This document shows positions 1 through 60,380 of a stretch of 60,380 nucleotides of DNA, one piece after another. Origin of the DNA: an uncultured Acetobacteraceae bacterium. Lineage in GTDB: Bacteria; Pseudomonadota; Alphaproteobacteria; Acetobacterales; Acetobacteraceae. The DNA is taken from positions 1 through 60,380 of the forward strand of contig CAITUP010000156.1 in the NCBI GenBank assembly GCA_903895595.1, in the 5' to 3' direction. A model generated the notes under the pieces. The model was not told the DNA's origin and did no database searches. It was given only the letters and a program-made list of their open reading frames with translations. The position numbers and the translations under genes were made by a program. Each line of letters begins with the position of its first letter. Position 1 is the first letter of the stretch.

Positions 1-502
1 CGAGGTCCATACAGATATAAGCGATGGTCCGGCCAACCGAACGGCGGCGCACCTCGGCAGCGAGTTCTTCGGGGTTGGGCAGCCGGAACGCATCCGGATC
101 GCCGGGGTCCAGCAGCGCGGGATCGGGACGGAGGGTGCGCCCGGACGGGGTGCGGGGGGCCGCCCCGGCCGGAGGACAGTGGTGGGGTTGCAGCGCGACG
201 CACGGCGGCCAAGCAAACCGCAGATTACAGCCCCTGGCGGCGCGGGCGAGCAGATAATGTTGCAGCGCGAGTGCCCTGAGCATGCCGCGTCGCATGCGGT
301 GCAGGATGGTGGGGAGATCGTAGGTGCCGAAGACGGCGGCGGCGGTGGCGAATTCCGGGGCGGCGGCGCGGGTGGCCGCAGTCGCGGCGAAGTGGCGGGC
401 GTGCGCGATAAGGACGGCGAGGACATGAAGAACAGCCCCGATACGCCCCGGGATGGGGCGGGGTTTTGCGGGGGCCAAGGTGGTTGGGGCTGCTCGGGTC
501 AT
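1..502 (-). CDS. Unknown protein, paralogue A (runs off the left edge)
   Basis: The ATG is at 502 and the frame stays open to base 1, so only the first 167 residues are visible. The product is about 80% identical by eye to the complete 250-residue protein at 58331-59083. The N-terminal half is Ala/Arg-rich and helical-looking (RPIPGRIGAVLHVLAVLIA near residues 14-32), followed by a Pro/Arg-rich variable linker and a conserved segment with EELAAEVRRR and VGRTIAYICMDL. The two copies also share about 80 bp of upstream sequence. I recognise no enzyme motif. From memory, proteins ending in a related module are repeated in several Acetobacteraceae genomes, but I could not check this. Function unknown; the reading frame itself is well supported by the paralogue. 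Confidence 0.7.
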   Translation of the reverse strand, partial: MTRAAPTTLAPAKPRPIPGRIGAVLHVLAVLIAHARHFAATAATRAAAPEFATAAAVFGTYDLPTILHRMRRGMLRALALQHYLLARAARGCNLRFAWPPCVALQPHHCPPAGAAPRTPSGRTLRPDPALLDPGDPDAFRLPNPEELAAEVRRRSVGRTIAYICMDL

Positions 503-687
503 TGAGATGGTGGTAGCAGGGTTCGGGGGAACAAAGCAAGAATTTTATGATTTATTTCCCAGTACATGGGTATGCAGGGGGGATCGGATTGGGAGATAAT
601 GCCAACCGCATGAGTCAATGGCTGCTTCGATTGATATTATCCTAGGCGTCCGAACCTTTGACTCATAGTCAGCGGTGCCCTGTCGTC
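503..687. other. Intergenic, upstream region shared with paralogue B
   Basis: No gene is seen here. The first ~80 bases match the region upstream of the paralogue at 59083 (shared GGAACAAAGCAAGAA block and a later GGGTATGC block), so the two genes probably share a promoter or untranslated leader. The remainder (about 560-660) is richer in A+T than the rest of the window. Confidence 0.6.
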
Positions 688-707
688 ATGCCGACGCAGG
701 TCGGCAT
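688..707. repeat. REP-like palindrome
   Basis: An 8-bp perfect inverted repeat (ATGCCGAC / GTCGGCAT) around a GCAG loop, inside the wider context TCGTC...CCACGA. It belongs to the same style of intergenic palindrome as those near 7752, 34179, 41347, 59576 and 59637, which also carry a CGTCAT flank. Confidence 0.6.
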
Positions 708-719
708 CCACGACTTATG

Positions 720-915
720 GGGTATGGCGCCGACAGTCGTGGATCCGGCACCGGGCGCATGTTCGATCTTCGCCTCCGCATCCGCCAGCGCTTGATCCAG
801 CGCCCGGATCGCCGCATCCCTCGCAAGAGCCTAATAATGACCCCGAAGGGCGCGGACCTGCTCCACGGCCTCGTCGGTATAGCCGCTCAACGCCGAGCGA
901 CAGGACTGCGCGGTT
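720..915 (-). pseudogene. Decayed coding fragment with an internal amber stop
   Basis: On the minus strand one frame reads like coding sequence on both sides of a TAG at 831-833: upstream SGYTDEAVEQVRALRGHY, downstream ALARDAAIRALDQALADAEAK. The downstream part is a charged, Ala-rich helix of coiled-coil type. The 5' side is cut at 916 by a copy of a small repeat element. No start codon or family is identifiable. It looks like the remnant of an accessory gene broken by a nonsense mutation and an insertion. Confidence 0.4.
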
Positions 916-960
916 GACCATGACGATGAAGAGGTGACGACCGCCATAATGAGAGCTGCC
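916..960 (-). mobile_element. Partial copy (one end) of the 101-bp MITE-like element
   Basis: These 45 bases, read on the minus strand, match bases 34144-34188 with only two mismatches. They include the terminal inverted repeat (AATGAGAGCTGCC at 948-960) and the stretch up to CATGGTC. The other half of the element and its second terminal repeat are absent, so this copy is truncated or rearranged. It lies between two decayed gene fragments. Confidence 0.75.
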
Positions 961-1114
961 GATGCCCCTTGGCCATGAGGCGGGAGTCCGCTTGGGGTGC
1001 AGGGTATGCATTCAGGTATCGCTACATGGCTCGCGACAGTCGCGCTTACCGTGGTCGTCCCCGGCTTGGTGGCGGCTATGAACCCAACGATCGAACCCAA
1101 TATAGGCATACCGC

Positions 1115-1237
1115 TTATCGAGCCTTCAGCTTCCAAGCCAGTTGGGCATACGTCAGCCCAATTGGCTTTAGTTCGGCCTTGACGAACCGGCTCGCCTTGC
1201 CGGCCCATTCCTTCTCACGTTCGGTCATCCATTGCAT
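1115..1237 (-). pseudogene. Truncated DUF6471-like (helix-turn-helix) gene
   Basis: From the ATG at 1237 (or 1228) the minus strand encodes about 40 residues resembling the start of the DUF6471 family: EWAGKASRFVKAELK then GLTYAQLAWKL. The family continues for another 30-40 residues (second and recognition helices), but here a TAA at 1115-1117 ends the frame and no continuation is seen in the other frames. It is therefore best read as a broken small DNA-binding protein gene. Family assignment rests on short motif resemblance. Confidence 0.45.
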
Positions 1238-1314
1238 ACGAAGCGGTATCGTGTTTCGATGGTAAGAACGATCGTACTTGTCTCCATCGACGTCGGAAAA
1301 TGGGAGAATATACC

Positions 1315-2181
1315 ATGGCCGCAGGACAATTTCCGTTAACGATCCAGCGCGAGATCGCGATACGCGCGCAGGTACACCGAACCCGGGTCGCGCCGTTCGC
1401 CGCCCTTGCCGTCGCAAATCGGCCGCTGGTGTTCCTGGCGCACGGCGATTCATGGTTCGATTATCCGCTCTCCGGCAACGACATCGCGTTCGACGACACC
1501 GATGTCATCGCGCAACTGCGCGGAATGGGCCAACCGAACCCGCTGATTCTCAATGTTTCGCATCATGGCGATTCCACCATCGACGAGCTGTCGTTACCCA
1601 AGCAAAAGCGCCTGATCGACGTTCTGCAAGACAACGACAATTGGCTGGAGGCGGGGAAACCCGATGCGATCCTGTTTTCGGGTGGCGGCAACGACATCGC
1701 GGGCGACGAGTTCTGCATGTATGTCGACCCCGCGTCCGGCGGCGGCGGGCTTTCGGTCAGTCGGTTCGAAGGCGCCCTCTCGAGCGTCGAAGCATCCTAT
1801 CTCGACCTGTTCGCGTTTCGCGACCAACACGCGCCGGGCGTGCCCATTTTCGCCCATTGTTACGATTTTGGAATTCCGAATGGCGAGCATCCCGTCTGTG
1901 CCGGGCCATGGCTGAAACCATCGCTCGACTTCCTGGGCTACGGCAACGACCTCGTTCGGACCCGCGCGATTGTCCGGACGGCGTTACAGGCATTTAGGAC
2001 CAGGCTGGTCGGGTTGGCATCGGAACCCGCCAACAACTTCCATCTGGTGGATACCCAAGGCACGCTGGAAGATGCCCGATGGGCCAACGAATTGCACCCG
2101 GATCCCGCTGGTTTCGGCGCCATCGCGGGGAAATTCCTGGAGACCCTTCAAGCGTTCCCATCGTTCGCGGGCCGCATCTGA
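1315..2181 (+). CDS. SGNH/GDSL-type hydrolase
   Basis: A 288-residue protein with the block order of SGNH hydrolases: block I GDSWFDYP with Ser46 as likely nucleophile, a candidate block II Gly/Asn region (SHHGDST), block III GGGND at residues 123-127, and a C-terminal WANELHP with His261. The usual block V Asp three residues before His is Asn258 here. Substrates of the family are esters, acyl groups or polysaccharide acetyl groups; no signal peptide is visible, so it is probably cytoplasmic. ATG 1315 is preferred over ATG 1300 because GGGAGA lies 7 bases upstream of 1315. The gene stands alone and converges on the amidohydrolase gene with a 7-bp gap. Confidence 0.85.
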   Translation: MAAGQFPLTIQREIAIRAQVHRTRVAPFAALAVANRPLVFLAHGDSWFDYPLSGNDIAFDDTDVIAQLRGMGQPNPLILNVSHHGDSTIDELSLPKQKRLIDVLQDNDNWLEAGKPDAILFSGGGNDIAGDEFCMYVDPASGGGGLSVSRFEGALSSVEASYLDLFAFRDQHAPGVPIFAHCYDFGIPNGEHPVCAGPWLKPSLDFLGYGNDLVRTRAIVRTALQAFRTRLVGLASEPANNFHLVDTQGTLEDARWANELHPDPAGFGAIAGKFLETLQAFPSFAGRI

Positions 2182-2188
2182 GGCGCCA

Positions 2189-3334
2189 TCACTCCGCCAA
2201 CGCCCGTTTCGCCACGCCTGCCAGGAAACCCGACGCCGCCGGCAGGATCGCGTCGTTGTAATCGTAGTTGGCGTTGTGCAGCTCCCGCCCGCCATCGGCC
2301 GGCCCGTTGCCGATCCACACGAAGGCACCGGGACGGTGGTGCAGGTACCAGGCGAAATCCTCGCCGGTCATGGCCGGGGCCATGTCGCGGCGCACCGGGA
2401 TACCGATCCCAGCGCACGCATCCGCCGCGAGATCGGCCTCGGCTTTGGTGTTCAAGGTGACCGGGTTGCCGCGGGGGATTTGCGTGTCGATGGTCACCCC
2501 GCACGTCATAGCCACACCGGCGGCGACGCGATGGATCGCGGCTTCCACCCGGTCGCGGACCTCGTCACGCAACATGCGCATCGTGCCGCGCACCAAAGCG
2601 TCGTTCGGGATTTGGTTGGCGGCGGACCCGCCCTGGATGATGCCGATGGTGATCACGGCGCTGTCCATCGGGTCGGTCTCGCGGGAGACGATGGTCTGCA
2701 GCGCCAGCACCAGATGGGCGGCGGCGATCATGGGGTCTCGGGTCAGGTGCGGCAGCGCAGCGTGACCGCCATGGCCTTTGATCTGGAAGATCAGCCGGTT
2801 GCCGGCGGCCATAACTGGGCCGTCGTGGATCGCGACCGTGCCGGCGTCCAGGCCCGGCCAGTTGTGGTAGCCGAAGATGCGCTCCATCGGGAAACGCTCG
2901 AACAAGCCCTCGGCAATCATGCTTTTGGCGCCGCCGCCACCTTCTTCCGCCGGCTGGAACACCAATTGCACGGTGCCGGACCAGTTGGGGTCGCGTTGCA
3001 GCAGCGCCGCGGCGCCGAGCAGAGAGGTGGTGTGGCCGTCGTGTCCGCAGGCGTGCATGACGCCGGGGTTTTTGGAGGTATGGCCGACGCCCGAGGTTTC
3101 CGCGATCGGCAGCGCGTCCATGTCCGCGCGCAACCCGACGGAGCGGTTGGACGATCCACGCGTCAACGTCGCCACCACCCCGTGACCGCCGATGCCGGCG
3201 ACGAAGGGCACCCCGAGTTCCCGCAGCTTCGCCTGTACGAACGCCGAGGTTTCCTTCTCATGCAGCGTCAGTTCGGGATGCGCATGGAGGTGCCGGCGCC
3301 ATGCGGTCAAGGTATCGGCGAGTGACTGGTCCAT
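2189..3334 (-). CDS. M20 family amidohydrolase (hippurate hydrolase-like)
   Basis: 381 residues from the ATG at 3334. Family signatures of the M20D aminoacylase/hippurate hydrolase group are plain: HAHPEL near the N-terminus, RADMDALPI, the metal-binding HACGHDGHT, the QPAEEGGGGA segment with the catalytic Glu pair, a dimerisation-domain GHGGHAALP, and TGEDFAW near the C-terminus. Such enzymes remove N-acyl groups from amino acids (hippurate, N-acetyl or indole-acyl conjugates) using two divalent metals in the cytoplasm. The frame stays open further upstream to 3505, but that stretch is low-quality coding sequence. No partner genes suggest a specific substrate. Confidence 0.92.
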   Translation of the reverse strand: MDQSLADTLTAWRRHLHAHPELTLHEKETSAFVQAKLRELGVPFVAGIGGHGVVATLTRGSSNRSVGLRADMDALPIAETSGVGHTSKNPGVMHACGHDGHTTSLLGAAALLQRDPNWSGTVQLVFQPAEEGGGGAKSMIAEGLFERFPMERIFGYHNWPGLDAGTVAIHDGPVMAAGNRLIFQIKGHGGHAALPHLTRDPMIAAAHLVLALQTIVSRETDPMDSAVITIGIIQGGSAANQIPNDALVRGTMRMLRDEVRDRVEAAIHRVAAGVAMTCGVTIDTQIPRGNPVTLNTKAEADLAADACAGIGIPVRRDMAPAMTGEDFAWYLHHRPGAFVWIGNGPADGGRELHNANYDYNDAILPAASGFLAGVAKRALAE

Positions 3335-3409
3335 CCTGGCTCCGGTGCCCTGGGTATGAGGGTATTGGGTACAGGTTTGGGGGGTGGGGTGCAACAGGAT
3401 TGGGCGCCA

Positions 3410-3437
3410 TTGCCGCGTCGGTCCGCATGCGTATAAT
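3410..3437 (+). promoter_or_regulatory. Putative sigma70 promoter
   Basis: TTGCCG (3410-3415), a 16-bp spacer and TATAAT (3432-3437) form a near-consensus promoter pointing at the 41-residue open frame that starts at 3468. Seen by eye only. Confidence 0.4.
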
Positions 3438-3467
3438 TCATGGTCGTACGACAGGGCGAGCAGACGC

Positions 3468-3593
3468 ATGGTTCGACCCGTCCTCTGGAATGCCCGGATT
3501 GGCACACGCCGCCCAACCAGCGTGACACTCCCCGCCGACCCGATCGCGGACGATATCGTTCGAGCGCTGGATGTCCTGTTCGCCGGGTTCTGA
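3468..3593 (+). CDS. Small hypothetical protein (41 aa)
   Basis: The ATG follows a near-consensus promoter by about 30 bases. The product contains PTSVTLPADPIADDIVRALD, reading like a small amphipathic protein, and ends eight bases before the convergent desaturase gene's stop. No ribosome-binding site is obvious and no family is recognised. It could be a real small gene or a chance frame; the clean promoter is the main argument for it. Confidence 0.35.
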   Translation: MVRPVLWNARIGTRRPTSVTLPADPIADDIVRALDVLFAGF

Positions 3594-3600
3594 GCACCGC

Positions 3601-4587
3601 CTAAAAACCTGCCGCTGCCCGCTTGCCGCCGCGACGCTGTTCCGCCATCGCGGCGTCCGAACCCCGGAGGTCATGGCCTGTCGATTTGGACGTCGCCCGC
3701 CGCATCACCGCTCGGTAGCCATGTTCGATTTCCATCCTCGGCCCTAGCGGACCCCGCATGAGAATATCGTGCAAAACCGGCAGATTGTAGCAAGGAACGA
3801 AGAACAGCAGATGATGTTCCAGATGGTAATTGACGAAATAGGGCGCGATCAGCGCGCGTTCGATCCAGTTGGCGATGGTCGTGCGGGTGTTGCGAAACGG
3901 ATCGCCGGAGTCCGGCACGACGGCATGTTCGGCGATGTTGCGGATGCGGGTTATCGCCATCGTCCAGGTCAGCAGCGGCACCAGCCATAGCAGCGGATAC
4001 GCCCACCAGACGCCGGCCAGAGCCAGCCCCGCGAACAGCACGGCATTGACAAGACATTGCGGACCGAGCCGCGCCCGAAAATGGGACAGATCGCCCAACG
4101 CACCGATAAGCTGCGCCTTGCGCTGCTGAAACCCGGTCTGCCCCGTGATGTCGCGGATGAATTTGCGCCGGTAGCTGGCACGCGCGATCGGGAACGGCGC
4201 GGACAGGATCAGATCCGGGTCCTCCGGCTGCTGCGTGTGTGCGTGATGCGCCAAGTGGTAGGAACGGTAAGCCACCGTATCGGCGAACACCGGCCACGCG
4301 CAGAACCATTGGCTGAGCGTCATGTTCAGCCGCTGTCCATGCGCGAAACACCCGTGCGCGCCGTCGTGCATCAGGATCGCCAGACCCAACTGACGCGATC
4401 CGATCAGCATGACGGCCAGCAGATACGTCAGCGGGTTGGGAAACCAGGCGACCGCCGCCATCGACGCGAAGATCACCGTCCAGGCATGGACGATCAGCCT
4501 CACGCTTTTCCAAGGCCGGCGGCGCCGGAGCATTGTCAGTTGCTCCGGCGTCACCAAATCCCGAGCGGAGGGCCGCCGGACGGTCAC
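3601..4587 (-). CDS. Membrane fatty acid desaturase / hydroxylase
   Basis: A 328-residue integral membrane protein with the three histidine boxes of di-iron fatty acid desaturases: HDGAHG, HLAHHAH, and NYHLEHH near the C-terminus. Hydrophobic segments before the first and between the second and third boxes fit the usual four-helix topology. It would introduce a double bond or hydroxyl into an acyl chain at the cytoplasmic face. The start is taken as GTG 4587, which overlaps the stop of the thiolase-like gene (GTGA), implying translational coupling; the frame also runs further upstream inside that gene. Being the third gene of a DUF35-thiolase operon suggests a role in processing an unusual acyl or isoprenoid compound. 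That role is inference. Confidence 0.88.
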   Translation of the reverse strand: MTVRRPSARDLVTPEQLTMLRRRRPWKSVRLIVHAWTVIFASMAAVAWFPNPLTYLLAVMLIGSRQLGLAILMHDGAHGCFAHGQRLNMTLSQWFCAWPVFADTVAYRSYHLAHHAHTQQPEDPDLILSAPFPIARASYRRKFIRDITGQTGFQQRKAQLIGALGDLSHFRARLGPQCLVNAVLFAGLALAGVWWAYPLLWLVPLLTWTMAITRIRNIAEHAVVPDSGDPFRNTRTTIANWIERALIAPYFVNYHLEHHLLFFVPCYNLPVLHDILMRGPLGPRMEIEHGYRAVMRRATSKSTGHDLRGSDAAMAEQRRGGKRAAAGF

Positions 4588-5732
4588 ACCGTTGCCGGTC
4601 CGCCCAGGATCACCGTTGCCTGAGCCGAGAGCACGCCGCCGTTGCCGTGCACGATCGCGGTGTCGGCCTTTTTCACCTGACGGGCACCGCATTCGCCGCG
4701 GATTTGGCGCACGGCCTCGATCAGGATGAACAACCCGTACATACCCGGGTGGCAATAGGACAGGCCGCCGCCGTTGGTGTTCACCGGCAACGATCCGCCG
4801 GGGGCGATGCGGCCGCCCTCGACGAAACGCCCGCCCTCGCCCTTCGGGCAGAAGCCGAGGTCTTCCAGGAACAGGATCGTATTGATCGTAAACGCGTCGT
4901 ACAGTGCCAGCACGTCGATATCCGACGCCTTCATCCCGGCCGCATTATAGGCCTGAGCGCCCGAGGCAATCGCCCCGGTGTGCGTCAGGTTCGGCATCGA
5001 AGTGATGGAGGCATGCGTGATCGACTGCCCGCAGCCCAGCACGTAGACGGGCTTTTGTTTCATGCCGCGGGCGCGTTCCGCCGTCGTCATGATAATGGCG
5101 CCGCCGCCGTCCGTGACCAGACAGATGTCGCGCACGGTGAACGGATAGCTGATGGGGCGAGCGGCCAGAACATCGGCGACCGTCAGCGGTTTTTTCTCCC
5201 ACGCCACCGGGTTCAACTGCGCCCAACCGCGCGCGGCCACCGCGACCTCGGCCATTTGTTCGCGGGTCGTGCCGAATTCGTGCATGTGCCGGCTGGCGGC
5301 CATGGCGTAGGCGGTGGCGGGCAGGAACGGGCGGAACGGCGTTTCGTACGGGTTGAACTCGCGCGCACTGGCGGCACGACGGCCGACCGTGCGCTGGGTG
5401 CTGCCATAGGCGATGACGGCGACGGTGCAGAGCCCGGCCTCCAGCGCGGCGTGGGCGTGCGCGACATGGATCTCGAACGAGGATCCGCCGACGATGGTGG
5501 AGTCGGTATAGGCGTCCGGCAGCCCGAGATATTCGACCAGCGACATGGCGGACGTTCGCGCCTGCGTCGTGGCGCAGAACAGCCCGTCCACATCCTTCAG
5601 GGTCAGCCCGGCATCTTCCAGCGCGCGGTGAATCCCTTGCGCCATCAGATCGAGGGGCGACATCAGCGCAGCGACGGCTCCGATATCGGATTCGGCGGCG
5701 CCGACGATGGCAACACTTCCACGCTGGACCAT
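4584..5732 (-). CDS. Thiolase-like protein (SCP-x / Ltp2 type)
   Basis: 382 residues with the thiolase fold of the lipid-transfer-protein (SCP-x) class: N-terminal VAIVGAAESDIG, NTNGGGLSYCHPG and HGNGG near the C-terminus. Where thiolases carry the acyl-accepting Cys, this protein has GGSSF (Ser84-Ser85), so ordinary Claisen chemistry is unlikely. Thiolase homologues lacking that Cys and paired with DUF35 proteins include the acyl-CoA retro-aldolase Ltp2 of steroid side-chain breakdown, and the DUF35 partner here lies immediately upstream with overlapping stop and start (TGATG). A retro-aldolase or acyl-CoA-binding role is therefore my inference. A GTG at 5735 is an alternative start. Confidence 0.85.
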   Translation of the reverse strand: MVQRGSVAIVGAAESDIGAVAALMSPLDLMAQGIHRALEDAGLTLKDVDGLFCATTQARTSAMSLVEYLGLPDAYTDSTIVGGSSFEIHVAHAHAALEAGLCTVAVIAYGSTQRTVGRRAASAREFNPYETPFRPFLPATAYAMAASRHMHEFGTTREQMAEVAVAARGWAQLNPVAWEKKPLTVADVLAARPISYPFTVRDICLVTDGGGAIIMTTAERARGMKQKPVYVLGCGQSITHASITSMPNLTHTGAIASGAQAYNAAGMKASDIDVLALYDAFTINTILFLEDLGFCPKGEGGRFVEGGRIAPGGSLPVNTNGGGLSYCHPGMYGLFILIEAVRQIRGECGARQVKKADTAIVHGNGGVLSAQATVILGGPATV

Positions 5733-6115
5733 CACACGCCCTCCGCCGGGGTGAACACAGGATATGGGTCTTCGTCGCCCTCGGCCGGGTGCACACGGAA
5801 TTTCACGCGCTGGCCGATCTTCACGGCAAAGGGGTCGATGTCCTCGACCCGGCTCATGAGGCGGAAACCCTCGTCCATGTCGATCAGGCAGACGTTATAC
5901 GGGTCGCCCTTGGCAGGGTGGGTGACGGTCGTGGCGTGGACGGTGCCGAGACCTTTGCTGACCCGCCATTCCAGATCGGCGGCGCCAGTCACGGGGGCGA
6001 TCACCCGCGGGTAGAACACGGCTTTGCCGAGGGACGGGCTGAACTGGTAGCCCAGCTCGCCGCGTTTGAGATGCTCGATATAGGTCGCGAGCGGCGACGT
6101 GGATGCTTGCGGCAT
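5732..6115 (-). CDS. DUF35 OB-fold protein, partner of the thiolase-like protein
   Basis: 127 residues from the ATG at 6115, which follows a purine-rich GGGGGAAA. The C-terminal half matches the OB-fold of the DUF35 acyl-CoA-associated family: DLEWRVSKGLGTVHATTV and IGQRVKFRV. The family normally begins with a zinc ribbon of four cysteines; here the corresponding region (residues about 20-45) contains none, so the ribbon is degenerate. DUF35 proteins form complexes with thiolase-like enzymes, consistent with the overlapping downstream gene. The frame is open further upstream to 6208, but that region lacks family resemblance. Confidence 0.82.
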   Translation of the reverse strand: MPQASTSPLATYIEHLKRGELGYQFSPSLGKAVFYPRVIAPVTGAADLEWRVSKGLGTVHATTVTHPAKGDPYNVCLIDMDEGFRLMSRVEDIDPFAVKIGQRVKFRVHPAEGDEDPYPVFTPAEGV

Positions 6116-6276
6116 CGGTGCGGTTTCCCCCTTTGGGCGATGGACGTGGGGAAGAGTATCAAGCCGGTGCGGCGCGGACAAATCCCCACCGCCGGTCCCA
6201 TCGTGCAATACCGAACCGGAAGCCGCGGATCGTCGTCAGATCTGGAATGCGTGCCCGCTTTCGGGGATAGCCCGAA

Positions 6277-6546
6277 TCACTGGACGTCGCGCGTGTCCGC
6301 ACCGATAAGGGCGATGCCGCCCAGGGTGCTGTCCGCCATCAGCGCCGCTTCGAGGCTGCACTGTATCGCCGCCTGGAGCGCGACGCCGTCGAAGGTGCCT
6401 CCGTCAGTGTTCAAGATATGACCATAGGGTTCGGCCGGGTCGGCCGAGATGAACGCGCTTCTCACGTTCGCGCCGGTGGCTGCGAGCGCGGGATGACCCA
6501 AGGTGGCGAAGATGGTGGCCAACAGGCAGAATGCGACACGAAACAT
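6277..6546 (-). CDS. Small secreted protein with signal peptide
   Basis: 89 residues from the ATG at 6546. The first ~22 residues form a signal peptide (MFRVAFCLLATIFA then ALAA), followed by a short mature domain. No family is recognised. The upstream 250 bp are A+T-rich and shared divergently with the SahR-like gene. The frame extends upstream to 6696, but the A+T-rich composition and the signal peptide argue for the internal start. The product is probably periplasmic. Confidence 0.6.
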   Translation of the reverse strand: MFRVAFCLLATIFATLGHPALAATGANVRSAFISADPAEPYGHILNTDGGTFDGVALQAAIQCSLEAALMADSTLGGIALIGADTRDVQ

Positions 6547-6764
6547 GCAAATTATCTCAATTTTGATTGAACTCACCCGATTCCCATATAGGCAAATCGC
6601 GTGCCAACCGAATAATCCATTGAAATTACATATATCACCATTTCGTGAAGAGATAAAAAAGACACTCATGTAAAATTTTCCGACATTTCCCGACATTCAC
6701 CCAACCCCATCGGCAGGCGGAGTGACCGCCCGCCCCGCCACCCATCCACACCACAATTCCGGTA

Positions 6765-6786
6765 GACATAAAGATATCTTTATGTC
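6765..6786. promoter_or_regulatory. SahR-type operator (perfect 22-bp palindrome)
   Basis: GACATAAAGATATCTTTATGTC is perfectly self-complementary and ends 11 bases before the ATG of the ArsR-methyltransferase gene. Palindromes built on AAAGATATCTTT are, as I recall, the operators of SahR, an ArsR-family repressor that responds to S-adenosylhomocysteine and controls methionine-cycle genes. Its place right over the start suggests autoregulation and control of the downstream deaminase and metH. The identification of the motif is from memory. Confidence 0.8.
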
Positions 6787-6797
6787 ACATAGGTCCC

Positions 6798-7715
6798 ATG
6801 GACCAACTCCTCGCAAGCCTCCGAGCGGCCGCCGAACCCACGCGCTTGCGTTTGCTGGCGCTGGCGGGGCGCGGGGCATTCTGCGTCATGGAGTTCACCG
6901 AAATCCTCGGCCAGTCGCAGCCGCGGCTATCGCGCCATCTAAAGCTGCTATGCGATTGCGGCCTGCTCGACCGCGTCCGAGAGGGCACCAATGTCTGGTT
7001 CGCCCTGCCGACCGGCAGCGACGGCGACCTCGCCCGCGAACTGGTCGCTCGGCTTCCGTCCGATGATCCGACCTTGGAAACCGACCGTCGCCAAGCCGCC
7101 CGAGTGCTGGCCGAACGCGCGCGGGAAGCGTCGGAAAGTTTCCGCCGCCAAGGTGCCGATTGGGACGAAATGCGCGCGTTGGAGCTGCCGGCCGCCGCTG
7201 TCGAACAAGCGCTGATGACCCTGGTACCCGAACCCGGCCGCCTGCTCGATATCGGCACCGGCACAGGGCGCGTCCTGGAACTGCTCGCGCCGCGGATACA
7301 GCAAGGCCTCGGGGTCGACGCATCGAAAGCCATGCTGGCCCTCGCACGCACGCGTTTGTCGGGGCAGGCCTTCGCCCATTGCGCGGTACGGCAGGCCGAT
7401 ATGTACCGCTTGCAGCGCGCCGACGCCGCCTTCGACACCGTCGTCATGCAGATGGTGCTGCATTATGCCGAAGACCCCGCCGGTGTGCTGATGGAGGCCG
7501 CGCGCGTGCTCCGCCCCGGCGGACGCCTGATCGTGATCGATCTCGCGGCCCATACGCGCGCGGATCTGGTGGCGAAGCGCGCCCACCGCTGGTCGGGGTT
7601 CGCCGATACCGCGATCGCCGACATGATGTCAGCCGCGGGCCTGCTCCCGGCGGTGCCGCTGACCGTCCCAGGGCCACTGGATGTCCGCATCTGGCCAGCC
7701 GAGCGTCTGCCATGA
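6798..7715 (+). CDS. ArsR-family regulator fused to a SAM-dependent methyltransferase domain (SahR-like)
   Basis: A 305-residue fusion. Residues 1-80 are an ArsR-type winged helix (AEPTRLRLLAL; LGQSQPRLSRHLKLL as recognition region; DRVREGTNVWF wing). Residues about 130-290 are a class I methyltransferase fold with motif I LLDIGTGTGRVLELL and a post-I acidic segment GVDASKAM, which would bind SAM or S-adenosylhomocysteine. Such fusions next to methionine-cycle genes act as SAH-sensing repressors in Proteobacteria. Here a perfect palindrome sits just upstream and adenine/adenosine deaminase and metH lie downstream on the same strand. No strong ribosome-binding site precedes the ATG, perhaps because the operator occupies that place. 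Whether it also methylates anything is unknown. Confidence 0.88.
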   Translation: MDQLLASLRAAAEPTRLRLLALAGRGAFCVMEFTEILGQSQPRLSRHLKLLCDCGLLDRVREGTNVWFALPTGSDGDLARELVARLPSDDPTLETDRRQAARVLAERAREASESFRRQGADWDEMRALELPAAAVEQALMTLVPEPGRLLDIGTGTGRVLELLAPRIQQGLGVDASKAMLALARTRLSGQAFAHCAVRQADMYRLQRADAAFDTVVMQMVLHYAEDPAGVLMEAARVLRPGGRLIVIDLAAHTRADLVAKRAHRWSGFADTAIADMMSAAGLLPAVPLTVPGPLDVRIWPAERLP

Positions 7716-7751
7716 TCGAGGGAATAGGGGCTCGTCGTGAAGCGACCGATA

Positions 7752-7783
7752 CCGTCATGGTCCGCGAGGACGGACCATGACGG
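7752..7783. repeat. REP-like palindrome
   Basis: A 13-bp perfect inverted repeat (CCGTCATGGTCCG / CGGACCATGACGG) with a 6-bp loop, between the regulator and the deaminase gene. Its CGTCATGGTC arm is shared with the palindromes at 34179 and 59637. It could act as an attenuating hairpin between the two genes. Confidence 0.75.
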
Positions 7784-7800
7784 AAAATGGAGGCAGCCTC

Positions 7801-8853
7801 ATGCCAATCGAGTCAGGTAACCCCGTACCGTCCCTCGGCAACATCGCTCGGTTCGTCCGCGGCATCCCAAAGGCGGAACTGCATGTACATCTGGAAGGAT
7901 GCATCGAGCCCGAACTGATGTTCGCCCTCGCCGACCGCAACGGCTTGACCTTGCGCTGGCCAACGCCGGACAGCCTGCGCAGCGCCTACGATTTTCCCGA
8001 CCTCGCATCCTTTTTGGCGCTGTATTTCGAGGGATGCCGCGTCCTGGTGCAAGAACGGGATTTCTACGACGTCACCCGATCCTACCTGACCCGCGCGCAC
8101 GCGGACGGGGTGAAACGCGCCGAAATGTTCCTGGGGCCGCAGAGCTTCACCGATCGCGGCCTACCCATCGGCAGCATCCTGAACCCCATCCTGGCGGCGA
8201 TCCGTGACGCGGAGCAGGCCGACAGCATCTCCGCCGCTCTGCTGGTCAGCGCGCACCGCCACAGGTCGGAGGACGACGCGCTGTACCTGCTCGACAGCAT
8301 CATGCCCTGGGCGACGGACATCGCCGGCATCGGCATGGGCGGCGCGGAGCTGGGCAATCCACCGTCGAAATTCGCCGGCTTCTTCCGCACCTGCCGGGAA
8401 CGAGGCTTCCGCACGACCATCCATGCCGGAGAGGAAGGCCCCGCGTCCTATGTGCGGGAGGCCCTCGATCTGCTGCGGGTGGACCGGATCGATCACGGCA
8501 ACGCCTGCCTGGACGATCCCGCTCTGGTGCGCGATCTCGTGGCCCGCCGCACGCCGCTGACCGTATGCCCGCTGTCCAATGCGCGTCTGCACGTCGTCCC
8601 GTCGCTGTCCCAACACCCGCTGCGCCGGATGCTGCAAGCCGGCCTGAACGTATCCGTTCATTCCGACGACCCGCCGTATTTCGGCGGCACCGTCGCGGAC
8701 AACCTTCTCGACTGCCACCAAGCGTTCGGCTTGACGATGGACGAGATCGCCACGCTTGCCCGCAACAGTTTCGCCAGTGCCTTCGTGACTCCATCCGCCG
8801 CCGCGCACGGCATCGCCGCCGTCGATGCCTTCGTCGCGGCGTTCGCGCCTTAG
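7801..8853 (+). CDS. Adenine/adenosine deaminase family protein
   Basis: A 350-residue amidohydrolase of the adenosine deaminase superfamily. Metal ligands and catalytic residues are visible: His28 and His30 in ELHVHLEG, His208 in HAGEEG, IDHGNA, and HSDDPPYFGG with Asp289-Asp290. ELGNPPSKF and CPLSNARL resemble bacterial adenine deaminase (type 2) more than classical adenosine deaminase, so adenine to hypoxanthine is as likely as adenosine to inosine. Either would drain products of S-adenosylhomocysteine breakdown, matching its place between the SahR-like regulator and metH. ATG 7801 is chosen over 7777 because GGAGG lies 8 bases upstream of 7801 and 7777 falls in the palindrome. Confidence 0.88.
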   Translation: MPIESGNPVPSLGNIARFVRGIPKAELHVHLEGCIEPELMFALADRNGLTLRWPTPDSLRSAYDFPDLASFLALYFEGCRVLVQERDFYDVTRSYLTRAHADGVKRAEMFLGPQSFTDRGLPIGSILNPILAAIRDAEQADSISAALLVSAHRHRSEDDALYLLDSIMPWATDIAGIGMGGAELGNPPSKFAGFFRTCRERGFRTTIHAGEEGPASYVREALDLLRVDRIDHGNACLDDPALVRDLVARRTPLTVCPLSNARLHVVPSLSQHPLRRMLQAGLNVSVHSDDPPYFGGTVADNLLDCHQAFGLTMDEIATLARNSFASAFVTPSAAAHGIAAVDAFVAAFAP

Positions 8854-8873
8854 CCTGATCTGAAAGAAGACCG

Positions 8874-12359
<3,486 letters not shown>

Positions 12360-12434
12360 TCGGGCAGCCCGAAAGGGCTTCCCATCCCCGGCCGACACGC
12401 TATGTCTCCGCCCAACCGCAAGAGGTGCTTTACG

Positions 12435-12872
12435 ATGACGATTCTCCGCCTGACGACCATGACCGCGACCCTGGCGATGACCGGTCTGCTGCTGCAGGCC
12501 TGCGCCCCGCAACAGGCCGCCGGACCTGGCCCGCGTTTGTTCGAGGCGGACATGAAAGGCGGCGCCAAAACCTGCGAAACGTCGAAGGCCGCCCCCGTCG
12601 CGGGTAAAGTCATCGAAGCCACGATGAAGGTCGGCAGCGATGGCGGCTGGTGCGGGCTGGCGGTGAACAACGGCGGCCAACCCTTCGATGCCGGCCTGCT
12701 GCCCGCGACCGGGCACGCGGCGCACGGCAAGGTGGTCATCCGCCGCGTCGGCGCCAACACACGGATCGATTACACCCCTGAATTCAGCTTCGCGGGAACA
12801 GACGCATTCACCGCCCAACTGCTGCCGGGCGAGGCCTCTGTTCATGTGACGGTGACGGTGGTGCCGCACTGA
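12435..12872 (+). CDS. Putative lipoprotein
   Basis: 145 residues starting at the ATG 10 bases after AGAGGTG. The N-terminus is a lipoprotein signal with lipobox LLQAC (Cys near residue 24). The mature part contains GGWCGLAVNNGGQPFDAGLL and ends in a beta-rich segment (TVTVVPH), reminiscent of an Ig-like surface domain. No family is recognised with certainty. It follows metH by 75 bases on the same strand, and the tRNA gene converges on it. Confidence 0.7.
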   Translation: MTILRLTTMTATLAMTGLLLQACAPQQAAGPGPRLFEADMKGGAKTCETSKAAPVAGKVIEATMKVGSDGGWCGLAVNNGGQPFDAGLLPATGHAAHGKVVIRRVGANTRIDYTPEFSFAGTDAFTAQLLPGEASVHVTVTVVPH

Positions 12873-12882
12873 GCGGCTGAAT

Positions 12883-12959
12883 TGGTCGGAGCGGCGGGAT
12901 TCGAACCCACGACCCCCAGTCCCCCAGACTGATGCGCTACCAGACTGCGCTACGCTCCG
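12883..12959 (-). tRNA. tRNA-Pro (GGG)
   Basis: The minus strand reads as a full tRNA: acceptor stem CGGAGCG paired with CGCTCCG, D-loop GCGCAGTCTGGTAGCGC, anticodon loop CTGGGGG giving anticodon GGG, T-arm GGTTCGAATCC, discriminator A and an encoded CCA (12883-12885). Proline codons CCC and CCU are read by this tRNA. Confidence 0.96.
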
Positions 12960-13037
12960 ACCGGCGGGGAGCGCTCCTTTAACAGTGCCCGCCCCGCGCC
13001 GCAACGGCTTATCCGCCGCCGCCGGACGAATACCGCA

Positions 13038-13595
13038 TCAGAACCCCGCGCCCGGCTCCGCCAAATAGGCGTCTTCTTCCGGCGTGTTGGCGCGGCCCAA
13101 AACGGCGTTGCGATGCGGGAATCGGCCGAATCGGCGGATCGCGTCGCGATGGCGTTCGGCATAATCGACGGTGTTGTCGCCCAGCCCATCGCGGATGGAC
13201 TCGAACAGCGCCACCGAACGATCCTGATCCGCCAAATCCTCGGAATGTTCGAACGGCAGATAGACGAACATCCGCTGCTGCGCCGTCAGCGCTCGGTCGT
13301 CGCCCCGAGCAATCGCCGCCGCCGCGATGGCGCGGGCTTGGGGATCGGCGGCGAAAGCCTCCGGGGAGCCGCGATGCAGATTGCGCGACAGCTGGTCGAG
13401 CAGGATCAGCAGCGCCAACACGCCCTCCGGCGTCGCGGCCCAATGGTCGAGTTCGCCGCGCTTCGCCGCTTCATGCGCGCTTTCGAATTGGCGGCAGGCC
13501 GCATCGAACGCGTCGTCCTTTTGGAACCAGGCCGCGCGCCGCGTGTCCGGGCCGTCGGAGAACCAGAATGCCAGAACGGCGGCCGGTTCCGTCAT
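13038..13595 (-). CDS. DUF924 family protein
   Basis: 185 residues matching the DUF924 (TPR-like) family: LAFWFSDG near the N-terminus, WFQKDDAFD, LLILLDQLSRNLHRG, FVYLPFEHSEDLADQD and a C-terminal FGRFPHRNAVLGR. The family is widespread in alphaproteobacteria and has no established biochemical role. Its ATG overlaps the stop of the large dehydrogenase gene upstream by four bases (ATGA), so the two are co-translated. The tRNA-Pro lies 78 bases downstream. Confidence 0.9.
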   Translation of the reverse strand: MTEPAAVLAFWFSDGPDTRRAAWFQKDDAFDAACRQFESAHEAAKRGELDHWAATPEGVLALLILLDQLSRNLHRGSPEAFAADPQARAIAAAAIARGDDRALTAQQRMFVYLPFEHSEDLADQDRSVALFESIRDGLGDNTVDYAERHRDAIRRFGRFPHRNAVLGRANTPEEDAYLAEPGAGF

Positions 13596-16495
13596 GACAG
13601 CGCCCTATCCAGCAGCCGCACCGAATGGATGGCTTCCCGCCCGCCGAGATCGCGTATCTGATGGCGGCAGGATGTCCCGTCGGCGACGATAACGTCCTCC
13701 GCCGCGGCCTTACGGACCGCCGGCAGCAGATCGGCCTCGGCCATCGCGCGGGAGGTGTCCTGGGTTTCCGCTTGATACCCGAACGATCCCGCCATACCGC
13801 AGCAGGACGACGCCACGGGATTCACCGTCATTCCCGGCACCAGCTTCAACGCGGCGATGGCGTCTGGAAACGCGCCGAAGCTTTTCTGGTGGCAATGACC
13901 GTGCACATGCGCGGTCACGTTCATCGCTTGCAGCGCCAAATCGGGTTTTTCGCGGGCGATGAACTCGCTGAGCAGCATCGCGCGGCCCGCCAGAGCCTTG
14001 CTGTCCTCGCCCGGCAGCAGCGAATGGAATTCGTCGCGTAACGTCATCAGGCAGGACGGTTCCAGCCCGATCACCGGCAGATCGCCCGCCAGCCGCTTCA
14101 TTGTACGGCGCGCTTCCTCCCGCGCCTTATCGACCATGCCAGCGGCCAGATAGGTCCGGCCGCAGCACAGCGGACGGCCTTTCGTTTCCGGGACGATCGC
14201 GCGATAGCCCGCCGCCCGCAGGACGCGAATGGCAGCGCGGAGATTTTCCGGTTCGAAATACCGGTTGAACGTGTCCGCCAGCAGAATGACATCGCCCTTC
14301 GGCGCGGGTTCGGCGACGGCTTCGGCATCGCGGAACGGCTGCGAGTCCCATGTCGGCAGATCGCGCGCCGCCGCGAAACCCAGATATTTCTCCCCAAGGC
14401 GGCGCAACAAGGCCGATTTGTTGCGCAGATTGGCCAGTCCCGTCAGCCGGCTCAAAAGCGGCCCCAACCGCGGCAATTCCGCGATGATCGACTCCCGCCA
14501 TTTCACGCCATTCTTTTCGGCGCGCGCGGCGGTCACCTCGATCTTCATTTTCGCCATATCGACGCCCGTCGGGCATTCGCGGCGGCATCCCTTGCAGGAC
14601 ACACACAAAGCCATCGTGTCGGCCATCGCATCGGACGCCATCGCGCCCGCACCCAATTGCCCCGTCAGCGCCAGCCGCAGCGTGTTCGCCCGGCCCCGAG
14701 TCAGATGGGTTTCGTCCCGCGTGACCCGGAAACTCGGGCACATCACATTCGCGTCGAACGCGCGACAGGTGCCGTTGTTGTTGCACATTTCCACAGCGCT
14801 CAGCATGCCGCCGAGCGGGCCGGGATAGTCCGACCAGTCGAGCTTGGGGGTAAAATCGGCAACCGGCGCGTAGCCGGGCCCGTAACGGAACAACGTCCGG
14901 TCGTCCATCTTGGGCGGATGAACGATTCGGTTGGGGTTCAGCATCGACGTCGGGTCGAACGCGTCCTTCACCGTCTCGAACGCCCGCACGATGCGTTCCC
15001 CGAACATTGGCGTGTGGAATTCGCTGCGCACCAACCCGTCCCCGTGCTCGCCGCTGTGCGATCCTTTGTATTCCCGCACGATCGCAAAGGTTTCCTCGGC
15101 GATGGCGCGCATGGTCGCGACGTCGGAGGGGTCCTTCATGTTCAGCACCGGTCGCACATGCAGACACCCGACCGAGGCGTGCGCGTACCATGTCCCCTTG
15201 GACCCGTGCCGTTCGAACACATCGTTCAACCGTTCGGTGTAATCGGCCAAATCGTCCAGATCGACGGCGGTATCCTCGATGAACGACACCGGTTTCCCGT
15301 CGCCTTTCATCGACATCATGATGTTCAACCCGGCTTCCCGTACCGCCGCGATATCGGCCTGGAACGCCGGATCGACCGCGCGCACCACATGCGGCGACCC
15401 AAGATCGCCCATCAGTTCTTCCAGCTGCGCCAGTTTCGCCATCAACGGGCCGTCCTCATGCCCGTGAAATTCCACAATCAGCAGAGAATCCGGTTCGCCG
15501 ATCAGCATCTTGTCGATCGTGCGCCGATAAATCCCAATGCTGCGGCCGAGGTCGATCATGGTCCGATCGACCAGTTCCACCGCTTCCGGATCGAGCGTGA
15601 CGATATGCCGCGACGCCTCCATCGCCTTGCGGAACGTCGAAAATTGGCAAATACCCAGCACCTTCCTGGGTTTGACCGGGTGCAGCATCACCTCGATAGC
15701 GGCGGAAAACGCCAACGTGCCTTCCGACCCCACCAGCAAGCGTGCCAAATTTTCGCGTCCGGCCGCGCGCGCGGCGGGGGTGAGAACGTCGATGTTGTAA
15801 CCGCCGACGCGGCGCAATTGTTTCGGAAACCGCGCCGCGATTTCTTCCGCTTCGGTGGCGCCAAGCAGACGCAGACGCTGAATCAAATCGACAATATAGG
15901 ATGGCGTATCGGCACCCAGATTGTCCGGGATAGCCCCGAACCGGTGCCGCGAACCGTCGGCCAGAATGGCGTCGATGGCGCTGACATTGTCCGCCATCAG
16001 CCCATAGCGGATCGACTTCGACCCACACGAATTATTCCCCGCCATGCCGCCAATGGTGCAGCGCGCATGCGTCGACGGATCGACCGCGAAAAACATCTTT
16101 TCGGCCGCCAGCGCCCGGTTCAACTGCCCCAGCGCCAGCCCCGGTTCCACCAGCGCCCGCCTATTCGCCGCATCCACATGCAACACCCGCCGCAAATGCT
16201 TCGAGCAATCGATCACCAGCGCTCGGTTCACCGTCTGCCCGCATTGGCTGGTCCCGCCGCCGCGTGCCAGCACCGGAATGCCTTCCTCGCGCGCGATAGC
16301 CAAAGCCGCGGCGACGTCGTCGATGGTTTCCGGGACGATGACGCCCAGCGGTTCCATCTGGTAAATCGACGCATCGGTCGCATAGCGCCCGCGGCTGGCG
16401 CGATCGAACAGCACCTCCCCCTTGATGTTGCGAGCCAGCTTCAACGCCAGGGCGGAGTCGCCGGGGGCGGTCATGGTGGGGTGGGATGCGCTCAT
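13592..16495 (-). CDS. FAD-binding and 4Fe-4S dehydrogenase (YdiJ-like)
   Basis: A 967-residue fusion of a D-lactate-dehydrogenase-type FAD oxidoreductase and a GlpC-like iron-sulfur module. The FAD domain (about 1-500) shows RGGGTSQCGQ, GNNSCGSKS, GSEGTLAF and SGEHGDGLVRSEF. Two 4Fe-4S clusters follow, with ligands in CNNNGTCRAF...MCPSFR and CVSCKGCRRECP. The C-terminus has two CCG domains (LCCGRTYLAAG and SSCCGMAGSFGY). E. coli YdiJ of similar length oxidises D-2-hydroxyglutarate; D-2-hydroxyacids are therefore the expected substrates, with electrons passing to quinone or ETF. The adjacent ETF-QO gene fits that route, although the two are separated by 67 bases. Confidence 0.92.
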   Translation of the reverse strand: MSASHPTMTAPGDSALALKLARNIKGEVLFDRASRGRYATDASIYQMEPLGVIVPETIDDVAAALAIAREEGIPVLARGGGTSQCGQTVNRALVIDCSKHLRRVLHVDAANRRALVEPGLALGQLNRALAAEKMFFAVDPSTHARCTIGGMAGNNSCGSKSIRYGLMADNVSAIDAILADGSRHRFGAIPDNLGADTPSYIVDLIQRLRLLGATEAEEIAARFPKQLRRVGGYNIDVLTPAARAAGRENLARLLVGSEGTLAFSAAIEVMLHPVKPRKVLGICQFSTFRKAMEASRHIVTLDPEAVELVDRTMIDLGRSIGIYRRTIDKMLIGEPDSLLIVEFHGHEDGPLMAKLAQLEELMGDLGSPHVVRAVDPAFQADIAAVREAGLNIMMSMKGDGKPVSFIEDTAVDLDDLADYTERLNDVFERHGSKGTWYAHASVGCLHVRPVLNMKDPSDVATMRAIAEETFAIVREYKGSHSGEHGDGLVRSEFHTPMFGERIVRAFETVKDAFDPTSMLNPNRIVHPPKMDDRTLFRYGPGYAPVADFTPKLDWSDYPGPLGGMLSAVEMCNNNGTCRAFDANVMCPSFRVTRDETHLTRGRANTLRLALTGQLGAGAMASDAMADTMALCVSCKGCRRECPTGVDMAKMKIEVTAARAEKNGVKWRESIIAELPRLGPLLSRLTGLANLRNKSALLRRLGEKYLGFAAARDLPTWDSQPFRDAEAVAEPAPKGDVILLADTFNRYFEPENLRAAIRVLRAAGYRAIVPETKGRPLCCGRTYLAAGMVDKAREEARRTMKRLAGDLPVIGLEPSCLMTLRDEFHSLLPGEDSKALAGRAMLLSEFIAREKPDLALQAMNVTAHVHGHCHQKSFGAFPDAIAALKLVPGMTVNPVASSCCGMAGSFGYQAETQDTSRAMAEADLLPAVRKAAAEDVIVADGTSCRHQIRDLGGREAIHSVRLLDRALS

Positions 16496-16562
16496 GCTGG
16501 CCCGTCTGGAGGATGCGAGGCCCGATTGTGGCCCGCCGCCCCCATGCTAAGCAAGCAGTCCC

Positions 16563-18200
16563 CTACATCCCGCCCGGATAGCTCGGGCCGCCGCCGCCCT
16601 CCGGCGTGACCCAATTGATGTTCTGCGTCGGGTCCTTGATGTCGCAGGTCTTACAATGCACGCAGTTCTGCGCATTGATCTGTAGGCGCGGCTGGCCTTC
16701 CTCGACACCCAGGATCTCGTAAACCCCGGCCGGGCAATACCGCGACTCCGGGCTGCCGTAGCGGTCGTAATTCACCGCGATGGCGACCGATTGATCCTTC
16801 AGCCGCAGATGGACCGGCTGGTTTTCCTCATGGTTGGTGTTGCTGATGAACACCGAGGACGGTCGGTCGAACGTCAGCTTCCCGTCCGGCCGGGGATACT
16901 CGATCTTCGGCGCGACGGCGGCATCCATCAGCGTTTCGTTGTCGCGATGCCCGTGCTTGAACGTCCAGGGCGCCTTGCCGCGGAACAGGTAGGTATCGAT
17001 GGCGGCGTTGATCATGCCGCCGATAAACCCGAACTTGGCGAAACCCGGGCGGATGTTGCGGACCTTCGACAACTCCTCCCACACCCAGCTTGCGCGCAAC
17101 TCCTCCGGATACGCGATCAGCTCGTCCGGCCGGTCGCCGGCCAATGCCTCGGCGATGGCCTCGGCCGCCAGCATGCCCGACTTCATCGACGTGTGCGTGC
17201 CCTTGATCTTGGCCACGTTCACGAAGCCGGCGGAATCGCCGATCAACGCGCCGCCCGGGAAGATCAGCTTGGGAATGGATTGCAGCCCGCCCTCGTTCAA
17301 CGCCCGAGCACCGTAGGCGATGCGACGCCCGCCCTCGAAATGCTTGCGGATATCCGGGTGGGTTTTGAAGCGCTGCATCTCCTCGAACGGAGACAACCAA
17401 GGATTCTTGTAGTCCAAACCGACCACGAATCCGTACGACACCAGGTTCTCGCCAAAATGGTACAGGAACGAACCGCCGTACGTGTCCATCTTCAGCGGCC
17501 AGCCGGTGGTATGCTCGATGAAGCCCGGTTTATGGTTTTCGGCCGGGATTTCCCACAGCTCCTTGATGCCGATGGCATAGGTCTGATCCTGCACGCCGTC
17601 GCGCAGATTGTAGCGGGTCAGCAGCTGCTTGGTCAGCGAGCCCCGGCAGCCCTCGGCGAACAGCGTATAGGTGGCGCGCAGCTCCATCCCGCGCGCGAAA
17701 TTGTCGGTCGCCACGCCGTCCTTGCCGACGCCCATGTCGCCGGTGGCGATGCCGACCACGCGGCCGTTTTCCTCCAGTATCTCCGACGCCGCGAAGCCGG
17801 GGTAGATTTCAACGCCCAGCTCTTCGGCCTGCGTGCCGAGCCAGCGGCAGACGTTGCCCAACGACACGATGTAGTTGCCGTGGTTGTTCATCTGCGGCGG
17901 AGTCGGCAGACGGGTCGAGCTGACCTCGGTCAGGAACAGAAACCGGTCGACGGCGGCCGGCGTGCCCAGCGGCGCACCCTTTTCCCGCCAATCGGGGATC
18001 AGTTCGTTCAGCGCACGCGGCTCCAGCACCGCGCCCGACAGCGTGTGGGCGCCGATTTCCCCGCCTTTTTCCACCAGACACACGGCCGCATCGGGCGCGA
18101 GTTGTTTCAGGCGTATCGCCGCGGCCAGCCCTGCTGGGCCGCCCCCCACGATCACCACATCGAACTCCATTGCCTCCCGAGGGGGCAGCTCCTCCGCCAT
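16563..18200 (-). CDS. Electron transfer flavoprotein-ubiquinone oxidoreductase
   Basis: A 545-residue ETF-QO that accepts electrons from reduced ETF and passes them to ubiquinone at the inner membrane. The N-terminal FAD site is [17 protein letters not shown] (residues about 14-30). GYPACP-type motifs are absent; instead the C-terminal 4Fe-4S domain has [19 protein letters not shown] with a further Cys in the YCPAG segment upstream. Length and motif order match bacterial and mitochondrial ETF-QO. ETF subunit genes are not in the window. Confidence 0.96.
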
Positions 18201-18240
18201 GTCCGGCTCCTTCTGCTATCGGGCGCACCTAAGCAGAGAG

Positions 18241-19065
18241 TTACGGCCGGAGAAAGGGCTTGTCGCCGCAAACCGTGACGCGATACCCGAACCGCCGCTG
18301 CGGAAAGTAGTCCCACATCGCCTGATGCTGCACCGCTCGGTTGTCCCAGAATGCGATGCTGTACGGCCGCCACTTGAACCGGCACACGAACTTCGGCTGT
18401 TCGGCGTGCGTGAACAGCATATTCAGCAGAGCATCGCTTTCGGCAGGGCTGAGTTGCAGGATGCGGGTCGTGAAACCACGGTTCACGAACAGCGCCTTGC
18501 GGCCCGTTTCCGGGTGCGTGCGCACCACCGGGTGTTCGGCTTCCGGGAAGCGCTGATCCGGTGCGGGATCGCGATACTGGTGGTTGGCCGATTTGCGGCT
18601 TTCATGCTGCGCTGTCAGCGTTTGCAGGAACCCCTGCATCGCCGGAGACAGCGCTTCGTACGCCGCATACTGGTTGGCGAACATGGTGTCGCCGCCGCCG
18701 TTCTCCGGCACTTCATGGATGTGCAGGATGGAACCCATCGGCGGTTCCACATCGCACGACACGTCGGAGTGCCAAACTTCCCCCGCCACGCGCTTGGAGT
18801 CCGGGCCGGCCTTGATCGTCAGGATTTCCGGGTGTTCGGGCAGGGTCTTGGGTGCATTGGGGTGGACATGCAGCTTGCCGAAACGGGCACCGAACGCCTT
18901 ATGTTGATCGACGGTGATGTGCTGGTCGCGGAAGAAGATGACCTGGTGATCGAGGAGGGCCTGATGGATGGCGTCGAACTCCGTGTTCGACAGCGGGGCC
19001 GACAGATCCACGCCGCCGATCTCGGCGCCGATGGTGGGGGTCAGGGTGCGAATTTCGATGGTCAT
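18241..19065 (-). CDS. TauD/TfdA family Fe(II)/2-oxoglutarate dioxygenase (copy 1)
   Basis: 274 residues. The facial triad is visible: His99 and Asp101 in WHSDVSCD, and a distal His in NRAVQHQAMWDY; the 2-oxoglutarate-binding Arg lies in GYRVTVCGD. The family hydroxylates taurine, alkylsulfates, aryloxyacids or similar acids. It is clearly paralogous to the enzyme at 52312-53148, sharing DQHKAFG, WHSDVSCD and EPPMGSIL. No sulfur-acquisition genes flank it, so the substrate is open. It is divergent from the alpha/beta hydrolase gene with a 139-bp intergenic region. Confidence 0.92.
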   Translation of the reverse strand: MTIEIRTLTPTIGAEIGGVDLSAPLSNTEFDAIHQALLDHQVIFFRDQHITVDQHKAFGARFGKLHVHPNAPKTLPEHPEILTIKAGPDSKRVAGEVWHSDVSCDVEPPMGSILHIHEVPENGGGDTMFANQYAAYEALSPAMQGFLQTLTAQHESRKSANHQYRDPAPDQRFPEAEHPVVRTHPETGRKALFVNRGFTTRILQLSPAESDALLNMLFTHAEQPKFVCRFKWRPYSIAFWDNRAVQHQAMWDYFPQRRFGYRVTVCGDKPFLRP

Positions 19066-19204
19066 GGCTTGGAACTCCCTTGGGCTGTGCCGCCCGTTGT
19101 TGTATCACGGTAGCGCCGTATCGGCGGCAGGGGTAGGCCGGATGCGTTGCACTTTTGGCGATTTTGGAGGATGAACAAGCCAGTCCGAATGGAGAGCAAT
19201 TGCC

Positions 19205-19882
19205 TTGACGTGGCCGAACTATTGGCGCACCGCCGCCGAATTCGGTGCGCATGTGTTGCCTGCCCCCAAGCTCGATCTGGCGGCCCTGATCCGTTCCGCC
19301 CCGCGCGGCGACGGCCATGTTGTGCTGGTGCTGCCGGCGTTGGGTCAAAACGACCAGTATTCCCATGAAATCCGTACCTTTCTGACCGCACTGGGCTATC
19401 GCGCCTTCGGTTGGGAACTCGGCACGAATATCGGCCCGACGCAGCATCTGATGGATGGCGCAGCCGAACGGTTGCGGACGCTGAGCGAGGCATATGGGCC
19501 GGTGAATCTGATCGGTTTCAGCCTGGGCGGGCTGTTCGCACGCCTGCTGGCCGGCCGATTTCCAAGCCGAACACGACAGGCGATCACGGTCGGCAGCCCG
19601 GTTCAGGACCCGGCACGAAATTTCTGGATCCCGTTGGATAATATGCTCGATTTTTGGCCCGGCCCGGATTTGCGGGCTTTGACCGAGGAAGTGCGCGCAC
19701 CGTTGCCGATCCCCTGCACGTCGTTTTATACGCGCGACGATGGGATCGTGAACTGGAAATCCTGCATCGACCCGGCCGCCAAAAATATCCCATTCGACGG
19801 CTCGCACACGACGATGCAGGTTAATCCTCAGGTTCTGTCTTACATCGCTCGTGTGCTCGGCGGCGAGACGATCGCGGTTTGA
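19205..19882 (+). CDS. Alpha/beta hydrolase (lipase-like)
   Basis: 225 residues with a nucleophile elbow GFSLGG near residue 100 and the preceding strand VVLVLPALGQ; TRDDGIV and FDGSHTTM supply plausible acid and His residues (Asp in TRDDG, His in GSH). The arrangement resembles small esterase/lipase-like hydrolases acting on short acyl esters. The start is taken as TTG 19205, because GGAGAG lies upstream and no in-frame ATG would keep the full first strand. It converges on the GMC oxidoreductase gene with a 15-bp gap. Confidence 0.75.
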   Translation: MTWPNYWRTAAEFGAHVLPAPKLDLAALIRSAPRGDGHVVLVLPALGQNDQYSHEIRTFLTALGYRAFGWELGTNIGPTQHLMDGAAERLRTLSEAYGPVNLIGFSLGGLFARLLAGRFPSRTRQAITVGSPVQDPARNFWIPLDNMLDFWPGPDLRALTEEVRAPLPIPCTSFYTRDDGIVNWKSCIDPAAKNIPFDGSHTTMQVNPQVLSYIARVLGGETIAV

Positions 19883-19897
19883 GAGGTTCGCTCGCCG

Positions 19898-21511
19898 TTA
19901 CGCCGCCAACCGCTCCCGCGCCGCCGCTTTGATAAACGTCGCCCCTTTCTCCGCGATCATGATCGTCGGCGCATTGGTATTGGTGGACGTCACCGCCGGC
20001 ATCACGGATGCATCGATCACCCGCAGCCCCTCCATCCCATGCACCCGCAATTCGTTGTCCACAACGCACATCGCGTGCTGCCCCATCATGGCGGTGCAGC
20101 TGGCGTGGTAGCAGGTGCCGCCGTAGTGACGGGCGTAATCCAGCAGTTCGTCGTCGGTCTGCACGTCGGCGCCGGGCAGGCTTTCCTGCAGAACGTATTG
20201 CTTCAGGGCCGGCGCCTCGAACAACTTCCGAGCGTAACGAAGCCCGCCGATGACGGCGCGGCGATCCATCTCGTCGGACAAATAGCGCGGGTTGATCGCC
20301 GGCATCTCGCCGGGCCGATTCGACGTCGCTTTGACATAACCGCGCGACTGCGGCCGCATCTGCCAGGCGCCGGCGGACAGGCCGGGGGTTTCCTCCAGCT
20401 CGCCGATTTGGCCATTCTTGAAACTGCCCGGCGCGAAGGTGATCTGCATGTCGGGCGTCGCGGACGTTTCAAGCACTTTCACCGACGCGGCGACCAACGA
20501 CGGGCTGTAGCTCAGCATCCCCTTGCCGGTGAACACCCAGCGCATGACCTCCAGCGCCAGCGGGATGCCGCGCGCCTTTTCGTTGGCGGTGGCCATACCG
20601 GCGACCGGGAAGGAAACGCGGGCCTGGAAATGATCCTGCATGTTGCGCCCGACGCCTTTCAGCTCATGCACAACGGGGACGCCGATTTCGCCCAGATGTT
20701 CCGCATCGCCAACGCCGGACAGTTGCAGAATATGCGGCGATCCGATGGCGCCGGCCGACAAAATAACCTCGCGCCGCGCCTGATGCGTTTCCAAGCGTCC
20801 GCCACGCGACATTTCGATCCCGGTGGCGCGCTTACCCTCGAAAAGCACGCGATGCGCCAGCGCCTTGGTGATCAGGTGCAAGTTCGGACGATTCAGCGCC
20901 GGGTGCAAATACGTCCGCGCGGCACTGGCGCGACGGTAGCTGCTGCGCGTTTGCTGGCACCAGCCGATGCCTTCCCCGTCGCCGGGCTTCAGGCTGTTCA
21001 CATCTTCGCGGTATTCCAGGCCGAGCTGCTTGCCGGCCTCGATGACCTGGCTACAGATGCCGGGGCGATCCATTTTGGAGGTGAACAGCGGACCGCCTTT
21101 GCCGCGCACGTCGGTGGCCTCGCCTTCCCAGTTTTCCGCCGCCTTGAAGAACGGCAGACAGTCGTCCCAGGTCCAGCCGCGATTGCCGAGCTGTGCCCAG
21201 TGATCGTAGTCCTCGGGTTGGCCGCGGATGTAAACAAGGCCGTTGATGGACGACGACCCGCCGATCACCTTGCCGCGCGTGTAGACGATGGAGCGGCCGA
21301 CAATGCCCTCATCCGGTTCGGACCGGTATTTCCAGGTCAGCTTGTCGTGATCGAGCATTTTGAAGAAGCCCGCCGGGATGTGGATCAGCGGGTTAATGTC
21401 GCGGCCGCCGGCCTCGATCAGCAGAACGTGGACGCTGGGGTCCTCTGTCAGGCGATTGGCGAGGACGCAGCCGGCGGAGCCGGCGCCAACGATGATGTAA
21501 TCTGCTTGCAT
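19898..21511 (-). CDS. GMC family FAD oxidoreductase (choline/alcohol dehydrogenase-like)
   Basis: 537 residues from the ATG at 21511. The dinucleotide fold is YIIVGAGSAGCVLANRL at residues 4-20; the GMC signature 1 region GGSSSINGLVYIRG is near residue 90, and signature 2 (SAGAIGSPHILQLSGVG) near 265. The C-terminus has YHASCTAMM and STNTNAPTIMIAEKGA, which supply the His and Asn of the GMC active site. Such enzymes oxidise primary alcohols or choline to aldehydes. No betaine-aldehyde dehydrogenase is adjacent, so a general alcohol dehydrogenase role is safer than BetA. Confidence 0.92.
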   Translation of the reverse strand: MQADYIIVGAGSAGCVLANRLTEDPSVHVLLIEAGGRDINPLIHIPAGFFKMLDHDKLTWKYRSEPDEGIVGRSIVYTRGKVIGGSSSINGLVYIRGQPEDYDHWAQLGNRGWTWDDCLPFFKAAENWEGEATDVRGKGGPLFTSKMDRPGICSQVIEAGKQLGLEYREDVNSLKPGDGEGIGWCQQTRSSYRRASAARTYLHPALNRPNLHLITKALAHRVLFEGKRATGIEMSRGGRLETHQARREVILSAGAIGSPHILQLSGVGDAEHLGEIGVPVVHELKGVGRNMQDHFQARVSFPVAGMATANEKARGIPLALEVMRWVFTGKGMLSYSPSLVAASVKVLETSATPDMQITFAPGSFKNGQIGELEETPGLSAGAWQMRPQSRGYVKATSNRPGEMPAINPRYLSDEMDRRAVIGGLRYARKLFEAPALKQYVLQESLPGADVQTDDELLDYARHYGGTCYHASCTAMMGQHAMCVVDNELRVHGMEGLRVIDASVMPAVTSTNTNAPTIMIAEKGATFIKAAARERLAA

Positions 21512-21693
21512 GGGTTGGGCTTCCCCCCGAGGTTTCACGTTGGGGGAAGGGTATCGCGGTTCATGCCACACCGGGAAGAGGCTCGGCGGTCAATAATGAA
21601 ACCGGCACTGCGCGATCGGCAATCCGTGTAAGAGGTGGTCCGTATGCGTTGAAAGGTACGCGTTTCCGTACGAGGTGGCAAGAAAATACCGCC

Positions 21694-22851
21694 CTATCGC
21701 CCCATCTCCGCCCGCAACCCGTCCCGTAGCCGCGTCATGGCCCGCGCCAAACGCTCCGGCGATTGCGCGAAGCAAAGGCGCAAACTCCCCTCGCCCGCCG
21801 GCCCGAACGCCACCCCAGGCGCCACCGCCACGCCATGCCGCCGGACCAGATCCAGCGACAAGGCGAGACTGTCCGTCAGCCCGTCCACCCCGATAAACGC
21901 ATAGAACGCACCCGGCGGTGCCGTGTAGCGCCCGCCGTTCAGGCCGCTCAGAGCCTCCCCCACCAGCGCCCGTCCGGCGGCGCAATGCGCCAGAATCCCG
22001 GACACGGTCGCGGTGTCGCCCATCGCCGCGATCCCCGCCCGTTGCGCGAACGGTGCGACGCCGGAGTGGATCGCTTCGACAATATCCGCCAGCGGATCGC
22101 GCACAGCATCCGGCACCACCAGCCAACCCAGGCGCCATCCGGTCATGACCCAGGCTTTGGAAAAACTGTTGCACACCATCACCCGGTCGTCCGGCTCCGC
22201 CACGTCCAGCAAAGACGGCGCCGCCAGACTGCCGTCGTAGACCAGCCGCGAATAAACCTCGTCTGAGATCAGCCACACCCCGCGGCGCCGCGCGATCGCC
22301 AGGATCGCCGCCAGTTCTTCGGCCGTCGCGGTCCAGCCGGTGGGGTTGTTGGGCGAGTTCAGCACGAACACCCGCGCCCCAATCAGCATGCTGTCCAGCC
22401 TGTCGAGATCGAGACGAAACCCATGATCTTCGGTCGGCGTCAGATCGATCTCTTCGACGATGGCGCCGCGCAGCCGGGCGGCATTGCCGATATTGGGCCA
22501 GATCGGGCTGTGCACCACCACGCGCTGGCCGGCCGAGACCAGCGCCGTCAGCGCGATGGTGATCGCCGCCATGCCGGACGCCGCCACCTGCACCCGGCTT
22601 TCCGCCACCGGCCGCGCATGCAGCCCAGTCAAATAATCCGCGATGGCATGCCGAAGCTCGGGCAGACCGCGCACATCCGGATACCGCGTGTCCCCCGCAT
22701 CCACCGCCCGCACCAGCGCATCCCGCGCCACCCCGGGGCTCGGCCGATCGGACTCCCCGAAGCACAGGAAATCCACATCCGGCGTGGCGAAGGCGAGGCG
22801 TGCGACCTCGACAATACGGGAACCGGGAATGCCAACGATGTCCATGCCCAT
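21694..22851 (-). CDS. Aspartate aminotransferase family (fold type I PLP) enzyme
   Basis: 385 residues from ATG 22851, whose first two bases overlap the trmB stop (TAATG). Fold type I features are seen: GESDRPSPG near residue 35, Y-rich DTRYPDVRGLPELRHAI, NSPNNPTG, DEVYSRLVYDG, SFSKAWVMTGWRLGW with the PLP Lys, and LRLCFAQS. It probably transfers amino groups between an amino acid and a 2-oxo acid. Placement after metK and trmB hints at methionine or aromatic amino acid use, but that is only context. Confidence 0.9.
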   Translation of the reverse strand: MGMDIVGIPGSRIVEVARLAFATPDVDFLCFGESDRPSPGVARDALVRAVDAGDTRYPDVRGLPELRHAIADYLTGLHARPVAESRVQVAASGMAAITIALTALVSAGQRVVVHSPIWPNIGNAARLRGAIVEEIDLTPTEDHGFRLDLDRLDSMLIGARVFVLNSPNNPTGWTATAEELAAILAIARRRGVWLISDEVYSRLVYDGSLAAPSLLDVAEPDDRVMVCNSFSKAWVMTGWRLGWLVVPDAVRDPLADIVEAIHSGVAPFAQRAGIAAMGDTATVSGILAHCAAGRALVGEALSGLNGGRYTAPPGAFYAFIGVDGLTDSLALSLDLVRRHGVAVAPGVAFGPAGEGSLRLCFAQSPERLARAMTRLRDGLRAEMGR

Positions 22852-23573
22852 TACCGCCGCGTAAAGGTCCAGTACAGCGGCTTCCGGCCAGCGGCCAAAG
22901 CCTTGGCTTCGTAGCGCGTCGGCGGCCAATCATCCGGCCGCACCGTCGCCGGAGCCGGCGCGTCGAACAGCGCCTGCGCCCCCATAACCTCGAATACCCA
23001 GTCCTGATAGGTCGGATCGTCGCTTGCCACCCGCCACATCGCGCCGGGCTTCAACACACGCGCCACCTCGGGCAACTGCGCCGGATGCACGAACCGCCGT
23101 TTGGCGTGGCGTGTCTTGGGCCAAGGGTCCGGGAACAGCAGGAACATCCGGTCCAGGCACGCATCCGGCATCGCCCGCAGCAGCACCCGCCCATCGTCCG
23201 GCCAAATCCGCAGGTTCGGCGGCAGAGGCGCCGTCGCCTCTCCCCCCTCCGGCACCAGACGCGCCAGCAGCGAGCAAATACCGTTCTCGAAAACCTCGCA
23301 GGCGATCAGCCCGGCCTCGGGGTGTGCGGCTATCTGCGCCAGCGCATGCTCCCCGCCCCCGAACCCGATCTCCAGCCACAGCTCGGGCATCCAAGCCGGG
23401 GCGCCCGCGTCTTCCATGTGAAAACGCAGCCGCTCCAGCGTGACATCCAGCAGAACTTCCTGCCGCGGCCGCAGCTTATGGCCGCGGCTGCGGCCGTACA
23501 GCCGGTCCGGGGGAGGCTTTATCAGCGACCGAAGGCCGCCTTCAGCCCCGGCACCAGATCCGTCTTTTCCCAC
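22851..23573 (-). CDS. trmB: tRNA (guanine-N7-)-methyltransferase
   Basis: 240 residues, class I SAM methyltransferase that makes m7G46 in tRNA variable loops. Diagnostic segments are [13 protein letters not shown], the SAM site [12 protein letters not shown], and [28 protein letters not shown] lies near the C-terminus. The chosen ATG 23573 puts 52 bases of the gene inside the end of metK, an unusually long overlap; no better ATG or GTG is in frame before the conserved YGR segment. Operon order metK-trmB-aminotransferase. Confidence 0.94.
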
Positions 23574-24709
23574 GTGAAGGTGCCCTTTTCCGCGTCCGGC
23601 TCCCGCCCGAAATGCCCGTAGGCCGAGGTCGGCACGTAGATCGGCCGGTTCAGGTGCAGGTGTTCCCGGATGCCGCGCGGCGAAAGGTCCATCAGGTCGC
23701 GCAGCGTCTTCTCCAGACGAGCCTCATCGACGTCCTTGCCGGTGCCGTGCAGATCGACATAGACCGACAGCGGCCGCGACACGCCGATCGCGTAGGCGAT
23801 CTGGATCGTGCAGCGATCCGACAGGCCGGACGCCACCACGTTTTTCGCCAGATAGCGGCAAGCATAGGCCGCGGACCGGTCCACCTTGGTGGGGTCCTTG
23901 CCGGAGAACGCGCCGCCGCCATGCGGAGCCGCGCCGCCGTAGGTGTCCACGATGATCTTGCGACCGGTCAGTCCGCAATCGCCGTCCGGTCCACCGATGA
24001 CGAAGTTGCCGGTCGGGTTGACGTGGAACTCGGCTTCCGGCGGCATCCAGCCCTTCGGCAAAATGCTTTCGACCAGCGGCCACAGCAGGCGCTTGATCTC
24101 GGCCTGATCCATCCCGGCTTCATGCTGCGTGGACACCACCACGGCGGTCGAACCCACCGGCTTGCCGTCCACATACCGCAGCGTCACTTGGCTTTTAGCG
24201 TCCGGCAGCAACCCGGCGACCGAGGCATGGCCCGACTTCCGCAGGTCGCGAATGGTCCGCAGAATCTCATGCGAATAGTGCAGCGGCGCCGGCATCAGTG
24301 TGCTGGTTTCCCGGCAGGCATACCCGAACATCAGCCCCTGATCGCCCGCGCCCTCATCCTTATTCCCCGCGCTGTCCACGCCCTGCGCGATGTCGGAGGA
24401 TTGGGAGTGCAGGTGCACCGCGACATCGGCGGTCTGCCAATGGAACCCTTCCTGCTCATACCCGATATCCTTGATCGCCATGCGGGCGAGGTGGGTCAGC
24501 AGTTCCTTGGTGATGGTCGCGGGCCCGCGGGTTTCGCCGGCCAGAACCACGCGCTGAGTCGTGACCAGGGTTTCGCACGCCACCCGAGCCTGTGGGTCTT
24601 CCGCCAGGAACGCGTCCAGCACGGTATCGCTGAGACGATCGGCGACTTTGTCTGGGTGGCCTTCCGAGACGGACTCGGATGTGAACAGGAATTCGCCCGT
24701 ATCGCGCAT
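23522..24709 (-). CDS. metK: S-adenosylmethionine synthetase
   Basis: 395 residues; makes SAM from methionine and ATP in the cytoplasm. The methionine/ATP signatures are intact: SEGHPDK at residues 15-21, [12 protein letters not shown], and the P-loop-like [16 protein letters not shown]. Length is normal for bacterial MetK. It is the first gene of a minus-strand operon with trmB and an aminotransferase. No SahR-type palindrome or recognisable SAM riboswitch was seen in its upstream region. Confidence 0.98.
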
Positions 24710-25176
24710 GATGGGTTCCCTTGGGATCGTGCCGGAATGGCCGGCGGTGTGTGGCGGAAGAGGGGGTGGGGGTCAAGGGTTTTGGGGGCGATTGGCAGGC
24801 GAATCGCTTGAACCGTCACGCTTCCCCCTCGATGACGGTTTCCAGATAGTCGGCATTCCATCCAGCCTTCTTGCGTCGGTTTTCGATGCCCCGGTGTCCC
24901 CGCGCTGTGCGACCGAACAGCCTCCGCGTGCTCCGCGCGAAACGACGATGCTGCCCGAAGGTACGGCGATGCCAGGAAGCAGCCACACCGCTCGCGCCAT
25001 GGGCGCCCATCGGCACACACGCGTTGGGGTTGGCCGCCATGATTTCGGTGGCATCGACGGCAGAGCCTATGCCGGCTTCGACCAAGCTGTACAGGCGGGA
25101 TATCGCGGAAACGCCGACAGTTGCCCGAACCGCCATCCAATGCCACCCTCCCGCCTACCAAACGGAGGAAACACAC
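24710..25176. other. 467-bp interval with no confident gene
   Basis: Lies between the divergent metK and ThDP-enzyme genes. A minus-strand frame at 24816-25136 encodes about 106 residues without recognised motifs, and the plus-strand frame running into the ThDP enzyme gene is Arg-rich noise. It probably holds both promoters and possibly decayed sequence. The ThDP gene's own ribosome-binding site (GGAGG) is at its right end. Confidence 0.5.
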
Positions 25177-26796
25177 ATGGCTCGGATGACCGGCGGAGAA
25201 GCGATTGTCGACGGGTTGCTGCGGCACGGCCTGGATACCATGTTCGGGCTGCCCGGCGTGCAGGTCTACGGCCTGTTCGACGCCTTCGCCCGCAACGCCA
25301 ACCGCCTCCGCCTCATCAACGCCCGCCACGAGCAAACCACCGCCTACATGGCGCTCGGCTACGCGTATTCGACCGGCCGGCCGGCGGCTTACGCCGTGGT
25401 GCCCGGCCCCGGCGTGCTGAACACCACCGCCGCGCTCGCCACCGCCTGGGGCGTCAACGCCAAGGTCCTGTGCCTGACGGGCCAAGTGCCGAGCGAGCTG
25501 ATCGGGCGGTTGAGGGGCGCGTTGCACGAACTGCCGGATCAGCTGGCCACCCTGCGGTCGTTGCTGAAATACGCCGACCGGATCGAGCACCCTTCGCAGG
25601 CCCCGTATATGGTCGCGCGTGCGTTCCAGGAAATGCAGTCCGGCCGCCCCGGCCCGGTGGCGCTGGAAATGCCGTGGGAACAATTCCACACCCCGGCCGA
25701 GGTCAACGGCCACGATCCGCTGCCCCTCGCGCCCAACCCCACGCCCGATCCCGCGAAGATCGAGGCGGTGGCGAAACTGCTCGACAGCGCCGAGAATCCG
25801 ATGATCTGGGTCGGCGGCGGCGCGCAGAACGCCGGGCCGGAAATTCTGGCGCTGGCGCGTCGCACCGGCGCGCCAGTGGTGTCGTTCCGTACCGGCAAAG
25901 GCGTGGTCGACGACCGCGACCCGCAATCCCTTTCGATCGCCGCGGCCTACCGCCTGTGGCCGGAAACCGACCTTATTGTTGCCTTCGGCACGCGGTTGGA
26001 AGTTCCGACAATGCGCTGGGGCAAAGCCCCGGCCGGCCTGAAAATCGCCCGTATCGATATCGATCCGGCAGAAATGCGGCGGCTGAAAACCGATGTCGGA
26101 ATCGTTGCCGATTCCGGCGATGCCGCGGCGGCACTGACCGCGGTCGTGGCCGACAAGGCGTCTCCGGTACGGGCGGCAAGGCTCGCCACCGCCAAGGCGG
26201 CCGCATTGGAAGACATCCAAAGCGTGCAGCCGCAAATGGGCTTCCTGAACGTCATCCGCGAAGTTCTTCCGGAAAACGGCATTTTGTGCGACGAAATGAC
26301 CCAGGCCGGGTACGTGTCGTGGTTCGGTTTCCCCTTGTACACGCCACGGTCTCTGGTGACCTCCGGCTTCTCCGGCACGCTCGGCGCCGGCTTCCCGACG
26401 GCGTTGGGCGTGAAAGTCGCGCACCCGGATCGTCCGGTCGTAGCACTGACCGGCGACGGCGGTTTCCTGTTCGGCGGTGCCGAGTTGGCGACGGCGGTGC
26501 AGCATGGGATCAATCTGGTGACGATCCTGTTCAATAATTCCGCTTACGGCAACGTGCTGCGCGATCAGCGGCGGCTGTACGACGGGCGCGGATCGGGATC
26601 GGAGCTGAAGAATCCGGATTTCCAGATGTTCGCGAAAAGCTTCGGCGTCCCGTCGTGGAAGGTGAACGACGCGATGGGTCTGAAAACCGCGTTGAAGGAG
26701 GCGCTGGCGACCAATGCGCCGACGTTGATCGAGGTGATGACCGACATCTCCAAGGAAACCGCGCCCTGGCGGTTCATTGCGCCGGGCCGGGGTTGA
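25177..26796 (+). CDS. Thiamine-diphosphate enzyme (acetolactate synthase-like large subunit)
   Basis: 539 residues with the three-domain plan of acetolactate synthase/benzoylformate decarboxylase enzymes. The N-terminal PYR domain has the activating Glu in INARHEQTTAYMALGYA (near residue 50), a central TH3 domain has WVGGGAQNAG, and the C-terminal PP domain binds ThDP with GDGGFLFGGAEL...NNSAYGNV. A regulatory small subunit gene is absent, arguing for a catabolic decarboxylase or carboligase rather than IlvB. The start follows GGAGG closely. It is monocistronic or paired with the DUF2461 gene 52 bases downstream. Confidence 0.9.
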   Translation: MARMTGGEAIVDGLLRHGLDTMFGLPGVQVYGLFDAFARNANRLRLINARHEQTTAYMALGYAYSTGRPAAYAVVPGPGVLNTTAALATAWGVNAKVLCLTGQVPSELIGRLRGALHELPDQLATLRSLLKYADRIEHPSQAPYMVARAFQEMQSGRPGPVALEMPWEQFHTPAEVNGHDPLPLAPNPTPDPAKIEAVAKLLDSAENPMIWVGGGAQNAGPEILALARRTGAPVVSFRTGKGVVDDRDPQSLSIAAAYRLWPETDLIVAFGTRLEVPTMRWGKAPAGLKIARIDIDPAEMRRLKTDVGIVADSGDAAAALTAVVADKASPVRAARLATAKAAALEDIQSVQPQMGFLNVIREVLPENGILCDEMTQAGYVSWFGFPLYTPRSLVTSGFSGTLGAGFPTALGVKVAHPDRPVVALTGDGGFLFGGAELATAVQHGINLVTILFNNSAYGNVLRDQRRLYDGRGSGSELKNPDFQMFAKSFGVPSWKVNDAMGLKTALKEALATNAPTLIEVMTDISKETAPWRFIAPGRG

Positions 26797-26808
26797 TCGT
26801 GTTGCACA

Positions 26809-26821
26809 CGTCATGGTCGGG
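26809..26821 (+). repeat. Single arm of the CGTCATGGTCGGG palindrome
   Basis: The 13-base CGTCATGGTCGGG is identical to the left arm of the hairpin inside the 34.1-kb element, but no matching right arm follows. It looks like an eroded or partial copy. Confidence 0.45.
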
Positions 26822-26848
26822 TGCGATGGGTGGCCCGGGAGGCGTGTG

Positions 26849-27550
26849 ATGCCGTTTACCGGCTTTCCTCCCGCGACCTTCGCCTTCCTGCGCGGACTGG
26901 CGGCGAACAACAACCGAGACTGGTTCGCCGCCAATAAATCCAGTTACGAGCGCGCCGTCCTGGCGCCGTTCCATCTTTTGCTGGCCGATATCGTCACGGA
27001 ACTGGCGAAGCGCGGCATCCCGCTGTCGGGCGACCCGAAGAAGGCGATCTTTCGGGTCTACCGCGACGTACGGTTTTCCAAGGAAAAGCTGCCGTACAAA
27101 ACCCATGCCGGGGCCGTCCTGACCCGAGACGGGATCAAAGGCGCCTCGGGCGTGTTCTATGTCCATATCGACCCCGAGGGCTGCTTTCTCGCCGCCGGGT
27201 TTCATAATCCGGACCGCGAACAGCTCGCCGCGATACGGGAGGCGATCTACGTCGCACCCGACAAATTCCAGACGCTGCGGGCCGATTTGGCAGATGCGGG
27301 CCTGACGTTGGACACGTCCGAAGTCCTCGGCCGCATGCCGCGCGACTTCCAGGACGCGGCCGATCTGCCGGTCGCCGATGCGTTGCGGCTGAAGCGGTTC
27401 ATCGTCCGCCGTCCGTTGCGCCCGGAAACCGTGGCGGGGCCGGCGCTAATCCGGGAAGCGGTGACGTTCGCCGAGGAAACCGTGGCCCTGCTGCGGTTCG
27501 GCTGGCAGGCGCTCACCGTTTTGGACCCGACGATCCCCCGGCGGGGATAG
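26849..27550 (+). CDS. DUF2461 family protein
   Basis: 233 residues from the ATG 7 bases after GGGAGG. DUF2461 (TIGR02453) features are clear: FPPATFAFLRGLAANNNRDWFAANK at the N-terminus, the DPKKAIFRVYRDVRFSKEKLPYKTHAG core, GVFYVHIDPEGCFLAAGFHNP, and LKRFIVRRPL. The family's biochemical role is not established. It converges directly on the lipoprotein gene, the two stops being adjacent. Confidence 0.92.
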   Translation: MPFTGFPPATFAFLRGLAANNNRDWFAANKSSYERAVLAPFHLLLADIVTELAKRGIPLSGDPKKAIFRVYRDVRFSKEKLPYKTHAGAVLTRDGIKGASGVFYVHIDPEGCFLAAGFHNPDREQLAAIREAIYVAPDKFQTLRADLADAGLTLDTSEVLGRMPRDFQDAADLPVADALRLKRFIVRRPLRPETVAGPALIREAVTFAEETVALLRFGWQALTVLDPTIPRRG

Positions 27551-28141
27551 CTACCGCCCCAGCGGCGCCGCCAGAGGCGCGGCCTCGACCGGCGTCGGGG
27601 CCGCGTTCCCCTCGACGGCCAGCCACGACTTCAAGTTATTCCGTATCTGAAATTCCAGCTCGACGTTCATGTCGTTCATCATGCCGGACACGGTGTCGTA
27701 CAGCAGTTTCCGCAGGTCATCGACCCGACCGCGGTGGCTGCGGCTTACCCGCGCCTGGGCGTAACCGACATGTTGGCCGTCGTCGGTCAGGACTTCGACC
27801 GTCACCTCCAAGGAGCCCCGGATCAGATCTTCACGCCGTATCAGCGACGCGTCGGAGATCGAGAACACCGCCCGGCCACTGCCGCCCAGCGGCTTCAGCC
27901 GGTCGTCGCCCATCTGACGCAGCGTGGCCACCGGATCGACCGGGCATTGGCCGGAGATATCCGGCGCCACGCCCGAGGGAACGAAGCGCTGCTCGAAATC
28001 GATCGCTTTGACGTTCAGGTCGATGGGACGGAGGTACTCGTAGCGCAGCGGCTTGTAGACGACCGGCTCATCGCCCCCGCAGGCCGCCAGAAGGAACGGC
28101 AGAAGCAGGCTGGAACGGCGGGTCAGGCGAAGGGCGGACAT
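27551..28141 (-). CDS. Putative lipoprotein
   Basis: 196 residues from ATG 28141. The signal peptide ends with LLAACGG, a lipobox with Cys near residue 21, so the protein is probably anchored to a membrane facing the periplasm. The mature part has no recognised domain; it is mixed alpha/beta with an acidic-basic charge pattern and a Pro/Ala-rich tail (APTPVEAAPLAAP). The open frame extends upstream to 28312 but lacks a signal there. It stands next to the acyltransferase gene on the same strand with a 59-bp gap. Confidence 0.8.
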   Translation of the reverse strand: MSALRLTRRSSLLLPFLLAACGGDEPVVYKPLRYEYLRPIDLNVKAIDFEQRFVPSGVAPDISGQCPVDPVATLRQMGDDRLKPLGGSGRAVFSISDASLIRREDLIRGSLEVTVEVLTDDGQHVGYAQARVSRSHRGRVDDLRKLLYDTVSGMMNDMNVELEFQIRNNLKSWLAVEGNAAPTPVEAAPLAAPLGR

Positions 28142-28200
28142 CGCGGTTGGCTCCGGTGCGGCTGGGCAGGCGCGCTGCATAGCGCGACAGGGGCGCGCCG

Positions 28201-29319
28201 TCACGAGCCGCGAAACCGCGACCGCAGCCAATGCTGGGCCGGGCGCTCGAACCCATAGAACACCGGGACCGACAAGCCCAGCGCCAGGACCAGATAAGCG
28301 AGCAAAAGCCAAGGCCCGTAAAACAGATCGGCGGGTGCGATGCCGGCGGCCTCCAGCACCAGGATTATGGCAATCTGCAACGGAAAATGGATCAGATAGC
28401 TGGCGTACGTCAGGTTGCCCACGAACCGGATCGCCGCCGCCCCGCGCTCGGTGCGGGGACGGACGGCGAGCTGCGCCAGCAGAATCGCGGCCGGAAACAT
28501 CGCCAGACTGGCACCAGCGATTTTCAGCACCTTGGCGGCCACAAGCCCGCAGCAGACCGCGACGATCGCGGTCAGTCCCGGCACGATCCAGCGGCGGCGG
28601 TCGGGCGCCAGAGCGACAGCCAAATCCTGCAACCGGAACGTTGCCGCGCCGAGATAGAAGAAGGTAATGGCGCCGAACACCTCCAGCTTGATGCCCAAAT
28701 GCCGACGCAGCATCCCGTAGATGGCCGAGGCGAGGATCGCCATCCCGATATCGGTCAGCAACGTGCCGCGTCGGATGCGGCTGACGCCGAAGAACAGGAA
28801 ATAGACCAGGATTTCGACCGACACGCTCCAGATCGGGCCGTTGAAGGAATTACCGGTCTGAAACCCCCATTGCGACGCGAACCCGAGTTGCAGGATGAAA
28901 TGTTTCAGGTCGTTGATGGGATAGATGTAATACGACCCGTGGCGCGCGAAATAGGCGGCGTTCAGAGCTGCGACGATTAGCAGCGTCGCGAAATGCAGCG
29001 GGTACAACCGGGAAAATCGCAGCCAAAAGAATCGGCCGAAGGAGACGGCACCCTGGTGAATGGGCCGTACGTATTTCCAGGTGAAGATGAAGCCCGAGAT
29101 GCACCAGAACAGTTCCACTCCGGCATTGCCATACTCGAACACCGGGGCCAGCAGCCAATACAAAGGCTGTGTGTTCCGCGCGAACTCTCCCTGCACGGAA
29201 TCGGCGATGAAATTTTGATAGTGCCAGACCAGCACGCCGAACGCGGCCGCGAAGCGCAGCAGCTCGATACCGATCAGCCGGTCGCCGCTGTCGCGGGACG
29301 ATGGAGACGAAACACTCAT
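28201..29319 (-). CDS. Acyltransferase 3 family membrane protein (OafA/YrhL-like)
   Basis: 372 residues with about ten hydrophobic segments. The N-terminus GIELLRFAAAFGVLVWHYQN holds the family's conserved Arg and His of the first helix, and FWCISGFIF follows in the second. Such enzymes O-acetylate or succinylate lipopolysaccharide, exopolysaccharide or other cell-surface glycans at the inner membrane. Gene ends 3 bases before the histidine kinase gene's stop region, on the same strand, so the two may be co-transcribed. The substrate cannot be told. Confidence 0.9.
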   Translation of the reverse strand: MSVSSPSSRDSGDRLIGIELLRFAAAFGVLVWHYQNFIADSVQGEFARNTQPLYWLLAPVFEYGNAGVELFWCISGFIFTWKYVRPIHQGAVSFGRFFWLRFSRLYPLHFATLLIVAALNAAYFARHGSYYIYPINDLKHFILQLGFASQWGFQTGNSFNGPIWSVSVEILVYFLFFGVSRIRRGTLLTDIGMAILASAIYGMLRRHLGIKLEVFGAITFFYLGAATFRLQDLAVALAPDRRRWIVPGLTAIVAVCCGLVAAKVLKIAGASLAMFPAAILLAQLAVRPRTERGAAAIRFVGNLTYASYLIHFPLQIAIILVLEAAGIAPADLFYGPWLLLAYLVLALGLSVPVFYGFERPAQHWLRSRFRGS

Positions 29320-29322
29320 GAT

Positions 29323-30660
29323 TTACACCGGTAGCCGGATTTGTGCCCGTAGCCCACCCAGCGGACTGTTGCCGAGCATGATGTCGCCGCCATGGGCGCG
29401 CACGATGTCGCGGGCGATGGTCAGGCCGAGGCCGGTGCCACCGGCGGTATCGCTCTCGAACGGGCGGAAGACGTTTTCGCGCCGGTCCTCGGGGATGCCG
29501 GGACCGTCGTCGTCGACCGTGATCAGGATAGAACGGCCCTGCGATTCGGCGGTCAACAGCACGCGACGCGCGTGCCGGCCGGCGTTTTCCACAAGATTTG
29601 TAATGGCCCGCCGGATCGCGCCCACACGCAACGACGCGGTCAGACCCTCCGGCACGTTCAAGGTCAGCGCCGCCCCCGCCCGTCTGGCACCGGTCGCGAT
29701 GTCGTCCAGCAGCGCGGACAGATCGACCGGTTCGGCCTGTTCGGCCCCCTCCCCGCGCGCGAAGGCGAGGTAGGCGGAGATCATCCGGTCCATCTCCGCC
29801 AAATCGGTCTCCATGTCCTGGACGTCCTCGCGCATCGCGTCGGTGCGCGGCAGCATTTCCAGCGACAGGCGCAGGCGGGTCAGCGGGGTGCGCAGATCGT
29901 GCGACACGCCGGCCAGCATTTCGGTGCGTTGCGCCAGGAAGCGGCGGATGCGGTCCTGCATCCGGTTGAAAGCGGCGGCGGCTTGGCGCACCTCGGTCGC
30001 GCCTTCGGGGCGGATCGGGCCGGTGTCGCGGCCGATGCCGAAATCTTCCGCCGCCGCCGCCAGCCGGCGAATGGCACGCACCTGATTGCGCATGAACAGA
30101 GCGGCGATGCCGAACAGCAGCGTCGCCGAACCGACCACCCACAGCACGAACAGATACACGGCGGACGTATACAGGCGCTTGCGCGGCGCCTCGACCTCCA
30201 GCACGCCGTCTTGCGTCTGGACCTGGATCAAAACCGAACGCGGATCGGACGCCCAGTCCATGTTGAACGGCAGTTGCAACTGCGACGTCAGCGCACCGTT
30301 GAGGTCGTCGTCCATCGGGCCGGGGATGTTCACCCAGGGCTTATGGGGCATCACCCCATCGGGCATCAGACGGACGGTCAGATTGTAGTGCTGCTGGGCG
30401 TCGCTGAGGATCCAGGCGGCGTTGTCCGAACCGGGGAAACGCTGCATCAGATGCACGATCCCCGCGATCTCCCCGGCCACGCTGCTGGCCAGCCGGCGGG
30501 ACACGATGTCCAGATGGCTGCCGTAGAACACCTGCAAGGTGATCAACTGGAGCAGCACCAGCGGCACCAGGATCATCAACAGCCCGCGGCCCAGCAGGGA
30601 TCGTGGCATGAAGCGACGGATCGACATGCTGCGCGGCCACCAGGGAAAGCGTGCCCGCAT
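29323..30660 (-). CDS. Sensor histidine kinase (EnvZ-type)
   Basis: 445 residues. An N-terminal membrane segment (LLMILVPLVLLQLITL) and a second one (YLFVLWVVGSATLLFGIAALF) enclose a periplasmic sensing region of about 130 residues. A HAMP linker (RNQVRAIRRLAAAAEDFG) leads to the H-box GVSHDLRTPLTRLRLSLEML with the phospho-acceptor His, then the N-box NLVENAGRHA, G1 DDDGPGIPED and G2 GGTGLGLTIA. The layout matches EnvZ-like kinases. It begins 4 bases after the response regulator's stop, so both are co-translated with the MarR-family gene ahead of them. Confidence 0.95.
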   Translation of the reverse strand: MRARFPWWPRSMSIRRFMPRSLLGRGLLMILVPLVLLQLITLQVFYGSHLDIVSRRLASSVAGEIAGIVHLMQRFPGSDNAAWILSDAQQHYNLTVRLMPDGVMPHKPWVNIPGPMDDDLNGALTSQLQLPFNMDWASDPRSVLIQVQTQDGVLEVEAPRKRLYTSAVYLFVLWVVGSATLLFGIAALFMRNQVRAIRRLAAAAEDFGIGRDTGPIRPEGATEVRQAAAAFNRMQDRIRRFLAQRTEMLAGVSHDLRTPLTRLRLSLEMLPRTDAMREDVQDMETDLAEMDRMISAYLAFARGEGAEQAEPVDLSALLDDIATGARRAGAALTLNVPEGLTASLRVGAIRRAITNLVENAGRHARRVLLTAESQGRSILITVDDDGPGIPEDRRENVFRPFESDTAGGTGLGLTIARDIVRAHGGDIMLGNSPLGGLRAQIRLPV

Positions 30661-30664
30661 GGCC

Positions 30665-31369
30665 TCAGACGCCCGGTTTCAGCACGTAGCCGCGCCCGCG
30701 CACGGTGTGCAGGAAGCGCGGTTCGCGGGGGTCGACCTCTATCTTGCGGCGCAGGCGGGTCATCTGGACGTCGATGGCGCGTTCGCCGGTTTCGTCCATT
30801 TCCAGGGTGGCGACGAGGTCCTCGCGCGACAGGACTTCGTTGGGGCGGCGGGCCAGAGCGGTCAACAGCGCGACTTCGCCGCCGGTCAGGCGGATGACGC
30901 CGTGCGGGCCGCGCAGCTCGCCGCGTTCGGTGTCGAAGCTGGCTTCGCCCAGAACGACAGGGCCGGATTCGGCCACCGGCTCCGGCGGCGGTGCGGCGAC
31001 ACGGCGCAGCAAGGCGCGGATGCGCAGCAGCAGTTCCCGCGGTTCGAACGGCTTGCCCAGGTAGTCGTCGGCGCCGGCTTCGAACCCGGCGATGCGGTCT
31101 TCCGGCGCGCCGCGCGCGGTCAGCAGCAGCACGGGCAGATCGTGACCGTGGTCCCGGCGGATGGATTCCGTCAGCTGCAAGCCGCTTTCGCCGGGCATCA
31201 TGACGTCCAGCACCATCAGGTCGGGGTTGATGAAGGCCAGTTTCGCCCGGGCGTCGGCGGCGTTTTCGGCGGCGGTGACGCGGAATCCCTCGTTCGCGAG
31301 GTAACGCGCCAGACGTTCGCGCAGCCGGGCATCGTCCTCGACCAGCAGAATAAGCGCTTCATCCGACAT
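30665..31369 (-). CDS. OmpR-family response regulator
   Basis: 234 residues from ATG 31369. The receiver domain has the acidic pair VEDD (residues 10-13), phospho-acceptor Asp55 in LMVLDVMMPG, the Thr in LLLTARG and Lys in LGKPFEP. The C-terminal winged helix (VALLTALARRPNEVLSRE then VQMTRLRRKIE and FLHTVRGRGYVL) is OmpR-type. It pairs with the kinase downstream. Its first 11 bases overlap the end of the MarR-family gene. Confidence 0.95.
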   Translation of the reverse strand: MSDEALILLVEDDARLRERLARYLANEGFRVTAAENAADARAKLAFINPDLMVLDVMMPGESGLQLTESIRRDHGHDLPVLLLTARGAPEDRIAGFEAGADDYLGKPFEPRELLLRIRALLRRVAAPPPEPVAESGPVVLGEASFDTERGELRGPHGVIRLTGGEVALLTALARRPNEVLSREDLVATLEMDETGERAIDVQMTRLRRKIEVDPREPRFLHTVRGRGYVLKPGV

Positions 31370-31850
31370 GTCGGTCTCCGGTTTCCGGCGTCGCGTCCAG
31401 CATGTCCCGCGTCGCCGGATCCATGATGGCACGCATCGTCGCTTCGAATCCCGCGAAAGCGTCGGGTCCGGCCTGTGCGAAGGCCGGGGCGAGGCGGGCT
31501 TTCTGCCGGTCGAACAGGCGTTGCTCCAGTTCGGCCCCTTGCGGCGTCAGGCGCAGCAAGCGCTGCCGGCGGTCCGCCCCTCCGGGCGTTTGCGCGACAT
31601 GCCCGAGCGTGACGAGGTCGCCGAGGACTCGGGCGAGGGATTGTTTGGTGATGCGCAGGATTCCCAGCAGCTCCGTCACCGTCATCCCCGGCCGCCGCCC
31701 GATAAAATGCAGCGCTCGGTGATGCGCGCGGCCGAGCCCGAGCTCCTCCAGCAGCACGTCGGCGGCATTCGTAAAATCGCGATAGGCGAAAAACAGCAGG
31801 TCCTGCGCGCGCCGGACGGCGGAGTCGTGCGAATCGGGCATGTCTGGCAT
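31359..31850 (-). CDS. MarR-family transcriptional regulator
   Basis: 163 residues with the MarR winged-helix core: GLGRAHHRALHFIGRRPGMTVTELLGIL, recognition helix TKQSLARVLGDLV, and wing TPGGADRRQRLLRLT. First gene of a three-gene unit with the response regulator and sensor kinase, an uncommon arrangement, since two-component genes are rarely led by a MarR protein. It is divergent from the aminotransferase gene; an imperfect palindrome in the 90-bp gap may be its operator. Confidence 0.92.
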   Translation of the reverse strand: MPDMPDSHDSAVRRAQDLLFFAYRDFTNAADVLLEELGLGRAHHRALHFIGRRPGMTVTELLGILRITKQSLARVLGDLVTLGHVAQTPGGADRRQRLLRLTPQGAELEQRLFDRQKARLAPAFAQAGPDAFAGFEATMRAIMDPATRDMLDATPETGDRHVG

Positions 31851-31863
31851 GGGGCGATAATAG

Positions 31864-31878
31864 GTCAGTATTATTGAC
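31864..31878. promoter_or_regulatory. Candidate MarR operator
   Basis: GTCAGTATTATTGAC is an imperfect palindrome (arms GTCAnTA / TAnTGAC with an AT-rich centre) in the intergenic region between the divergent MarR and aminotransferase genes. Size and symmetry suit a MarR dimer. Inferred only from position and symmetry. Confidence 0.4.
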
Positions 31879-31940
31879 TCATCGGTGTTTTGAGGCGCAA
31901 GGTCGCACCTGTTCGCAACAACGTTACGGAGAACAGTGTC

Positions 31941-32840
31941 ATGGCGTTAGTTCCTTTCGACGACCGGGATGGATGGATCTGGTGGAATGGGTCGCTCGTG
32001 CCCTGGCGGGACGCTCGGCCGCATGTTTTGTCGCATGGGCTGCACTATGCCAGCGCCGTGTTCGAAGGCGAACGGGCCTATAACGGGCACATCTTCCGGC
32101 TGCGCGATCATACCGAACGGTTGATCGCCTCGGCGGGGATGTTGGGGTTCGCTTTGCCGTGGGATGCGGAGGCGATCGATGCGGCTTCCCGGCAGGTGCT
32201 GGCCGCCAACGGGCTGACCGACGGTTACGTGCGTCCGATCGCCTGGCTGGGGTCGGAGGTGTTGGGCGTGTCGCCGCATGGCGCCAGCGCGAACCTGGCG
32301 ATCGCGGCATGGGCTTGGCCAAGCTATTATGGGGCCGACCGGATGCAGGGGATCCGGGTGGGGGAGGCGGTGTGGAAGCGACCCTCGCCCGAGACGGCAC
32401 CGACGGCCGCGAAATGCACCAGCCTGTATACGATCGGCAGCCTGTCCAAACGCAAAGCGGAGGATGAGGGCTACAGCGACGCCCTGATGCTGGATTGGCG
32501 CGGTCTGGTGGCGGAAACAACCGGGGCGAACATCTTTTTCGTGATCGATGGCGCCTTGCATACGCCGACGCCGGAAGGCTTTCTGGACGGGATCACGCGG
32601 CGTTCGGTCATGGCTTTGGCTCGGCGGCACCAGATGACCGTGATCGAGCGGCAAATCCAGGCGGATGAGATCGGGTTGGCGTCCGAGGTGTTGCTGGCAG
32701 GGACGGCGGCGGAGGTGACGGCCGTGCGGGAGATCGGGCCGCACCGGTATACGCCAGGGCGGATCACGGACACGCTGATGCGGGGGTACGATGCGCTGGT
32801 CCGTGAAACCCCAGCAGAGGTGGCGCGCGCCCTCGCCTAA
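31941..32840 (+). CDS. Branched-chain amino acid aminotransferase-like (fold type IV)
   Basis: 299 residues from ATG 31941 after CGGAGAAC. IlvE-type features: FEGERAYNG, YVRPIAWLGSEVLGV, LSKRKAEDEGYSDALML with the PLP-binding Lys, LVAETTGANIFFVIDG, and GTAAEVTAVREIG. It transfers an amino group between glutamate and a branched 2-oxo acid, or acts on D-amino acids as some relatives do. It opens a plus-strand run with the flavin amine oxidase. It is divergent from MarR, which may regulate it. Confidence 0.92.
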   Translation: MALVPFDDRDGWIWWNGSLVPWRDARPHVLSHGLHYASAVFEGERAYNGHIFRLRDHTERLIASAGMLGFALPWDAEAIDAASRQVLAANGLTDGYVRPIAWLGSEVLGVSPHGASANLAIAAWAWPSYYGADRMQGIRVGEAVWKRPSPETAPTAAKCTSLYTIGSLSKRKAEDEGYSDALMLDWRGLVAETTGANIFFVIDGALHTPTPEGFLDGITRRSVMALARRHQMTVIERQIQADEIGLASEVLLAGTAAEVTAVREIGPHRYTPGRITDTLMRGYDALVRETPAEVARALA

Positions 32841-32876
32841 GCCGTATGCTCCGCATGCACCGAACAGGAGCATGCG

Positions 32877-34196
32877 ATGGAGACCGATGTCGTCATTATC
32901 GGCGCGGGCTGTGCCGGCTTGGGCGCGGCCACGGCGCTGCGCGACGCCGGGCTGCGCTGCGTGGTGCTGGAGGCCTCCGGCCGTGTCGGCGGGCGTGCCT
33001 GGACCACGCGGCCGGCGGCGCTCGGCGGCGTGTGGTTCGACATGGGCGCGGTGTGGTTCCACGACGCCGAGCACAACCCGCTGGTCCGCATCGCCGAGGC
33101 GGCGGGCGACGAGCTACTGCGATCGGATCGGGTGAGGACCGAACGAACCTATGTCGGGGACCGGCTGGCCACGGCGGCGGAGTTGGCAGCGTACGATGCC
33201 GCTTGGCCGCGGTTGGAGGCGGCGGCCGATGCGATGCTGGCGGATCGGAAGGATGTGTCTCTGGCGGATGTCGCCCGCAGCTTGGCGGCCGATCCCTGGG
33301 CGGCGACGGTCGAGGCCTGGGAAGGGCCGGTGATCTGCGTCGTGGACTCCGACCGGTTCAGTGCGCGGGATTGGCGAAACAACGCGCTGGGCGGCAGCAA
33401 TCTGGTGCCTCAAGGCGGGATCGGGGCGTTCGTGGAGCGTCGTTGCGCGCCGGGGTTGGACATCAGGCTGAATACCCCCGCGCTGCGGATTCGCTGGGGC
33501 GAGGCCGGGGGGCGGGTGGCGGTGGACACCGCACTGGGGACGGTGACGGCGGCGGCGTGCATCGTAACCGTCTCGACCGGGGTGCTGGCGGCGGGCGCAT
33601 TGCGGTTCGATCCGGCTTTGCCGGCTGAGACTCAGGACGCCATCGCGGGATTGCCGATGGGACTGGCGTTGAAGGTCGCCTTGCGGGCGAACGGGCCGGA
33701 CCGGCTGGATCTGCCGGCGCATTGTTCGGTGGATTGGCAGGTCGCCGCACCGAACGACGCGCTGATGCCGTTTCAGTGCTGGCCGTTCGGGCGGGACTAT
33801 GTGCAGGGGTGGGTCGGCGGGTCCACGGCCTGGGAGCTGGCGCGCTCGGGCGAGGATGCGGCGGTGGATTTCGCGCTGTCGCAGTTGCGGCGGCTGTTCG
33901 GGGGGCGGGTCGACCGGCTGTTCGGCGGCGGCGGGCGGTTGGTGACGCACTGGGACTCCGATCCATGGTTCCAGGGAGCGTATTCCTACGCACTGCCCGG
34001 CCATGCCGGCGCTCGGCGGCAATTGGGGGAACCCCTGGCGGACGGGCATCTGCTGTTCGCGGGGGAGGCTTGTCACGCCGGCTTCGCCAGCACCGTTGCC
34101 GGAGCCTGGATCAGCGGGCAGGACGCGGCAGCGATTGCCGTTCAGCAGTTCTCATTATGGCGGTCGTCACCTCTTCATCGTCATGGTCGGGCTTGA
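32877..34196 (+). CDS. Flavin-containing monoamine oxidase family protein, 3' end altered by an insertion
   Basis: 439 residues. The FAD site is VVIIGAGCAGLGAATAL (residues 5-21) with GRVGGRAW at 40-47, and the C-terminal flavin segment is LLFAGEACHAGFASTVAGAW. It should oxidise an amine or an amino acid derivative to imine and H2O2. The last 13 residues (FSLWRSSPLHRHG region) are encoded by a 101-bp element inserted at 34144; removing it and one 11-bp duplication gives an original end A-I-A-V-R-T-V-R-S-H and a TAG at 34273-34275. The altered tail lies after the flavin-binding core, so the enzyme may still work. It begins 36 bases after the aminotransferase gene. Confidence 0.92.
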   Translation: METDVVIIGAGCAGLGAATALRDAGLRCVVLEASGRVGGRAWTTRPAALGGVWFDMGAVWFHDAEHNPLVRIAEAAGDELLRSDRVRTERTYVGDRLATAAELAAYDAAWPRLEAAADAMLADRKDVSLADVARSLAADPWAATVEAWEGPVICVVDSDRFSARDWRNNALGGSNLVPQGGIGAFVERRCAPGLDIRLNTPALRIRWGEAGGRVAVDTALGTVTAAACIVTVSTGVLAAGALRFDPALPAETQDAIAGLPMGLALKVALRANGPDRLDLPAHCSVDWQVAAPNDALMPFQCWPFGRDYVQGWVGGSTAWELARSGEDAAVDFALSQLRRLFGGRVDRLFGGGGRLVTHWDSDPWFQGAYSYALPGHAGARRQLGEPLADGHLLFAGEACHAGFASTVAGAWISGQDAAAIAVQQFSLWRSSPLHRHGRA

Positions 34197-34244
34197 CCCG
34201 ACCATGACGGGTATGCGGAACAAAATGGCAAAATGAGAACTGCT
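34144..34244 (+). mobile_element. 101-bp MITE-like element with 13-bp terminal repeats
   Basis: The ends are AGCAGTTCTCATT (34144-34156) and its exact reverse complement AATGAGAACTGCT (34232-34244). The element is bounded by identical 11-base copies of GATTGCCGTTC (34133-34143 and 34245-34255), the signature of target duplication. Inside is a CGTCATGGTCGGG hairpin. It has no coding capacity, so it must have been moved in trans. An 11-bp duplication is within the range known for IS4-family transposases; that link is inference. One end of a second copy is at 916-960. Confidence 0.92.
34179..34209. repeat. REP-like hairpin inside the MITE
   Basis: A 13-bp perfect inverted repeat, CGTCATGGTCGGG (34179-34191) and CCCGACCATGACG (34197-34209). 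Related arms occur at 7752, 26809 and 59637. It may have been carried by the element. Confidence 0.8.
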
Positions 34245-34255
34245 GATTGCCGTTC
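34245..34255 (+). repeat. 11-bp target site duplication (right copy)
   Basis: GATTGCCGTTC, identical to 34133-34143 immediately left of the element. The left copy is still in the amine oxidase reading frame; the right copy restores the original downstream codons leading to TAG at 34273. Confidence 0.92.
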
Positions 34256-34284
34256 GGACGGTTCGCTCCCACTAGGCGGGCGCT

Positions 34285-35283
34285 TTAATTCCCCGCCCGT
34301 CCGTGCAGAGGCGCGATGAACATATCCGTCCAGGCCGCCGGAACCGTCTTGATCGTGCCCGCATGCGCCAGGAAGCGCGCATATTGCATGGCCCCGTTCG
34401 GGGTCGTGGAAAAACCCGATTCCGGGTCCTCCAGCACCTTCTGGATATCGGACGCGGGGGTTTTGCCGCCCATGATGCTGATGTAAGTCGCGGCGGCCTC
34501 GGGCTTATGGGCCGCGATGAAGGCCACCGCCTCATCCGTCGCCGCCAGCATGGCTTCCATCAACCTGGGGTTGGCGGTCGCGAAGACTTTCGGCGTCATG
34601 CTCATCAGAATCGTCAGCGGGCCGAACACGTCCATCGTATTCAGGACGCGATGCACCTTGGGACTGGTGAGTTCCAAATGAGAGAAAGGGGGAGACGCCA
34701 CATGGGCGGTGATCCCGCCGCTGCCGGACATCAGCGCCGTGGCGGCGTCAGGATGCGGCAGGCCCACCGTGATGGGATCCAGCTTGCCGTAACCGTCCGG
34801 CCCGAACTCCTTCGCCGCCGCCATTTGCAGCGCGACCGCCGCGAAGGACGTCTTGATGCCGGGCACCGCGATCTTGTCGGCGACGGTGAAATCGCGCAGC
34901 GAATGGACATTGGGGTTGTTGGTGTTCAGCCACAGCGCGCCGCCGCTGATGGCGCTGATACCGATCACCTCCGACTTGGGAATGCCGCGCGTCTTGCTCC
35001 ACAGCGTGATGAACCCCGGCACGCCAATCCCCGCGATATCCAGGCTGCCCGCCAGCATGGCGTCGTTGATGACGTTGCCGCCGTCCAGCGCCTGCCACGT
35101 CGTCTCGATCTTGCCCAAGCCCGCCGCGGCCGCGTGCTTCTCCAGCAGATGCCGATCGCGGACGATCATCATAGCGAGGTAGCTGGAGCTATAGCCATGG
35201 GATAGGCGGACATGGTCCGTCTCCGCCCGCGCGCCGACGGAGAAGCATAACGCCGTGGCGACGGCGAGAAGACGCAAGATCAT
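34285..35283 (-). CDS. ABC transporter substrate-binding protein (nitrate/sulfonate/thiamine-precursor type)
   Basis: 332 residues from ATG 35283 with a signal peptide (MILRLLAVATALCFSVGARA). The mature protein resembles SsuA/TauA/ThiY-type periplasmic binding proteins: VRLSHGYSSSYLAMM, NDAMLAGSLDIAGIGVPG, DKIAVPGIKTSFAAVALQMAA and a C-terminal alpha/beta lobe. No permease or ATPase gene lies next to it, so it is an orphan binding protein that must use a transporter coded elsewhere. It is divergent from the P450 gene with a 209-bp gap that probably holds both promoters. Confidence 0.88.
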   Translation of the reverse strand: MILRLLAVATALCFSVGARAETDHVRLSHGYSSSYLAMMIVRDRHLLEKHAAAAGLGKIETTWQALDGGNVINDAMLAGSLDIAGIGVPGFITLWSKTRGIPKSEVIGISAISGGALWLNTNNPNVHSLRDFTVADKIAVPGIKTSFAAVALQMAAAKEFGPDGYGKLDPITVGLPHPDAATALMSGSGGITAHVASPPFSHLELTSPKVHRVLNTMDVFGPLTILMSMTPKVFATANPRLMEAMLAATDEAVAFIAAHKPEAAATYISIMGGKTPASDIQKVLEDPESGFSTTPNGAMQYARFLAHAGTIKTVPAAWTDMFIAPLHGRAGN

Positions 35284-35492
35284 GGTTACGCGTTGTCCTG
35301 ACCGCTGTCGCTTGCATGAGGAAGACCGCATAGCACGCCACCCCCCAGGGGGCGTCAAGCCGGAACCGCTTGCGCGCTTCCACCCCAGCAGCTCTGGCCC
35401 CCCGCCGCTCGTCGACACGTGTGCGTGAAGCCCCTTTTTATTCCGGCCATGCGCTGCTAGCATCCATATATGTAAAGAAACAGGAGGCCTCC

Positions 35493-36734
35493 ATGACGTA
35501 TCTCGAACGCTTCGATGCGACGCCGGAATCCGAACAATTCGCGCTCGCTCGGGGGTGGCTGGATACCGAGGCTTTGCCATTCGTCAATGAATTACGCGAA
35601 AAACGTCCCATTTTGAAAACATCGGTATGCACATTTGTCGCGAATTTCGACGATGTGATCGAGACTCTGCGGGTGCATCAGGTGTTCACCGTAGAGCCGT
35701 ATTACGAAAAAATGAAACCCTACCTGATGTCGGAAGACGATACACCGGTTCACTTCCGCGACAAATCGGCGATGTCGGCGTTCCTCGACCGTGGCGACAT
35801 TCCTCGTATCCGCGCTTTGGTCGGGCAGGAAACCAAGGCGGCTTTGGACACGGCGAACGGCCAGATCGATGCGGTGGCGGGCCTGACCCGGCACGTGCCG
35901 ATCCGGGTGGTGCAGGAATATTTCGGCCTGGACATCGCGCCGGAGGCCAAGCTGGCAGAATGGTCCTTTTGGAATCAGTACGACGCCTTCCACAACCATC
36001 CCTGGGATATCGTCGCCGACCGTCAAATGGTGCTCGACAACGTCGCCCGCAGCAAAAAGGAACTGGTGGCCGCGATCGCCATGCTGCTCGCGAAGAAAGA
36101 GGCCATGGTGCTTACGCATCTACCGATGGGCGACACCGTCGTGGACCGGGTGATGAAAACCCATATCGAGACGCCGGGTCAGTTCGAACTGCAATGGAAG
36201 GGCTTGAACATCGGCGGGCTGCTGATCGGCACGGTCGAAACGTCCTCCCAGGCGACGGTGCAGGCGCTGGCCCAACTCATCAACCGGCCGGATGCGCTGC
36301 AAGCCGCGCAGCAGGCCGCGAACTACGAAGACCCCACGATCTTCGACGGCTACGTGTGGGAGGCGCTGCGCTTCGACCCGATTTCCCCCTATCTGTTCCG
36401 ACGCTCGAACGCCGATTACACGCTGGGCGCCGGCCGGCCGTGGCAGACCCAGATTCCAGCCGGTACCGCGGTGCTGCCGCTGGTGCTGGCCGCGATGCAC
36501 GACCCCGTGCGCTTCCCGAACCCGGAAGTCTTCGATCCGACCCGCTCGCAACTGACCAACACGTTCCATTTCGGATACGGACTGCACGAATGCATGGGCC
36601 GGTACGTCGGCGGCGTGATCATTCCAGAAATTATCCGGCAGGTGCTGCTGCGGGACGGGCTGAAGCAGATTTCGCCCTTGGACTTCGACGGCAAGCCGCT
36701 GCCGGAGAAATACATGATCGGCTGGGACGCCTAA
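35493..36734 (+). CDS. Cytochrome P450
   Basis: 413 residues. The heme ligand is Cys367 in FHFGYGLHECMG, the ExxR pair is in WEALRFDP, and the I-helix reads IGTVETSSQ in place of the common AGxDT. The N-terminal third has little resemblance to typical soluble P450s that I can name. The start is ATG 35493 after a strong AGGAGG. It should hydroxylate or otherwise oxidise a small substrate with electrons from a ferredoxin not coded nearby. Divergent to the orphan binding protein, which may bring in its substrate. Confidence 0.92.
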   Translation: MTYLERFDATPESEQFALARGWLDTEALPFVNELREKRPILKTSVCTFVANFDDVIETLRVHQVFTVEPYYEKMKPYLMSEDDTPVHFRDKSAMSAFLDRGDIPRIRALVGQETKAALDTANGQIDAVAGLTRHVPIRVVQEYFGLDIAPEAKLAEWSFWNQYDAFHNHPWDIVADRQMVLDNVARSKKELVAAIAMLLAKKEAMVLTHLPMGDTVVDRVMKTHIETPGQFELQWKGLNIGGLLIGTVETSSQATVQALAQLINRPDALQAAQQAANYEDPTIFDGYVWEALRFDPISPYLFRRSNADYTLGAGRPWQTQIPAGTAVLPLVLAAMHDPVRFPNPEVFDPTRSQLTNTFHFGYGLHECMGRYVGGVIIPEIIRQVLLRDGLKQISPLDFDGKPLPEKYMIGWDA

Positions 36735-36776
36735 CCGGCCTTCCCAAATCGCCAAGCGCGCGGCACGTTGGCCGGC

Positions 36777-38993
36777 ATGCGCGCGCTTGGCCTCCGGTTT
36801 TTGAAATTCGTGAGTCTGGTCCTGGTGCTGGCCATCGGGATTGTTGCGTTCGTGCTTTGGGAGACGCTGCCCTCCGCGCGGCAGGCAGCCCACATCCCCG
36901 GTTTGTCCGCGCCGGTGGATATTCGCTTCGATATCGACGGTGTGCCGCATATTCGGGCCGCGATAGAGCGGGATGCGATCGCCGCCTTGGGCTTTGTGCA
37001 CGCCCGCGACCGCATGTTCGAAATGGATATGGGCCGGCGGGCGGCGGCAGGGCGGATTTCGGAACTGGCAGGCCCGGCGACGCTGTGGATCGATCGCAGC
37101 ATGCGGACCCTCGGCCTCGCCCGCGCGGCGACGGCCGATTACGCGGCGCTGCCGGACGGGACCAAAACGCTGCTGGAGGCTTACGCCGATGGCGTGAATG
37201 CCTGGATCGACGTGCGCGGGCGGTTTGCCTCGCTGGAGCATCTGGTGATCGGCGCACCGGAACGCTGGCAGCCTGCGGATGGGCTGTTGCGGGTGAAGAC
37301 CATGGAGCTGTTCCTGTCGGCGAACTGGCGCGCGGAGCTGACGCGCCTGGCGCTGGCGGGGCACGCGCCGCAATGGCAGATCGATGAGTTGTGGCGGTCC
37401 GATCCTCGGCGGGAGCATGCGAAGACCGATCCCGGGTTGGCGCCGCTGACTACGCGACTGGCCGCCACGTTCCCACGCTTCCCCGATCCGTGGACGCTAC
37501 CGGACTCGGCGTCCAACGAATGGGCTGTGGATGGGGCGCACAGCGCGACCGGAGCGCCGATCCTGGCCGGGGATCCCCACCTGCAATTCGGCTTCCCCAG
37601 CATCTGGTATCTTGTGCGGGTCGACACGCCGGAGCTGACATTGGCGGGGGCGACGGCACCGGGCTTTCCGTTTCTGGTCATCGGGCACAACGGCCGCATC
37701 GCCTGGACGTTCACCACGACCGATGCCGACGTGCAGGATGTGTTCATCGAGTCCCTCAACGAACCCACGACCGGCCGAGAGGAACGCATCGCGGTCCGGG
37801 GCCAACCCGATGAAATCCTGACCGTGCGGGAAACCCGGCACGGGCCGGTGGTCAGCGATCTGGTCGGAGACCGGACGCATATGCTGGCCGTGGCGATGGG
37901 CAATTTGCAGCCGAACGACACCGCCGCCACTGGGCTTCTGGCGCTCAGCCATGCCGGGTCGGTGACCGATGCAGGGGCGGTCGCGCCCATGATCTCGTCC
38001 CCGGTGCAGAACCTGCTGGTGGCGGACCGGACAACGATCGGGCAATTCGTGACCGGGCGTATTCCCATCCGCAAGGCCGGCGACGGATCGGTGCCGGTGC
38101 CGGGCGATGGATCCCACGACTGGATCGGCTGGGCATCCGGGGCGGAGTTGCCGCACACGGTCGCGCCGGCGGACGGCCGGCTGGTCAATGCCAATGAGCG
38201 GATCGCGCCACCCGACTTCCGGGTCTTTCTGGGGAGGGATTGGTACACCGATTGGCGCGCGCGGCGCATTCGCACGATGTTGGACGCGACACCTAAAGCA
38301 TCCCCGGCCGATTTCGCGCGCATGCAGACCGATGTGCACAGCAGCTTCGCGGTGGCAATCCTTCCGATCCTGCGCTCGGTGCCGGATCGGAACCTGCTGG
38401 CGGGCTGGGACGGCGACATGACGATGGATGCGCCGCAGCCGCTGTTGTTCAACCTTTGGACACGGGAGTTCCATAAGCTGGTGCGGCAACGCGCCGGGAT
38501 CGCCAATACCGCCGGCGGACCAGAGGCCGATTTCGTAGGCTTCGTGCTTTCCCCAGCCGGTGCGCATTGGTGCGGCGGCGATTGCGCCCCAATGCTGCGG
38601 GAGGCGTTGGATAACGTCATGCGCGCACACCCCGATTACGCGGAAAAACACTGGGGTACCGAACACCCAGCGGTGTTCGCGCACCCCATGCTGCGGGGGA
38701 TTCCGCTGCTGGGGGAGCTGACGACCTTCTCCATCCCCAGCCCCGGCGACGACACGACGGTCGACCGAGGCTCTCCCGACACCGCGATGCAGGCCATTCA
38801 CGGTGCCAGCTACCGGGGCGTCTACGACCTTTCCGACCTCGACCGCAGCCTGTTCATGCTGGCGCCGGGGCAATCGGGGCACCCGCTGCGCGCCCATGCC
38901 GGGGATTTGCTGCGGCGCTGGCGGGATGGTGCTACCATCGCTCTGCCCCGCGAGCCGCCCTCGGTCGCGGAAACCATCGAGTTAACGCCATGA
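36777..38993 (+). CDS. Penicillin acylase family protein (Ntn hydrolase)
   Basis: 738 residues. An N-terminal hydrophobic helix (FLKFVSLVLVLAIGIVAFVLW) acts as signal or anchor, so the enzyme is exported. The alpha chain has DGVPHIRA and FVHARDRMFEMDM; the autoproteolysis site precedes Ser246 in DSASNEWAV, which becomes the N-terminal nucleophile of the beta chain. PILAGDPHLQFGFPSIWY and FLVIGHNGRIAWTFTT match the family. Substrates of relatives are beta-lactam side chains, acyl-homoserine lactones and other N-acyl compounds. Its stop overlaps the RDD gene's start (ATGA). ATG 36777 is preferred to the upstream TTG. Confidence 0.94.
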   Translation: MRALGLRFLKFVSLVLVLAIGIVAFVLWETLPSARQAAHIPGLSAPVDIRFDIDGVPHIRAAIERDAIAALGFVHARDRMFEMDMGRRAAAGRISELAGPATLWIDRSMRTLGLARAATADYAALPDGTKTLLEAYADGVNAWIDVRGRFASLEHLVIGAPERWQPADGLLRVKTMELFLSANWRAELTRLALAGHAPQWQIDELWRSDPRREHAKTDPGLAPLTTRLAATFPRFPDPWTLPDSASNEWAVDGAHSATGAPILAGDPHLQFGFPSIWYLVRVDTPELTLAGATAPGFPFLVIGHNGRIAWTFTTTDADVQDVFIESLNEPTTGREERIAVRGQPDEILTVRETRHGPVVSDLVGDRTHMLAVAMGNLQPNDTAATGLLALSHAGSVTDAGAVAPMISSPVQNLLVADRTTIGQFVTGRIPIRKAGDGSVPVPGDGSHDWIGWASGAELPHTVAPADGRLVNANERIAPPDFRVFLGRDWYTDWRARRIRTMLDATPKASPADFARMQTDVHSSFAVAILPILRSVPDRNLLAGWDGDMTMDAPQPLLFNLWTREFHKLVRQRAGIANTAGGPEADFVGFVLSPAGAHWCGGDCAPMLREALDNVMRAHPDYAEKHWGTEHPAVFAHPMLRGIPLLGELTTFSIPSPGDDTTVDRGSPDTAMQAIHGASYRGVYDLSDLDRSLFMLAPGQSGHPLRAHAGDLLRRWRDGATIALPREPPSVAETIELTP

Positions 38994-39490
38994 GCTTAGA
39001 CCGCGACGATTATCTAACCATCGGTGTCGTTTCCCGGCGCTGCTGGGCGTGGCTGATCGATCTGGTTCTGATCGGCATTTTGCTGTGTCTGCTGTGGTGG
39101 GTCCTGGTGCTGTTCGGCGTACTGACCGCGGGATTGGGCTTCGCGACACTGGGCGCGCTGCCGTTCGTGCCCTTCTGCTACCATCTGTTCTCACTGCTCG
39201 GACGGGCGTCCGCGACACCGGGGCAGAAGGTCATGGGGCTGACGGTCCGGCGCAACGACGATCTCGGCCCCCCCACCCCGGCGCAGGCGGTGATTTCGAC
39301 TCTGCTGTTCTACGCCACCCTGGCGACATCCGGCCTGCTGCTGCTGCTGGTGCTGTTCACGCGGCGGCGGCGCGCCTTGCACGATCTGATCGGCGGGCTG
39401 GTCGTGGTACGGCGAAAGGCATTGGAGTCATTGACCCCGAGCGCCGGACCCTGGAACATGTATCATGGATCGCCCGACAGACCCGCATGA
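38990..39490 (+). CDS. RDD family membrane protein
   Basis: 166 residues with RDD features: RRCWAWLIDLVLIGILL (first membrane helix with conserved Arg and Asp), a second hydrophobic block, PGQKVMGLTVRR, and RRALHDLIGGLVVV at the C-terminal side. Three membrane helices are likely. The family's role is generally unclear, with some members in transport. It overlaps both neighbours by four bases (ATGA at each end), so it is translationally coupled to the penicillin acylase and the leucyltransferase. Confidence 0.9.
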   Translation: MSLDRDDYLTIGVVSRRCWAWLIDLVLIGILLCLLWWVLVLFGVLTAGLGFATLGALPFVPFCYHLFSLLGRASATPGQKVMGLTVRRNDDLGPPTPAQAVISTLLFYATLATSGLLLLLVLFTRRRRALHDLIGGLVVVRRKALESLTPSAGPWNMYHGSPDRPA

Positions 39491-40263
39491 GCTCCTATAG
39501 ACCCCCGCGCCGCCCGCAATTTTTCTATACGACCGCGCCGCTGCCGTGCCCCTACGTGGCCGGGCGGACGGAACGGAAAGTCGTGACCGAAATAACCGGG
39601 CCGGACGCCGACGCGCTGCATGACAGGCTGTCCCGAGCGGGGTTTCGGCGATCGCATAATATCGCGTACGCGCCGGTGTGCCCGGCCTGTCAGGCCTGCG
39701 TGCCCATTCGCATCCCGGTCAAAACCTTTCAGCCCGACCGCACGCTCCGCAAAATCGCGCGCGCCAACGCGGGAATGGAAAGCTTCCTGGTCTCCCCCCG
39801 CGCCACGCCGGAGCAGTTTCAGCTGTTTCACCGGTATCAGCAGATGCGGCACGGCGACGGCGATATGGCGACGATGGGCTATTACGACTATCGCGCCATG
39901 ATCGAAGACACGCCGATCCAGACCATGATCGTGGAATACCGCGATCCCGATCAGGGATTGATCAGCGTCTGTCTGGTGGATCATCTCGCGGACGGGCTGT
40001 CCGCCGTCTACAGCTACTTCGCGCCCGGGTTGGAGAAGCGTTCCCTTGGCACCTACGCGGTACTGTGGCTGATCGAGCATGCCAAGCAGCTCGGCCTGCC
40101 CTATGTCTATCTGGGGTATTGGGTGCCGGAGAGCCGCAAGATGGCCTACAAATCCCGGTTCCGTCCGGCCGAGGTTTTGGTGCAGGGCGCTTGGCGCCCG
40201 CTGATCGACGCCGATCGGACCCCCATGGAGCAGGCGGCCCTGGTGCCGGAGACCGCGGGTTGA
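39487..40263 (+). CDS. bpt: Aspartate/glutamate leucyltransferase (Bpt)
   Basis: 258 residues, homologous to eukaryotic ATE1. N-degron pathway enzyme that adds Leu from Leu-tRNA to proteins with N-terminal Asp or Glu, marking them for ClpAP. Seen are CPYVAGRTERKVV, the Cys cluster region YAPVCPACQACVPIRIPV, LRKIARAN, GYYDYRAMIEDTP, SYFAPGLEKRSLGTYAVLW and GYWVPESRKMAYKSRFRPAE. Length is normal for the family. It overlaps the RDD gene upstream and the Nudix gene downstream. Confidence 0.95.
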   Translation: MSSYRPPRRPQFFYTTAPLPCPYVAGRTERKVVTEITGPDADALHDRLSRAGFRRSHNIAYAPVCPACQACVPIRIPVKTFQPDRTLRKIARANAGMESFLVSPRATPEQFQLFHRYQQMRHGDGDMATMGYYDYRAMIEDTPIQTMIVEYRDPDQGLISVCLVDHLADGLSAVYSYFAPGLEKRSLGTYAVLWLIEHAKQLGLPYVYLGYWVPESRKMAYKSRFRPAEVLVQGAWRPLIDADRTPMEQAALVPETAG

Positions 40264-40889
40264 CCGAGCCCCAATGGTTGCGCTGGGCGCGGGAAATTCA
40301 GGCCATCGCGCAGACCGGCTTGGCCTTCACCAAGGATCCCTACGACACCGAACGCTACCACGCGTTGCGCGCCCTGTCGGTGCGGATCATGGCGGAACAC
40401 ACCGGTGTCGATCCCGCCGCGGTGACCGACCTGTTCGCCTCCGATACCGGCTACGCGACCCCAAAACTCGGGGTCCGCGCCGCGGTGTTCGACTCAGAGG
40501 ACCGCATTCTCCTGGTGCGGGAAGCCGTGGATGGGGATCGCTGGACGCTGCCGGGCGGCTGGGCCGAGGTCAATCAAACCCCCGCCGAGTCGGTGGTGCG
40601 GGAAGTGTTCGAGGAATCCGGCTACCGCGTGCGGCCCGTGAAGCTCGCGGCGGTGTGGGACCGCGTGCGCCAGGGCCATCCGGCAGGTGGGGCGTCGGTG
40701 ACCAAGCTGGCCTTCGTTTGCGCGCTGGAGGGCGGATCGCCGACCACCAGCCTGGAAACCAGCGGTTGCGGCTGGTTCGCTGAGTCCGACATCCCCTCCG
40801 ACCTGTCCATACGGCGCACGCTTCCGCACCAGATCGTCCGCATGTTCGACCATTGGCGCGATCCCGCGCTGCCCACCGATTTCGAGTGA
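40260..40889 (+). CDS. Nudix hydrolase
   Basis: 209 residues. The Nudix box is GGWAEVNQTPAESVVREVFEE followed by SGY, with the metal-binding Glu residues in REVFEE. Before it lies a Nudix N-terminal domain (WAREIQAIAQTGLAF... VTDLFASDTGYATPKLGVRAAVF), typical of nucleotide-sugar or ADP-ribose-type pyrophosphatases. The start is taken as TTG 40260, which overlaps the bpt stop (TTGA); no ATG exists before the domain. Fourth gene of the coupled set. Confidence 0.9.
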   Translation: MTEPQWLRWAREIQAIAQTGLAFTKDPYDTERYHALRALSVRIMAEHTGVDPAAVTDLFASDTGYATPKLGVRAAVFDSEDRILLVREAVDGDRWTLPGGWAEVNQTPAESVVREVFEESGYRVRPVKLAAVWDRVRQGHPAGGASVTKLAFVCALEGGSPTTSLETSGCGWFAESDIPSDLSIRRTLPHQIVRMFDHWRDPALPTDFE

Positions 40890-40898
40890 GAGGTTTCC

Positions 40899-41312
40899 AT
40901 GGACCGTATCCGTATCGTCGCCGGCCCCTACACGTTCGGTGCGCACTTCGAGGACGCCAACGCCCCCTATAGCTGCGCGGCGTTCCGCCAACTGCTGCCG
41001 TATAAGCAGCGCATCATCCATGTGCGCTGGAGCGGCGAGGCCTGCTGGATTCCCTTAGGCGATCTGGACCTCGGATTGGGCTTCGAGAACGCGACCAGCT
41101 ACCCGTCCCCCGGCCAGATCCTGCTGTATCCCGGCGGGATCAGCGAGACGGAGATTCTGTTGGGCTACGGCGCCGTGCAATTCGCCAGCAAGGCGGGGCA
41201 ACTGGCCGGCAATCACTTCCTGACGATCGATCAGGGGCTGGAGAACCTGACGCCGCTCGGGAAGATGGTGCTGTGGCAGGGGGCGCAGGATATTTTGTTC
41301 GAGGCTGCGTAG
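40899..41312 (+). CDS. DUF3830 family protein
   Basis: 137 residues matching DUF3830 (cyclophilin-like fold): PYSCAAFRQLLPYKQRIIHVRWSGEACWIPLGDL, ATSYPSPGQILLYPGGISETEILLGYG and AGNHFLTIDQGLENL. Members are found near decarboxylase and amidohydrolase genes, but no function is established. It starts 9 bases after the Nudix gene and is probably in the same transcript. Confidence 0.88.
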   Translation: MDRIRIVAGPYTFGAHFEDANAPYSCAAFRQLLPYKQRIIHVRWSGEACWIPLGDLDLGLGFENATSYPSPGQILLYPGGISETEILLGYGAVQFASKAGQLAGNHFLTIDQGLENLTPLGKMVLWQGAQDILFEAA

Positions 41313-41346
41313 CGGGACGCCGCATCGAGGCCGTGGGCTCTCCCTT

Positions 41347-41378
41347 CGTCATCCCCGGGCTTGTCCCCGGTGATGACG
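41347..41378. repeat. REP-like palindrome
   Basis: Imperfect inverted repeat with arms CGTCATC-CCCGGG and CCCCGG-TGATGACG around CTTGT, in the 184-bp gap between DUF3830 and the PEBP-like gene. It may double as a weak terminator. Confidence 0.65.
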
Positions 41379-41496
41379 GAGGGAGCGGCTTGCGACGTTC
41401 GAGCGATTGCCCTGGGGGCGGCGTTCTCCCCTTTGCACATCTATCCCCAACGCGTAGCATCGGACGCATAAACGGTGGAATTAGAGGGAACACGCC

Positions 41497-42078
41497 ATGA
41501 AATTCGGGATGAAAAGCCTGTTGGTACTGGGTGGACTGGGCCTCGCCCTCGCAGCCCAAGCGGCCGAGCCCCCGAAGAAGGCGCCGCCACCGTTCAAGAT
41601 GATATCCCCGGCGTTCCACGATAACGCCCCTCTCGCAATCAAGAACGCCGGCGACCGCAAGGACAACCCCAACTGCGTCGGGCAGAGCGTCTCGCCGCCG
41701 CTGCAATGGAAAAACCCACCCGCCGGCACCGCCAGCTACGCGCTCTTGCTCGTCGATCCCGAGGGGCGCGGGGGTCTCGGTGTTGTCCATATGGTCACCT
41801 ATGGCATCCCCGCCGCCGTCACCGGCTTCGCCGAGGGCGAGTTGACCAAGGCGTCCGACAAGTTCGTGGGCGGCAAGAGCACGATGGGCCTGCCGACCTA
41901 TTTCGGCCCCTGCACGCCGCCCGGCGACTGGCATCATTATACCTTTACGCTGATCGCGACCGATCTGGATCCGAAGGCGCTCGCACCCGGCATGACTCGC
42001 GATGAGCTGTTCGGTGCCCTCGCCGGCCACACCAAGGGCGCGGCCGGTCTGGTCAGCCGCTTCCGTCACCCGCAATAA
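41497..42078 (+). CDS. YbhB/YbcL-type (PEBP) protein, exported
   Basis: 193 residues. A signal peptide (MKSLLVLGGLGLALAAQA) precedes the phosphatidylethanolamine-binding fold: SPPLQWKNPPAGTASYALLLVDPEG, HMVTYGIPA, YFGPCTPPGDWHHYTFTL and LDPKALAPGMTRDEL. PEBP-family members bind phospholipid head groups or act as Raf-kinase inhibitors in eukaryotes; the bacterial role is not known. Ends 10 bases before the dehydrogenase gene. Confidence 0.92.
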   Translation: MKFGMKSLLVLGGLGLALAAQAAEPPKKAPPPFKMISPAFHDNAPLAIKNAGDRKDNPNCVGQSVSPPLQWKNPPAGTASYALLLVDPEGRGGLGVVHMVTYGIPAAVTGFAEGELTKASDKFVGGKSTMGLPTYFGPCTPPGDWHHYTFTLIATDLDPKALAPGMTRDELFGALAGHTKGAAGLVSRFRHPQ

Positions 42079-42088
42079 GGTCTCCCTC

Positions 42089-43144
42089 ATGGCGCCCAAC
42101 ACCAAGCGCGTGTTCTACGTGAACGCCGTGTCCGCTCAGGTTTACATCGACATTCTGGCGGGACGGCCGGATGTTCAGCTCGACAAACTGGTCAACGAAA
42201 GTCCGGAAGACGAGGCCGAACGCGTGCTGTCGCAGGCGCATGCGTATCAGATCGGTTCGTCCCGCCAGGAACTGGACATGCAGTACCAGGGCTATACGCC
42301 GTTGCTTCGGCGCTGCCCCAACCTTGTCGTCCTGTCCACCAATGGCGCCGGGTTCGACACGGTGTCTTTGGACGACGCCACGAAGGCCGGTGTCGCCGTG
42401 GTCAATCAGGCAGGGGGCAACAAGGAAGGCGTCGCCGAACACGTCATGGCCATGATGCTGGCCCTGTCGAAAAAGATCATGCTGTCGGATCACCAGATGC
42501 GCTCGGGTGGCACCTACAACCGCCGCGACTATATGGGCGACGACGTGCAGGGCCGAGCAATCGGCATCGTCGGGCTGGGCAATGTCGGCGGGCGAGTCGC
42601 GGAACTCTGCCGCGGGCTGTTCCGCATGCGGGTGATGACCTACGACCCCTATATCACCGCGGAACAGGCGGCGGCCCAGGGCGTGGAGAAGATGCCGACG
42701 CTGGATGCGATGCTGCGGCAGGCCGACTACATCTCCATCAATTGCCCTCATACGGCCGAGACTCGCGGCATGATGGGGGCGGCGCAGTTCGCGACGATGC
42801 AGCCGCATGCGTATTTCATCACCACCGCGCGCGGCGGCATCCATGACGAGGCCGCTTTGGCCGCCGCCCTGACCGCGAAGCAGATCGCCGGCGCCGGGCT
42901 GGATGTGTGGGAAGACGAGCCACCACCGAGCGATCATCCGCTGCTGGCGTTCGACAACGTGCTGGTCAGCCCGCACACGGCGGGGATCACGCGTCAGTCG
43001 CGCCACAACATCGCGAAAATCGCGGCGGAGCAGATGCTGGACATTCTGGATGGTAAGAAGCCGCCGCGCCTGCTGAACCCCGAGGTTTGGCCCGCCTATC
43101 GGGAGCGGTTCAGCCGCATTCTGGGGTTCATGCCGGAGGCTTAG
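42089..43144 (+). CDS. D-isomer-specific 2-hydroxyacid dehydrogenase
   Basis: 351 residues from ATG 42089. The NAD-binding site is GIVGLGNVGGRVAELCRG; the catalytic Arg-Glu-His are in TTARGGIHDEAAL, DVWEDEP and SPHTAGITR. It reduces a 2-oxo acid or oxidises a 2-hydroxy acid. It lacks an ACT domain, so it is not a full-length regulatory SerA. It is probably co-transcribed with the PEBP-like gene and is followed by a strong hairpin. Confidence 0.93.
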   Translation: MAPNTKRVFYVNAVSAQVYIDILAGRPDVQLDKLVNESPEDEAERVLSQAHAYQIGSSRQELDMQYQGYTPLLRRCPNLVVLSTNGAGFDTVSLDDATKAGVAVVNQAGGNKEGVAEHVMAMMLALSKKIMLSDHQMRSGGTYNRRDYMGDDVQGRAIGIVGLGNVGGRVAELCRGLFRMRVMTYDPYITAEQAAAQGVEKMPTLDAMLRQADYISINCPHTAETRGMMGAAQFATMQPHAYFITTARGGIHDEAALAAALTAKQIAGAGLDVWEDEPPPSDHPLLAFDNVLVSPHTAGITRQSRHNIAKIAAEQMLDILDGKKPPRLLNPEVWPAYRERFSRILGFMPEA

Positions 43145-43164
43145 GGCGCTTCCGGTCAGGCTAA

Positions 43165-43195
43165 GCGTACCGCGGGTCTGTGTTCCGCGGTACGC
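43165..43195. terminator. Bidirectional hairpin between convergent genes
   Basis: Perfect 11-bp inverted repeat GCGTACCGCGG / CCGCGGTACGC with a 9-base loop, between the converging dehydrogenase and TadG-like genes. No T-run follows, so it is a factor-dependent or hairpin-only terminator candidate. Confidence 0.7.
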
Positions 43196-43212
43196 CTGGC
43201 CCGCCCGCTCGG

Positions 43213-44583
43213 CTACGCCCCGACCGCTTTAAGGCGCGAGCCGAAATACTGGCACACGTTCGATGCAGCCGCGGGAATGTCGGACGCATTCGCGGCATTC
43301 ACATGGAACCCGCCGTTTTGGACCCAGCTCGCGATTTCCGTATCAGGGCTGCTGCCCGTGTCTGGGGTGTTCGGCTGTGCCGCTGCCGTCGCGTCGCCGC
43401 TGAAGTATACGGTCGAGACAACCATGTTGGCCGCGCCGGCGAGGGCGGCCTGTGCCCGCGCCCACTTGATCAGATCGAGATTGGTGCAATTGGTGGAGCA
43501 GGATGCGGGTCCGGCACTCGCGGCGCCGACCCAGCCACCGTGTTTTGCCAGCGTCGAATAGTCGGTGCCGGCAGCCTTCACACCCGCCACCAACGGTGCG
43601 TCCAACGGATCGACGGTGGGTAGTTGGTCGGTGATGATGACGATATGGTTGATGGAATTCTGAGTAGCCGCGGCGTTCAGCAGCGAGATCGCTGAATACA
43701 GGCCCGAAGCCACGTCCGAACCCACGCAGGATGGCGGACCGCTGCCTTTGGTCCCGTGCTCGCAGTAGGGGAGTGCCGTAGTACCTTTCGAGCTGGGAGC
43801 CGTCGCTTGCGCGGTGGTCAGCGTGGCGTACAATGACGCGTAGGATGTACCAACGGCTTTCATCGACTGCGCTGTCCCGGTATCCAGCGTAAATCCGACC
43901 ATCCCGAATTTGGAATTCGCGCTGCCGTAGGAGTGAAGGCAATTCAGGATCGCGAGGTCGGCCGCCAATTGCTGCCTGAGATCCGGGTAACCGGTGGTGC
44001 TGTTAAAATTCTTCCCAACATCGTGCAGCATCAGAATATTGACCGTCGCGGCGGCTGGGGCGACACTTGGGACGCCCGCAGCGGTCGTGGGTGTCGGAAT
44101 GGAAGAGATCGCGGATTTGGTGATGGTCAGGTTCGGCACACCGAAAACGCCGCCCAAAACGGTCGACAGCGAAACCGAGCTGGTCACTTGAACGGCATTG
44201 GGCGTGCCCGCCCCTTGATTCACATTGTTCGAGAGAGCGTTGTAGGTGCCAGCGACGACAGTGATATTCGACGCCGACAGCAGCGCGGAATTGGCGTGCG
44301 CGATCGTCGTCGCATAGGTCTGCATGGTCGCGCCGCCATCCTTCGCGTAGGAATTGCCCGAGGCTCCGGCGGCGATCGCGGCCAGTTGCGTCGCATAATT
44401 GATCTGTGCTGCCTGCGACAATGCGCGGACAGCGTCGAGCCCGAGAAGGCCGACGGCAATCATCGCCGGGATCAGGGCCGCAATAAAGATCGTCATGCCG
44501 CCGCGTCGGTCCTGGCGCAGCGTGACGCCTCCTCCCTCGTTGCCCCGGACCGCGGAATTGCGCGAATGGCAGGAGGCGGTCAT
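43213..44583 (-). CDS. TadG-like pilus-assembly/vWA-type protein
   Basis: 456 residues. The N-terminus has RRGGMTIFIAALIPAMIAVGLLGLDAVRAL, a type IV pilin-like hydrophobic segment of Tad (putative Flp pilus) proteins, followed by a Thr/Ser/Asn-rich extracellular region. From about residue 180 it resembles a von Willebrand-type domain (NILMLHDVGKN; GSANSKFGMVGFTLDTG; NHIVIITDQLPTVDPL), but the usual DxSxS is not obvious. Thr/Ser/Gly-rich beta repeats fill the centre. TadG is thought to be a pilus-assembly protein at the cell surface. Its start overlaps the TadE-like stop (ATGA). No tadA, tadB or flp genes are in the window. Confidence 0.7.
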   Translation of the reverse strand: MTASCHSRNSAVRGNEGGGVTLRQDRRGGMTIFIAALIPAMIAVGLLGLDAVRALSQAAQINYATQLAAIAAGASGNSYAKDGGATMQTYATTIAHANSALLSASNITVVAGTYNALSNNVNQGAGTPNAVQVTSSVSLSTVLGGVFGVPNLTITKSAISSIPTPTTAAGVPSVAPAAATVNILMLHDVGKNFNSTTGYPDLRQQLAADLAILNCLHSYGSANSKFGMVGFTLDTGTAQSMKAVGTSYASLYATLTTAQATAPSSKGTTALPYCEHGTKGSGPPSCVGSDVASGLYSAISLLNAAATQNSINHIVIITDQLPTVDPLDAPLVAGVKAAGTDYSTLAKHGGWVGAASAGPASCSTNCTNLDLIKWARAQAALAGAANMVVSTVYFSGDATAAAQPNTPDTGSSPDTEIASWVQNGGFHVNAANASDIPAAASNVCQYFGSRLKAVGA

Positions 44584-45119
44584 GTGCAGCTTCCTTGTTT
44601 CATAGCGACGGACGTCGCGGTCAGTTGCTTACCGGAGAACATACTCATGGTCGAACCGAACATGACAGACAGGTCCACAACGCCCGCGGCGGTGGCATCG
44701 ACGGAAAGGGAAATCGTGACGGTCGGCGGTGCCGACGCGCAGTTCACGTTCGTGGTCACCGTAAAGGCCGCCCAGGTCGGCAGGCCCTTGCAGGCATAGT
44801 ATTCGATCTTCGAGGCATTCGTTGCCGTCGCGCAGGCAACCGCGGTCGAACTCGGGTTTCCCGAGGAAATCACACCGTTATCGTTCTGGGTGATCTGGTT
44901 CGTAGCGACCGACATCGACGCGTAATTCGCGGAATTCTGCATCACGGACAGCGTATAAAACATCAAATTGATCGCGATGAAGCCGAAGACGATCAGCAGC
45001 AGCGGGGTGACCGCGAGCGCGAATTCCACCGCCGCCACACCCCGCCGGCAAGATCCCAGACCAATCCATGCGGCCGAATGCCGGCGCAAGCCCGGAATCG
45101 CGGATGACCGACTGTCCAT
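44580..45119 (-). CDS. TadE-like protein
   Basis: 179 residues if started at ATG 45119; the frame is open further to 45206 (GTG). The TadE motif RRGVAAVEFALAVTPLLLIVFGFIAINL marks a pseudopilin-like membrane segment with Glu at the position of the prepilin-type glutamate. The rest is Thr/Ser/Asn-rich and contains two Cys pairs. It is coupled to the TadG-like gene downstream. As an orphan pair they could be minor surface proteins of a Tad pilus coded elsewhere. Confidence 0.75.
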   Translation of the reverse strand: MDSRSSAIPGLRRHSAAWIGLGSCRRGVAAVEFALAVTPLLLIVFGFIAINLMFYTLSVMQNSANYASMSVATNQITQNDNGVISSGNPSSTAVACATATNASKIEYYACKGLPTWAAFTVTTNVNCASAPPTVTISLSVDATAAGVVDLSVMFGSTMSMFSGKQLTATSVAMKQGSCT

Positions 45120-45424
45120 GGGATAGTACGGTCCCCACCAAGCCATGAGCTTGGCGCCAATCTTCGCGATGCGATGACCCGGTTTCAGTCTCTTTACCCC
45201 ATTCACGCCCAGCGCGCGCTCCGCTTGACGCTAATTTATACCACAGTCTCATTTTTAGCGGAGTTTTGGGTCCGGCGCAAGGATTGAGATGATTCTGCGC
45301 GATCTTATGTACGTGACCCGATGACTCCACCTAATTCCACGGGAATTGACACGACGTCGCTGCCGAGGCGCGCCCCAGCATCGAAGCCGGCAAAATGCCC
45401 GTTTCCAAAGTCCGCCGTCAGCGG

Positions 45425-46534
45425 CTATTCGCCGCCCAGCGGCTTCATGTCGCGCTCCACCGCTCGTCGAAGCAAGGCGGCGGAGCGATAGACCCCGTGC
45501 ACCATCTTCGAGTACGGCAGAACCAGAAACAGCGCCAATATAAAGCCGAGGTGAATGGCCAATGCAATACCCATCGCCCCGGTTGCTCGCACCGCGAGCA
45601 GGAACAAGCCAGTAATGGCCGCCAGCGCCAGCAGCACCAGCATCGCCACGTCTCCGCCCAGCAGGCGGCGCACGACCGGCATCGGGTCCTCCACCAACTT
45701 CATGGCGAAAAGCCCAACGGTTCCAATGGTCAGCAGCACGCCGCCGACGGTGCCCAACAGCACCGGCGCGCTGATGAACGGGTACGGCGCCGGCAGGCCG
45801 AGGAACGTGTGATACACGAAACCCACGCAAGTCGCGGCGAAACAAAGCATGAATCCGCCGGCCATCGCGTGATGCAAGTATCGGCGGCGCATGGAAAACG
45901 CCTCGGAGTTGTCATTGCAGCCGTCGCCGCCACCGCCCAGGTTCTTCAACGTGACGGCGTCCTTCACGGCGATCGCGATGGCAGTCAGCGTGATGGACTG
46001 CTTGGCGCCCGCATCGGCCCAGAAGTTCATCGCCCCTTTCCACAGCGCGAACAGCGAGAAGCCGAACGTGCCGACGCCCACGACCTGCATCGCCCACAAC
46101 GGGATCACGGCATAGAACGAGTCCGCCTGCATCCCGCGCGCGGCGAAAAATTGGCCGGGTGAGGCTATCGCCATCGCAATCAGCAGGATCAAGGAAATCG
46201 ACAGCGCCGCGACCAAGGACACGACCACGCCATTCCGGTCGAACGCCTTCGCCAGCGCCGGCGGCCACGCGTATTCCACGTACGACTCGGCCCGCACCTC
46301 GGCCAGCGTGCGCGGCACGTTGATGCCCCATTCGTGCGGCGGCGCGTATTGGCAGGCGTAGTAGCACCCGCGGCAGCCATGGCAGAGGTTCGCCAAGTAG
46401 CTCAGGTCGCCGGCGGAAAAGTCCCGCCGCAGTTCCACGGCGGGGAACACGGCGCAGAAACCCTCGCAATACCGGCAGGCATTGCAGATTTCCATCTCCC
46501 GACGGGCATTGAGGACGGCTTCAGTTTCTTGCAT
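45425..46534 (-). CDS. TcuB-like electron-transfer protein
   Basis: 369 residues. The N-terminus carries two 4Fe-4S clusters: Cys17, Cys20, Cys23 and Cys27 in EICNACRYCEGFC, and NLCHGCRGCYYACQYAPP. About six membrane helices follow (ISLILLIAMAIA, AVIPLWAMQVVGVGTFGF, MAGGFMLCFAATCVGF and others), with His-rich LHHAMAGG that could bind heme. TcuB shuttles electrons from the reduced flavin of TcuA to the quinone pool. Its first 14 bases overlap the TcuA-like gene. The tricarballylate assignment is by homology only. Confidence 0.88.
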   Translation of the reverse strand: MQETEAVLNARREMEICNACRYCEGFCAVFPAVELRRDFSAGDLSYLANLCHGCRGCYYACQYAPPHEWGINVPRTLAEVRAESYVEYAWPPALAKAFDRNGVVVSLVAALSISLILLIAMAIASPGQFFAARGMQADSFYAVIPLWAMQVVGVGTFGFSLFALWKGAMNFWADAGAKQSITLTAIAIAVKDAVTLKNLGGGGDGCNDNSEAFSMRRRYLHHAMAGGFMLCFAATCVGFVYHTFLGLPAPYPFISAPVLLGTVGGVLLTIGTVGLFAMKLVEDPMPVVRRLLGGDVAMLVLLALAAITGLFLLAVRATGAMGIALAIHLGFILALFLVLPYSKMVHGVYRSAALLRRAVERDMKPLGGE

Positions 46535-47921
46535 GGCGCGCGGCCTCCGCTCCGGCGATACGGCCGAACACCGTACCGATGGTCATGCCGAAACCGGCGA
46601 GGTAGCCCTTGCCCAGGATGTTCCCGGACATGATCTCGCCCGAGGCGAACAGGTTGCCGCTGGGCTGGCCGTTTTCCATCAAGACTTGTGCTTTGTCGTT
46701 CACTTTGACGCTCAGGTAGGTGAAGGTGATGCCGGGGCGCAGCGGATATCCGTAGAACGGACCTTTATCCACGGTGCGCGCCCAGTTGGTCTTGTTCGGA
46801 GTCAGCCCCTCGGTCCGGTTGCCGTCCAACTTGAGGTTGTCGAAGGACTGGCCCGGCACGACAGCCGCGTTGTAGGCATCGACGGTCGCGATCACCTTGG
46901 CGGGATCGAGCTTCATCTTCAGCGCCAGTTCGCCTACCGAGTCGGCTTTGATCGCCGGGTAGACCGACGGCATGAACAGCGGGAACGCTTTGGAATCGCA
47001 GATCGAATAAGCGATCTGATCCGGCTGCTGCGCGATCAGGCGGCCCCAGATGGCATAGCGCTTCGGCCAGACGTCCTCGCCTTCGTCATAGAAACGGTCA
47101 CCGTGTTTGTTGACCACCACGCTGTAGGGGACGCTGTCCAGGCGAGTCGTGATACCGCCATCGAACTTCGGCGCGCGGGCATCCAGCGCCACCGCGTGGC
47201 ACTGGGTCGGGTCGCCGATGGCGGCGACGCCCTGATCCAACAGGTTCTTCAGCACCCGGCCGCGATTGTAGGGGGTGCCACGGATGACGAAATTGTCGAC
47301 CGCGTCGCCCCAGAATTCCCGCATCCATTCCAGATTGGCCTGGAACCCACCGCAGGACGCGACCACGCAGCGAGCATACACCGTCTCCGGAAAGCCGCGA
47401 TAGGTGATGTCGACCGACCGGACCGACCCATCGTCCATGTTCATGGAGATGACCTCGGTATCGTAAAGGATATCGATCCCCAGCTTCTCCGCCGTCAGAT
47501 AATAGGCGTTCAACAACGCCTTGCCGCCGCCGAGGAAGAACGCGTTGGTGCGCCCCAGATTCAGCGTTCCGGTCAGCGACGGCTGGAACCTGACACCGCA
47601 GTCCTTCATCCAGTCGAATACGCCCGAGGACGCTCGGATCGTCATCCGAGCCATTTCCTCATTGGTGTTGCCGCCGGTGACGCGCAGCAGGTCGTCCCAG
47701 TACTCGTCTTCCTTATAAGCGTCGGTCAGCACCGCGTTGGGGGCGTCGTGCATCGCCCGCAAATTGCGGGTGTGCCGGCTATTGCCGCCGCGGAAGGCCT
47801 TGGGGGCACTTTCCAGCAGCAGCACGCTCGCGCCTGCCTGGCGCGCGGTGATCGCGGCGCATAAAGCGGCATTGCCGCCACCGGCGACGAGGACATCGTA
47901 AGTCTGTTTGCGGTCGGGCAT
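46521..47921 (-). CDS. TcuA-like FAD-dependent dehydrogenase
   Basis: 466 residues of the succinate dehydrogenase/fumarate reductase flavoprotein class: DVLVAGGGNAALCAAITA near the N-terminus, GGNSRHTRNLR, CGGFQAN, GTPYNRGRVLK, and the C-terminal NLFASGEIMSGNI with GKGYLAGFGMTIGTVFGRIAG. TcuA oxidises tricarballylate to cis-aconitate; relatives act on other polycarboxylates and 3-oxosteroids. The partner TcuB overlaps its end. Divergent, across 96 bp, is the ThDP decarboxylase-like pair. Confidence 0.9.
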   Translation of the reverse strand: MPDRKQTYDVLVAGGGNAALCAAITARQAGASVLLLESAPKAFRGGNSRHTRNLRAMHDAPNAVLTDAYKEDEYWDDLLRVTGGNTNEEMARMTIRASSGVFDWMKDCGVRFQPSLTGTLNLGRTNAFFLGGGKALLNAYYLTAEKLGIDILYDTEVISMNMDDGSVRSVDITYRGFPETVYARCVVASCGGFQANLEWMREFWGDAVDNFVIRGTPYNRGRVLKNLLDQGVAAIGDPTQCHAVALDARAPKFDGGITTRLDSVPYSVVVNKHGDRFYDEGEDVWPKRYAIWGRLIAQQPDQIAYSICDSKAFPLFMPSVYPAIKADSVGELALKMKLDPAKVIATVDAYNAAVVPGQSFDNLKLDGNRTEGLTPNKTNWARTVDKGPFYGYPLRPGITFTYLSVKVNDKAQVLMENGQPSGNLFASGEIMSGNILGKGYLAGFGMTIGTVFGRIAGAEAARHARN

Positions 47922-48017
47922 GGTCCCCCCTCATTCTCCCCCCTTCTCTACGAACGGTTGCCCCTCTTCGCAAGGCGTGCGAATGGGCGCGCCGCATCCA
48001 GATCGGAGGATAGAGGC

Positions 48018-48551
48018 ATGGCTGACGGAGCGCCCGAGCGCGCGTGGTATGAGATCGTTCGCGATGTGCTGAAACAGCATAAGGTGAGCCTGGTCCCCTA
48101 CGTACCCGACAACGTGCTGCGGCCGTTGATCGAGCTGATTGAATCCGACCCGTTCTTCACCGCATTTGCCGTCGCGCGTGAGGAAGAAGGATTGGGCATC
48201 GCCGCCGGCGCCTGGATGGGTGGCACCCGCGCGATCCTTCTGATGCAGACCAGCGGCTTCGCGACTCTGGCCAACCAGCTGGCCTCCCTGTCAGTCCCCT
48301 TCCAGATCCCCACCATGATGATCGTCTCCGAACGCGGGACATTGGGGGAGTTCAATATCGGTCAGATGCTGGTCGCCCGTACCATGCGCCCGGTGCTGGA
48401 TTGCCTCGCCATCGAGCATCACACGGTCACGCGGCTGGATGAGGTCGAATTCATCTTCGACCGCTCCATCACCCAGGCGGTCGCCACGCTCGGCCCCGTC
48501 TGCTTCATCCTGTCGCCGCTGCTGACCGGCGGCAAAGTCTTCGCGAAATAA
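48018..48551 (+). CDS. Sulfopyruvate decarboxylase-like ThDP enzyme, alpha (PYR) subunit
   Basis: 177 residues from ATG 48018 after CGGAGGATAGAGG. It matches the ComD-type split ThDP decarboxylase alpha chain: VSLVPYVPDNVLRPLIELIE, the activating Glu in AREEEGLGIAAGAWMGG, LLMQTSGFATLANQLASLS, and MMIVSERGTLGEFN. This chain supplies the pyrimidine-binding domain; the beta chain follows 14 bases later. Sulfopyruvate, phosphonopyruvate or other 2-oxo acids could be substrates. No sulfo- or phosphonate-metabolism genes are adjacent apart from the distant TauD enzyme. Confidence 0.88.
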   Translation: MADGAPERAWYEIVRDVLKQHKVSLVPYVPDNVLRPLIELIESDPFFTAFAVAREEEGLGIAAGAWMGGTRAILLMQTSGFATLANQLASLSVPFQIPTMMIVSERGTLGEFNIGQMLVARTMRPVLDCLAIEHHTVTRLDEVEFIFDRSITQAVATLGPVCFILSPLLTGGKVFAK

Positions 48552-48565
48552 GGGGGGCTTCGATC

Positions 48566-49195
48566 ATGGCACCGACTCCGAACCAGCCTTTGACCCGCGA
48601 TCAGGCCAAGGTGATGAACCGCTACGACATCACCAAGCGCATGCTGACGCATCTGCACCACGACGAGGCCGTCATCGGCGGCATCGGGTATTCCAATTTC
48701 GATCTGTGGGCCGCTTCGGAGAATCCGAACGGGCGCCGCCAGCAGAATTTCTATATGCTGGGCAGCATGGGTTTGGCCGTGCCCATTGCCCTGGGCGTCG
48801 CGCTGGCACAGCCGCAACGGCGCACCATCGCGCTGGAGGGCGATGGCTCCATTCTGATGCAGTTGGGCTGCCTCGGGACAGTGGCAGCGCGGGCCCAGCG
48901 CAATTTAATCGTCGTGATCCTGGACAACGGCGCCTACCAGATCACCGGCGGCCAGAAGACCCTGACCGAGCAGGGGGTGGACATCGTGGCGGTCGCGCGG
49001 GCCGAGGGTTTGGCGCAAAGCGCCTGGGCCGCCGACGAAAGCGCGTTCGAGGAAATGATCGACCGCGCGCTGACGGAAGACGGCCCCTGGCTGATCGGCT
49101 GCAGGATCGACAACAACAAGCCGGTGGACACGACCGAACGCGATCCGTCCCGTATCCGCGACCAGTTCATGCGCGGGCTGGGCGTGAAGAAGTAG
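48566..49195 (+). CDS. Sulfopyruvate decarboxylase-like ThDP enzyme, beta (PP) subunit
   Basis: 209 residues. The ThDP/Mg site is LEGDGSILMQLGCL...LDNGAYQITGG. A start at ATG 48566 follows the alpha gene by 14 bases with GGGGG upstream. Split alpha and beta chains of this size are typical of ComDE; together they decarboxylate a 2-oxo acid to an aldehyde. A strong hairpin lies 10 bases after the stop. Confidence 0.9.
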   Translation: MAPTPNQPLTRDQAKVMNRYDITKRMLTHLHHDEAVIGGIGYSNFDLWAASENPNGRRQQNFYMLGSMGLAVPIALGVALAQPQRRTIALEGDGSILMQLGCLGTVAARAQRNLIVVILDNGAYQITGGQKTLTEQGVDIVAVARAEGLAQSAWAADESAFEEMIDRALTEDGPWLIGCRIDNNKPVDTTERDPSRIRDQFMRGLGVKK

Positions 49196-49205
49196 AATTT
49201 TGCGC

Positions 49206-49236
49206 ATGCGGCCAGGATTATTTGTCCTGGCCGCAT
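49206..49236. terminator. Strong hairpin after the decarboxylase genes
   Basis: Perfect 12-bp inverted repeat ATGCGGCCAGGA / TCCTGGCCGCAT with a 7-base A/T-rich loop, 10 bases past the stop. No T-run, but the stem is strong; a likely transcription terminator. Confidence 0.75.
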
Positions 49237-49348
49237 ACTGTAGTCTGCGACGTTAAACTTCCGTTAAACAATTTCCCGTATCTCCGGCCTCACGGCCTTC
49301 ATTTCCGGTGACATTCGGCCGTTCACCGCGCTATACGGAGATACGAAC

Positions 49349-49576
49349 ATGACAACGATGGTCGCTGAAATCTACGATGCGTTCATGGCGGCGGGCGTGC
49401 CCGCCGATACGGCTCGCAAAGCGGCAGAGGCCAGCACCAAGGCGGAGACTCAGACGATGGACATGACCGCTCGCATGGACCGCCTGATCGGGCGTATGGA
49501 CCTGATCGCCTGGATGCTCGGCGCGAACCTGACCATGACCATGCTGATGCTCGGCAAGATGCTGATCGCGCACTAA
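49349..49576 (+). CDS. Small Met-rich membrane protein (75 aa)
   Basis: 75 residues. It begins with an amphipathic acidic/Ala-rich helix (residues 5-35), then a Met-rich linker (MDMTARMDRLIGRMD) and a C-terminal membrane segment LIAWMLGANLTMTMLMLGKML. The coiled-coil-plus-anchor layout resembles small DUF1640-like proteins, but I am not sure. CGGAG lies 12 bases before the ATG. Its stop is 7 bases from the flavin monooxygenase gene, so they are probably one transcript. Confidence 0.65.
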   Translation: MTTMVAEIYDAFMAAGVPADTARKAAEASTKAETQTMDMTARMDRLIGRMDLIAWMLGANLTMTMLMLGKMLIAH

Positions 49577-49582
49577 CCGCCC

Positions 49583-50824
49583 ATGACCGTCCTGATCGCC
49601 GGCGGCGGTATCGCCGGTCTGACCCTCGCGTTAAGCCTGCATCAAGTCGGCGTCGATTGCCGGGTCTACGAAGCCACCGAAACCATTCAACCGCTCGGCG
49701 TCGGCATCAACACGCTACCGCATGCCGTCCGGGAACTAACCGAGTTGGGTTTGCAGGACGCGCTCACCGCGACCGCGATCCCCACCGCCGAACTGGCGTA
49801 TTTCTCCAAGCGCGGACAGCCGATCTGGTCGGAACCGCGGGGCCTCGCCGCCGGCTACCATTGGCCGCAATTCTCCATCCATCGCGGCACCTTGCAACTG
49901 ATCCTGCTGGACGCGGTCAAGCAGCGGCTCGGCGCCGATGCCGTCCTGACCGGGCACCGGCTGACGGGATGGGACGAAACCGCCACGGGCGTGCGCGCGC
50001 AATTCGCCAATGGACAGACGGCGGACGGCACTCTGCTGATCGCCGCCGACGGCATCCATTCCGCTGCCCGCGCCCGGCTTTATCCGAACGAAGGGCCGCC
50101 GATCTGGAACGGCTGTATCCTCTGGCGCGGCGTCACCCACGGCAAACCCTATCTGACCGGGCGCTCCATGATCATGGCGGGGCACGAATTCCAGAAATTC
50201 GTCGCCTACCCGATCGCCCGCGCCACCGACACTGACGAAACCACGATCAACTGGATCGCCGAGCGCAAGTTCCGGCCGGACCAGCAATGGCGGCGGGAAG
50301 ACTGGAACCGAGCGGGGCGGTTGGAAGAGTTCCTTCCTCAGTTCGCCGATTGGCGGTTCGACTGGTTGGACGTCCCGGCGGTCATCCAAGCCGCCGAACA
50401 GTGCTACGAATACCCGATGGTGGACCGCGATCCGCTGGAGCGTTGGACGTTCGGTCGCATCACGCTGTTGGGCGACGCGGCGCATGCGATGTACCCCATC
50501 GGCTCCAACGGAGCCTCCCAGGGGATACTGGACGCGCGGGTTCTGACGCGGGAAATCCAGGCACACGGCGTTACGGAACAGGCTCTGCACGCCTACGAAG
50601 CCGAGCGCCGTCCGGCCACGGCACGGATCGTGCTGGCCAATCGCGGCAACGGGCCGGAGCAGGTGATGCAGCTCGTCGAACAACGCGCGCCGAACGGCTA
50701 CGCACGGATCGAGGACGTTCTGACGCCCGAGGAACTGGCGGGCACCGCCGACGGTTACAAGCGGATCGCCGGCTTCGACAAGGACGCGCTGAACGCGCGC
50801 CCGCCGATCGTCAGAAGTCGATAA
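49583..50824 (+). CDS. FAD-dependent aromatic-ring monooxygenase (salicylate hydroxylase-like)
   Basis: 413 residues of the group A flavin monooxygenases: VLIAGGGIAGLTLALSL (FAD site, residues 3-19), VYEATE, the DG motif ADGIHSAARARLYP, and TLLGDAAHAMYPIGSNGASQGILDA. It would hydroxylate a phenolic or heterocyclic ring using NAD(P)H and oxygen. It converges on the Rieske gene with a 14-bp overlap of 3' ends. The substrate is unknown. Confidence 0.92.
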   Translation: MTVLIAGGGIAGLTLALSLHQVGVDCRVYEATETIQPLGVGINTLPHAVRELTELGLQDALTATAIPTAELAYFSKRGQPIWSEPRGLAAGYHWPQFSIHRGTLQLILLDAVKQRLGADAVLTGHRLTGWDETATGVRAQFANGQTADGTLLIAADGIHSAARARLYPNEGPPIWNGCILWRGVTHGKPYLTGRSMIMAGHEFQKFVAYPIARATDTDETTINWIAERKFRPDQQWRREDWNRAGRLEEFLPQFADWRFDWLDVPAVIQAAEQCYEYPMVDRDPLERWTFGRITLLGDAAHAMYPIGSNGASQGILDARVLTREIQAHGVTEQALHAYEAERRPATARIVLANRGNGPEQVMQLVEQRAPNGYARIEDVLTPEELAGTADGYKRIAGFDKDALNARPPIVRSR

Positions 50825-51224
50825 CCACGTACTGCTCTTCGATCGTCACCGGCACGGTTTCCGCGACGTAGGGGCCCTGTACGACCGTTTGTCCCTCTGC
50901 CACTTCCATCGGGTAGGTGCGGATTGAAACCTTCGATGGCTCGCAGAAGCTTTGCCCGGTGCGCACGTCGAATTCCCAGCCGTGCCACGGACAGCGCAGG
51001 ATTTCGCCGGCTCGGGAGTATTCGTATTGGCCGGGTTCGTCGGATTGGATCAACCCGGTCAGGATGCCTTCGCACATCGGGCCGCCCTGGTGCGGGCAGC
51101 GGTTGAACAGGCCGAAGAACTCGCCCCCGAGGTTGAACACCGCGATCGACCGGCCTCGCACGGTGACCAGTTTGCGAGAACCGGGCGGGATCTCGTTCAC
51201 GGTCGCGATCACGTGCTTGCTCAT
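50811..51224 (-). CDS. Rieske 2Fe-2S ferredoxin-like protein
   Basis: 137 residues containing a complete Rieske motif: NRCPHQGGP and LRCPWHGWEFD (Cys-X-His and Cys-X2-His). The short length fits a Rieske ferredoxin or the small component of a ring-hydroxylating oxygenase rather than a full alpha subunit. It overlaps the convergent monooxygenase gene's 3' end. Divergent across 112 bp lies the EthD-like gene; together they may serve one oxygenase pathway. Confidence 0.92.
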   Translation of the reverse strand: MSKHVIATVNEIPPGSRKLVTVRGRSIAVFNLGGEFFGLFNRCPHQGGPMCEGILTGLIQSDEPGQYEYSRAGEILRCPWHGWEFDVRTGQSFCEPSKVSIRTYPMEVAEGQTVVQGPYVAETVPVTIEEQYVVIDF

Positions 51225-51336
51225 TGTCCGGCGCTCTCCGTCGTTCTGGCCGAGGGCAAGCTACCGAATGGCCGGCTTTCCGGCAACCGGCCGGCGTGCC
51301 AGTGTTGGGGCCAGCAAAACCGGGAAGGAAACTGCC

Positions 51337-51975
51337 ATGAGCAAAGGCTTGTTGTTCGCGTCTTTCGATTTTTCGACCGCGCACGCCGATGAATTCCACG
51401 ATTGGTACGACAAGGAACACGTGCCGGAGCGTCTGCGGGTGCCGGGGATTTTGAACGCGATGCGGTGGATCGGGGCGGATAACCCGACATACGCGGTGGC
51501 AACCTACGATCTGGAGTCCCTGGCGGTGCTGCAAAGCCCGCCGTATCTGGCGGTCGGCGGGGCCAACGGTTCGCCCTGGACCATGCGGGTGACCAACAAG
51601 GCGACCCGGATCATGCGCTTCACCGGCGATCAGGTGCTGCCCGGCGATGTCGTCACGCCAGCGAACGCGGGGGGACTGCTCGTCGCGTCGATGAACATCG
51701 ATCCGGCGGCCGAGGATGAGTTCAATGAGTGGTACAACACCGAACATCTGCCTTTCCTGGCCGCCGTCCCCGGAGTCATCGCCGCGCGGCGGTTCCGGTC
51801 GGAGGATCCGGCATGCGAGCGTAAATATCTGGCGCTTTACAACCTGGAGTCCGCCGACGTGGCGAAGTCCGATGCTTGGCAGAAGGCCGCCGCTACGCCG
51901 TGGACCGGCCGGATGCGGCGGTACTTCCGCGACCTGCTGGTGATCCGATGCACGAAATACCGCCGCGAGGGATGA
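51337..51975 (+). CDS. Tandem dimeric alpha/beta-barrel (EthD-like) protein
   Basis: 212 residues from ATG 51337 after GGGAAGGAA. It has two repeats of the ferredoxin-like barrel motif: DEFHDWYDKEHVPERLRVPG (near residues 18-37) and DEFNEWYNTEHLPFLAAVPG (near 127-146). Two such repeats in one chain make a complete barrel. Relatives include EthD, whose role in ether degradation is unknown, and isomerases or heme/substrate-binding proteins. The context suggests a lactone or aromatic-acid pathway. Confidence 0.82.
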   Translation: MSKGLLFASFDFSTAHADEFHDWYDKEHVPERLRVPGILNAMRWIGADNPTYAVATYDLESLAVLQSPPYLAVGGANGSPWTMRVTNKATRIMRFTGDQVLPGDVVTPANAGGLLVASMNIDPAAEDEFNEWYNTEHLPFLAAVPGVIAARRFRSEDPACERKYLALYNLESADVAKSDAWQKAAATPWTGRMRRYFRDLLVIRCTKYRREG

Positions 51976-52091
51976 CAATTCTCACGGTTCTGTGACCTCG
52001 GTCACAGAACCAAGGTTGGATTGTGCCGATACAGGCTCCGCGGCGCCGAGCCGTTCCAGCTTGGGACGGAACTGCCGCGGAGGACTGTGCG
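51976..52091. other. Intergenic region
   Basis: No gene is recognised. It contains a GTTCTGTGACCTCGGTCACAGAAC palindrome-like stretch at its left part (GTTCTGTGACC / GGTCACAGAAC near 51986-52011), a candidate operator or hairpin, and the purine-rich CGGAGGA in front of the small open frame at 52092. Confidence 0.55.
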
Positions 52092-52253
52092 ATGCATCAC
52101 GTTGCCCATACCCTTGCGTTCGGACTGACGGATCGCCGCCGCGACACCAAGTCCGAACAGCGCGGCACTTGGTCTCTGCTATGGTTCCGGCTCACCGCAT
52201 GGCGGCGGCCTTCGACCGTGATCGTACGGCGGCGATTGAGCGCCTATATCTAG
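52092..52253 (+). CDS. Small basic hypothetical protein (53 aa)
   Basis: The frame opens with ATG 15 bases after CGGAGGA, a good ribosome-binding site. The product is Arg/Trp-rich (TWSLLWFRLTAWRR, STVIVRRRLSAYI) and has no recognised domain. It might be a small conserved membrane-associated peptide or a leader; the ribosome-binding site is the main support. Confidence 0.45.
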   Translation: MHHVAHTLAFGLTDRRRDTKSEQRGTWSLLWFRLTAWRRPSTVIVRRRLSAYI

Positions 52254-52311
52254 TGGGCGGACCCAGGAGGGCTTAGGGTTCCGGCACTTCATCCGAACAG
52301 GAGCGCCCTCG

Positions 52312-53148
52312 ATGCCCTACGAGACCATCCAGGTGAAACCGTCCACGGCCGTCATCGGCGCCGAAGTATCAGGTATCGACCTGACCAAACCCTTGGGCAA
52401 CCAACAGTTTCAGGAAGTGCACGACGCGCTGATGGCGCATGAGGTGCTGTTCTTCCGGGACCAGAAGCTGACGCTGGATCAGCACAAGGCGTTCGGGCGG
52501 CTGTTTGGCGAATTGTCCGTTCATCCCAATACCAAAGGCCCGGATGGGCATCCCGAGATCCTGCCGATCCACGCGGACGCGAACTCCAAGCGTATTTCGG
52601 GGGAGCGCTGGCATTCGGATGTGTCGTGCGATCCGGAGCCGCCGATGGGTTCCATCCTGAACCTGAAGGTGATCCCTCCGGTCGGCGGCGATACGGTATT
52701 CGCGAGCATGTATGCGGCGTACGACGCCTTGTCGGCGCCCATGCAGCGCTTTCTGGCGGAGCTGACGGCGGTGCACGATGGGGCGCCCGGCTACAGTCGC
52801 ACCAATCAGATCATCGGCAATGCGACCCCGAAGGTGTTTCCCCGGTCGGAACATCCGGTGATCCGCACCCACCCGGTTACGGGGCGGCAGGCCATCTACG
52901 TCAACCCAGTGTTCACCACCGGGATCAAAGACGTGCCGGACGCGGAGTCGCGCTCGATCCTGGCGTTTCTTTACGAACACTGCGCTCGCCCGCACTGGCA
53001 GGTGCGCTTCCGGTGGGAAGCCGACAGCATCGCGTTCTGGGATAACCGTTGCGTGCAGCACATCGCGATGTGGGATTATTTCCCGGAGACTCGGTCGGGG
53101 TACCGGGTCACGGTGAAAGGGGACAAGCCGTTCTACCGAGCGGGGTAG
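52312..53148 (+). CDS. TauD/TfdA family Fe(II)/2-oxoglutarate dioxygenase (copy 2)
   Basis: 278 residues, paralogous to the enzyme at 18241-19065. Metal ligands are His101 and Asp103 in WHSDVSCD plus the distal His in NRCVQHIAMWDY; the Arg of GYRVTVKGD binds 2-oxoglutarate. It starts the run dioxygenase-CoA transferase A-CoA transferase B-hydrolase. Oxidation of an organic acid or sulfonate before CoA activation is plausible. The substrate is not shown. Confidence 0.92.
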   Translation: MPYETIQVKPSTAVIGAEVSGIDLTKPLGNQQFQEVHDALMAHEVLFFRDQKLTLDQHKAFGRLFGELSVHPNTKGPDGHPEILPIHADANSKRISGERWHSDVSCDPEPPMGSILNLKVIPPVGGDTVFASMYAAYDALSAPMQRFLAELTAVHDGAPGYSRTNQIIGNATPKVFPRSEHPVIRTHPVTGRQAIYVNPVFTTGIKDVPDAESRSILAFLYEHCARPHWQVRFRWEADSIAFWDNRCVQHIAMWDYFPETRSGYRVTVKGDKPFYRAG

Positions 53149-53218
53149 TTGTTCTCGGCCGAACATGACAAGGGACCGGCCCTGGGTTACCGTCCCGGCA
53201 GAAACGCCCAGGGGTCCC

Positions 53219-53875
53219 ATGATCGACAAATTCGTCTCCACCCGCGCCGAGGCCATGGCAGGCATCGCGGACGGGTCCGTCATTCTGCTGGCCGGGTTCG
53301 GCGCCGGCACACCCGAATACCTCGTCGCCGGCCTGATCGAGCAGGGGGCGAAGGACCTAACGCTGGTGGTGAACGCCGGCGGGCGGGACGACGGGCCAAT
53401 TGCCGACCTGCTGGCAAGCGGCCGCGTCAAGAAGCTGATTTGCAGCTTCGTGCGGCCGGCCAGCGTGGCGGGGCGGCTGTACCAGGCGGGGAATCTCGAT
53501 CTGGAAATCGTGCCGCAGGGCACATTGGCCGAGCGCATTCGCGCCGCTGGGGCCGGGGTGCAGGCGTTCTACACGCCGACAGCGGCGGACACGCTGCTGG
53601 CCGAGGGCCGCGAAACCCGCGTCATCGCCGGCCGCAACTGCCTGCTGGAATATCCCATCCACGGCGATGTGGCCTTGATCGACGCGTGGGAGGCGGATCG
53701 CTGGGGCAACCTCACGCACCGAGACAGCGCGCGAAACTACAATCCGATCATGGCAATGGCCGCCAAGATGGCAATCGTGCAGACCGCTCATGTTGTGCCG
53801 CTCGGCGCGATCGAGCCCGCCAATGTGCATACCGCCGGCGTTTTCGTGCAGCGCGTGCTGCACGTGCCGGGTTGA
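53219..53875 (+). CDS. 3-oxoacid/3-oxoadipate CoA-transferase, subunit A
   Basis: 218 residues from ATG 53219. Subunit A of the SCOT/PcaI class: GSVILLAGFGAGTPEYLVAGLIEQGAKDLTLVVNAGG at the start, ICSFVRPASVAGRLYQAG, EIVPQGTLAERIRAAGAGVQAFYTP and NLTHRDSARNYNP. With subunit B it moves CoA from succinyl-CoA or acetyl-CoA to an oxoacid in the cytoplasm. Follows the TauD-like gene by 70 bases, and B begins 11 bases after it. Confidence 0.93.
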   Translation: MIDKFVSTRAEAMAGIADGSVILLAGFGAGTPEYLVAGLIEQGAKDLTLVVNAGGRDDGPIADLLASGRVKKLICSFVRPASVAGRLYQAGNLDLEIVPQGTLAERIRAAGAGVQAFYTPTAADTLLAEGRETRVIAGRNCLLEYPIHGDVALIDAWEADRWGNLTHRDSARNYNPIMAMAAKMAIVQTAHVVPLGAIEPANVHTAGVFVQRVLHVPG

Positions 53876-53886
53876 AGGAGGCGTCC

Positions 53887-54540
53887 ATGTTCAAGCCGCT
53901 CGACCGCAACGGCATCGCCGCCCGCATCGCCCGCGACATTCCGGAGGGGTGGTTCGTCAACCTCGGCATCGGCATTCCGACCGGGGTTTCCGACTTCGTG
54001 CCGGAGGACCGGGAGGTCATTTTCCATGCCGAGAACGGCGTCATCGGGATCGGGCCCGCTCCGGCGCCCAAGGATATCAACCCGTATCTGGTGAACGCCG
54101 GGGTCCAGCACATCACGCTGCGGACTGGCGGGGCTTTCGTCCACCATGCCGATAGTTTCGCCATCGCCCGCGGCGGGCATTTGGATTTGTGCGTGCTGGG
54201 CGCGTTCGAAGTTTCCGAGAACGGCGACATCGCCAATTGGGCACGCTCCCCGGATGAACCGGTGAAGCAGGTCGGCGGCGCGATGGATTTGGCTGTCGGC
54301 GCCAAGCGCCTGTGGGTGGCGATGGAACACAACACCAAGGGCGGCGGAGAATCCCGGATCCGGCGGGTGTGTTCCTATCCGCTGACCGCCAAGGGCGTCG
54401 TGCGGCGGGTTTACACGGACTTGGCCGTGCTGGACGTGACTCCGGCAGGGTTCGTCGTGGTGGACATGGTCGAGGGGCTGACGTTCGAGGCGTTGCAGGA
54501 ACGGACGGAAGCGACGCTGATCCGAGGGGCATCGCGATGA
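53887..54540 (+). CDS. 3-oxoacid/3-oxoadipate CoA-transferase, subunit B
   Basis: 217 residues. Subunit B with the catalytic Glu in HAENGVIGIG (near residue 53), VNLGIGIPTGVSDFV, ITLRTGGAFVHHADSFAIARGGHLDLCVLGAFEVSENGDIAN and GAMDLAVGAKRLWVAMEH. The ATG follows AAGGAGG. The stop overlaps the alpha/beta hydrolase start (ATGA), so the two are coupled. Specificity (3-oxoadipate, acetoacetate or other) cannot be decided. Confidence 0.93.
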   Translation: MFKPLDRNGIAARIARDIPEGWFVNLGIGIPTGVSDFVPEDREVIFHAENGVIGIGPAPAPKDINPYLVNAGVQHITLRTGGAFVHHADSFAIARGGHLDLCVLGAFEVSENGDIANWARSPDEPVKQVGGAMDLAVGAKRLWVAMEHNTKGGGESRIRRVCSYPLTAKGVVRRVYTDLAVLDVTPAGFVVVDMVEGLTFEALQERTEATLIRGASR

Positions 54541-56348
54541 TCGCGAGCATCGAAATCAAATCTCGAACGCCGCTGGCCGGCGGAGCCGCGTTTGGGGCCA
54601 CCGGGGCGTATGAGCGGGTGGAAGGCACCGCGTCGGGGACGCTCGATCCGGCGCATCCCCGCAACAATGGCATCGCGCTGCTGGGCATGGCGCCGCGCAA
54701 CGCGGCCGGTCTGGTCGAATACAAATCCGATTTCGTTCTCCTGACGCCGGCCGATCCGGCGCTCGGCAATGGGCGATTGATCTATGAGGTCAACAACCGC
54801 GGCCGCATCATGATGATCGCCAATCTCTGCGCGGGCATCGTTGGCAACCGCTGGGAAACCGCCGCCGAGATGGGCAACGCACTGCCCCTCCGGCTCGGGT
54901 TTTCGTTGCTGTGGACGGGGTGGGACCCCGGTGCGCCGAAAGCGACCGGGTTGTCGCTGGAGGTCCCCGTCATCGACGGCCTGACCAAGCGCATTCGGGA
55001 GGAATTCGTCTCCGGCACGCGTCTCGGCATTCATGAAGTGTTCAAGCTGTCGCACGAAGCCGCCAGCACCGACGCGACCGTCACGGTGCGGCGGACGCAG
55101 ACCGGAGAACGGACGCCGGTCGCGTTCACGTTTGCCGACAGCCGGACGATCAAGCTGGATGAAAAGCCGGTCATCGGGTCGATCTACGAGGTGCGGTACG
55201 ACGCGACGAAGCCCAAGGTCGCGGGGATTGGGTTCGCGGCGACGCGGGACATCGTCAGCCATCTGCGCGCGCAGGGCGAGGCGATCGCGGGCCGGCGGAT
55301 CACCCATACTCTGGCGTTTGGGATTTCCCAGGCCGGGCGGTATCTGCGCGACCATATCGCGCAGGGGTTCAACGCCGACGAAGCCGGTGCGCGTGTGTTC
55401 GACGGGGTGTTCTCCCATGTCGCCGGCATTGGCCGCGTCTTCCACAACACGCCGTTCGCACAACCGTTCCGCACCCGGACCTGGCATGAGGACCACGATT
55501 TCCCGGAAGTCGAATTCCCGTTCTCGGCCGCCGTGCTGGACGATCCGATCACGGGGGCCTCGGGTTCGATTTTGCGGGGCGATGCCAGCGACCCGCTGTT
55601 GATGGAGACCAATACCTCCACCGAATACTGGCAAAAAGGCGCGTCCCTGTTGCACACCGATCCGCTCGGCCAGCGCGACGTGACGCTGCCGGCGGGGGCG
55701 CGGGCGTACTTAATCCCGGGCACGCAGCACGGCGGCAAGGCGGGGATGCCGCGGGATGCCGGGCCGTGTGTGAACCCGCGGAATTGGCACGATCCGATGC
55801 CGGCAGTGCGGGCGCTGCTGGTGGCGCTGGACGAATGGGTCGTGATGGGGCGGGAGCCTCCGCCTTCGCGCGTACCAACCATCGCGGATCGGACTTTGGT
55901 GCCGTCTGCCGCCGTGGCGTTTCCCGTGGCGCCGGGGCTGACACCGCCTCGGGCTTCCAACGACGTGGCGCCTTTGGCGGATTGGACCGATCCGAAGCCG
56001 GCGGCGCGGGCTTATGGGGCGCTGGTGCCGCAGGTCGGGCCGGACGGGAATGAGCTGGCGGGGATCGTGCTGCCGGATGTCGCGGTGCCGCGCGGCACGT
56101 TCGCGGGCTGGAACCTTTACAAGGAACCGCATCCGGCCGGAGAGCTGGCGGATCGGGAGGGGACGTTCCTGGCGTTCCCCGAGACTCCGGTGGAGGGGGA
56201 TTCCCGGCCCAGCCTATCCGCTCTATACGGCGCACCGGGGTCCTACGCGGCCGCGGTCGAGGCGGCGGCCGAGTCGCTGCTGCGCGAACGACTGCTGCTG
56301 GCGGAAGACGCCGACGCCTATATTGCCACTGCATCGAACAAGGTTTAG
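54537..56348 (+). CDS. Large alpha/beta hydrolase domain protein
   Basis: 603 residues of the family annotated as alpha/beta hydrolase domain-containing protein (Abhydrolase_10-like). The nucleophile elbow is GISQAGRYL (near residue 262); NNRGRIMM and GTQHGGKAG supply other conserved points, the latter with a probable catalytic His. No signal peptide is visible, so it is likely cytoplasmic. It could cleave a lactone or ester formed in the pathway, but its specific function is unknown. Translation is coupled to CoA-transferase B. Confidence 0.85.
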   Translation: MIASIEIKSRTPLAGGAAFGATGAYERVEGTASGTLDPAHPRNNGIALLGMAPRNAAGLVEYKSDFVLLTPADPALGNGRLIYEVNNRGRIMMIANLCAGIVGNRWETAAEMGNALPLRLGFSLLWTGWDPGAPKATGLSLEVPVIDGLTKRIREEFVSGTRLGIHEVFKLSHEAASTDATVTVRRTQTGERTPVAFTFADSRTIKLDEKPVIGSIYEVRYDATKPKVAGIGFAATRDIVSHLRAQGEAIAGRRITHTLAFGISQAGRYLRDHIAQGFNADEAGARVFDGVFSHVAGIGRVFHNTPFAQPFRTRTWHEDHDFPEVEFPFSAAVLDDPITGASGSILRGDASDPLLMETNTSTEYWQKGASLLHTDPLGQRDVTLPAGARAYLIPGTQHGGKAGMPRDAGPCVNPRNWHDPMPAVRALLVALDEWVVMGREPPPSRVPTIADRTLVPSAAVAFPVAPGLTPPRASNDVAPLADWTDPKPAARAYGALVPQVGPDGNELAGIVLPDVAVPRGTFAGWNLYKEPHPAGELADREGTFLAFPETPVEGDSRPSLSALYGAPGSYAAAVEAAAESLLRERLLLAEDADAYIATASNKV

Positions 56349-56369
56349 TACTGCCATGAGTATGGAACA

Positions 56370-56621
56370 ATGACCCCGGCCGATATCGATCGGGTGCAAG
56401 CCTATCTGCGCCGCCTCCTCGGCACGGATCAGATCAAGGTCGTGCCGCCGCTCCGCAAGGGGCAGTCGGTCGAAGTCGCGGTCAAAGACGAAATCGTCGG
56501 GACTTTGCATAAGGATACCGACGATGGGGAGACGTCTTTCTCCCTGACCATGGTCATTCTGGAGGAAGACCTGCCGCCGGTTCCCAAGGCGGCCACCCCG
56601 AGCCGCGGACGGAGGGTTTAA
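56370..56621 (+). CDS. DUF3126 family protein
   Basis: 83 residues matching DUF3126, a small alphaproteobacterial family: VQAYLRRLLGTDQIKVVPPLRKGQSVEVAVKDEIVGTLHKDTDDGETSFSLTMVILEEDL is nearly the whole protein and is well conserved in the family. Its function is not known. It starts 22 bases after the hydrolase gene, and the amidohydrolase gene follows 48 bases later. Confidence 0.92.
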   Translation: MTPADIDRVQAYLRRLLGTDQIKVVPPLRKGQSVEVAVKDEIVGTLHKDTDDGETSFSLTMVILEEDLPPVPKAATPSRGRRV

Positions 56622-56668
56622 CCCCGCCATCTCCGCCAGCCTCGCCCCCAAATAAAGGAGTGTCCCCG

Positions 56669-57511
56669 ATGCCGATCATCGATTGTCAGGTTCATTGCTA
56701 CGAAGCCAACACCCCGCAACGCCCCTGGGCGAACACCCCGAACTGGCCGGATCATGTCACGGGGGATGAGATGGTGGCGGCGATGGACAAGGTGGGGGTG
56801 GATGGGGCGATCTTCATCTCGGCCTTCGCGATGTATCGGTTCGATGGGTCTTACGCGACCGAGGTGCAGCGCAAGCATCCCAGCCGGTTCGCGATCATCA
56901 AGCCGGTGAACCCGGACGACCCGGCCGTCGCCGACGTGATCGCCGACTGGAAGAAGACGCCGGGGACGGTGGCGGTGCGCATCATGCTCCCGGCGGAGTC
57001 GGGGCGGCGGGCGGACGATCCGGGGCTGGACCGGATCGCGAAGGCCGCGGCGGCGGCGGATTTTCCGGTCAATATCCTCTGCTGGGGCAATCTGGATGTG
57101 GGGACGGCGCTGATCGACCGGCATCCGGGGACTCGGTTCATCATCGACCACCTCGGGATCGTGCAGCCGCACGTGAAGCCGGCCGCACCCGAACCGTGGG
57201 CGGATTTGCCGAAGGTGCTGGAGCTGGCGAAGCGGCCGAACGCGGTGCTGAAAGTCAGTGGGGCCTGCACGCTGTCGCACCAGCCGTATCCGTTTCCGGA
57301 TATCTGGGACCCTCTGGCGCGGGTGTTCGATGCCTGGGGGTTCGAGCGGTGTTTGTGGGGGACGGATTGGACCCGAGCCTTCGCGGTGGTGAATTACGAG
57401 CAGGCGGTGGAGCCGTTCCGGCTGACGGACCGTCTGAGCGCCAGCGAGCGGGCAATGCTGATGGGCGGCGCTTGCGCGAAGGCTTATGGGTGGGTGCCTG
57501 GGGGGAAGTAG
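56669..57511 (+). CDS. Amidohydrolase 2 family (metal-dependent hydrolase/decarboxylase)
   Basis: 280 residues from ATG 56669 after AAAGGAG. Features are IIDCQVHCYE at the N-terminus, ILCWGNLDVG, FIIDHLGIVQ and CLWGTDWTRAF. The usual first metal pair D-x-H-x-H is modified to CQVHC, so the active site differs from ACMSD-type decarboxylases. It may hydrolyse a lactone or decarboxylate a ring acid. It ends the catabolic-looking run. Confidence 0.88.
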   Translation: MPIIDCQVHCYEANTPQRPWANTPNWPDHVTGDEMVAAMDKVGVDGAIFISAFAMYRFDGSYATEVQRKHPSRFAIIKPVNPDDPAVADVIADWKKTPGTVAVRIMLPAESGRRADDPGLDRIAKAAAAADFPVNILCWGNLDVGTALIDRHPGTRFIIDHLGIVQPHVKPAAPEPWADLPKVLELAKRPNAVLKVSGACTLSHQPYPFPDIWDPLARVFDAWGFERCLWGTDWTRAFAVVNYEQAVEPFRLTDRLSASERAMLMGGACAKAYGWVPGGK

Positions 57512-57514
57512 GAT

Positions 57515-57883
57515 TTAGGCGCGCAGCGGCAATAGCCGCATGCGCGCTCGCCCAGGTTCGATCGTCAGCAAAGCGCCTTGTTCGAGTTCCGCTTCCATCC
57601 GGCGCAACGCGTCGATTAGATGCCGGCCGATGACCTCCGCGCTAAGGTCGTCGGCGCGGAATTGCACCACGCTGGGGCCGGCGCCGTTGGTGGCGGCCAG
57701 GATCGCGCCGAAATCCAGGTCGTGCGTCAGGACGATGTAATCGCCGGCGGCGGCGTAGGCCATGATATCGACATCCAGGGCGTCGGGGCTGCCGATGGAC
57801 GCCCAGTGCTCGGCCGGTATCCCCGCCGCGGCGAGATAACCCACCCAGAGCGGCGACAAATTCATGTCGATCAATAGCTTCAC
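57515..57883 (-). CDS. DUF5615 PIN-like toxin
   Basis: 122 residues with the DUF5615/PIN-like pattern: KLLIDMNLSPLWVGYLAAAGI (first acidic residue), HWASIGSPDALDVDIMAYA and YIVLTHDLDFGAI. Such proteins are considered VapC-like ribonuclease toxins. The start overlaps the stop of the DUF433 gene by four bases. It converges on the amidohydrolase gene. Confidence 0.92.
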   Translation of the reverse strand: MKLLIDMNLSPLWVGYLAAAGIPAEHWASIGSPDALDVDIMAYAAAGDYIVLTHDLDFGAILAATNGAGPSVVQFRADDLSAEVIGRHLIDALRRMEAELEQGALLTIEPGRARMRLLPLRA

Positions 57884-58110
57884 GCGGTGGTCAGCTCGAA
57901 CTCCCGCCCTTCAGCCAACCAAGCGGCGTAGCGGAGGGATTGGAGGATGTCCTCTTTTTCCAGATAGGGATAATCGGCCAGGAGTTGGTCGATGCTGCGG
58001 CCGGCGCCGACCTGGCCCACGATCATGCCGACCGTGACCCGCATGGCGCGGATACAGGCTTTGCCGCCCATGACCCCGGGATGAAGAGTGATCCGATCGA
58101 AATCGCGCAT
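57880..58110 (-). CDS. DUF433 antitoxin
   Basis: 76 residues typical of DUF433: ITLHPGVMGGKACIRAMRVTVGMIVGQVGAGRSIDQLLADYPYLEKEDILQSLRYAAWLA covers the helix-turn-helix family core. DUF433 genes are the usual partners of DUF5615 genes and probably bind the toxin and the shared promoter. Translation of the toxin is coupled through ATGA. Confidence 0.92.
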   Translation of the reverse strand: MRDFDRITLHPGVMGGKACIRAMRVTVGMIVGQVGAGRSIDQLLADYPYLEKEDILQSLRYAAWLAEGREFELTTA

Positions 58111-58182
58111 GTTGCACCGTTTGAGACTGTGGGAAGCTTACCGAGTGGGTGGGTTTGGCTCAAGGTTTATGGTCACAAGGTC

Positions 58183-58269
58183 GGTTGGTGACGAAGACCC
58201 GGAAGACGGCGGGAATACGAGGCGTTGGAGTCCGTGTTCACGCTCGCCGCCGCGTTGATTCGCGTGCGG
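58183..58269 (+). pseudogene. Fragment of a HigA-type antitoxin gene
   Basis: Aligns with the antitoxin gene at 59819: GGTTGG, then the CGGCGGGAATACGA block and the 21-base GCCGCGTTGATTCGCGTGCGG identical in both. Compared with that gene, single-base gaps break the frame around 58189 and 58207. The restored reading would be ...RREYEALESVFTLAAALIRVR.... No intact partner toxin is seen. Confidence 0.65.
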
Positions 58270-58330
58270 CCCGCGAGCGAGGTGCCCGCGACCGGTAAGA
58301 CGGCGATGACTTGGTTCGTGCCGAACGGCA

Positions 58331-59083
58331 TCAACTGGGGACGGTGTCCGGCGGCGTTTCACCGATCAGACAGCCGAGCGCCAAGCGCACGGTTGCTGGG
58401 CGCAGGTCCCGCCAGTCGATGTGCCAGGTATCCGAACATCGGTCGCGTGCGCGCTGAAAGGTTTCTTCCCGCCGCGCGCGCACCTGGTAAAGGCGGCCGA
58501 GGCTGCCGCCGTAGCGGCGCAGGGTCTTTTCCACCCGATTCCAGAAATCGCCATCGCAGAGGCCGGGGGCGATGCCGAGGTCCATACAAATATAGGCGAT
58601 GGTCCGGCCGACCGGGCGGCGGCGCACCTCCGCCGCGAGTTCTTCCGGCGTGGGCAGGCGGGACGCATCGGAATCGCCGGTGTCCAGCAGCGCGGGATCG
58701 GGACGGCGAGGGCGGAGCGGCGCGGAACGCGGCCGGGAGGCCGGTTCGGCCGGAGGACGGTGATGGGGTTGCAGCGCGACGCGCGGCGGCCAAGCGAACC
58801 GCAGGTTGCAGCCCCTGGCCGCGCGGGCGAACAGATAATCTCGCAGCGCAAGCGCTCGGAGCATGCCGCGCTGCATGCGCTGCAGGATAGTGGGGAGATC
58901 GCCGGTGCCGAACACGGCGGCGGCGGTGGCGAATTCCGGGGCGGATACGCGGCTGGCGGCGGTCGCGGCGAAGTGCCGGGCGTGCGCGATAAGGACGGCG
59001 AGGACATGAAGAACAGCCCCGATACGCCCCGGGATGGGGCGGGGTTTTATGGCGACCGGGGTGGTTGGGGCTGCTCGGGTCAT
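58331..59083 (-). CDS. Unknown protein, paralogue B (complete)
   Basis: 250 residues from ATG 59083. Paralogue of the partial protein at the left edge; the conserved C-terminal part (VGRTIAYICMDLGIAPG, FWNRVEKTLRRYGGSLGRLY) is complete here and continues for about 50 more residues with charged segments (RRETFQRARDRCSDTWHIDWRDL). Ala/Arg-rich N-terminus and Pro-rich middle as in copy A. No domain is recognised by eye. It is set among decayed HigA fragments and palindromic repeats, so it is probably accessory DNA. Confidence 0.75.
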   Translation of the reverse strand: MTRAAPTTPVAIKPRPIPGRIGAVLHVLAVLIAHARHFAATAASRVSAPEFATAAAVFGTGDLPTILQRMQRGMLRALALRDYLFARAARGCNLRFAWPPRVALQPHHRPPAEPASRPRSAPLRPRRPDPALLDTGDSDASRLPTPEELAAEVRRRPVGRTIAYICMDLGIAPGLCDGDFWNRVEKTLRRYGGSLGRLYQVRARREETFQRARDRCSDTWHIDWRDLRPATVRLALGCLIGETPPDTVPS

Positions 59084-59208
59084 CGGGTTGGTGGTAGCAG
59101 GTTATGGGGAACAAAGCAAGAAATATCTGACTGTATTCCTAATACAGGGGTATGCGGGACAGGACGAGGGCACCGACGCGCCGGGTGTTGGTGGGGCGTG
59201 GCAGAAGG
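59084..59208. other. Upstream region of paralogue B
   Basis: No gene. Matches the upstream region of paralogue A for about 80 bases and then differs. The frames here are low quality and Arg/Pro-rich. Confidence 0.6.
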
Positions 59209-59296
59209 CGCTTTGCTTTTCCGCCCTACGTTCCAGGTTTCACGGCCGCGAGGGATAACTCCGACCGGCAGACGGGTAGGGCGGAAAAGCGAAGCG
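59209..59296. repeat. Long inverted repeat (21-bp arms)
   Basis: Arms CGCTTTGCTTTTCCGCCCTAC (59209-59229) and GTAGGGCGGAAAAGCGAAGCG (59276-59296) match at 20 of 21 positions, separated by 46 bases. The GTAGGGCGGAAAAGCG...GCGCA...CCGCC wording is that of a widespread proteobacterial intergenic repeat. It could be a mobile inverted-repeat element of its own. Confidence 0.75.
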
Positions 59297-59326
59297 CACT
59301 CCGCCATCCCCCGAACTTGATCCGGC

Positions 59327-59370
59327 CACCCCAAGCGGCACGTATCAGCGGCCTTGTGCCGCTCGGGGTG
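59327..59370. repeat. REP-like palindrome
   Basis: Arms CACCCCAAGCGGCAC (59327-59341) and GTGCCGCTCGGGGTG (59356-59370), one mismatch in 15, loop of 14 bases. Confidence 0.65.
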
Positions 59371-59575
59371 CGCGGATCGCGTCCGCGCATGACGGTGAAT
59401 GGGGCCCCGCCGGCCGATAATACGCGCCGCCAGTGTTCGCCCCATAATGTCGAATCGCAGCCCGGCCAAGCAGCGGGCTGGACGATGCACGGCCGGGACG
59501 GCGTGACGCGGGCGCTTTACGGGGCGGCACGCGGGCAGGTCTATCGCATATGGCCGGCCACCGCCCTTTTTCGTC

Positions 59576-59598
59576 ATCCTCGGGCTCGACCCGAGGAT
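59576..59598. repeat. REP-like palindrome
   Basis: Arms ATCCTCGGG / CCCGAGGAT with a 5-base loop, preceded by CGTC as in the other palindromes of the family. Confidence 0.65.
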
Positions 59599-59636
59599 CG
59601 CCAACGGCACTCTATCGCAGTTTTCCGCCGCTTCGG

Positions 59637-59659
59637 ATGGTCGGGTCTCGCCCGACCAT
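59637..59659. repeat. REP-like palindrome (MITE-hairpin type)
   Basis: Arms ATGGTCGGG / CCCGACCAT followed by GACGGG, nearly the same sequence as the hairpin inside the element at 34144. It lies 70 bases before the HigB remnant. Confidence 0.7.
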
Positions 59660-59729
59660 GACGGGACGGCAATGTCCGTGCGGCCTCCTTTGCCATATGC
59701 GATAGCCCTGGGCACGCGGGCGACGGGTC

Positions 59730-59822
59730 GTGATTGTCCGCGCGTTCGTGAAGAAGTCTCAGAAGGCGCCCGGCCGGGAGATCGACCGGGCCATAAGGCC
59801 GAGGAAGGAGGTGGAACCATGA
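59730..59822 (+). pseudogene. C-terminal remnant of a HigB/Gp49-like toxin
   Basis: From 59730 the frame reads VIVRAFVKKSQKAPGREI and continues RAIRPRKEVEP to a TGA at 59820-59822. AFVKKSQKAP is the hallmark C-terminus of phage-derived Gp49-like/HigB toxins. No start or N-terminal two thirds remain; a TAG lies upstream in frame near 59703. The stop overlaps the antitoxin ATG by four bases (ATGA), the native coupling of such modules. The toxin is therefore broken while the antitoxin start is preserved. Confidence 0.75.
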
Positions 59823-60034
59823 CGAGCATGCGCGATCTGCACGCCGGTTGGATGAAGGACCCCGCTTATCGGCGGGAATACGACGCGCTGGAGCCTGAAT
59901 TCGCGCCGGTTGCCGCGTTGATTCGCGTGCGGGCCGATGCGGGTCTGACGCAGGAGGAACTCGCCGCGCGCATGGAGACCAAGCAGGAGGCCATTGCGCG
60001 TTGGGAGGGTGGGGTTGTTGAGGCGGTGGGGTGA
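59819..60034 (+). CDS. HigA-type helix-turn-helix antitoxin, C-terminally short
   Basis: 71 residues. The XRE helix-turn-helix is VAALIRVRADAGLTQEELAARMETKQEAIARWEGG. Typical HigA proteins continue for another 20-30 residues after ARWEGG; this one ends almost at once (VVEAVG), so it is probably truncated. A strong GGAAGGAGGTGG precedes the ATG. Its cognate toxin upstream is a remnant. It may still bind an operator. Confidence 0.8.
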   Translation: MTSMRDLHAGWMKDPAYRREYDALEPEFAPVAALIRVRADAGLTQEELAARMETKQEAIARWEGGVVEAVG

Positions 60035-60380
60035 TTGGACGCAGGGGTTCGCATTGTGGATTCTTAACCCTCCCTGACGCCCTTCTATGAGGCTACGGAG
60101 TTCGAAAATATTCGTTACATATTCATATTGTTTGGTGATCAGAAGTCAGGGTTTTCTGGATCTTGCGCCTCCCGTTGATATCGGGAAACCCTATGCCGGG
60201 AAGTAGAAATCTTGACGGAGTTTATTTTGTGAATTTCAAGGGCACTTCTAAAAATATCCGGCTTTCATCGATCTTTTAGTATTTTTCGGCCATCGTGAGT
60301 CCAGGTTCGGTGCTTGGCGCTATCGCGGCTCCTCCCGCGTCCCGCTTTTACGGTCTGTGTTCCCATCTTCCCCGGTGATC
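60035..60380. other. A+T-richer tail without a recognised gene
   Basis: The last 346 bases contain no frame with recognisable protein features on either strand. The middle part (60100-60290) is markedly richer in A+T than the rest of the window, which suggests promoter DNA or transferred sequence. Confidence 0.6.

Follow-up and report, generated by a model that had tools for sequence, protein, structure and literature searches.

CGTC-tagged REPs have been defined by a CGTC tag beside an 8–9-bp stem that starts with AT and by a loop of 4–5 bases (PMC3733652, Di Nocera et al. 2013). According to the available parts of this source, REP dimers lie within palindromes in A. variabilis and, as CGTC dimers, in H. 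neapolitanus, and Acetobacteraceae are listed among the families without CGTC REPs; whether other transposases mobilise these REPs was left open by their definers. In Coxiella burnetii, small copies of the QMITE2 element look like bare REPs (PMC5896051, available text).

The window, i.e. the whole stretch of 60,380 nt of Acetobacteraceae DNA that was analysed, contains a short MITE whose cargo agrees with CGTC REPs in tag, AT-starting stem and 5-base loop. Head-to-head dimers, the prevailing arrangement of CGTC REPs, are seen among the REPs of the host genome, and these REPs are further alike in having no linked tyrosine transposase. The available text of PMC3733652 contains no description of CGTC REPs carried by MITEs that show target duplications. 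QMITE2 resembles the MITE in its size of 150–190 bp, the REP inside and direct repeats of 7–11 bp; however, its REP is of the GTAG and not the CGTC kind, and the available text of PMC5896051 names no parent insertion sequence.

Insertion sequences with ends like those of the MITE (CAGCAATTCTCATTTT) were found in Gloeothece verrucosa (WP_013335080.1, ISNCY label) and on a plasmid of Calothrix sp. PCC 7716. Both are 1.8–1.9 kb long and carry a transposase gene of approximately 443–465 aa, whereas the MITE is geneless. The Calothrix copy (1865 bp) is flanked by an exact 9-bp duplication; none was seen in the Gloeothece copy. Members of the ISMae2 group of ISNCY are about 1.4–2.4 kb long, have CAGGG ends and generate 9-bp duplications. 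By these features the group agrees with the parent elements described below in size and duplication length, but the ends differ after CAG. ISNCY and ISMae2 have been mentioned in Microcystis (PMC11448079), and ISNCY also in PMC7031236 (available text of both). A literature search, with most subscription journals outside its scope, yielded no recognised description of CGTC REPs carried by MITEs. The MITE end sequences had no match in literature text, which is a weak null result because sequences seldom appear as text.

Boundaries of the MITE and its target gene

The MITE is present in its short (103-bp) form at 34143..34245 on the plus strand. Its terminal inverted repeats (17 nt, 1 mismatch) are located at 34143..34159 (plus strand, CAGCAGTTCTCATTATG; similar ends are found on insertion sequences of relatives) and 34229..34245 (minus-strand reading, CAGCAGTTCTCATTTTG), and form part of an 18-nt inverted pair of 94% at 34142–34159/34229–34246. 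Between them lies a CGTC-tagged REP palindrome at 34179..34209 (plus strand, CGTCATGGTCGGG-CTTGA-CCCGACCATGACG) with a perfect 13-bp hairpin (34179–34191/34197–34209). DNA folding of the element strand gave -32.1 kcal/mol (z = -10.2 versus 200 shuffles of its own sequence). Exact matches to AGCAGTTCTCATT within the window were confined to the two MITE ends, with one more place at 2 mismatches. Six-frame reading of the 103 bp revealed no frame of transposase size.

In the initial annotation, a 101-bp element with an 11-bp duplication had been described. Inverted ends, inner hairpin and the flanking 11-base repeat were all found at the coordinates claimed there, with GATTGCCGTTC at both 34133–34143 and 34245–34255. 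The 11-bp duplication was, however, ruled out by comparing the flanks of 16 complete copies in the host genome, which set the dimensions at 103 bp and 9 bp. The base just outside the left end was C in 16/16 copies and that just outside the right end G in 15/16, whatever the target; the exception, copy L007, has C as right outer base. Since outer C and G are nearly constant across complete copies, they were assigned to the element, whose outer bases here are C (left) and G (right), and the duplication comprises 9 bp (ATTGCCGTT, at 34134..34142 and 34246..34254, no strand assigned). The 11-base match arose because the target by coincidence had G before and C after its 9 bases. If the outer bases are taken as part of the element, exact duplications are present in 13 of the 16 copies (9 bp, 10 bp in one); with outer bases left out, three of these 13, including the window copy and L007, show 11 matching bases. 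Copy L005 has a 9-bp duplication with 1 mismatch (by eye), and copies L003 and L037 have none. The claim of an inserted, non-autonomous element that has no gene of its own and duplicated its target was thus borne out, and it is beyond reasonable doubt that 34143–34245 is a non-autonomous MITE.

The flavin amine oxidase gene (32877..34196, plus strand) now encodes 439 aa ending AIAVQQFSLWRSSPLHRHGRA*, with its last codons and stop inside the MITE. In-silico removal of the MITE and one 9-bp copy yielded a 428-aa frame ending AIAVRTVRSH*, as had been predicted (RTVRSH-TAG). The insertion had also been said to have rewritten the gene end. This holds insofar as the tail was replaced by a longer one. 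The change is minor, however, with 17 residues in place of the final 6, beyond the match to the Amino_oxidase domain (PF01593, residues 13–419 of the 439-aa protein). A search for the amine oxidase in 33 genomes of the genus provided loci from the host genome and 11 relatives. Nine of the 11 relatives were readable at the gene end by motif (L174 and L175 were without motif match), and in this comparison of C-termini, likewise proposed in the initial annotation, the insert was absent from 9/9. The two best-scoring amine oxidases of relatives end AIAVQALG* and AIAVRAVGA*. The insertion is a small lesion in one gene.

The MITE occupies the gene's 3' end and faces a convergent reading frame, and REPs are frequently found downstream of genes (PMC3733652, available text). 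It could therefore have been kept as the gene end, with the hairpin acting as a terminator or mRNA stabiliser. We consider this quite unlikely: the sole terminator-like site found (34261–34281) is outside the MITE, no Rfam family matched the MITE at gathering score (one match was at chance level), and the nine inspected relatives manage without it.

MITE copies and REP cargo in the host genome

A genome-wide search for the 13-bp end (≤1 mismatch) gave 59 matches, and 0 with the reversed control. Of these, 27 proved to be left ends and 31 to be right ends, and one was a chance match, so that the search proposed earlier revealed dozens of copies, with 58 of 59 matches being ends of the family. 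Among the 59 classified matches no autonomous copy was found, and plasmid copies of the MITE were looked for without success. The family is present in two forms of 103 bp and approximately 189 bp. The 16 complete copies with both flanks measured 92 bp (one copy), 103 bp (four) and 184–190 bp (eleven), outer bases included. When 8 copies, three of them short and five long, were aligned, the five long copies were near-identical, and the short form lacked the stretch between two palindromes. In the ~189-bp form, the cargo is a head-to-head REP dimer.

Eleven of the 59 end matches were located close to a contig start (first 140 bases); therefore, the MITE family probably breaks the assembly. Together with the fragmentation of the assembly, this would also fit chance repeats or an assembly artefact, which is hardly conceivable: the window copy is inside a 60-kb contig and the 16 complete copies have different flanks.

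Another MITE, which belongs to an unrelated family and has the ends CAGGTCTATCGCATATGGC / GCCATATGCGATAGCCCTG, occupies 59536..59710 (no strand assigned) of the window. It is flanked by a 10-bp duplication (GGCACGCGGG, 59526–59535 and 59711–59720), its terminal repeats are 19 nt long and 95% complementary, and two different CGTC-tagged REP-like palindromes lie inside. Several copies of this family, with ends CAGGGNNATCGCATATG, are present in the host genome as 102-bp and 187–189-bp forms; the 10-bp duplication was exact in 4 of 7 complete copies examined.

The inner palindrome of the first MITE (CGTC, then ATGGTCGGG, loop CTTGA) fits a CGTC-tagged REP and also occurs in bare copies. We know of no transposase for CGTC REPs. 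The Y1 tyrosine transposase (PF01797) was not found in the host genome, with a control search positive in 5/14 genomes. The half-palindrome GTCATGGTCGGG had 234 and 237 matches on the two strands (471 in total; control 0). Places were classified from the 100 matches listed of these 471, the first in contig order, by end motifs (≤3 mismatches for the first family, ≤1 for the 10-bp core of the second), so that single misassignments are possible. Among the 100 matches listed, 60 places were distinguished: this MITE accounted for 7 and the second MITE family for 17, and 36 were bare, of which 1 was at a contig edge. Again among the matches listed, 13 of the 36 bare places were two-hit dimers of 72–114 bp (dimer lengths 72, 90, 95, 102, 105, 110 and 114 bp; counted where both partners keep the half-site), 4 were single 29-bp palindromes matched on both strands, and the remaining ones were single matches or one cluster. 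Within the taxonomic family of the host, the palindrome matched in 34/299 genomes (two candidates scored per genome). Two further arrangements were observed in the host genome. At G000:C11:47466-47681 (L324), tandem half-REPs (CCCGACCATGAC every 24 bp) adjoin a complete REP dimer, and at G000:C3:32500-32760 (L062), a diverged MITE end is followed by another REP-like palindrome (GTCATGCCGACGCAGGTCGGCAT).

The identity of the palindrome inside and outside MITEs would also be expected if the hairpin were native to the MITE and bare REPs were worn-down copies without their former ends, a scenario put forward for QMITE2 of Coxiella burnetii (PMC5896051, available text), and in the relative SHWL palindromes were seen inside MITEs only. 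This route is nevertheless rather doubtful. Among the matches listed, 36 of 60 places were without the end of either MITE family, and of the matching family genomes only the host (G000) and G014 had listed matches that reach a MITE end. Moreover, bare dimers vary in length whereas the five aligned long MITE copies are near-identical, and the same palindrome is present in two MITE families with unrelated ends. We therefore regard the REP as probably captured by the MITE and not born from it. A geneless element that carries a host REP between insertion-sequence ends suggests a possible route of REP spread, and riding in MITE shells is supported, in one genome, as one answer to how CGTC REPs spread. 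As a MITE, the element is nothing unusual. One REP class in two unrelated MITE shells is less ordinary, because the definers of CGTC REPs left their mobilisation open, and such cargo of two shells in one genome is a lead worth following.

Insertion sequences with MITE-like ends

Insertion sequences with these ends elsewhere, as anticipated in the initial annotation, were found in relatives. They are 1.5–1.9 kb long, have 9-bp duplications and encode a DDE transposase of ~450 aa. An apparently intact copy from the same genus (L215) is 1531 bp long, with an exact 9-bp duplication and a 458-aa frame. In a genome of the same family (L132), a 1583-bp copy with an exact 9-bp duplication has the ends CAGCAGTTCTCATTTTG / CAAAATGAGAACCGCTG and an interrupted gene. 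Including the Calothrix plasmid copy (L156), these were 3 of 11 two-ended candidates listed; in the other 8, the flank was cut or an exact duplication was lacking. An insertion sequence of the parent kind, with the ends and the duplication length of the MITE, is thus present in relatives and a cyanobacterium. The right end of the MITE has 23 of 24 outer bases in common with that of the insertion sequence L138 (by eye). In L132 (1835–1865, genome G014), a short palindrome-like insert was seen by eye to interrupt the transposase gene just before the conserved IENE motif.

With profile A1, built from four transposases, relatives were detected in 15/33 genomes of the genus. In the host genome, a transposase of the parent kind was not found by protein sequence or by a 4-row profile, in an assembly of 170 contigs that may miss a copy.

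PF01609 (DDE_Tnp_1) was above cut-off in 3 of 5 full-length transposases, and no NCBIfam model passed its cut-off on these five. A homologue is labelled ISNCY family transposase in one RefSeq record. DDE_Tnp_1 is not specific to one transposase family, which together with weak matches of NCBIfam IS4 models (best 26 bits versus a cut-off of 152) leaves room for an IS4-family member as the mover, the assignment suggested earlier. Target repeats of IS4 subgroups of ~8–13 bp would be compatible as well (PMC2266710, available text). The IS4 signature Y-(2)-R-(3)-E-(6)-K given in the available text of the same source was, however, lacking in all nine aligned transposases: the Y position was occupied by G or A and K was one residue off, at E+8 and not E+7 (in L154 this stretch comes after an intron junction). 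With the ISNCY name of one member also speaking against it, an IS4-family mover is unlikely, and the assignment was rejected. In L154, from a plasmid of Methylomagnum ishizawai, the transposase homologue leaves the family alignment directly after the RWKVE motif, and the next gene encodes a group II intron reverse transcriptase.

Our preferred reading, to which we assign a probability of about 0.9, is that the element is a MITE with parent-type ends and a resident REP as cargo, that it was moved in trans by a DDE transposase with 9-bp duplication, and that the short form arose by deletion. Two insertion-sequence ends (CAGCAGTTCTCATTWTG) enclose a shell of 36 bp per side (ends included) and the REP palindrome. 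Supplied in trans, the DDE transposase of the parent element would cleave at the outer C and G and link the MITE to a target with a 9-bp stagger, here the last codons of the amine oxidase gene, and gap repair would produce the 9-bp duplication. A transposase of this kind probably moved the other MITE copies too. The 103-bp form may have arisen when DNA between the dimer's two palindromes was deleted; these palindromes would also act as direct repeats. Points against this reading are the 3 of 16 complete copies without exact duplication, the negative search for the transposase in the host assembly and the SHWL result given below.

Distribution of the end type across genomes

CAGCARTTCTCATT was present in 12/33 genomes of the genus; one of them had 142 copies and another had 95, and the control was 0 throughout. 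A search of the named-genome collection with the two-ended pattern gave 84 stretches, from which 80 loci with 82 MITEs in 23 genome records were retrieved. The taxon labels of these records, taken as given and in several cases those of metagenome bins, were Acetobacteraceae (including Rhodopila sp.), Nostoc, Pseudanabaena, Verrucomicrobia, Akkermansia, Kiritimatiellota, Nitrospira, Gammaproteobacteria, Pseudomonadales, Desantisbacteria and others. The same 17-bp ends are thus found on MITEs from Acetobacteraceae, Cyanobacteria, Verrucomicrobia, Gammaproteobacteria and further groups. Duplications were exact over 9 bp in 35 of the 82 MITEs, had 1 mismatch in 16 and two in 2, and measured 4 bp in 1; 28 had none (5/82 MITEs were at the edge of the DNA analysed). 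One or more hairpins whose stem was perfect over ≥8 were present in 57/82 MITEs, compared to 3.4 expected from a home-made dinucleotide shuffle (20 per element). Hairpin-bearing MITEs occurred in 14 of the 23 genomes, and 9 genomes showed none.

Within the DNA analysed, inner 15-mers recurred outside MITEs in 5/23 genomes (CAIUEN, JAJDVS, JANXLQ, JASEHU, QJPH), where some matches were simple repeats; the controls gave 13 matches in DNA of other genomes, distributed over the k-mer sets of 5 genomes, and 1 with reversed k-mers. On this count, capture of host REPs was not supported as a general rule across phyla. In SHWL, the best-sampled relative, 0/1299 inner 15-mers were found in 128 kb outside MITEs; capture of a resident REP was therefore not shown there.

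Tentatively, and with less than even confidence, we propose that CGTC REPs of the genus spread inside MITEs, that at least two unrelated kinds of ends (9-bp and 10-bp duplications) each took up a resident REP or dimer, and that hairpin cargo lies between ends of this type in several phyla. If so, DDE transposases that work on borrowed ends would drive REP abundance, and bare REPs would arise or persist by other means. Since the 17-bp ends occur across taxa and the inner sequences differ freely, the choice of MITE cargo is testable.

A further multi-copy insertion sequence was observed at contig ends of genome G156 (L102, L109, L116, L123–L127, L129–L131). Its body is nearly missing from the assembly, with a fragment only at C60, and its left (CAGCAGTTCTCAAT) and right (CAGCAATTCTCATTTTG) ends are distinct.
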